Virus record (IMG/VR): IMGVR_UViG_3300033183_000180
Span: 1-23,495 of that record
Origin: a virus
Direction: 5' to 3' (one strand)
DNA: 23,495 bases
Under the pieces are notes generated by a model. The model saw nothing but the letters and a program-made list of their open reading frames with translations. It was not told the DNA's origin and made no database searches. Both the position numbers and the translations under genes were made by a program. Each line of letters opens with the position of its first letter. Within the stretch, counting starts at the first letter, position 1. Below, in pieces: positions 1 to 23,495 of this stretch.

Positions 1-213
1 CGTTGGGTTTCCATCCGCATCCAAACGATAATTCAAACGAGGCACGTTTTCTGCCATTGTTTCAATGTATCCGCCCTTGTTGATGCGTGTGCCTGATCCA
101 CTTCGTGTGAATGTGAAATCCCCATCACCATCGGATGGCAAAACGGAATAAACTTTGTCCTCCGCATACGCTGCGGGAATCATTGCCAAATTTGCGGTAT
201 CTTTTACTCCCAT
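1..213 (-). CDS. Phage tail/receptor-binding-type protein, N-terminal part (LamG-like family), cut by window edge
   Basis: Only the first 71 codons are in the window; the frame is open to base 1. The ATG at 213-211 directly follows the holin stop (214-216). The visible part has Met-Ile-Pro-Ala-Ala-Tyr, then VYSVLPSDGDGDFTFTRSGS, then TRINKGGYIET and VPRLNY. From family knowledge this pattern (VLP.DG.GDF.F.RS...TR.N..G.IE......PRLNY) opens many Bacteroidota-phage tail or appendage proteins whose later part is a LamG/concanavalin-like carbohydrate-binding domain. A role in host-surface binding is inferred; the lectin domain itself would lie outside the window. It sits just downstream of the lysis genes, consistent with a late structural gene. 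Confidence 0.7.
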   Translation of the reverse strand, partial: MGVKDTANLAMIPAAYAEDKVYSVLPSDGDGDFTFTRSGSGTRINKGGYIETMAENVPRLNYRLDADGNPT

Positions 214-600
214 TTATTTGGTTTTATCTTTTATCTTTTCAAAGGTACGCAATCCTCCCAATCCAAGCATCCCCAAAAGGATTGTGATGAGTTGATCCAT
301 TTGAATTGCAGGAGGCATAATGTTTGGCGAAAGCCACGCAATCACATCACGAATGATGAAGTTGTATGCAAGTGCAATCCCACAAATCCAACCAATGAAT
401 GGTCGCCAACCCGCAACAAATACGCTCCGATGTTGTGCCTCCATTTTGTTGATTTCACTTTGTACCTTCACGAGTTCCATCATTTTATCAGGATCAATTT
501 CCTTGCCTTTGATTGCTTCACGCAAATCCTTTGCAAATTCACCCAATGATGATTTGCCATCCGCATTCAAACCCAATAATTTTGCAATCAATCCTTTCAT
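214..600 (-). CDS. Holin of the 3TM gene-transfer-release type
   Basis: 128-residue protein with an N-terminal cytoplasmic part (1-58) and hydrophobic segments at about 60-90 and 101-118. The segment RSVFVAGWRPFIGW (58-71) is the signature of the 3TM holin family (GTA_holin_3TM), which permeabilises the inner membrane so that the endolysin can reach the wall. The endolysin gene is immediately upstream. I chose the ATG at 600 because it overlaps the endolysin stop as TAATG, a coupling used repeatedly here; an ATG four codons earlier (612) is the alternative. Holin identity is family knowledge plus context. Timing of lysis cannot be read from the sequence. Confidence 0.85.
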   Translation of the reverse strand: MKGLIAKLLGLNADGKSSLGEFAKDLREAIKGKEIDPDKMMELVKVQSEINKMEAQHRSVFVAGWRPFIGWICGIALAYNFIIRDVIAWLSPNIMPPAIQMDQLITILLGMLGLGGLRTFEKIKDKTK

Positions 601-953
601 TAGTACACCCAAATTACGTTTTTGCTTTTATCGGGATCATTATCAACGTGAATAAACGTTTTGGCAATCCCCAACCTATTGAAACCAACAAGCATCAAAA
701 TTTCAACCAAACGGAATCGATCCGCTGAATTGTCGCAACTCACATCAATTGCGTAACCTTTCAAATGGCTTGATGATTTTGATCCGCCAACCTTATCATT
801 ATGAGCAATCGTGCGCACTCCCGAATTGATGCGTATTGGTTTGCCAAACAACTCACGTGCTTGATCAATCATTTGCAGCACATCAGCATCCATACGTTCA
901 CCGCTCCCAACTTCATCAGGAGAATCAAATTCCCTTATTTTGAAATGCTTCAT
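600..953 (-). CDS. Endolysin, peptidase M15 (D-Ala-D-Ala carboxypeptidase-like)
   Basis: 117 residues from the ATG at 953. It carries the zinc-site pattern of M15 peptidases: SSHLKGYAID with H63 and D70, and IHVD with H102 and D104. INSGVRT (42-48) is the usual substrate-side strand. Family members cut peptide cross-links of peptidoglycan; here it would work with the adjacent holin to lyse the host. There is no signal peptide, so export depends on the holin. The frame extends upstream to 986, but the ATG at 953 forms an ATGA overlap with the stop of the preceding gene and starts at a typical family N-terminus (MKHFKIREFDSPD). Size is normal for a minimal M15 lysin without a binding domain. 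Confidence 0.9.
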   Translation of the reverse strand: MKHFKIREFDSPDEVGSGERMDADVLQMIDQARELFGKPIRINSGVRTIAHNDKVGGSKSSSHLKGYAIDVSCDNSADRFRLVEILMLVGFNRLGIAKTFIHVDNDPDKSKNVIWVY

Positions 954-1222
954 ATTAAGTAACAAATAATTTTTCCCTGTGTGCATGAAACATCTGTGAA
1001 ATGTCCATGAATCTCTTTTGTTGATACAACATTATCCAAATCAATTGAGCTATCTCCCGAAGGAGTTGCATTTGTAGCTGTAAAATCAGCAAGATGTAAA
1101 ACTCCGATTGTGTGATAATACTCCCCAGAAGGAGATGAATCTCCATTTCCTAAAATTCTACATCCGAATTGCCCTAAATTCGCTTTTTGCCAAATATGTG
1201 AAAATTTTAATTCGTTAGCCAT
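950..1222 (-). CDS. Unknown 90-residue protein between tail-completion and lysis genes
   Basis: Not recognised. The protein looks mostly beta-rich, with many Gly, Asn, Asp and Thr (GQFGCRILGNGDSSPSGEYY, then ATNATPSGDSS), no membrane segment and no charged helix. It has three cysteines. It lies 2 nt below the DUF3168-like gene and overlaps the endolysin by 4 nt, so it is part of the late operon. In siphophages the tail tube gene usually follows DUF3168, but this is far too short and does not resemble one. A small virion decoration or tail-associated protein is possible from position only. The ATG at 1222 is the first in frame. Confidence 0.7.
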   Translation of the reverse strand: MANELKFSHIWQKANLGQFGCRILGNGDSSPSGEYYHTIGVLHLADFTATNATPSGDSSIDLDNVVSTKEIHGHFTDVSCTQGKIICYLI

Positions 1223-1224
1223 AA

Positions 1225-1662
1225 TTATAATTGTTGTATTTTGTTTGATAGTTCTAAAATTGCACGAAAATATGTGTGATCACTCAAATCTTGCTCAATA
1301 TACTGAATGCCCTCGTTTTGTGATGTGTACACATTGAAATCATCATCAGATAAATCAAAATATTCCGATGATCGTGTGCGCAATAATTCAAGACAATCCG
1401 AAATGATTGCATTGCATTGCAGTTCCCCACCATTATCCGATTGAAATCTTGTAACCACTTCAATCCTTGTGATCACCTCACTATTAAACGAATCACGATT
1501 TTGATTTGTTTCACCCGATGAAAGGGAATACACCCGTACAAATGGATATGTTGCATCTGATGGAACTCTGCCATAAATTGGCACATTGCTCCCGCCATAG
1601 CTGATATTGCCATTTAAAGCGGTGATGATTGCTTTGCGTACAAATCGAATAGGATCTTTCAT
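1225..1662 (-). CDS. Tail terminator / tail completion protein, DUF3168 (gp17)-like
   Basis: 145 residues. The N-terminus (DPIRFVRKAIITALNGNI) leads to YGRVPSDATYPFVRVYS, followed by alternating strands (SEVITRIEVVTRFQ) and a helix (AIISDCLELLRTR). This is the layout of DUF3168 / HK97 gp10-neighbourhood tail terminators, which cap the tail tube and join it to the neck. The family call rests on the P-x-D-A-x-x-P-(F/Y)-V region, the size, and the position straight after the gp10-like gene, which it overlaps by 4 nt. Its presence argues for a long-tailed virion, although no tube or tape measure gene follows in the window. Confidence 0.7.
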   Translation of the reverse strand: MKDPIRFVRKAIITALNGNISYGGSNVPIYGRVPSDATYPFVRVYSLSSGETNQNRDSFNSEVITRIEVVTRFQSDNGGELQCNAIISDCLELLRTRSSEYFDLSDDDFNVYTSQNEGIQYIEQDLSDHTYFRAILELSNKIQQL

Positions 1663-2150
1663 GTTAATTTTTTAAGTTTTTTTTCAATGCGCCTCAACAT
1701 ATTGTTGAAACCAACCCTTGCGGATGAAAAGAAAAATGGTCGTGGTGAAAGGTTGATTGGAAATTGCACCATCCTCCATTTGTTGTTTTCAACCTCAACG
1801 GGAATTTTACCCGCAAATCCTTTGCCTTTGAATTGTGCTGCATACGAATCAGGAATTCCAAGTTCCTTCATATCCGTTAAACTCACTTTTGATCCCGTTC
1901 CAAACTCAACGTAAGGCGCATATTCAGCATTGGCAAATATATCAACACCTTTTCCCGATGCCTCCGAATCAATGCTTTGGCGCAAACCGCCATTGTCATA
2001 AGGAGCGGATTGCATTGCCCTGCCAACAATTTCTTGCGCACCCCTTCCAATTTCATTTGAAAGTTCTTGTTTTGAGAACTTTTGCAATTGCGCAAGTTTT
2101 TTATTCAACTTCGCCAAATCTGCTTGATTGATTTTCACACCCGTTTTCAT
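1659..2150 (-). CDS. HK97 gp10-like neck/tail-completion protein
   Basis: 163 residues. A basic helical N-terminus (1-45) is followed by APYDNGGLRQSI, then FANAEYAPYVEFGTGS and, near the C-terminus, PRPFFFSSARVG. The Y-A-x-Y-V-E-F-G-T and P-R-P-F-F pair is diagnostic for the HK97 gp10 family (PF04883). Members act at the head-tail junction or tail completion. The gene overlaps both neighbours by 4 nt (ATGA), the usual order head closure, gp10, tail terminator. Length is normal for the family. Confidence 0.9.
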   Translation of the reverse strand: MKTGVKINQADLAKLNKKLAQLQKFSKQELSNEIGRGAQEIVGRAMQSAPYDNGGLRQSIDSEASGKGVDIFANAEYAPYVEFGTGSKVSLTDMKELGIPDSYAAQFKGKGFAGKIPVEVENNKWRMVQFPINLSPRPFFFSSARVGFNNMLRRIEKKLKKLT

Positions 2151-2470
2151 ATCGTAACCGCTTTGATTGTTGTATACTGATCAATCGTGGAATCAAACTT
2201 GTCGTTGATGCGAAACTTTTCACCCGATGATTCAAGTTCCAACACATCACTCAAAAGGATTTGATTTGCTGCCTTTTCCCGCAGTATTATTTCAATTGAG
2301 GTGCGTTGCTCCCTGATTCCGTTTTCCTGCCTTATTTCGCCTGAATTTTCCTTGTATGCACACCAAAAGGTATGCACAATGGTTTCGGAACTTGTAAAGC
2401 CACCGAATCCATCTGCGGTTTTAGTCAATCGCAGTATTTTGATCCTTTTATTTAACCGCCCTGCATCCAT
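2147..2470 (-). CDS. Head closure / head-tail joining protein (SPP1 gp16 / PF05521-like)
   Basis: 107 residues. The start MDAGRLNKRIKILRL, then DGFGGFTSSE, WCAYKENSGEIR and a closing IND...DQYTTIKAV fit the phage head-tail joining family, a small beta-barrel stopper that closes the portal after packaging. The G-R-L-x-x-R-I motif at the N-terminus followed by D-G-x-G-G is typical. The ATG at 2470 overlaps the previous stop (TAATG), and the end overlaps the gp10-like gene by 4 nt, so expression is probably coupled. Confidence 0.85.
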   Translation of the reverse strand: MDAGRLNKRIKILRLTKTADGFGGFTSSETIVHTFWCAYKENSGEIRQENGIREQRTSIEIILREKAANQILLSDVLELESSGEKFRINDKFDSTIDQYTTIKAVTI

Positions 2471-2982
2471 TACACAAACATTGATTTGTAAGATGAAAGA
2501 ATTGTTTTAGCACTCGTTGGAATCAAATGCACACTTGATCCTTCAATGAAATCCGCACGATTGTCGTAATACGTTGAAATTGTTTGCAACATTGCTTGTT
2601 TCATTAATGCGTTGTTGATGCCACTTGTGATGTAGGTGATTTTCACCTTTTCCGCAGCACCTCCATCCAATTCAATGGTTTCACTATCCAAACCGAGTAT
2701 TGTGTACGTTGCAGCTTCATCATTGATCGTAACTGATTCAATGGATGCCACTGGAGCAAAAGGAATATCAATCAACCCCGTTGTTGTGTAATCCAAATAA
2801 TACGTTCTATTTTTCGCAACAATATCCCTTGAAATGTAATTCTCACACCACAAACGTGCGGTTTCAATCATCAATCCAATCAACGTATCATCAGCAGATG
2901 TATCAATCCTTGCGAAATCCTTCACATCCTGAATGGTGATGATTTCACTTCCAGTTGTGGAATTTATTTTGATTTGCCTCAT
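2470..2982 (-). CDS. Head-tail connector / adaptor, gp6-like
   Basis: 170 residues. The segment DVKDFARIDTSADDTLIGLM and then ARLWCENYISRDI is the classic start of gp6-type connector proteins (PF05135 and relatives), which form the ring below the portal. The middle part (APVASIESVTINDEAATY) is an inserted beta domain, and the C-terminus returns to helices (ALMKQAMLQTISTYYDNRADF), also usual. It is the first neck gene after the accessory cassette and terminator at 3005-3034. It therefore needs its own promoter or antitermination; no convincing promoter was seen in 2983-3004. Confidence 0.85.
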   Translation of the reverse strand: MRQIKINSTTGSEIITIQDVKDFARIDTSADDTLIGLMIETARLWCENYISRDIVAKNRTYYLDYTTTGLIDIPFAPVASIESVTINDEAATYTILGLDSETIELDGGAAEKVKITYITSGINNALMKQAMLQTISTYYDNRADFIEGSSVHLIPTSAKTILSSYKSMFV

Positions 2983-3004
2983 TGCATTTATTTTGTGTAA
3001 AGTT

Positions 3005-3034
3005 AAAAAAAAAGAGGCACATCAATTGTGCCTC
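3005..3034 (-). terminator. Intrinsic terminator after the nuclease-like gene
   Basis: Read on the minus strand, a perfect 8-bp stem GAGGCACA/TGTGCCTC (3034-3027 with 3021-3014) and a 5-nt loop are followed by nine T residues (3013-3005). It lies 31 nt after the stop of the 3065-3442 gene and closes the accessory cassette. Confidence 0.88.
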
Positions 3035-3064
3035 CTTCCAAAGTTGAAACAGAAAAAATATCCC

Positions 3065-3442
3065 TCACAGAATATGAGCAAAGGTATTGAAATAATCCTT
3101 GTATCTTCCTGTTGTTGATAACCTGATTGATTTTTGCTCTTTATTTTTAATTACATAAAAACCCTGATCCCTTGCAACGTAGATGGCAAAGTAATCAACC
3201 AAATTCATTGGATAAGATTTTGCATCAGCACGTAAAACGCACTGCACATCACCCCTACTTATTTTATCCGTTCGATCCTTTGTAATTGATTTTACTTGAA
3301 TTTTGAAAAGTGTGCCATCCTTTTCCAAAATAAGATCATAAGCGGATGCATCGAGCATTGGCATTGATACATTGAAACCCCACTCCATTGCCTGAATGGC
3401 AAATTTATATTCCGCAAAACATCCAAATTGATTGGCATCCAC
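3065..3442 (-). CDS. PD-(D/E)XK nuclease-like protein, group I intron endonuclease (PDDEXK_5) type
   Basis: 125 residues. The N-terminal helix FGCFAEYKFAIQAMEWGFNV places E11, and AYDLILEKDGTLFKIQVKS places D36, Q49 and K51, giving the E...D...(Q)xK pattern of the PD-(D/E)XK fold; VDYFAIY is the next core strand. The spacing matches the small intron-endonuclease-like family often found alone in phages and bacteria. A nuclease or DNA-binding role is inferred. The start is a GTG (3442), with an in-frame TAG four codons upstream. It lies only 14 nt below the preceding stem, so read-through of that terminator or an unseen promoter must supply mRNA. It is an accessory gene inside the head operon. 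Confidence 0.75.
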   Translation of the reverse strand: MDANQFGCFAEYKFAIQAMEWGFNVSMPMLDASAYDLILEKDGTLFKIQVKSITKDRTDKISRGDVQCVLRADAKSYPMNLVDYFAIYVARDQGFYVIKNKEQKSIRLSTTGRYKDYFNTFAHIL

Positions 3443-3455
3443 GAAATAAAACTAC

Positions 3456-3485
3456 AAAAAAAAAGGCAACCAAAACGATTGCCTT
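3456..3485 (-). terminator. Intrinsic terminator within the accessory cassette
   Basis: On the minus strand, stem AAGGCAA/TTGCCTT (3485-3479 with 3469-3463) and a 9-nt loop precede nine T residues (3464-3456). It follows the 45-residue gene (stop at 3519) and directly precedes the GTG start of the nuclease-like gene, so it may act as a partial terminator or attenuator. Confidence 0.75.
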
Positions 3486-3518
3486 CTCCTCTCTTAAACA
3501 AACTATGAAAAAACACGC

Positions 3519-3656
3519 TCAATTTCGAGCGATTTTCTTTTCCAATTCCCCAAGTTCCTTCAAAACCATCAGTTGTTTTGATAATGGCAACTTGTTGAAT
3601 TCCTTTGCATCCAATAATTGCAAATATCTTTTATAATCTGCACCCAAATAATTCAT
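3519..3656 (-). CDS. Small 45-residue charged helical protein
   Basis: Found by reading the gap. ATG at 3656-3654, stop TGA at 3521-3519. The sequence starts MNYLGADYKRYLQLLDAKEF and ends LKELGELEKKIARN. It is almost certainly all-helical, with a C-terminal amphipathic, coiled-coil-like part (LMVLKELGELEKKI) and no membrane segment. Its ATG overlaps the stop of the upstream gene as TAATG, and AGAGGGG lies a few bases upstream. No function recognised. It is the last gene before the terminator at 3456-3485. Confidence 0.65.
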   Translation of the reverse strand: MNYLGADYKRYLQLLDAKEFNKLPLSKQLMVLKELGELEKKIARN

Positions 3657-3805
3657 TATTCCCCTCTGTTTAACATCATTGTGAATCCAATGAGGATCAA
3701 AAAAATCCCCGTAAATATATCATCGAAAAGGTAAATTGAACGTGCGCCAATCCCAAAGAAAAGCCACCCCAATAATCCCTTGTTGATTTGTTTTGGTGCG
3801 CTCAT
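3656..3805 (-). CDS. Small 49-residue membrane protein
   Basis: Found by reading the gap. ATG at 3805-3803, stop TAA at 3658-3656. It begins MSAPKQINKGLLGWLFFGIG, and has two short hydrophobic stretches (about 11-20 and 29-43, IFTGIFLILIGFTMM) separated by ARSIYLFDD, so a two-pass hairpin is likely. It overlaps the upstream gene by 4 nt and the downstream gene by 1 nt, which supports translation. Function unknown; holin-like or superinfection roles are only possibilities. Confidence 0.65.
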   Translation of the reverse strand: MSAPKQINKGLLGWLFFGIGARSIYLFDDIFTGIFLILIGFTMMLNRGE

Positions 3806-3918
3806 AGTAACATCCATTTATCTGCCAATGCACATAAGTACACAAACCCACTCATCAATCCAAATGCTGCAAAATATATGATGCAGTCAAAAATAAAGTT
3901 TTCAATTTTCCGTTTCAT
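3802..3918 (-). CDS. Small 38-residue membrane protein
   Basis: Found by reading the gap. ATG at 3918-3916, stop TGA at 3804-3802 inside an ATGA overlap with the next gene. The protein (MKRKIENFIFDCIIYFAAFG, then a second half LMSGFVYLCALADKW) has a basic start and one long hydrophobic span at about 8-31, i.e. a single-pass inner-membrane peptide with two cysteines. No family recognised. Confidence 0.6.
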   Translation of the reverse strand: MKRKIENFIFDCIIYFAAFGLMSGFVYLCALADKWMLL

Positions 3919-3929
3919 TGTTTCAAGTT

Positions 3930-4133
3930 TTAAATCAATCCCAATTGTTTGTCCAATTGTTTTTTGTTGTAATCCAATATGTATTGATTTGCGCTTTTCA
4001 ATACGTTTTCAGCATTAGGAATTCTATTGGCTTGTGCGGTTGAATATATTTCATCAACGCTTAAATCCTTTAAGAATTTAACGCACTTCGCTTTTTTATC
4101 CCTTGCATCCTCAATGTTTTTAAAATGTATCAT
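3930..4133 (-). CDS. Unknown 67-residue soluble protein
   Basis: Not recognised. Lys- and Asp-rich, predicted helical (MIHFKNIEDARDKKAKCVKF; LSVDEIYSTAQANRI; ENVLKSANQYILDYNKKQLD). The middle part could be a small helix-turn-helix-like bundle, but no clear recognition helix is seen. It is the second gene of the cassette, 10 nt below the first and 11 nt above the third. ATG at 4133 is the first in frame. Confidence 0.7.
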   Translation of the reverse strand: MIHFKNIEDARDKKAKCVKFLKDLSVDEIYSTAQANRIPNAENVLKSANQYILDYNKKQLDKQLGLI

Positions 4134-4143
4134 TTCGTTTGTT

Positions 4144-4296
4144 TTAAAGATTCAATGCCTCCTCGTATGAAATATAAATTCCTTTTTCCTCAAGCATCAT
4201 CATTGCCATTCTTGCGAATGTATGCTTTTGCAATCCTTGTGAAAGTTGGATCATTTCGTTTCTCAATCTGTTGTCGGTGATATCTTGAATTTTCAT
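4144..4296 (-). CDS. Unknown 50-residue protein, first gene of the accessory cassette
   Basis: Not recognised. From ATG 4296 it reads MKIQDITDNRLRNEMIQLSQ and continues with a Met-rich helix (FARMAMMMLEEKGIYISYEE). The frame is open to an ATG at 4347, but that would start inside the promoter elements at 4318-4348, so the internal ATG is preferred. It lies about 22 nt below the -7 box, a sensible leader length. The C-terminal half has the look of a small DNA- or protein-binding helix pair, without a firm match. Confidence 0.7.
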   Translation of the reverse strand: MKIQDITDNRLRNEMIQLSQGLQKHTFARMAMMMLEEKGIYISYEEALNL

Positions 4297-4317
4297 AATT
4301 GTTTCGTTTTGATGGTA

Positions 4318-4348
4318 CAAATATAGGAAAAAATTTTTTCCCTCCAAA
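4318..4348 (-). promoter_or_regulatory. Bacteroidota-type promoter with a perfect palindrome in its spacer
   Basis: On the minus strand TTTG (4348-4345), a 19-nt spacer and TATATTTG (4325-4318) match the Bacteroidota sigma consensus TTTG-N19-TAnnTTTG. The spacer holds the perfect 16-bp palindrome GGAAAAAATTTTTTCC (4326-4341), placed where a repressor would block polymerase. It drives the 4144-4296 gene and the cassette below. Confidence 0.75.
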
Positions 4349-4367
4349 CAAAATCAAAAAAAAATGC

Positions 4368-4404
4368 AAAAAAAAAGAGGTGAACGAATATGCTCACCCC
4401 TTTT
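4368..4404 (-). terminator. Intrinsic terminator after the major capsid gene
   Basis: On the minus strand an 11-bp stem (4404-4394 with 4383-4373, one G-U pair) around a 10-nt loop is followed by a run of T residues to 4368. It lies 23 nt after the capsid stop and separates the head operon from the cassette promoter at 4318-4348. Confidence 0.85.
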
Positions 4405-4426
4405 GTTGGTTGTGTTGCCCTACTTA

Positions 4427-5620
4427 TTAGGGAGTTTCAAGTGCAGTTTTTGCAGTTGAGAATGTACCATTCACGAATGCATTTGGCAAGTAGTTTGTCA
4501 ATGCGATTCTTTCAGATACACGAACAGTAACAAAGCCATCACGTACGTTTGTGCCATCTTCACGGAAGAATTCAACACCAACGTTATCACGCACCCAAAG
4601 TTGAGTTCCAACACCAAAGTTCCCTGCAAGGAAAGTTCCCGCAGTGATTGCAGTGTTGATCACAACTGGCACACCCATAAAGGCGGGTTGTAAACCTGCA
4701 TAAACTTGATCCTTCAAGTAGCTGTTGTTGCTATCTTTTAACAATAGGATTTTGTGGAAATCAGTTGGATTCAACATAATGTAATCCGCTTGATATTCAC
4801 TCAATGCCAATTGGTTTAATGTAGCAACAAGCACATCAAATTCATTCGCTGATTCTACGCTTTGATAGAATGCACCGCTTGAAGTTGTATCAAAATCAGC
4901 AGCATCGGTGATGATACCTGAAAGGTTTGGCGCAGTGCCATTACCTGAAAGGATTTGAGTATCCTCAACTGAAAGCAGTTTTTCAGGCGCACGTGCTGAA
5001 AGGTATGAAGTAAGTTGTGGAGTATCCGCCAACATTTCCTCACTGATGCGGAAATACGTTCCGATTTTACGAACGTTTGCATCAGATGCAGTCATATCAA
5101 AATCAGATTGTGCAAGTGTAGCACCTTCCGCTTTTGGAGCAGCACCATTTGTATATCCTGATTCTTTCACAAAACGTACAACATCAGATGAAGTTGATCC
5201 TTGTGGAATCAAGTTTCTCACGTGAGTTGAACGAGTTGGATCGAATTTGTATCCTGCAACTCTATCAGCGGGAATAACCTCACCAGTGAAATCAGCTGAA
5301 ACACTCATATCCGCTTTTACCTCGAATGATGCTGAACGTGCATTTCCTTTTGCAATTGCTTCAATAGCACCATCATTGATGGCATTTGTTAAAGCACCTT
5401 TGAAAGAAACATCTTGTTTTGCTTCAAAGTGTTTTTTGTTTGCAACTTCCATTGCATCAAAACGCTCGTTAAATTGTGCAGTAAGGTTGTTGATTTCGCT
5501 TTTTAGCATTTCATCCGCTTTTCCAGTTGCAGAATCAATTGCTTGACCTTGCGCTTTTTCCAATTTGGCATCGATTAAATCACCAAGTTGATCCAATTGC
5601 GCTTTTACATTTTCATTCAT
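4427..5620 (-). CDS. Major capsid protein, HK97 fold
   Basis: 397 residues, the normal size for HK97-type capsids. Residues 1-65 form a charged coiled coil (QLGDLIDAKLEKAQGQAIDS; LTAQFNERFDAMEVA), the scaffolding delta domain usually removed by the prohead protease. The mature-type part includes SADFTGEVIPADRVAGYKFD, AEGATLAQSDFDMTASDANV, RISEEMLADTPQLTSYLSAR and a C-terminus with GVEFFREDGTNVRDGFVTVR and ERIALTNY, all typical of PF05065. It forms the icosahedral shell. The leader just upstream of ATG 5620 is A-rich without a Shine-Dalgarno. It is followed by a strong terminator, as expected for the most abundant late product. Confidence 0.95.
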   Translation of the reverse strand: MNENVKAQLDQLGDLIDAKLEKAQGQAIDSATGKADEMLKSEINNLTAQFNERFDAMEVANKKHFEAKQDVSFKGALTNAINDGAIEAIAKGNARSASFEVKADMSVSADFTGEVIPADRVAGYKFDPTRSTHVRNLIPQGSTSSDVVRFVKESGYTNGAAPKAEGATLAQSDFDMTASDANVRKIGTYFRISEEMLADTPQLTSYLSARAPEKLLSVEDTQILSGNGTAPNLSGIITDAADFDTTSSGAFYQSVESANEFDVLVATLNQLALSEYQADYIMLNPTDFHKILLLKDSNNSYLKDQVYAGLQPAFMGVPVVINTAITAGTFLAGNFGVGTQLWVRDNVGVEFFREDGTNVRDGFVTVRVSERIALTNYLPNAFVNGTFSTAKTALETP

Positions 5621-5631
5621 TTTTGAAAAAT

Positions 5632-6309
5632 TTATTTAGTTAATTTATTTGATAAATATGAAAACACCTCAATCGCATCATCTTTTTTCGGCAAAGTGAC
5701 CTCATCAGTCGGCTTTGTGAAATCAATGAAAAATGATTTCAATTTTAGTATTTCGGCTTCAATTGCGTATCCCATTTCATCGGAAATCTTGCCCTTGCGG
5801 ATAAGTTTTGCCAATGCATCGAAACGCTTGAATTCGTTTTCAATATCCACTTTCCCTTTCACATCCAAAATCTTTGCTTGATCATTGGCTGCCAAAGTTA
5901 CTGCGGATATTTCATAAAGTTTGACTTCGGTTATTTCACGAAATCCATCCTTCATTTGTTTTTGTATTGGCAATATACCAACGGAGTTTTCCGTTACAAT
6001 TCCCGCTTTCATAAGTTCAAGCGCATCATTGCCAAGTGTTGTTTTTGGTATTTCAGCGACAAACATCAATCCTTTGTCATCCTCATACATTTCTTTTATT
6101 TTCCCAATGGGTTTGTCCATCTTGTGTTGCCATAAGTAACGCACACGCTCACCATTTTCCTTAATGGTTTTTTGATACGCTCCTTTTGCAATCACATCCC
6201 CATCGGAATCCTTGTTGCCAAAATAAGATCCGTATCCTTTTACGATTCCCATCTTTTCATCAATATCAGCAATTTCACCCATTGGTGATGCCTTGTATAT
6301 CATTGCCAT
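5632..6309 (-). CDS. Prohead maturation protease, HK97 gp4 / peptidase U35 type
   Basis: 225 residues. The core holds GYGSYFGNKDSDGDVIAKGA, the catalytic-type histidine in LWQHKMDKPIG (H62), the nucleophile region VTENSVGIL (S109) and the strand KLYEISAVTLAAN. This is the herpes-protease-fold maturation enzyme that trims the capsid delta domain during prohead expansion. It lies 11 nt upstream of the capsid gene, the conserved order. The C-terminal 75 residues are charged and helical, probably assembly-related. The third catalytic residue cannot be fixed by eye (E134 is a candidate). Confidence 0.92.
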   Translation of the reverse strand: MAMIYKASPMGEIADIDEKMGIVKGYGSYFGNKDSDGDVIAKGAYQKTIKENGERVRYLWQHKMDKPIGKIKEMYEDDKGLMFVAEIPKTTLGNDALELMKAGIVTENSVGILPIQKQMKDGFREITEVKLYEISAVTLAANDQAKILDVKGKVDIENEFKRFDALAKLIRKGKISDEMGYAIEAEILKLKSFFIDFTKPTDEVTLPKKDDAIEVFSYLSNKLTK

Positions 6310-6334
6310 AGTAAAACTATTTTGTACAAATTTA

Positions 6335-8308
6335 CTAAATATATTTTTTAAGTTGCTGCGGTGATAAAACGAATGGAATTGTTTGTTTTGGATCTTTGTC
6401 TTGATTTTTTGCTGCAGTGATTTTGAAGTTTTTCAAATTCAATTTTAGGTATTTTTCAAGTGCTTCACCAACCTCCCTTGCGATCAAACGTGGATTTGGT
6501 GATGTAATATACTCCGCAAATGCCTCTGCAATAAGTTCTGATGCATCATCTGCAACATCTGAAATCCCGTAACTACTTAAATTTTCAGCAATCCAATCAT
6601 CACCTTTTGCCCTATATTTAGCCAACAGATCCTTGAATGTTTTGCTTTTAGCAAATCCAACTGCGTGATCCAATGCGTGTCCGAATTCGTGCATTGCCAC
6701 GTAATCAACTCCGTTGCTACCTTCAGCAAAAAAACCCCTTGATCTTTGATAAGCAATTGATTCACGCAATCTTTGCACATTTTTATATTTCATTGAATGC
6801 ATAATTCCATCAAATTCCCGCATCGATATTTTAAAAACTTTTCCATTCACTTCTAATCGTAAAAACTCACGAAACACCCGATGATTTGCAATACCACCAT
6901 CATCATACATTTTCTTTAAAATTTTGCGATTGATTCTCGCAACATCCTTTTGCATTGCTTTTATTCCAAACTTTGAAACATAATCCCTGAAATCCGCTGA
7001 TTCCTCCATCAGTTGATCAAATACCTTTTTGTTGATCATATTCCTCATCCCTTTTCCTGATGATAATCTTGTTGGCACAAAACCAAATCGATCCTTGATT
7101 TTCGCAGCGGTAACAAGATATTCATTCGCTATATTGATATTCAACCCATCAAAATCAAAGTTTTTAATTCCTAAATCATTGGCAATCTTTTGCGCTTGTG
7201 CTTTGGTTTTTGCCCTAAATGCTGAATAATCAACCGCAGCGGTTGTTGCTTGTGTTGCTTGTGTTACAAATGGTTGTGTTGCTGCAATGGTTTCAGTTCC
7301 CGCCAATACGGGTTGCACTGCACCAATGCCAAATCCAATACTTTCAAATTGCCCGATTGCTTGTGCATCCTCCATTGGAAATGGGAATACGCTGCATCTA
7401 CAATTGATAATGTTACCCGCTGATGCACCTTTGGATGAATCCGCAGGAAATGCCATCAATTCACCCCGCACTTTGAAATCATCCTCATATTTCACCTGTT
7501 TACCATTCATAACCACGTGATCAAAATCATCAGGAGGAATGGATCGTGTGCGCCCATCATTACCCGAAACCCATTGTTTCATCATTTGTTGTGCGGGAAA
7601 TATAGTTGTTGCGGATTGCAATGTGCCATAATTCGCAGCAGCGGTTGCCTCTGTGCGCACCAATCGCAATGCTTGATTCCTTGAATACAAATTGGTTTGG
7701 CGCAATATCACATCACGCTTTTGCCTTGCTCCGAGTGCTGCAAATGCAGGATCGTTCATATTCGCTTTGAGTATACGTTGCATCGTTTTGAGCGCAGTTC
7801 CTTGCACAAGTTTTATTTTTGCACCCGCATTTTGTTGAGCGAATTGCCCGAATAGGTTTTGCCATTGAGTTTGATATTGATTTGGATTAACTCCTTTTTT
7901 TAGAAAACGATCAAAGTTCCTTGCATACCAATTGGCAAACCTCATTCCAGTTTGCACATAAAGTTGCTCATATATTTTTTTGAATCCTTCGGTTTTGAAT
8001 ATGCCATCCAATTGGATTGTGCCTTGTTGGATGAATGCATCAACTCCCTTTGCGTATTCAGTTTGATAAAACCTTTGCACCGATCCGATGATTGCCTTTT
8101 CCGCTTTGCGCCTTTCATTTTCAAATGCACCCCGCCAATTGGCTTTCACTTGTTTTGAAATGATATTGTTTTTTTGTTCCCTTTCAAATTGGGAATGGCA
8201 AAATGCAATGCGCTGATCAACATCAGGGAAATCCCTTGTTGCTTCATCATCAATCACGCAACGTGCCACGAATTGTGATTCCGTTTCATTTTCACGTGGT
8301 GTTGGCAT
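6335..8308 (-). CDS. MuF/SPP1 gp7-type minor head protein fused to a C-terminal HEXXH metallopeptidase domain
   Basis: 657 residues. (1) Residues 1-45 carry a short phage motif with conserved Cys and FPD..QR (FVARCVIDDEATRDFPDVDQ). (2) About 50-310 is the head morphogenesis (MuF) domain: RTEATAAANYGTLQSA, WVSGNDGRTRSIPPDD and the closing NIINCRC signature. (3) A Gln/Thr/Ala linker at about 340-360. (4) 360-640 is a separate domain with HEFGH (540-544) and a downstream ELIAEAFAEY (591-600) that can give the third zinc ligand, i.e. a gluzincin-like site. MuF proteins sit near the portal and may be injected. C-terminal effector domains on MuF proteins are known; the substrate of this one is unknown. 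Confidence 0.9.
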   Translation of the reverse strand: MPTPRENETESQFVARCVIDDEATRDFPDVDQRIAFCHSQFEREQKNNIISKQVKANWRGAFENERRKAEKAIIGSVQRFYQTEYAKGVDAFIQQGTIQLDGIFKTEGFKKIYEQLYVQTGMRFANWYARNFDRFLKKGVNPNQYQTQWQNLFGQFAQQNAGAKIKLVQGTALKTMQRILKANMNDPAFAALGARQKRDVILRQTNLYSRNQALRLVRTEATAAANYGTLQSATTIFPAQQMMKQWVSGNDGRTRSIPPDDFDHVVMNGKQVKYEDDFKVRGELMAFPADSSKGASAGNIINCRCSVFPFPMEDAQAIGQFESIGFGIGAVQPVLAGTETIAATQPFVTQATQATTAAVDYSAFRAKTKAQAQKIANDLGIKNFDFDGLNINIANEYLVTAAKIKDRFGFVPTRLSSGKGMRNMINKKVFDQLMEESADFRDYVSKFGIKAMQKDVARINRKILKKMYDDGGIANHRVFREFLRLEVNGKVFKISMREFDGIMHSMKYKNVQRLRESIAYQRSRGFFAEGSNGVDYVAMHEFGHALDHAVGFAKSKTFKDLLAKYRAKGDDWIAENLSSYGISDVADDASELIAEAFAEYITSPNPRLIAREVGEALEKYLKLNLKNFKITAAKNQDKDPKQTIPFVLSPQQLKKYI

Positions 8309-8620
8309 TTACTTATTTTTTAACCGATCATTTTCTTTTTCAAGGAATTCAACTTTCACACGAAGCGCATTAACCTCCGCAGTTAGCGTGAGGATTTGAT
8401 TTCGCAATTCATCCTTTTCATCATTGGAGGTTGCCAATAACGTTTCCAAGTTTCGCACCCTCGATTTTAGATCATCCCTATATTGCACCCCATCCGAATT
8501 TTCAAGTTCATTTTTTTTCAAATCCACTTTTGCTTTCAAGCGGGATTCAAGATATTTCCACACTGATGCTGATCCCAACACCCCTGCAATCGTTATTACT
8601 ATTTGCACCCAATTATCCAT
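8309..8620 (-). CDS. Small membrane-anchored coiled-coil protein
   Basis: 103 residues from ATG 8620: an N-terminal hydrophobic helix (DNWVQIVITIAGVLGSASVW, 2-21), a basic stretch (ESRLKAKVDLKK) and a long coiled coil to the end (about 50-103, LTLTAEVNALRVKVEFLEKE). The layout resembles i-spanins or phage membrane-tethered helpers, but there is no family signature. It starts 8 nt inside the end of the upstream membrane-protein gene and ends directly before the MuF-type gene. The frame is open to 8683, but that would overlap the neighbour by over 70 nt. Confidence 0.75.
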   Translation of the reverse strand: MDNWVQIVITIAGVLGSASVWKYLESRLKAKVDLKKNELENSDGVQYRDDLKSRVRNLETLLATSNDEKDELRNQILTLTAEVNALRVKVEFLEKENDRLKNK

Positions 8621-8990
8621 TGCGCTCCAATTTTTCTTTGAATACTCGAATTGTGTTCCAAATGGCAAATGCCAATATAACAAGCCACCCCGTTCGGCTG
8701 CCCTCCATCAAACCCTCCATTGATAGGTTGATGATTGTCATCATTGCAACAAGTGCAGCGATTTGCACCGCTATCAATCGAAAACGTAAACACCCTGCAA
8801 ACAAAACCGCCCACAATTGAAACAATCCCGATGCCATTCCTCCAATGATGAAAATGATTGATGGGTTGTCAAATTCAACAAGCAATGCAGCGGGTAAACA
8901 AATAATGTGGCAAAGCGCAATCAACACTTCGTTTGGCTCACTATCGGAATACCAAAACAACTCAACAAAACGTGCAAACCCCTTTTTCAT
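8613..8990 (-). CDS. Four-helix integral membrane protein, unknown (holin-like)
   Basis: 125 residues from ATG 8990, which overlaps the upstream stop as TAATG. A short amphipathic start (MKKGFARFVELFWYSDSEPN) is followed by hydrophobic spans at about 21-38, 45-65, 70-88 and 95-115 (e.g. IIFIIGGMASGLFQLWAVLF; LRFRLIAVQIAALVAMMTII) and a charged tail FKEKLERNG. Similar small polytopic proteins occur near portal genes of Bacteroidota phages. No function is established. With the adjacent tethered coiled-coil protein it forms a two-gene membrane module far from the lysis cassette. Confidence 0.75.
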   Translation of the reverse strand: MKKGFARFVELFWYSDSEPNEVLIALCHIICLPAALLVEFDNPSIIFIIGGMASGLFQLWAVLFAGCLRFRLIAVQIAALVAMMTIINLSMEGLMEGSRTGWLVILAFAIWNTIRVFKEKLERNG

Positions 8991-9232
8991 TACCAACAAT
9001 CATTCAATTCACAAAATGCTTTGAATACTTTACACATAAACGATTTGATTTTGCTACAAAGTTTTTTCAAACAATCTTTAATCTTGTTGCACAATTTTTT
9101 TGCGCAACATTTGATTTTATTTTCTTTTGCCTTGCCCACGATTCTTTTTTTTATATCCTTTTTGCCCTTTTGATGCGTTCTTTGAATGCACCCCTTTGCG
9201 TTTCTTTTTTGGCTTTTCAAAACCAACCTCAA
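8990..9232 (-). CDS. Lys/Cys-rich amphipathic peptide, start uncertain
   Basis: The frame ends at 8990, coupled by TAATG to the next gene. Its only full-length start is a TTG at 9232, which would overlap the KGVHSK gene by 116 nt in another frame, so the true N-terminus is unclear. The part below 9117 reads KCCAKKLCNKIKDCLKKLCS and continues KIKSFMCKVFKAF. It holds an 11-residue repeat, KKLC(N/S)KIK(D/S)xx, whose two copies differ at synonymous positions (TTG/CTT, TGC/TGT, AAG/AAA, ATT/ATC), which argues for selection on protein. Both other frames are closed. Function unknown. Confidence 0.4.
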   Translation of the reverse strand: MRLVLKSQKRNAKGCIQRTHQKGKKDIKKRIVGKAKENKIKCCAKKLCNKIKDCLKKLCSKIKSFMCKVFKAFCELNDCW

Positions 9233-9251
9233 TCAATTTGTATTTAGCCAT
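9117..9251 (-). CDS. Small basic KGVHSK-type phage protein (44 residues)
   Basis: Found by reading the gap. ATG 9251-9249, stop TAA 9119-9117. The protein starts MAKYKLIEVGFEKPKKKRKG, continues VHSKNASKGQKGYKKKNRGQ and ends GKRK. The K-G-V-H-(S/A)-K ... YKKxxxGQG pattern recurs in tiny basic proteins of Bacteroidota phages, often near structural genes. With a charge this high it probably binds nucleic acid, but no role is established. It overlaps the portal end by 8 nt (ATGGCTAA), so it is translated with the late operon. Confidence 0.75.
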   Translation of the reverse strand: MAKYKLIEVGFEKPKKKRKGVHSKNASKGQKGYKKKNRGQGKRK

Positions 9252-11172
9252 TGCGCATTTCCTCCATCTTTTTGATTGCCCAATCTACACCCGCAGTGCC
9301 ACCCCATAAATTCCAAGCAACATATCCACGATCCTTCCATGGCTCATCCTTGTACTCATCCGCAATCTTTGCGTTTTCACGATGCCTATTGAATTGTGCC
9401 ATCCTTGAAATCACATCCACGCTGATCGCTTCACGATTTGCAAGTTGGTTGGCACGTTTCCACCCCACTTCCGTTCCGCCTTTCACAACATCCCTTCCGT
9501 ATTTTTCCCGCCACTCCAACATTCGTTTTGCATTATTGGATGCGGTTTGAGGATAATCATCGTACATTTCCGCTTTTGCCTCATCATCATTTTGTGCCTC
9601 AATAGATGCCTCGTATTCATCGTGCGTTTCAAATGGCATATAAATAACATCACCATCCAATTCGTGTTCGTGATATCCATCACCACCCAATTCATTGGCA
9701 CGTGCAATGGCTTCATCAATGGTTGTGTACACATCTGCCATCCCTTGAACTTCTGCTTTCACTTCAATATTCCAAAGTGCCTCTTTGATCAATTGCTTTT
9801 CCTCATTGATATCCATTTCATCAATAGGATCGGGAATTGGCATTTCGTTTGTTTCAATAGGAATAAGGTTTGCAGGGATGTAATAATTATCCAACGCAAC
9901 GTTTTCCTCATCCACACCATAATTCATCACCCTTCTTTTTTCGTTTGGAGTTACCCACCACGCTTTTGAAAGTTGATCAACAACCTTTTCATTTTCCTCT
10001 TGCAATTCAGGAATTGCGGAATAATCGAAATCAATGAATAGTTTTTCGCCAAACTTTGGAACAAGCCAACGATTCAATTCATCACGTATTTTGTTGAGTT
10101 CAGGAATAACGCAATTTTGATACAATGCTTTTTTCGCCTCCTTCATATTGTTGTACGTTGAGGATTCCGTGTTGTTTAGCAATTGCACTGGCACTGCATA
10201 TATGTTGCACAAATCTTTGATGGATGCATTGTATTGCTCAATCAATGAAACATCCGCAGCATTCAATCCAAAGTTTACCCACGATAATTTTTTCGGTGTG
10301 ATGATCACATCCCCTGCATTATCAGCACCCTGAAATGATTTGCGGAATTTATCCTTCAATTGTTGCGCTTGTACCTCGTTGATATCCCCCTCATCACTTG
10401 TAAGGATTCCACGTGCGGTTTGGTTTTGTAAGTATTTAACACCCGTTTGCACCGCTTCATTGTTGGTTGTAAGGGAACGCAATCCCGCCCTCAATGGTGA
10501 TTGCCCGTACAAATGTGATCCCGTTCCATCATAGTAAGGATTGAAATCCTTGATGTGGCATATATCATCCGCAGGGATATCGTATGCACCTTGATATTCA
10601 ATTCGATATTTTTGAACGGGTTGCATAATGCCTCCAGAAACAATTTCCATTATTTGTGATGGCATCACATAAAGTTCTTTGTATTTGCCCTGATTGATTC
10701 CCGTTTCAGGCGCAATCCCGTAGATGTAACGATTTCCCGTAAGTTTACCAAAGGCAATAAGTTCACTCAACCAACTTGAATACGATTGTGCTGCATTTGG
10801 TCGCTCCAATAGTTTGTGAAGTTCCGTTCCCTCCAATTCAACCATTGCATTTTTGCGAATGAGGTTTGCTTTGTATATTGAATTGGCATCCACTGATCCG
10901 CTTGTGAGTGCCTTGTACCGCTTCACCTCGTTTTCGTTTACCTTTTCATACACTTGAAATGGAATTGTTGTTGCAGCGTTTGTGATGATGTTTACAATCG
11001 AATAGATGGTTGCGTTTTTACGATATCCATCTTTGATGTAAGTATCATCATTTTCAGGATTCCAAACGATTGATTCCCCAAGGAATTGGTAAATTGCCCG
11101 ATTGTATTCGGCTGCGGTTTGTTGTGCGTTCTTTGTAATGAGATTTTTGAATCTATCGAATAGAGATGCCAT
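9244..11172 (-). CDS. Portal protein, HK97/phage_portal family, with an appended C-terminal phage domain
   Basis: 642 residues from ATG 11172 (a TTG one codon earlier is possible). The portal core spans about 1-440: AIYQFLGESIVWNPENDDTY, NIITNAATTIPFQVYEK, LERPNAAQSYSSWLSELIAF, YIYGIAPETG, DICHIKDFNPY, NNEAVQTGVKYLQNQTARGI and LLNNTESSTYNNMKEAKKAL. It forms the dodecameric DNA channel. From about 465 there is an extra region: a Tyr/Glu/His-rich stretch, then YPQTASNNAKRMLEWREKYG, GGTEVGWKRANQLANRE and GYVAWNLWGGTAGVDWA. This last unit recurs at the ends of phage head proteins, with no known function. It is next to the terminase, the standard order. Confidence 0.93.
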   Translation of the reverse strand: MASLFDRFKNLITKNAQQTAAEYNRAIYQFLGESIVWNPENDDTYIKDGYRKNATIYSIVNIITNAATTIPFQVYEKVNENEVKRYKALTSGSVDANSIYKANLIRKNAMVELEGTELHKLLERPNAAQSYSSWLSELIAFGKLTGNRYIYGIAPETGINQGKYKELYVMPSQIMEIVSGGIMQPVQKYRIEYQGAYDIPADDICHIKDFNPYYDGTGSHLYGQSPLRAGLRSLTTNNEAVQTGVKYLQNQTARGILTSDEGDINEVQAQQLKDKFRKSFQGADNAGDVIITPKKLSWVNFGLNAADVSLIEQYNASIKDLCNIYAVPVQLLNNTESSTYNNMKEAKKALYQNCVIPELNKIRDELNRWLVPKFGEKLFIDFDYSAIPELQEENEKVVDQLSKAWWVTPNEKRRVMNYGVDEENVALDNYYIPANLIPIETNEMPIPDPIDEMDINEEKQLIKEALWNIEVKAEVQGMADVYTTIDEAIARANELGGDGYHEHELDGDVIYMPFETHDEYEASIEAQNDDEAKAEMYDDYPQTASNNAKRMLEWREKYGRDVVKGGTEVGWKRANQLANREAISVDVISRMAQFNRHRENAKIADEYKDEPWKDRGYVAWNLWGGTAGVDWAIKKMEEMRNG

Positions 11173-11202
11173 CAATAAAAAATTTATTCAAAAATACAAA
11201 TT

Positions 11203-12381
11203 TTAGATTACAAAAAAATCATTGCGGTTTTTGTATCTTGAATAGGTTGCATATCGCAATGCATCCATCAGGTGATTGAATTTGTCAATCGGTTTATTGA
11301 TGATCGTGCCATCCTTTAATTCCTCCCAAAAATACATTTGTTGCTCCTTTTGCAAATTCTTTGATTCGCTTGAAACAATCACATCAAACTCCTTGATCAA
11401 ACTGATTCCCGCATTGATTGATCCTGCACCTTTGATGGCTGCCTTTGCCAACACATCCATTTGGCGCAATTCCTCAATTGATTTTGGCTCCGCACTATCG
11501 CAATACATCAGCATTTGATTTTTGCCCTCACGTTTTAGGAATTCAGCAATATCACGATTTGTCATTCCTTTGGAGTAAAGGATTTCGTGTACATAAAGTT
11601 TATCATTCTTTTTTGCCACCATCACGATTGCGGTGCTATCATTTGAGAATCCGAAATCACATCCCAAGTGCCAATCCAATTCGGGAAAATCCTTGAATGG
11701 AATGTATTCCCACTTTTGGAATATCTGCCTATCGGAAAACACCGCACGTTGCCCTTCACCATATACCCTCCAATAATCGGGATCACGATCTTTGATGCGC
11801 TCAATTTCACGCACCAATTCCAATGGCAAAAACTTATTATCCTTGTAAGTTGTAACCGAAAGGAAACAATCATCACGATCAATGATTTCATCATATAACC
11901 AGTGAACGGGATCGGATGGGTTAAAGTCAATCAAAATTTCCTCCGTTGTACGCATATTGATTTGGCTGAAATCCTCAAAAAATAATTCATTCGCCTCATT
12001 CAAAAAACAATGTGTTCGTTTGCGCCCTCGTATCTTTTGGCTATCATCAACACTCAAAAACTCAACCAAATGATTTTTGTATTTGAAAGTATTTTCTGAT
12101 TTGTTGTGGATGCCTTGATAGTACAATCCAAGTTTTTGGAGTAATGAAATGAAATCACGTTGCACCGATCCTTTGAGTGCGGGAAGTGTTTTCCGCACAA
12201 TGGATATCACCAATGGATCTTTGCGTGTTGTGAGTAAGTATATGAGGTATTGGCACAAGGCATACGTTTTCCCGCTCCTTGTTCCGCCTTGAAATACTTT
12301 GATCCGTTCCTTTGCCTCAATGGCTTGATAAAACTGAATGTTGCAGTATTCCGTTACTTTTCTTTTTTCGATGGATGCCAT
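11203..12381 (-). CDS. terL: Terminase large subunit (Terminase_3/PBSX type)
   Basis: 392 residues. The ATPase part has Walker A GGTRSGKT (32-39), Walker B CFLNEAN (125-131, catalytic E129) and the coupling segment LIDFNPSDP. The RNase H-like nuclease has the acidic residues in GCDFGFSNDST (D242), YCDSAEP (D295) and NHLMDALRYATYS (D373). It packages DNA into the prohead through the portal and cuts concatemers. It overlaps the small subunit by 28 nt and precedes the portal by 30 nt. All key residues are present, so it should be functional. Confidence 0.96.
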   Translation of the reverse strand: MASIEKRKVTEYCNIQFYQAIEAKERIKVFQGGTRSGKTYALCQYLIYLLTTRKDPLVISIVRKTLPALKGSVQRDFISLLQKLGLYYQGIHNKSENTFKYKNHLVEFLSVDDSQKIRGRKRTHCFLNEANELFFEDFSQINMRTTEEILIDFNPSDPVHWLYDEIIDRDDCFLSVTTYKDNKFLPLELVREIERIKDRDPDYWRVYGEGQRAVFSDRQIFQKWEYIPFKDFPELDWHLGCDFGFSNDSTAIVMVAKKNDKLYVHEILYSKGMTNRDIAEFLKREGKNQMLMYCDSAEPKSIEELRQMDVLAKAAIKGAGSINAGISLIKEFDVIVSSESKNLQKEQQMYFWEELKDGTIINKPIDKFNHLMDALRYATYSRYKNRNDFFVI

Positions 12382-12710
12382 TCAATGATTTTGCTTTCAA
12401 CTTCACCATCAATTTGCACTTCACTGCGCTCGATGTATCCACGCTTTTTGCCTTTGGTTTTCAATAGGAAAATTGTTGCGGTTGTATTGCCCTCCTTGAT
12501 TTGTTTATGGAGTTGTGATTCCGCAAAATCCAATGTGATATCTTGCAGATCATCAACCTTTTGTTTGTATTCTGGATCGGCTTTCATCCAGTTGTAATGC
12601 GTTTGCCTATCAATCCCCACTTGTTTACAAGCAGTTGTAACAACGCAAAGGGATTTTTCCAATGCAGCAATCATTGCTTTTTTTAGTGTCGAATTTTGCT
12701 TATTTGCCAT
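12354..12710 (-). CDS. terS: Terminase small subunit
   Basis: 118 residues from ATG 12710. The N-terminal HTH (ALEKSLCVVTTACKQVGIDR, then QTHYNWMKADPEYK) and the helical middle (DLQDITLDFAESQLHKQIKE, then TTATIFLLKTKGKKRGY) are the standard phage small terminase pattern: recognition of the packaging site followed by oligomerisation helices. The frame is open to 12740, but that part encodes the T-run of the upstream terminator, so the later ATG is chosen. It overlaps terL by 28 nt. Confidence 0.9.
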   Translation of the reverse strand: MANKQNSTLKKAMIAALEKSLCVVTTACKQVGIDRQTHYNWMKADPEYKQKVDDLQDITLDFAESQLHKQIKEGNTTATIFLLKTKGKKRGYIERSEVQIDGEVESKIIEWHPSKKEK

Positions 12711-12723
12711 AATACAAAAATAT

Positions 12724-12750
12724 AAAAAAAAAGCCATCAAATAGATGGCT
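12724..12750 (-). terminator. Intrinsic terminator after the C5 methyltransferase gene
   Basis: On the minus strand, a perfect 7-bp stem AGCCATC/GATGGCT (12750-12744 with 12738-12732) with a 5-nt loop precedes nine T residues (12732-12724). The first stem base is within the methyltransferase stop codon. It separates the methylation genes from the terminase operon. Confidence 0.85.
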
Positions 12751-13373
12751 CAACTTTTCAATACTTCAATGCACAATTGTTCAGGTATTTTACTCCTATT
12801 ATAATTTCCTTTTAATCCTTGCGTTCCCGTTTTACTGCCACGAGGTGCGGATTCGTGATGGCAATTTTTATTTCCATTATGGCATTCGGGTTTTGGTTGC
12901 CAACCATCGGGATTCAAAAGTGAACGGAGGTTGTTTGTCCAAATATCCGTTGGCTTTGCACGTTTATCACCATAGGTGCAATACCAAACAGTTGCGCGAG
13001 GTAAACCAATCATAAATGGTTGCTTCCTTAATAATCCACGAGGATTTTCAATATACCATTTTTTTGGTTTTAATTCCTTAATGATTTCAATTGTTTTCAT
13101 TACAATCAAATCACTTTTTTTGGCAAAATCTGAAAGTTCTTTTCCAATTGGTCGATGATGTGATATTGCTGCAATGGAATAAGTTGTGCAAGGAGGTGAT
13201 GCCCAAATTATATCAGGTTGAAAAGGAACTTTGGAAATATCAAAATCCAATACATCAACAACATAATCAATACCATCAAAGTCATTGATATCACTACTAA
13301 AAACATTGAAACCCAATTTTTCAGATGCTTTTCCAACGCTTCGACTTCCTGCAAATAATTCAAGTACATTCAT
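12750..13373 (-). CDS. Short DNA (cytosine-5) methyltransferase
   Basis: 207 residues. Motif I LELFAGSRSVGKASEKLG (3-20) binds AdoMet, motif IV ASPPCTTYS carries the C62 nucleophile, and motif VI YIENPRG contains E109. The C-terminus RSKIPEQLCIEVL resembles the closing motif of the family. It is shorter than the usual 300-400 residues; the target-recognition part is reduced to a Cys/His-rich stretch (KPECHNGNKNCHHES), as in compact phage enzymes. It would methylate cytosine, perhaps to evade host restriction; specificity is unknown. It lies between two terminators, and no clear promoter was found in the 58-nt gap upstream. Confidence 0.85.
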   Translation of the reverse strand: MNVLELFAGSRSVGKASEKLGFNVFSSDINDFDGIDYVVDVLDFDISKVPFQPDIIWASPPCTTYSIAAISHHRPIGKELSDFAKKSDLIVMKTIEIIKELKPKKWYIENPRGLLRKQPFMIGLPRATVWYCTYGDKRAKPTDIWTNNLRSLLNPDGWQPKPECHNGNKNCHHESAPRGSKTGTQGLKGNYNRSKIPEQLCIEVLKS

Positions 13374-13385
13374 ATTTTAGAGTTT

Positions 13386-13410
13386 AAAAAAGCCACCCGA
13401 TTGGATGGCT
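13386..13410 (-). terminator. Intrinsic terminator after the 81-residue gene
   Basis: On the minus strand, AGCCATCC/GGGTGGCT (13410-13403 with 13398-13391, one U-G pair) with a 4-nt loop is followed by six T residues. It lies 22 nt below the stop of the 13432-13677 gene. The arm sequence AGCCATC is shared with the next terminator at 12724-12750. Confidence 0.78.
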
Positions 13411-13431
13411 AATGTTTTGAGTTGGTTTTGG

Positions 13432-13677
13432 TTATTGTTGTTGCAACATTGCAGCTTCAATTGATGTTGTTGCAAATAAATAAATTAAAAAATTCTTTTT
13501 TTCGTTTTCATCTTTCATTAATTCAAAGAATTGTTTTCTTTGCTTTTTAGTCATTTCCAAAGCTGCCATTGACATAATGTTTTTGAATTCACTCCATCCC
13601 TTTTCTGATTGTAAAAATTCAATGTTTGAAATTGCTTGATTTTTAATTCTTTCGATTCTTGTGTTTTGATTTTTCAT
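13432..13677 (-). CDS. Unknown 81-residue charged helical protein with its own promoter and terminator
   Basis: Not recognised. From ATG 13677: MKNQNTRIERIKNQAISNIE, then FLQSEKGWSEFKNIMSMAAL, a Lys-rich helix (TKKQRKQFFELMKDENEKKN) and a hydrophobic tail (FLIYLFATTSIEAAMLQQQ). Soluble and helical. The frame is open to 13836, but that extension spans the upstream terminator and promoter, so it is not used. It is a single-gene transcription unit between the methyltransferase genes, as expected for an accessory gene under separate control. Confidence 0.75.
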   Translation of the reverse strand: MKNQNTRIERIKNQAISNIEFLQSEKGWSEFKNIMSMAALEMTKKQRKQFFELMKDENEKKNFLIYLFATTSIEAAMLQQQ

Positions 13678-13697
13678 CTTGTTTGTTTTATTTGATA

Positions 13698-13728
13698 CAA
13701 ATGTAAGGGAAAAAAATCTTTCCCACAA
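13698..13728 (-). promoter_or_regulatory. Bacteroidota-type promoter with an imperfect palindrome in its spacer
   Basis: On the minus strand TTG (13728-13726), a 20-nt spacer and TACATTTG (13705-13698) fit the Bacteroidota consensus. The spacer contains GGGAAAAAAATCTTTCCC (plus strand 13707-13724), 7 of 9 symmetric pairs, the same kind of element as at 4326-4341. The ATG lies 20 nt below the -7 box. Confidence 0.65.
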
Positions 13729-13737
13729 GAAAAAAGT

Positions 13738-13781
13738 AAAAAAAATAAAGGGGAGCGGATTTGACTGAATTACTCCCCTTT
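13738..13781 (-). terminator. Intrinsic terminator after the 13829-14116 gene
   Basis: On the minus strand, a perfect 9-bp stem AAAGGGGAG/CTCCCCTTT (13781-13773 with 13755-13747) with a 17-nt loop is followed by TATTTTTTTT (13746-13738 region). It closes the ParB-methyltransferase unit. Confidence 0.78.
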
Positions 13782-13828
13782 GTCGATATGTATTGCATTT
13801 CAGGATGCCTCCCTTGTTATTGTTAAAA

Positions 13829-14116
13829 CTAATCAATCAATTCAACAATTCCAAATTTATCTTTGAATTTACCCTTTAAAACTTCACCAACGTAATTTTC
13901 ACTTTTGCCAAGTGCAAATGATGCCTCTTGTTTATTGAGGAAGGTTTTGTTTAAAGATTTCACAAATACTTTATTAAATATGCGCTTTGGCTTTTGCTCC
14001 TTTTTAATTACAACACCAAGTATTTCATTTATCCTATCTTGACAATACTTTTTTGTTTTTGGGTTTTGTGCTTTACTTTTCCAATCCTCATAATATCCGA
14101 TCATATTTTTTCCCAT
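13829..14116 (-). CDS. Unknown 95-residue basic protein with a NUMOD-like helix-turn-helix segment
   Basis: No firm family match. The N-terminal part is basic and helical (IGYYEDWKSKAQNPKTKKY). The C-terminal part, FVKSLNKTFLNKQEASFALG then KSENYVGEVLKGKFKDKFG, looks like the small NUMOD/HTH-type modules that put an N-(K/R)-x-E-A-S-x-x-L-G-K-S helix pair on DNA. It overlaps the ParB-methyltransferase by 29 nt; an ATG at 14104 would shorten the overlap to 17 nt. A DNA-contacting helper of the methyltransferase is an inference from position and basic charge only. Confidence 0.65.
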   Translation of the reverse strand: MGKNMIGYYEDWKSKAQNPKTKKYCQDRINEILGVVIKKEQKPKRIFNKVFVKSLNKTFLNKQEASFALGKSENYVGEVLKGKFKDKFGIVELID

Positions 14117-15278
14117 TTATTCTGATTTTTAAGTTTTCATCTAAATTCAACATTCTATCAATTATCACTTGACAATACTTTGGATCAAGTTCCATTCCAT
14201 AGCATACACGATCAAGTTGATGTGCTGCAATCATTGTTGATCCTCCACCCAAAAAAGCATCATAAACTATTTGATTTTTTTTAGATGAATTTTTTAACGC
14301 TTTTTCAGGCAATTCAATTGGCTTTTGTGTAGGATGAAACTTATTTTTTAAATCCTTTTTTAATTCCCACACTGATTTTTCATCAGATGCACCAAACCAT
14401 TGCGGTGATTTACCTTTTTTGAAAGCATAAATACATGGCTCAAAATTAGGGATGTATTGGCTCATAAATGCTCCTAATCCGCTCTTGACTTTATACCAAC
14501 ATATCACTGCCCTCACAGTTAAATTCAATTGTGAAAATGATGAAAAAGTTTCTGTTGATTTATTTGTTGAATACCATATATAAAATGCAGCGTGATCGTG
14601 AGTAAATATATCAGCATTTTGAAGTGAATCCCTAAATAGGTTTGTTAAATCATCACCCTCAAGTTTATCATTTTTGATGCCATCACGTTTTTTTGCATTA
14701 TGCCCACCCTCATAAGAAACACCATAAGGAGGATCGGTAAAAACCATATCTGCTTTTTTACCATCCATAAGTTTTGCAACCTGATCCGAATCCGTACTAT
14801 CACCACAAAGCAATCGATGGTTTCCGATTTCAATCAAATCACCCAATACAACATCAACCTTTAAATCATCTGGCTCATCATAATCATCCTCCTCCGCTTC
14901 GGGATTATCTTCAAACATATCAGGCAAATCCAAACCCCAATCCTCCAAATCATTCGGATTCCATTCGTTTGCCAATATATCCCAATCCCATTCCCCAAAG
15001 CCAACATTGTCCTTGATGATGAATTCTTTTTTCTTTTCATCACTCCATCCAGTTGCTTCATCAATCCAAACTTCAAACAATCCCGCACTTTTACACGCTT
15101 TGAGGCGCATATTGCCACCCAATACAACCATATTCTCATCCACAATGATTGGTCGCTTTTCAAGCATTTCAGGAAATTCCTTGATTGATTTTACTAACTT
15201 TTTAAATTTTGAATCCTTTACAAATCGTGGATTGTCGGGATTCGGTTTGATTGATGCGATGTTTACTTTACGCTTCAT
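14088..15278 (-). CDS. ParB-domain / DNA methyltransferase fusion (DPPY, N6-adenine or N4-cytosine type)
   Basis: 396 residues. Residues 1-115 are a ParB/Srx-like domain (NPDNPRFV; VVLGGNMRLKACKSAG; FIIKDNVGFGEWDWD). An acidic linker (EDNPEAEEDDYDEPDD) joins it to a methyltransferase: LCGDSTD, motif IV TDPPYGVSYE (DPPY 182-185), HPTQKP (315-320) and motif I DAFLGGGSTMIAA (FLGGGST 342-348), then GMELDP. Motif IV before motif I marks the beta-type order. Such fusions are common in phages and modify DNA amino groups; the exact base and site cannot be read. Its start overlaps the 56-residue membrane gene by 11 nt. Confidence 0.92.
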   Translation of the reverse strand: MKRKVNIASIKPNPDNPRFVKDSKFKKLVKSIKEFPEMLEKRPIIVDENMVVLGGNMRLKACKSAGLFEVWIDEATGWSDEKKKEFIIKDNVGFGEWDWDILANEWNPNDLEDWGLDLPDMFEDNPEAEEDDYDEPDDLKVDVVLGDLIEIGNHRLLCGDSTDSDQVAKLMDGKKADMVFTDPPYGVSYEGGHNAKKRDGIKNDKLEGDDLTNLFRDSLQNADIFTHDHAAFYIWYSTNKSTETFSSFSQLNLTVRAVICWYKVKSGLGAFMSQYIPNFEPCIYAFKKGKSPQWFGASDEKSVWELKKDLKNKFHPTQKPIELPEKALKNSSKKNQIVYDAFLGGGSTMIAAHQLDRVCYGMELDPKYCQVIIDRMLNLDENLKIRINGKKYDRIL

Positions 15279-15438
15279 AAGAATACCAAATAAAATTTAT
15301 ACCAACAAGGAAAAACAAAATTTGAAAAACGTGTTCACGCAATCCATCAGTACTTTCCAACCCTTGCAGATCGGAATCAATGTAATTGATGCCAATGGTT
15401 AAACCATATATTGGAAAAATAGTGATTGCAAAATTCAT
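15268..15438 (-). CDS. Small 56-residue two-pass membrane protein
   Basis: Found by reading the gap. ATG 15438-15436, stop TAA 15270-15268. It begins MNFAITIFPIYGLTIGINYI (hydrophobic 2-20), has a polar loop (DSDLQGLESTDGLREH) and ends with a second span (VFQILFFLVGINFIWYSYEA). It lies 1 nt below the Dam-type gene and overlaps the ParB-methyltransferase by 11 nt, which supports translation within the operon. Function unknown. Confidence 0.65.
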   Translation of the reverse strand: MNFAITIFPIYGLTIGINYIDSDLQGLESTDGLREHVFQILFFLVGINFIWYSYEA

Positions 15439-15439
15439 A

Positions 15440-15856
15440 TTAAAAAATTACTATCATTGAATCGTGCATTCCCGCCTTGTTTGTTACAAATTTACCAAAA
15501 GTATTGATACCTTCAAATTTTACCCTTCCTTTTAAAAATCTTATTTCTTTTTTATTAGGTAAAATAAAATCGTGAAATAAAACAGTTGATGTTGAAACTG
15601 GCAACAACATCACACAAGTTTTCCCTTTTTTACTTTCATCAATTGCTTTTTTAACAAATGCATCTTTCAATTTTCGTGAATACGGAGGGTTTATGTAGTT
15701 GCATTTACCCCAATCAATATCCAAACCACTCCATTTTGATATATCGTGATTCAAAGGACAAGGATCGAAATCAAAATTAAATTCATTGTTCAATTCATCA
15801 TATAACCAATCAGGAGTTTTCCAATCATCTTTGTGTTCTAAATTTATATTTTTCAT
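15440..15856 (-). CDS. Phage N6-adenine methyltransferase (Dam-like, PF05869 type)
   Basis: 138 residues. WKTPDWLYDELNNEFNFDFD with PCPLN, the catalytic NPPYS (motif IV), ESKKGKTCVMLLPVSTST, FLKGRVKFEG and the ending AGMHDSMIVIF follow the phage Dam family step by step. Members methylate adenine, often in GATC. It is slightly shorter than most (about 150-180) but keeps both termini. It overlaps the upstream 84-residue gene by 32 nt. A CAAATATA string at 15880-15887 could be a -7 box read on the minus strand, but no -33 element is present at the right distance. Confidence 0.9.
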   Translation of the reverse strand: MKNINLEHKDDWKTPDWLYDELNNEFNFDFDPCPLNHDISKWSGLDIDWGKCNYINPPYSRKLKDAFVKKAIDESKKGKTCVMLLPVSTSTVLFHDFILPNKKEIRFLKGRVKFEGINTFGKFVTNKAGMHDSMIVIF

Positions 15857-16079
15857 TTTTGTGTTTTAAATAAAAGTACAAATATATTTCCCAAATCTTT
15901 TGGTGCGCTTCATCAATCTTTGCGTATGCCTTTGGTGATTTGCGTTTTTTACCATTGTGATCAAGCACAATCCAAAACTCACTTTTGCGAGGCACAACGT
16001 ATTGCTTGATGCCATTTTTAAAGCACCAACCCATTGCATCCTGCATTTCACGAGTTGGCGCAAACTTGAATCGCTTCAT
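15825..16079 (-). CDS. Unknown 84-residue basic protein
   Basis: Not recognised. MKRFKFAPTREMQDAMGWCF is followed by KQYVVPRKSEFWIVLDHNGK and a helical, Lys/Tyr-rich tail (WEIYLYFYLKHKNEKYKF). The middle part looks like three short strands, so a small alpha/beta fold is likely. It overlaps the upstream tiny membrane gene by 32 nt and the Dam-type gene by 32 nt. Confidence 0.7.
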   Translation of the reverse strand: MKRFKFAPTREMQDAMGWCFKNGIKQYVVPRKSEFWIVLDHNGKKRKSPKAYAKIDEAHQKIWEIYLYFYLKHKNEKYKFRTQR

Positions 16080-16176
16080 AAAAAAATGTAATTACATTGT
16101 AAGCACAAACCCACACTCCAATTGTGATTGCGGAAATGATTGCCCACGCTATTGCTTTTGTGTAGTTTCTTTTCAT
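16048..16176 (-). CDS. Small 42-residue membrane protein
   Basis: Found by reading the gap. ATG 16176-16174, stop TGA 16050-16048. It begins MKRNYTKAIAWAIISAITIG and continues VWVCAYNVITFFYEAIQ: a basic start and one hydrophobic span at about 8-32, i.e. a single-pass peptide. It starts 1 nt below the stop of the 57-residue gene (16178). Overlap with the following gene is larger than usual (32 nt), so confidence is moderate. Confidence 0.55.
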   Translation of the reverse strand: MKRNYTKAIAWAIISAITIGVWVCAYNVITFFYEAIQVCANS

Positions 16177-16177
16177 T

Positions 16178-16351
16178 TTAAATCAAATCTATTTCTAAAA
16201 CTTCAACATCAACATAATCAGGATAGTATTTGTCGGTTTTGAGAGCTAATGAATAGCATATCGCATCCCTTTCATATCTAAAAACTTTTAAGGAATTCAC
16301 ATCCATTCCTTCGATATTAAGATCTTTATATACTATATAAACTTTCATCAT
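16178..16351 (-). CDS. Unknown 57-residue acidic protein
   Basis: Found by reading the gap. ATG ATG at 16351-16346, stop TAA 16180-16178. It reads MMKVYIVYKDLNIEGMDVNS, then LKVFRYERDAICYSLALKTD, then an acidic end (YYPDYVDVEVLEIDLI). A beta-alpha-beta pattern is likely, with no membrane span. It lies 7 nt below the primase-helicase stop. No family recognised. Confidence 0.62.
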   Translation of the reverse strand: MMKVYIVYKDLNIEGMDVNSLKVFRYERDAICYSLALKTDKYYPDYVDVEVLEIDLI

Positions 16352-16358
16352 CTAACTT

Positions 16359-18035
16359 TTAAAATGGAACGTTTGTATCTTTTATCACTTCAAATTTTTT
16401 GTTTTCCGCTTCAAGCGGTTTGTACACTCCGCCATTAGTGAAATCGGGAGCAACTTCAAAATCCCCCAATTGCCCGTTTTCCTTGCGTTTCACCTTTTCA
16501 ATGTACAATCGCACCGCATCGGATTTGTATTTGGTTTTTTGCCCAATGCAACGATATACAACAATCCCATTGTATGCCTTATTGAAAAAATCCGCACTGC
16601 CTGAAATATCGTACAAAGTTGGTTTTTTATATACCCCCTCCACTGATTCAATTTTACGTGGATGTGCCACCAAAAAAAGATGCGTGTTGGTTTGTTGGCA
16701 AAATTGCGTTATTTCCGAAAGCACCCGCCCAATATAACTAAAATCCCTTTGCGCTGAATGATCAAGCATATTCCAAGGATCAATCACACACACATTGATT
16801 CCCTTTTGGAAAACGAGTTCCCGAAACGCATCCAATATGCCTTTGAGCGTAAGGTTTTCAAGGTCGATTTTTATCCAGTAAAAATGATCCTCAATAAAAT
16901 CCTTTGTGTTGTTTAAATCATCCGAATTGCACATTTTGCCATTTAGCTTGTTGGCAATCCTTTTGATGTGTCCTTCATACGGAAATGATTCAGGTGAAAA
17001 CATTGCGCATCTGAAATCATATTTCGTTGCCAAGTTGCAAAGCACCTGATCCACTACATCCGATTTTCCCGAATTGGGAATTCCCGTGACAACACTCCAT
17101 TCGCCCATTGCAATTTTGAAATACGAATCAGATTCGCCCAATCCCAATGAATAATTTTTGATTCCCTTTTCATTGTAGGATAAAACATTATCCCAAATGT
17201 TGCTGATATTCAACACCCCCTCCAATGGGAAATTTTTTGCATCCTTGATGATGTTTCGCAGCGTTTCCGCTCCTTTGGATATCAATACCTCGTTTGCATC
17301 CTTGTATTCGCCAAATTCAACGTATTTGCAACGATATGCGCCAAACCGCCTTGCCAACTCATTACGCAACTGCAATCCCGCATCATCATTGTCGGTGCAA
17401 AGAATGATTTCCTTTTTGTTTTTAAAATACTCAAAACAATTATCAAGGTATTCAAGTTTTTGATTGCCCTTTGATGCACCATTGGGAACGGAGCAAACGG
17501 AATACAATCCCGCCTCGTGTAATGAAAGCGCATCCATTTCACCCTCCACAATGTAACAACGTTCAACATCCTTCAAATTATCAATGCCATAAAAAATGAG
17601 TTCCGCACCCGAAACGAGTTTGAAATTCTTTTCCGCATCCCGATATTTTACATTGATGAGTTCCTTGTTTCTAAAATAGTTAAAGTTGATGCACCGCCTT
17701 TTCTTTTGCACTTGTGGCATATATTCAAGGGATTCACCAATTTTCCAGTGCGCCAATGTTGGCTCGGTGATCCCACGTTGTGCAAACCAATCCACAACAC
17801 GATCATTCAAATCAACACTCACTTTTGGAGGTTTGATGAATTCCTTTTTGCGCTCAAACTTTACGCTCCCACTCCAACCGCAGTTGTGGCAATTGTACAC
17901 ACCTTCATCAATCGTAACTGATAAACAAGGATCGTTTTTCTTTTTGCGTGTGTGTGAGCATTTTGGACAAGTTGTTTTTTCATATCCTGATTGTTTTTTC
18001 AGGATGATTCCAAGGGTTTCAAGTTTCTGTTTCAT
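16359..18035 (-). CDS. Primase-helicase (Twinkle / T7 gp4-like)
   Basis: 558 residues with all three modules. The zinc-binding domain has CPKC (23-26) and CHNC (49-52); the TOPRIM primase has VEGEMDALSLHEAG (E164) and TDNDDAG (D215-D218); the DnaB-like helicase has Walker A GIPNSGKS (318-325), a Walker B-type strand INVCVIDPWNM and LVAHPRK. It would prime and unwind DNA at the phage fork. With no phage polymerase visible, host polymerase is probably recruited. It follows the initiator and nuclease genes in the early operon. Key residues are intact. Confidence 0.93.
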   Translation of the reverse strand: MKQKLETLGIILKKQSGYEKTTCPKCSHTRKKKNDPCLSVTIDEGVYNCHNCGWSGSVKFERKKEFIKPPKVSVDLNDRVVDWFAQRGITEPTLAHWKIGESLEYMPQVQKKRRCINFNYFRNKELINVKYRDAEKNFKLVSGAELIFYGIDNLKDVERCYIVEGEMDALSLHEAGLYSVCSVPNGASKGNQKLEYLDNCFEYFKNKKEIILCTDNDDAGLQLRNELARRFGAYRCKYVEFGEYKDANEVLISKGAETLRNIIKDAKNFPLEGVLNISNIWDNVLSYNEKGIKNYSLGLGESDSYFKIAMGEWSVVTGIPNSGKSDVVDQVLCNLATKYDFRCAMFSPESFPYEGHIKRIANKLNGKMCNSDDLNNTKDFIEDHFYWIKIDLENLTLKGILDAFRELVFQKGINVCVIDPWNMLDHSAQRDFSYIGRVLSEITQFCQQTNTHLFLVAHPRKIESVEGVYKKPTLYDISGSADFFNKAYNGIVVYRCIGQKTKYKSDAVRLYIEKVKRKENGQLGDFEVAPDFTNGGVYKPLEAENKKFEVIKDTNVPF

Positions 18036-18039
18036 TTTG

Positions 18040-18153
18040 CTAACTTAAAAAATAATTCAATCCGATGATCATCATTTCAATTGTAATCGCATAAACAATC
18101 ACAAAATACATTGCTGCCTTCAAGATGAATTTTTGGTTTCTGTTTAGTTTCAT
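18040..18153 (-). CDS. Small 37-residue membrane protein
   Basis: Found by reading the gap. ATG 18153-18151, stop TAG 18042-18040. The peptide MKLNRNQKFILKAAMYFVIV continues YAITIEMMIIGLNYFLS: a basic start and one hydrophobic span at about 10-36. It ends 4 nt above the primase-helicase start. Its use of TAG argues against stop-codon recoding in this phage. Function unknown. Confidence 0.55.
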   Translation of the reverse strand: MKLNRNQKFILKAAMYFVIVYAITIEMMIIGLNYFLS

Positions 18154-18170
18154 ATTATTATTTTTTAATG

Positions 18171-18232
18171 AAAACCCTACTCACAAGGTTGCAACAAGCA
18201 TCCCCATACTTTCAAACTTGCTTTCGGGTTTT
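18171..18232 (-). other. Intergenic RNA hairpin candidate
   Basis: The 80-nt gap between the nuclease-like gene and the 37-residue gene holds matching arms AAAACCC (18171-18177) and GGGTTTT (18226-18232) enclosing about 48 nt with a further small pairing (GCAAG with CTTGT, minus strand). On the minus strand it begins right after the stop of the 18234 gene and ends in TTTT. It could be a weak terminator or processing structure. Confidence 0.3.
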
Positions 18233-18233
18233 T

Positions 18234-18749
18234 TTAAAATTTGGATTTCAAATATATAATTTCATCCATTGTGAGCATATCGTATGGATGCACCACGTAA
18301 GACAATACACGAGTATATTTCAACCTCCGCTCATCAAATACCATCCCATTTGTTGAGAATCCTTTGAATTCAAAACGCTTTTCATCACCTTGAAAAAAGG
18401 CAAATATATCAACATCACTTTTTGAATATTCAGGAATCATCATTGGATTTCGGATATTGCGTGAGCATTTTACATCAACACTCCATCCATTCCACGTGGC
18501 ATCGTATTTGTCTGTTCCTTTTCTCTTTGAATCATTGTTCACACTAAAATCAGGAAACAAATTCATTTCCCTGCAAAATATGTATTCCGCAGCAAAACCC
18601 GCATAATTGAGTTCTAAGCCACTTTTTTTGTTCACAGTACCCAAACCATCAATGCCACTGCGTTCCTTGTTTATTTGCCTTTGTTTTGCGTGAAAACGTA
18701 TCAAATCACATTCCCACTCATCCAAAAAATATGTTTTATTCTTTTGCAT
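18234..18749 (-). CDS. PD-(D/E)XK nuclease-like protein
   Basis: 171 residues from ATG 18749 (an in-frame TTG one codon earlier also exists). The N-terminal helices are charged. NYAGFAAEYIFCREM puts E55 in the first core helix, and GTDKYDATWNGWSVDVKCS gives D83 and D92-V-K94, the D...(D/E)xK triad of the nuclease fold; FAFFQGDEKRFEFKGF is a later core strand. The protein family is not recognised beyond the fold. In the replication operon, between initiator and primase-helicase, a resolvase or recombination-type nuclease is plausible. It overlaps the initiator end by 14 nt. Confidence 0.7.
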   Translation of the reverse strand: MQKNKTYFLDEWECDLIRFHAKQRQINKERSGIDGLGTVNKKSGLELNYAGFAAEYIFCREMNLFPDFSVNNDSKRKGTDKYDATWNGWSVDVKCSRNIRNPMMIPEYSKSDVDIFAFFQGDEKRFEFKGFSTNGMVFDERRLKYTRVLSYVVHPYDMLTMDEIIYLKSKF

Positions 18750-19644
18750 CAAGATATTTTTTCAAATTTTCGTATTCCGTTGTGCCAAGTTTGTACACCA
18801 ATGCAAAATCATCCAACTCCGCATTTTTAGTGATTGCTCCAATCATTGGTTTTCCCGCAGGATCGTTGTATTTGTAGAACTTGATGAGGTTTGGGATCAT
18901 CTTGTATGCTTGTGGCTTTTGTGATTTTTGCCCATCCATAAAGCGGTGAATGTACAAAATGCCATTTTTATCCTTGTTGCGCAGTTTCAAAAGTGAAAGG
19001 AAATTGCCACTCCAAAATTGATCCTCACGCATTTTTTTTGCCATTTGATACACCTCACGCAAATCGTATCCATCAATACGCTCAACACGCTCCAAGCATT
19101 CCGCCCACTTTAATTTTTGCGCATCGGTTGTTGGTTGATATTTTTTTGGAAACAATGAAATGAAGTGTTCCAGTGCGGTTTTCACACTTTGTGGGATATT
19201 ACTTTTATTATTATGATATTGTACATTGTCTTGTAAATGATCTTGTATATTATTATTATATATGTTATATATATTACTTTGGTGCGGATTTCCCGCAGCG
19301 GTTTTTTCCGCAGCGGTTTTTCCCGTTGCGGTTTTTTCCGCAATGGTTGATGGCACACACATCCTGAAATTGTATCCCGCAAATTTTCCGTTTTTACGCA
19401 CCGATTCACGTACTAAAAATCCAAAGGATTCCAGTTCCTTGATCCTTGAATTGATGGCATCTTTTCCATCCTTGAAATGCCCTCCAATGAATGCCATTGT
19501 GATATCGTGATTTGAATCGTGTGAAAATAGCCAAGCATACAATCCTGATGCTGCCATTGTGATTCCCTTTTGCCTAAATATAGCCAAAGGAATGATTGTG
19601 TACTGATCGAAATGATCAGGTTTGTAAATTTTGTTTATCTGCAT
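18736..19644 (-). CDS. Replication initiator-like protein with N-terminal winged helix
   Basis: 302 residues. Residues 1-95 form a phage/plasmid initiator-type winged helix (PLAIFRQKGITMAASGLYAW; GKDAINSRIKELESFGFLVR; KNGKFAGYNFRM). A low-complexity linker follows: a 5-residue repeat (x(E/G)KTA, 102-117) and an Asn/Ile-rich stretch (122-147). The C-terminal part (ALEHFISLFPKKYQPTTDAQ; EDQFWSGNFLSLLKLRNKD) resembles the helical end of helicase-loader or DnaD-like proteins. It probably opens the origin and loads the helicase. Its linker DNA contains the candidate origin described separately, the arrangement of lambda O. Confidence 0.75.
   Translation of the reverse strand: MQINKIYKPDHFDQYTIIPLAIFRQKGITMAASGLYAWLFSHDSNHDITMAFIGGHFKDGKDAINSRIKELESFGFLVRESVRKNGKFAGYNFRMCVPSTIAEKTATGKTAAEKTAAGNPHQSNIYNIYNNNIQDHLQDNVQYHNNKSNIPQSVKTALEHFISLFPKKYQPTTDAQKLKWAECLERVERIDGYDLREVYQMAKKMREDQFWSGNFLSLLKLRNKDKNGILYIHRFMDGQKSQKPQAYKMIPNLIKFYKYNDPAGKPMIGAITKNAELDDFALVYKLGTTEYENLKKYLDAKE
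19201..19346. other. Candidate replication origin inside the initiator gene
   Basis: Four direct 15-bp repeats (19293-19346) adjoin an 80-bp tract (19201-19280) with only 12 G/C bases. Iterons next to an AT-rich unwinding region within the initiator gene is the layout of the lambda origin in gene O. The same DNA encodes the initiator linker, so a purely protein-level cause of the repeats is the alternative. Confidence 0.5.
19293..19346. repeat. Four 15-bp direct repeats with internal dyads (iteron-like)
   Basis: Cores start at 19293, 19308, 19323 and 19338, exactly 15 bp apart. On the plus strand they read CCGCAGCGG, CCGCAGCGG, CCGTTGCGG and CCGCAATGG, joined by T5-T6 tracts. The first two cores are perfect CCGC-A-GCGG dyads. 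A half copy (GGTGCGG) precedes at 19281-19287. In the protein they give a five-residue repeat. Confidence 0.85.
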
Positions 19645-19665
19645 TTTTTCTGTTTCCTTTTACTT

Positions 19666-19908
19666 TCAACTTGTTATTTTTTTCAATTGATCACAAAACG
19701 TTCGGAGTTCGCCAAAGTAACGTGCGAAATCTGCAAATGTAATGTTTTCATCACCATACAACTCCCAAAGAGTTTCCACAAGCAAATCAATTTCAACCCT
19801 GCTCATTGTTCCAAGATATTCATACGTGATGGCAAGATCAGATGTGTTATTCATTGTCCATCGCACCTTTTGATTTGCTTCATCAAAAAAAACTTTTCTA
19901 TATTTCAT
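19666..19908 (-). CDS. Unknown 80-residue acidic protein
   Basis: Not recognised. MKYRKVFFDEANQKVRWTMN begins with two strands; the rest is helical (SRVEIDLLVETLWELYGDEN; TFADFARYFGELRTFCDQLK). No membrane span or DNA-binding signature. It overlaps the VRR-NUC gene by 11 nt and is 21 nt above the initiator gene. Confidence 0.7.
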   Translation of the reverse strand: MKYRKVFFDEANQKVRWTMNNTSDLAITYEYLGTMSRVEIDLLVETLWELYGDENITFADFARYFGELRTFCDQLKKITS

Positions 19909-20299
19909 TTTTAAAGTATTTGTGTATCACATCAACAACCTTTTCAAAATCATTGAGGCAATACGTTGCCCATCCTTTTGCATTTAAACGATCAAGCCAT
20001 TCAATCTGATTCTTTGTTGCTTTGTTATTTCCTGCCTTTAATTCAATAGCCAAACCATTGAACGTATCATTGCAATCAAAAACCAAAACATCAGGAATTC
20101 CCGATTTTCCGCCAAGATATTTAAATTTAAAACGCTCAAAGGGAGTGCGCCTCCCTTCATTGGGAACGTGCGCACATAAGGCATCGGGATATTGCAAGGC
20201 AATGAAATTCATCACCTGATGTTGCAATTTGTCCTCATTCCCTAAATACTTGTAAAAACCCTTTGCCACCCTTATTGCGTTTTCAACAAAATTAAACAA
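19898..20299 (-). CDS. VRR-NUC domain nuclease
   Basis: 133 residues. NEDKLQHQVMNFIALQYPDA, AHVPNEGRR (44-51), GGKSGIPDVLVF with D70, GLAIELKAGNNKATKNQIEW with E86 and K88, and a final helix match the stand-alone phage VRR-NUC family (PF08774), a PD-(D/E)XK branch linked to structured or branched DNA. It likely takes part in phage recombination or replication-intermediate processing. It lies 5 nt below the DnaA-like gene and overlaps the next by 11 nt. Confidence 0.92.
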   Translation of the reverse strand: MFNFVENAIRVAKGFYKYLGNEDKLQHQVMNFIALQYPDALCAHVPNEGRRTPFERFKFKYLGGKSGIPDVLVFDCNDTFNGLAIELKAGNNKATKNQIEWLDRLNAKGWATYCLNDFEKVVDVIHKYFKNEI

Positions 20300-20304
20300 A
20301 ATAC

Positions 20305-20781
20305 TTATTGAATTTGCATTTTAATCATTTGCGTTTGCAATTTATCAATTTGATCCTCCAATTCGTTTATCAATTTTAGAGAATCCGCAAACATATATGA
20401 AAGTGATTTTTGTTCACTCATCATCTTTGAAACCCTGCGGGTTTTTTTAAACCTCACAATGGATTGCAATGCATCATAATTCTTTTGAAAATCACGATCA
20501 ACTTCACAAAGCGTTTCGCACCTTTTAATCCCGTGCAATGCGGTTGAATGATCTTTGCCAACCGATTCACCAATTTCCCGAAGGCACATCCCCTGATCCC
20601 TGCAAATGGCATAATACATATATCGTGCCTCCGCATATTCCCTTTTGCGTGTAGGGTTTTCAATATCAACACCAAACAATTCATATATTGATGTTTTAAC
20701 CGAGTTGCGAAAATTAGCATTCGCAGTTGTTATGTACTTATATGATGATGCTCCCATCTTCGTTTCGATTTTCTGATTCAT
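20305..20781 (-). CDS. DnaA domain IV-like DNA-binding protein with C-terminal coiled coil
   Basis: 158 residues. The segment RKREYAEARYMYYAICRDQG, then CLREIGESVGKDHSTALHGI, matches the origin-binding domain IV of DnaA, including the signature GKDHST..H (76-83). No AAA+ domain is present. The C-terminal 35 residues form a coiled coil (LKLINELEDQIDKLQTQMIK), probably for dimerisation. It could bind DnaA-box-like sites in the phage or host, as an origin-binding accessory or as a competitor of host DnaA; this is inference. The ATG at 20781 overlaps the RecE-like gene by 44 nt; an ATG at 20757 is an alternative. Confidence 0.85.
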   Translation of the reverse strand: MNQKIETKMGASSYKYITTANANFRNSVKTSIYELFGVDIENPTRKREYAEARYMYYAICRDQGMCLREIGESVGKDHSTALHGIKRCETLCEVDRDFQKNYDALQSIVRFKKTRRVSKMMSEQKSLSYMFADSLKLINELEDQIDKLQTQMIKMQIQ

Positions 20782-21517
20782 ATCCTAATGCAACACCCGT
20801 TTCCTTGTAAAATTTCCAACTTTCGAGCGCTTGTTTGTATCCCATTTTTCGTGCGTTTCCATTGCGCCCAAGTTCAATCATTTCATCACTCAACCCATAC
20901 ACCTCAATGGAATACGGATAATTGGTTTCCACCGCAATGAAACGGAATTCCTTTGGATCGTATCCAAGCGCATCACAATAAAACGCTGCCTGAATATCAT
21001 ATCTGTATTTGAATACATCCGAGCGAAATTTTTCAGGTGAATTGTCTTGACAAGTTTTCACATCCGAAATCCATCCCGCAATTGAGTTTTTGCAATCAGG
21101 TCGCACACGCACATCAATACCATCCATTTGCCCATAGTGTGAAACTTCAATTTCGCCTTTGCAATACTTTTGCGCCAACTCATTTTTTTTGAGGTTTGCC
21201 ATAATGGATTTGATGCGCTCGTGATCACCTTCATCCAGTACGATTTTGCCCTTTGCCTTTTCGATGTGTTCCGCTTTGAGTGCTTTGCCCTCCTTTGTGC
21301 GCCCATCAACCTTTGGCATTATATAATAATCATCATAAAATTTGTCGCTTTCAAGCATTGCAGTATGCACCGCAGTTCCAAATTTCATTGCATCGGATTC
21401 CTTGTATTTTTTACCAAGGAAATGTTTCACCGATTTGATGGCAATGGATTTCAATCCTGATGCGCTGATGGAATCTTTTGAATGATATTCCTCATTTGTA
21501 TCTTTAATCTGTTTCAT
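20738..21517 (-). CDS. RecE-like PD-(D/E)XK exonuclease (DUF3799 type)
   Basis: 259 residues from ATG 21517 (MKQIKDTNEEYHSKDSISAS). Typical elements are SASGLKSIAIKSVKHFLGKK, the helix FGTAVHTAMLE, DVRVRPDCKNSIAGWISDVK with the metal-binding D...DxK, and the YDIQAAFYCDAL (Q-x-x-x-Y) helix. These mark the exodeoxyribonuclease VIII/RecE-like family. It would make 3' single strands for the ERF annealing protein encoded upstream, giving a two-component phage recombination system. The frame runs to 21592 but that part is A-rich leader. Confidence 0.9.
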   Translation of the reverse strand: MKQIKDTNEEYHSKDSISASGLKSIAIKSVKHFLGKKYKESDAMKFGTAVHTAMLESDKFYDDYYIMPKVDGRTKEGKALKAEHIEKAKGKIVLDEGDHERIKSIMANLKKNELAQKYCKGEIEVSHYGQMDGIDVRVRPDCKNSIAGWISDVKTCQDNSPEKFRSDVFKYRYDIQAAFYCDALGYDPKEFRFIAVETNYPYSIEVYGLSDEMIELGRNGNARKMGYKQALESWKFYKETGVALGYESENRNEDGSIII

Positions 21518-21525
21518 TTTGTGTT

Positions 21526-21723
21526 TTATTTTTTGAATGTTTTCATTTCCTGATATGCTTTTGATTTGATGGAACTTGCGTTTCCATACCAAATGAAAAG
21601 TTTTGTCAATTTATCTTTTACCTCCGAATCCACATCCAAAGATTCAATGATTTCATTGAAATCCTTTTTGTATTTTTTGATTCGCTTGTTTTCGTATTTA
21701 TATATTTCGATTGGTGATTTCAT
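21526..21723 (-). CDS. Unknown 65-residue basic helical protein
   Basis: Not recognised. MKSPIEIYKYENKRIKKYKK is strongly basic; the rest (FNEIIESLDVDSEVKDKLTK; LFIWYGNASSIKSKAYQEMK) is helical. No motif. It lies 4 nt below the preceding gene and 8 nt above the RecE-like gene, so it is co-transcribed with the recombination nuclease. Confidence 0.7.
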   Translation of the reverse strand: MKSPIEIYKYENKRIKKYKKDFNEIIESLDVDSEVKDKLTKLFIWYGNASSIKSKAYQEMKTFKK

Positions 21724-21727
21724 TTTT

Positions 21728-21967
21728 TTATTCTTTAATTATTGAAATTTTACCTTTTCCGTTTGTTTTTATTTCATTTAGGAATTCATTAAGTTGTTGA
21801 TACAATTTGAAATTGTCAATTGACAACTCAATCCATTCAAAAATTTCATCAGGATTCTCTGCATCTTTTAACATTTGAGCGTGATCCCAAAACATATCCA
21901 GTGCCATTTCCATTTCGTTTTTTGCGGTTTCAATTAAATTATGCAAACCCTCATTTGTGAGTTTCAT
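21728..21967 (-). CDS. Unknown 79-residue acidic helical protein
   Basis: Not recognised. From ATG 21967: MKLTNEGLHNLIETAKNEME, then a long amphipathic helix (MALDMFWDHAQMLKDAENPD) and FEWIELSIDNFKLYQQLNEF, ending basic (KTNGKGKISIIKE). Probably a helical bundle. The frame is open to 22063, but the internal ATG avoids a 74-nt overlap with the upstream gene; an ATG at 21976 is the close alternative. Confidence 0.68.
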   Translation of the reverse strand: MKLTNEGLHNLIETAKNEMEMALDMFWDHAQMLKDAENPDEIFEWIELSIDNFKLYQQLNEFLNEIKTNGKGKISIIKE

Positions 21968-21989
21968 TTTTCTCATTTCTCTTTTGATT

Positions 21990-22139
21990 TTAAAATTCAT
22001 AAATTGAAAGTATTTCATATATTGAATGAAGCGTTTGTTGCGCATCAATATATTTTTGATCACTTATTTGATTTTGTGCAGAATCCAACAAATCCATCAA
22101 TTCATCAATTTGATCATCCAAAAAAATTTCCAACTTCAT
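21990..22139 (-). CDS. Unknown 49-residue acidic helical protein
   Basis: Not recognised. MKLEIFLDDQIDELMDLLDS continues AQNQISDQKYIDAQQTLHSI and ends YEILSIYEF: two amphipathic helices in a hairpin. The frame extends to 22247, but that would cross the terminator at 22161-22191, so the ATG at 22139 is used. It is the first gene after that terminator. No convincing promoter was found in the 21-nt gap. Confidence 0.65.
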   Translation of the reverse strand: MKLEIFLDDQIDELMDLLDSAQNQISDQKYIDAQQTLHSIYEILSIYEF

Positions 22140-22160
22140 TTTTTCTGTTTTTAAAAAGTT

Positions 22161-22191
22161 AAAAAAGGGAGCGCACAATGCACCCCCTTTT
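22161..22191 (-). terminator. Intrinsic terminator after the recombination cassette
   Basis: On the minus strand a 12-bp stem (22191-22180 with 22174-22163, with G-U pairs) and a 5-nt loop precede a T-run (22166-22161). It lies 7 nt below the stop of the 22198-22452 gene. Confidence 0.82.
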
Positions 22192-22197
22192 ACTAAT

Positions 22198-22452
22198 TTA
22201 CCAAGGCAAATCACTTTCCCCTTGTGCCACTTTTTGCACTTTGCCATCGGGTTGCCAAGTGTTTAATTCAGCATACATTTTCCCGCTTTGTGCGGTTTTC
22301 ACATCAAGATTGATCCATCCGTTTTTTGCATTTGCTTTCACAAATTTTCCGAAATCATCAACTTTGATTGATACATTTGCCACCACGAAATCGGGAGCGT
22401 TTTCTCTACGTTTCACAATGAAACCATCTGCAAAAATTTTATCTTCTGCCAT
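22198..22452 (-). CDS. Small protein with an SSB-like acidic C-terminal tip (candidate ssDNA-binding protein)
   Basis: 84 residues. The pattern is mostly beta (DKIFADGFIVKRRENAPDFV; VANVSIKVDDFGKFV; GWINLDVKTAQSGKMYAELN), compatible with a small OB-like barrel, and the end VAQGESDLPW resembles the acidic D-D-I-P-F tip by which bacterial SSBs recruit partners. It sits directly below the ERF annealing gene (1-nt TAATG overlap), a common place for phage ssDNA-binding proteins. The fold and function are inferred; no family signature was recognised with certainty. Confidence 0.65.
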   Translation of the reverse strand: MAEDKIFADGFIVKRRENAPDFVVANVSIKVDDFGKFVKANAKNGWINLDVKTAQSGKMYAELNTWQPDGKVQKVAQGESDLPW

Positions 22453-22949
22453 TATATATTGAATTTAGATTTTAACTTATTTAATTGATCAGCGGATAAA
22501 TCCGCTTTTTTAATTGCTTTGAGTGCAGTTTGTCGATCTGATTTCATCACAACTTCAAATTGCTCACTTGTCAATTTTGGCTTCATTCCTGATGCCATAT
22601 TGCCATCATCATCCTCCGCTTGTAACGAAAGCAACGATTGCAATGTGTACCTCCTGAAATACGTTATTGCTGATCCGAGTTTCTGCGGATCATTTATTTC
22701 AGGGAGTTTCACTCCACTTTCAATGGAGTTTTTTCCATCACTTATCACACTGCACACCTCACCATTTTTGATGGGTTGCAAAAGTGTGAGTTCGTGTTTG
22801 TTTAGTATTGGCAACACCTCCCGAATCAATACATTGATATCAAAGTATTTCGATTTGAAAAATGGATTTGTTGCTGATTTGGATATTGCTCCAATTTCGC
22901 TTTGCACCTTCAAAAGTTTTTCGTGCAAATTATTTTCTGTTTCTGCCAT
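22452..22949 (-). CDS. erf: ERF-family single-strand annealing protein
   Basis: 165 residues. ISKSATNPFFKSKYFDINVL (22-41), VLPILNKHELTLLQPI, then GSAITYFRRYTLQSLLSLQA and EDDDGN are the hallmark of the ERF superfamily (P22 Erf-like; PF04404). Such proteins form rings on ssDNA and anneal complementary strands. The C-terminal part (LTSEQFEVVMKSDRQTALKA; LSADQLNKLKSKF) is a small helical module typical of these proteins. It pairs functionally with the RecE-like nuclease at 20738-21517. Confidence 0.93.
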   Translation of the reverse strand: MAETENNLHEKLLKVQSEIGAISKSATNPFFKSKYFDINVLIREVLPILNKHELTLLQPIKNGEVCSVISDGKNSIESGVKLPEINDPQKLGSAITYFRRYTLQSLLSLQAEDDDGNMASGMKPKLTSEQFEVVMKSDRQTALKAIKKADLSADQLNKLKSKFNI

Positions 22950-22959
22950 TATTTTAGCT

Positions 22960-23145
22960 TTAAATTAAACGATCTAAATTAAACCCCAACGATTGGAGTT
23001 TTTTGATTTCATCAACTTGAAATGTGCCACAATTGTTCACCCTTGCACGAAGCGTTGGGATTGTCATTCCTAATGCTTGACAAACCTTTTTTCGTGTGAG
23101 TTCCAAACGTTCCAATTCGGAGTTGAAATAAACATTAAATTCCAT
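22960..23145 (-). CDS. Small single-domain HTH protein (Cro/XRE-like)
   Basis: 61 residues. LERLELTRKKVCQALGMTIP then TLRARVNNCGTFQVDEIKKL fits a Cro/XRE-type helix-turn-helix: helix 2 at about 18-25, recognition helix at about 28-36, followed by a closing helix. No second domain. It is the first gene after the palindrome-bearing promoter at 23167-23190 and lies 10 nt above the ERF gene, so it may regulate its own early operon. An XRE-like DNA-binding role is family-level inference. Confidence 0.75.
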   Translation of the reverse strand: MEFNVYFNSELERLELTRKKVCQALGMTIPTLRARVNNCGTFQVDEIKKLQSLGFNLDRLI

Positions 23146-23166
23146 ATTTAAAAAAAATTATTTTCG

Positions 23167-23190
23167 CAAATATAGAAAAAATTTTTTCTA
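23167..23190 (-). promoter_or_regulatory. -7 box with an overlapping 18-bp perfect palindrome (candidate operator)
   Basis: On the minus strand TATATTTG (23174-23167) matches the Bacteroidota -7 consensus. Just upstream is TAGAAAAAATTTTTTCTA (23173-23190), a perfect 18-bp palindrome. The 24-bp block is nearly identical to that at 4318-4341. No TTTG is found at 19-20 nt, so the -33 element is weak or different. It precedes the HTH gene by 21 nt. Confidence 0.55.
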
Positions 23191-23258
23191 AAAAGAAACC
23201 CCAAGCAAAAAAAATTTCACTCGGGATTTCGGCAAACAAGGGAAAAGGAAAGTGTATT

Positions 23259-23495
23259 TTAATCGGAAATTTCCTTGATTTGTTCCGTTACTGAAACATC
23301 AGGATCATTGTTTGGAGTGTGTGCCACAAATTCCGCTTCATTTTTGCGGAGGTTGTATTTTAAAGTATCAATCATTGATGCTTGATCCTCCTTGAAATTT
23401 TCAAAATCCATATACAATTTATCTATTGGAGTAACGGGTTTTTTCTTTAATCCGTATCCAGTGCCTTCATATCGTGGCACATAACTTCGGTAATC
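23259..23495 (-). CDS. Unknown charged protein, N-terminal end uncertain (frame open to window edge)
   Basis: The frame ends with TAA at 23261-23259 and remains open to the right edge (79 codons before the stop). A GTG at 23480 would give 73 residues (PRYEGTGYGLKKKP, then DKLYMDFENFKEDQASMIDT), but the true start may lie outside. The middle is helical and the C-terminus acidic (PNNDPDVSVTEQIKEISD). No family recognised. The following 113 nt hold the promoter of the HTH gene and nothing else obvious. Confidence 0.6.
   Translation of the reverse strand, partial: DYRSYVPRYEGTGYGLKKKPVTPIDKLYMDFENFKEDQASMIDTLKYNLRKNEAEFVAHTPNNDPDVSVTEQIKEISD

Follow-up and report, generated by a model that had tools for sequence, protein, structure and literature searches.

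The PD-(D/E)XK homing endonuclease I-Ssp6803I (PDB 2OST) is encoded in a group I intron. In phages, homing endonucleases also exist in free-standing form and in HEG islands, and such nucleases have been described beside structural genes and at the boundaries of gene exchange (Barth, Dunham and Seed 2023, PMC10448857). Marker exclusion has been reported for SegF of phage T4 and for the HNH enzymes of lactococcal Skunavirus phages (PMC12724721). A different kind of exchange was found in the Bacteroidetes 'Cryophage', where genes of metagenomic islands occupy fixed positions, in variants that can replace one another, within an otherwise stable genome from the environment (PMC7468147). It is with these systems, and with phage morons, that the locus described here is best compared.

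The locus lies on an IMG/VR virus record of 23,495 bases, the whole of which was analysed and is called the window below. All genes of the locus are on the minus strand. Read in that direction, an HK97-type major capsid gene (4427..5620, minus strand; phrog_10, E=1.7e-53) is followed by a terminator (T1), a promoter, five tiny genes (g1 to g5), a second terminator (T2), a nuclease gene with a GTG start, a third terminator (T3) and a head-tail connector gene (2470..2982, minus strand; PF05135, phrog_442). A sequence-only reading of the window had listed these three terminators, the promoter, the five tiny genes and a nuclease of PD-(D/E)XK appearance, and each of them is present on the minus strand. 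The capsid protein is about 30% identical to those of named HK97-type phages, and among named phages the connector is matched in three Vibrio phages, at 27%. A nucleotide search of named phages gave no match, and no description of this capsid-connector locus was found in the open-access literature searched. On balance, we favour the view that this is a two-part accessory locus, in which a plug-in slot for small genes is combined with a homing-type, probably domesticated nuclease that would favour its own locus.

The nuclease (3065..3442, minus strand; 125 aa) matches the PF11645 family with 60.6 bits, against a cut-off of 26.1, and also matches phrog_5018; its PD-(D/E)XK character was thereby borne out. 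When a profile of 24 relatives was compared with the PDB, I-Ssp6803I was the only sequence match (E=6e-8), and the D and the QVK of the window's nuclease align with it. I-Ssp6803I is also the best Foldseek match of the structural model (pLDDT 90.3; E=3.3e-8, TM 0.78), followed by Hjc resolvases (E 4e-5 to 1e-3) and SPARDA nucleases. The residues E11, D36, Q49 and K51, an E/D/QxK pattern, are invariant in 66 distinct nuclease sequences. By family profile and predicted fold, this protein is related to I-Ssp6803I, with which it shares the PF11645 family, but it is free-standing: unlike I-Ssp6803I, it is encoded by a gene of its own between virion genes. An intron-encoded nuclease was considered and ruled out, with no Rfam match in 2400-5000 and with whole capsid and connector ORFs. 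The lack of an intron is compatible with the homing class, since free-standing forms are known (PMC10448857). Named phages contain only distant matches to this nuclease, below 40% identity. The gene is kept functional, because its median dN/dS (0.144) falls between those of the capsid (0.106) and the connector (0.176).

Relatives of the locus, all of them metagenomic contig fragments, were obtained by capsid and nuclease searches of IMG/VR, taking the best 80 loci per search. Among the matches listed, the nuclease lies between capsid and connector in 130 of 132 distinct junctions, a count that describes the sampled clades and not all phages with this capsid type. The two empty junctions (L224 and L225) keep both flanking genes but lack the block: the capsid stop codon is followed by one hairpin with T10, by TAACTTTA, and then by a small gene termed F2 and the connector. 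The same TAACTTTA stands before the connector in the window (2998..3005, minus strand), where it is a putative -7 box (P3). Most other clades carry the F2 gene (63-96 aa) behind the nuclease, where it overlaps or abuts the connector start, as in L030; the clade of the window lacks it.

A second home of the nuclease was found in loci that lack this capsid gene. There its neighbours are lysis genes on one side and an ERF gene on the other, a terminator usually stands immediately before it as well, and it shows about 50-53% identity to the nuclease of the window. Among the matches listed, 14 of 80 ERF loci contain it, and in several of the empty ERF sites a terminator is directly followed by the ERF promoter region. 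Both filled and empty alleles of the nuclease gene thus exist at each of two unrelated sites, and the terminator in front of the gene may travel with it.

Like the free-standing homing endonucleases of phages, the nuclease of the window adjoins essential structural genes at a place of gene exchange. Unlike in HEG islands, the nuclease belongs to another class and is nearly fixed, and a single nuclease is present instead of a bracketing pair, with one copy of this nuclease in 30 of 30 records; in addition, the most exchanged gene of the locus lies behind a promoter, several genes away from the nuclease. The likeness to Cryophage island genes lies in variants that are interchangeable at a fixed position, but what is exchanged at this locus is one tiny gene immediately behind a conserved promoter, and the nuclease at the distal end stays constant. 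As to morons, the locus resembles them, to judge from its sequence, in its own promoter and terminators and in its accessory genes placed between virion genes. In its strict sense, however, the term implies expression in a lysogen, of which a genome search with the capsid protein gave no sign. The sequence-only reading had proposed such a moron, that is, an independently controlled accessory block, and had suggested comparing the capsid-connector junction of related phages, where the same genes might have proved constant in all. The comparison supports the accessory block, whose content varies and which two relatives lack altogether. The moron reading survives in part: the block is separable and carries its own control signals, but the nuclease is close to a fixed component, and variation is confined to the tiny genes.

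Control signals were compared across 134 distinct capsid-to-nuclease slots from relatives. The intrinsic terminator T1 (4368..4404, minus strand; -14.5 kcal/mol) follows the capsid gene, T2 (3456..3492, minus strand; -11.0 kcal/mol) lies directly upstream of the nuclease and T3 (3005..3039, minus strand; -13.9 kcal/mol) separates nuclease and connector. The terminator-like sites are not due to chance, since six were observed where shuffled sequences gave an expectation of 0.9. In the slots of relatives, the capsid gene is followed by a stable hairpin and T-run in 134/134 cases (3/134 after shuffling), and such a structure stands before the nuclease in 130/134 (1/134 after shuffling); the counterpart of T3 is present in 26 of the 29 relatives without an F2 gene. 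At the lysis-ERF site of L265-L270, the hairpin in front of the nuclease (GTGGCAGCC...GGTTGTCAC) is similar to that of T2 in the window clade (GGCAATC...GGTTGCC, 3456-3485); different hairpins are present at the empty ERF sites.

The promoter of the small genes, P1 (4318..4348, minus strand), was recognised by its motif, TTTG-N19-TATATTTG, which is the promoter form known for Bacteroidota. The strict motif occurs within the first 230 nt of 61/134 slots, against 4.2 expected, and in 2/385 coding control windows; a sigma-70 scan did not detect P1. The palindrome noted earlier within the promoter is indeed present in the spacer (16 bp, 4326-4341), but a perfect palindrome is found in only 2/134 relatives. 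A role as a conserved operator is therefore ruled out, and the palindrome is probably incidental spacer sequence. Between the T-run of T2 and the GTG of the nuclease lies a putative -7 box, TAGTTTTA (P2; 3447..3454, minus strand). A TAnnTT[TA][AG] box is present near the nuclease start in 104/134 loci, compared with 24 in shuffles, and in most loci the start codon is located 5-29 nt behind the T-run. The nuclease mRNA is possibly leaderless.

The five tiny genes, all on the minus strand, are tightly packed. The first, g1 (4144..4296; 50 aa, family F7), occupies the exchanged position, called slot 1 below, and is absent or replaced in most relatives, while g2 (3930..4133; 67 aa) has no relative in the 134 slots and no family match. 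Judged from their sequences, g3 (3802..3918; 38 aa, family F6) has a single membrane segment and g4 (3656..3817; 53 aa, family F1) is a membrane protein; family F1 is the commonest partner upstream of the nuclease. The last, g5 (3519..3656; 45 aa, family F3), encodes a small soluble protein. Spacers of 10 nt (g1-g2) and 11 nt (g2-g3) and overlaps of 16 nt (g3/g4) and 1 nt (g4/g5) separate or join these genes. Pfam and PHROGs offered no usable family for any of g1-g5, so that the tiny proteins stay unrecognised, as they had been at first sight. Among 122 representative slot proteins of the relatives, thymidylate synthase, MazG and DUF3310 were recognisable, together with a few weak domain matches; by these sequence matches, the recognisable cargo is nucleotide-metabolism-like. 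Two slots (L095 and L101) measure 4.4-4.7 kb, compared with about 1 kb as usual, and the thymidylate synthase and MazG matches possibly lie within these long slots.

Diversity along the slot is sharply polar, being high at the promoter end and low at the nuclease end. The first gene after the promoter belongs to 72 families in the 134 loci (5.78 bits), and the gene adjoining the nuclease to 14 (2.23 bits). The same polarity is seen among close relatives, in 74 pairs of loci with a capsid synonymous difference below 0.15, the pair counts being phylogenetically non-independent. The first gene is of a different family in 54/74 pairs and the last gene in 0/74; the nuclease allele is strongly diverged in 3/74 and the connector in 0/74. 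Three loci (L129, L130 and L133) have three unrelated first genes, although their capsids are 99.6-99.8% and their nucleases 98.4-99.5% identical. Between L129 and L133, identity extends up to the start codon and resumes just before the start codon of the next gene, and L077 and L079 show the same start-codon-to-start-codon pattern. The idea that swap boundaries are gene-precise in all pairs was weakened by a strict count: 13/36 pairs had a left edge between -60 and +15 nt relative to the start codon, and for the right edge the figure was 21/36.

Exchange in slot 1 also reaches across clades: slot-1 genes are 83-96% identical between clades whose capsids are 68-77% identical, and a 92% identical copy of g1 of the window occupies slot 1 in a distant clade (L346). 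Members of one slot-1 family are also found close to the terminase gene of L348 and L353, in loci where this capsid and nuclease are both absent, so the pool of small genes is independent of the nuclease. In one pair (L013/L015), a membrane gene and the nuclease were replaced together between near-identical flanks. One contig of 35,483 bases (IMGVR_UViG_3300021959_000167; L003 and L006) contains the whole capsid-connector region twice, in diverged copies spaced about 27.4 kb apart, and may be a chimera assembled from two related phages.

According to the reading of a two-part locus, the small genes form an operon with its own promoter, the promoter-proximal position of which serves as the plug-in slot. 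There, an unrelated gene takes the place of the resident one, whereas the promoter, the small genes farther downstream and the genes for the virion remain unchanged. The swaps most likely result from homologous recombination of the ordinary kind, with the conserved promoter and leader providing homology at one end and the conserved next gene at the other; selection on the small genes would keep them. The nuclease is a unit of its own, set off by the flanking terminators and probably transcribed from a separate promoter box that directly follows the upstream T-run. It is most likely of the homing type, and we infer that it cuts target sites in co-infecting relatives, giving its own locus and the neighbouring genes a competitive benefit. 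Retention for that advantage would make it a domesticated nuclease. On the other hand, near-fixation, a single copy per record, purifying selection and the lack of noticeable decayed copies would be unusual for a homing gene that is purely selfish. A link between the nuclease and the slot-1 swaps may exist, but the swaps need not be nuclease-driven, because the nuclease stays 98-99.5% identical across them; homologous recombination with selection suffices. Nuclease-driven swapping as the sole cause of slot-1 change was thus found to be unsupported. The block is composite: in other phages, small genes from the pool are found with no such nuclease close by, and at its other site the nuclease has no tiny genes beside it. 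One may go further and speculate that marine Bacteroidota phages possess an integron-like platform, with a fixed promoter, a gene-precise slot fed from a shared pool and a nuclease that inserts itself directly behind terminators and drives or protects the exchange, but this version we consider unlikely.

The main rival to the two-part reading is that the nuclease is a core enzyme of the Holliday-junction resolvase type, which cuts branched DNA before or during packaging; its location, among the late head genes here and next to the ERF annealing protein in other phages, would then reflect work in recombination or packaging. A core enzyme would be expected to be near-universal, present in one copy per record and under purifying selection, as this nuclease is; its second home adjoins ERF, and its fold is also close to that of archaeal Hjc resolvases. 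Nevertheless, it is nearest to I-Ssp6803I rather than to Hjc in both sequence and fold, and the invariant QxK of its active site takes the place of the ExK motif of an Hjc-type enzyme, in line with a profile that matches I-Ssp6803I and no resolvase in the PDB. The phage already encodes a VRR-NUC protein that matches a Holliday-junction-resolvase family, and the absence of the nuclease from most ERF loci and from two capsid-connector junctions does not fit an enzyme of the core. We therefore regard the resolvase role as doubtful, while taking it more seriously than the remaining alternatives.

The block could also serve anti-defence or superinfection exclusion, the nuclease destroying host or rival DNA and the membrane genes blocking infection, and the variety in slot 1 would then record an arms race with hosts. 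Small, fast-changing genes that are swapped between clades, membrane proteins encoded in the operon and an independent promoter would all suit such a function. However, none of the 122 slot proteins matches PADLOC (0/122), a library of defence and not of anti-defence systems, and the cargo that can be recognised is thymidylate synthase, MazG and DUF3310; we find this explanation improbable. Still less probable is an ordinary recombination hotspot, a permissive gap between genes, flagged by terminators and promoters, in which non-essential genes collect and the nuclease would be an old passenger with no relation to them. It would account for the independent change of slot 1 and nuclease and for swap edges that lie within conserved leader and start regions, but a passenger would be expected to be lost often, and this one is retained under purifying selection in nearly every junction. 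A single conserved address at which environmental phages exchange small genes allows about 70 families of candidate host-interaction genes to be collected. The locus also contributes a PD-(D/E)XK, I-Ssp6803I-like member, nearly fixed at its place, to the group of free-standing nucleases that are suspected to direct gene exchange between phages, and makes it directly testable whether such a nuclease is selfish, competitive or a core enzyme.

The virus is a marine phage, and the form of its promoter suggests that it probably infects Bacteroidota. A search of 84,980 bacterial and archaeal genomes with the capsid protein found no relative, and hence no prophage or named host can be assigned. Elsewhere in the window, a possible second PD-(D/E)XK-like protein of 172 aa is encoded at 18234-18752 (minus strand), with a sub-threshold match to DUF5843. 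A Mu F-like head protein (PF04233; 6335-8308, minus strand) has a zinc-metallopeptidase-like HEFGH motif in its C-terminal half, a region with a weak Pfam match (E=0.003, below the cut-off). Three DNA methyltransferase-like genes, of the C5, ParB-N6/N4 and Dam types, are clustered at 12750-13373, 14088-15278 and 15440-15856 (minus strand).
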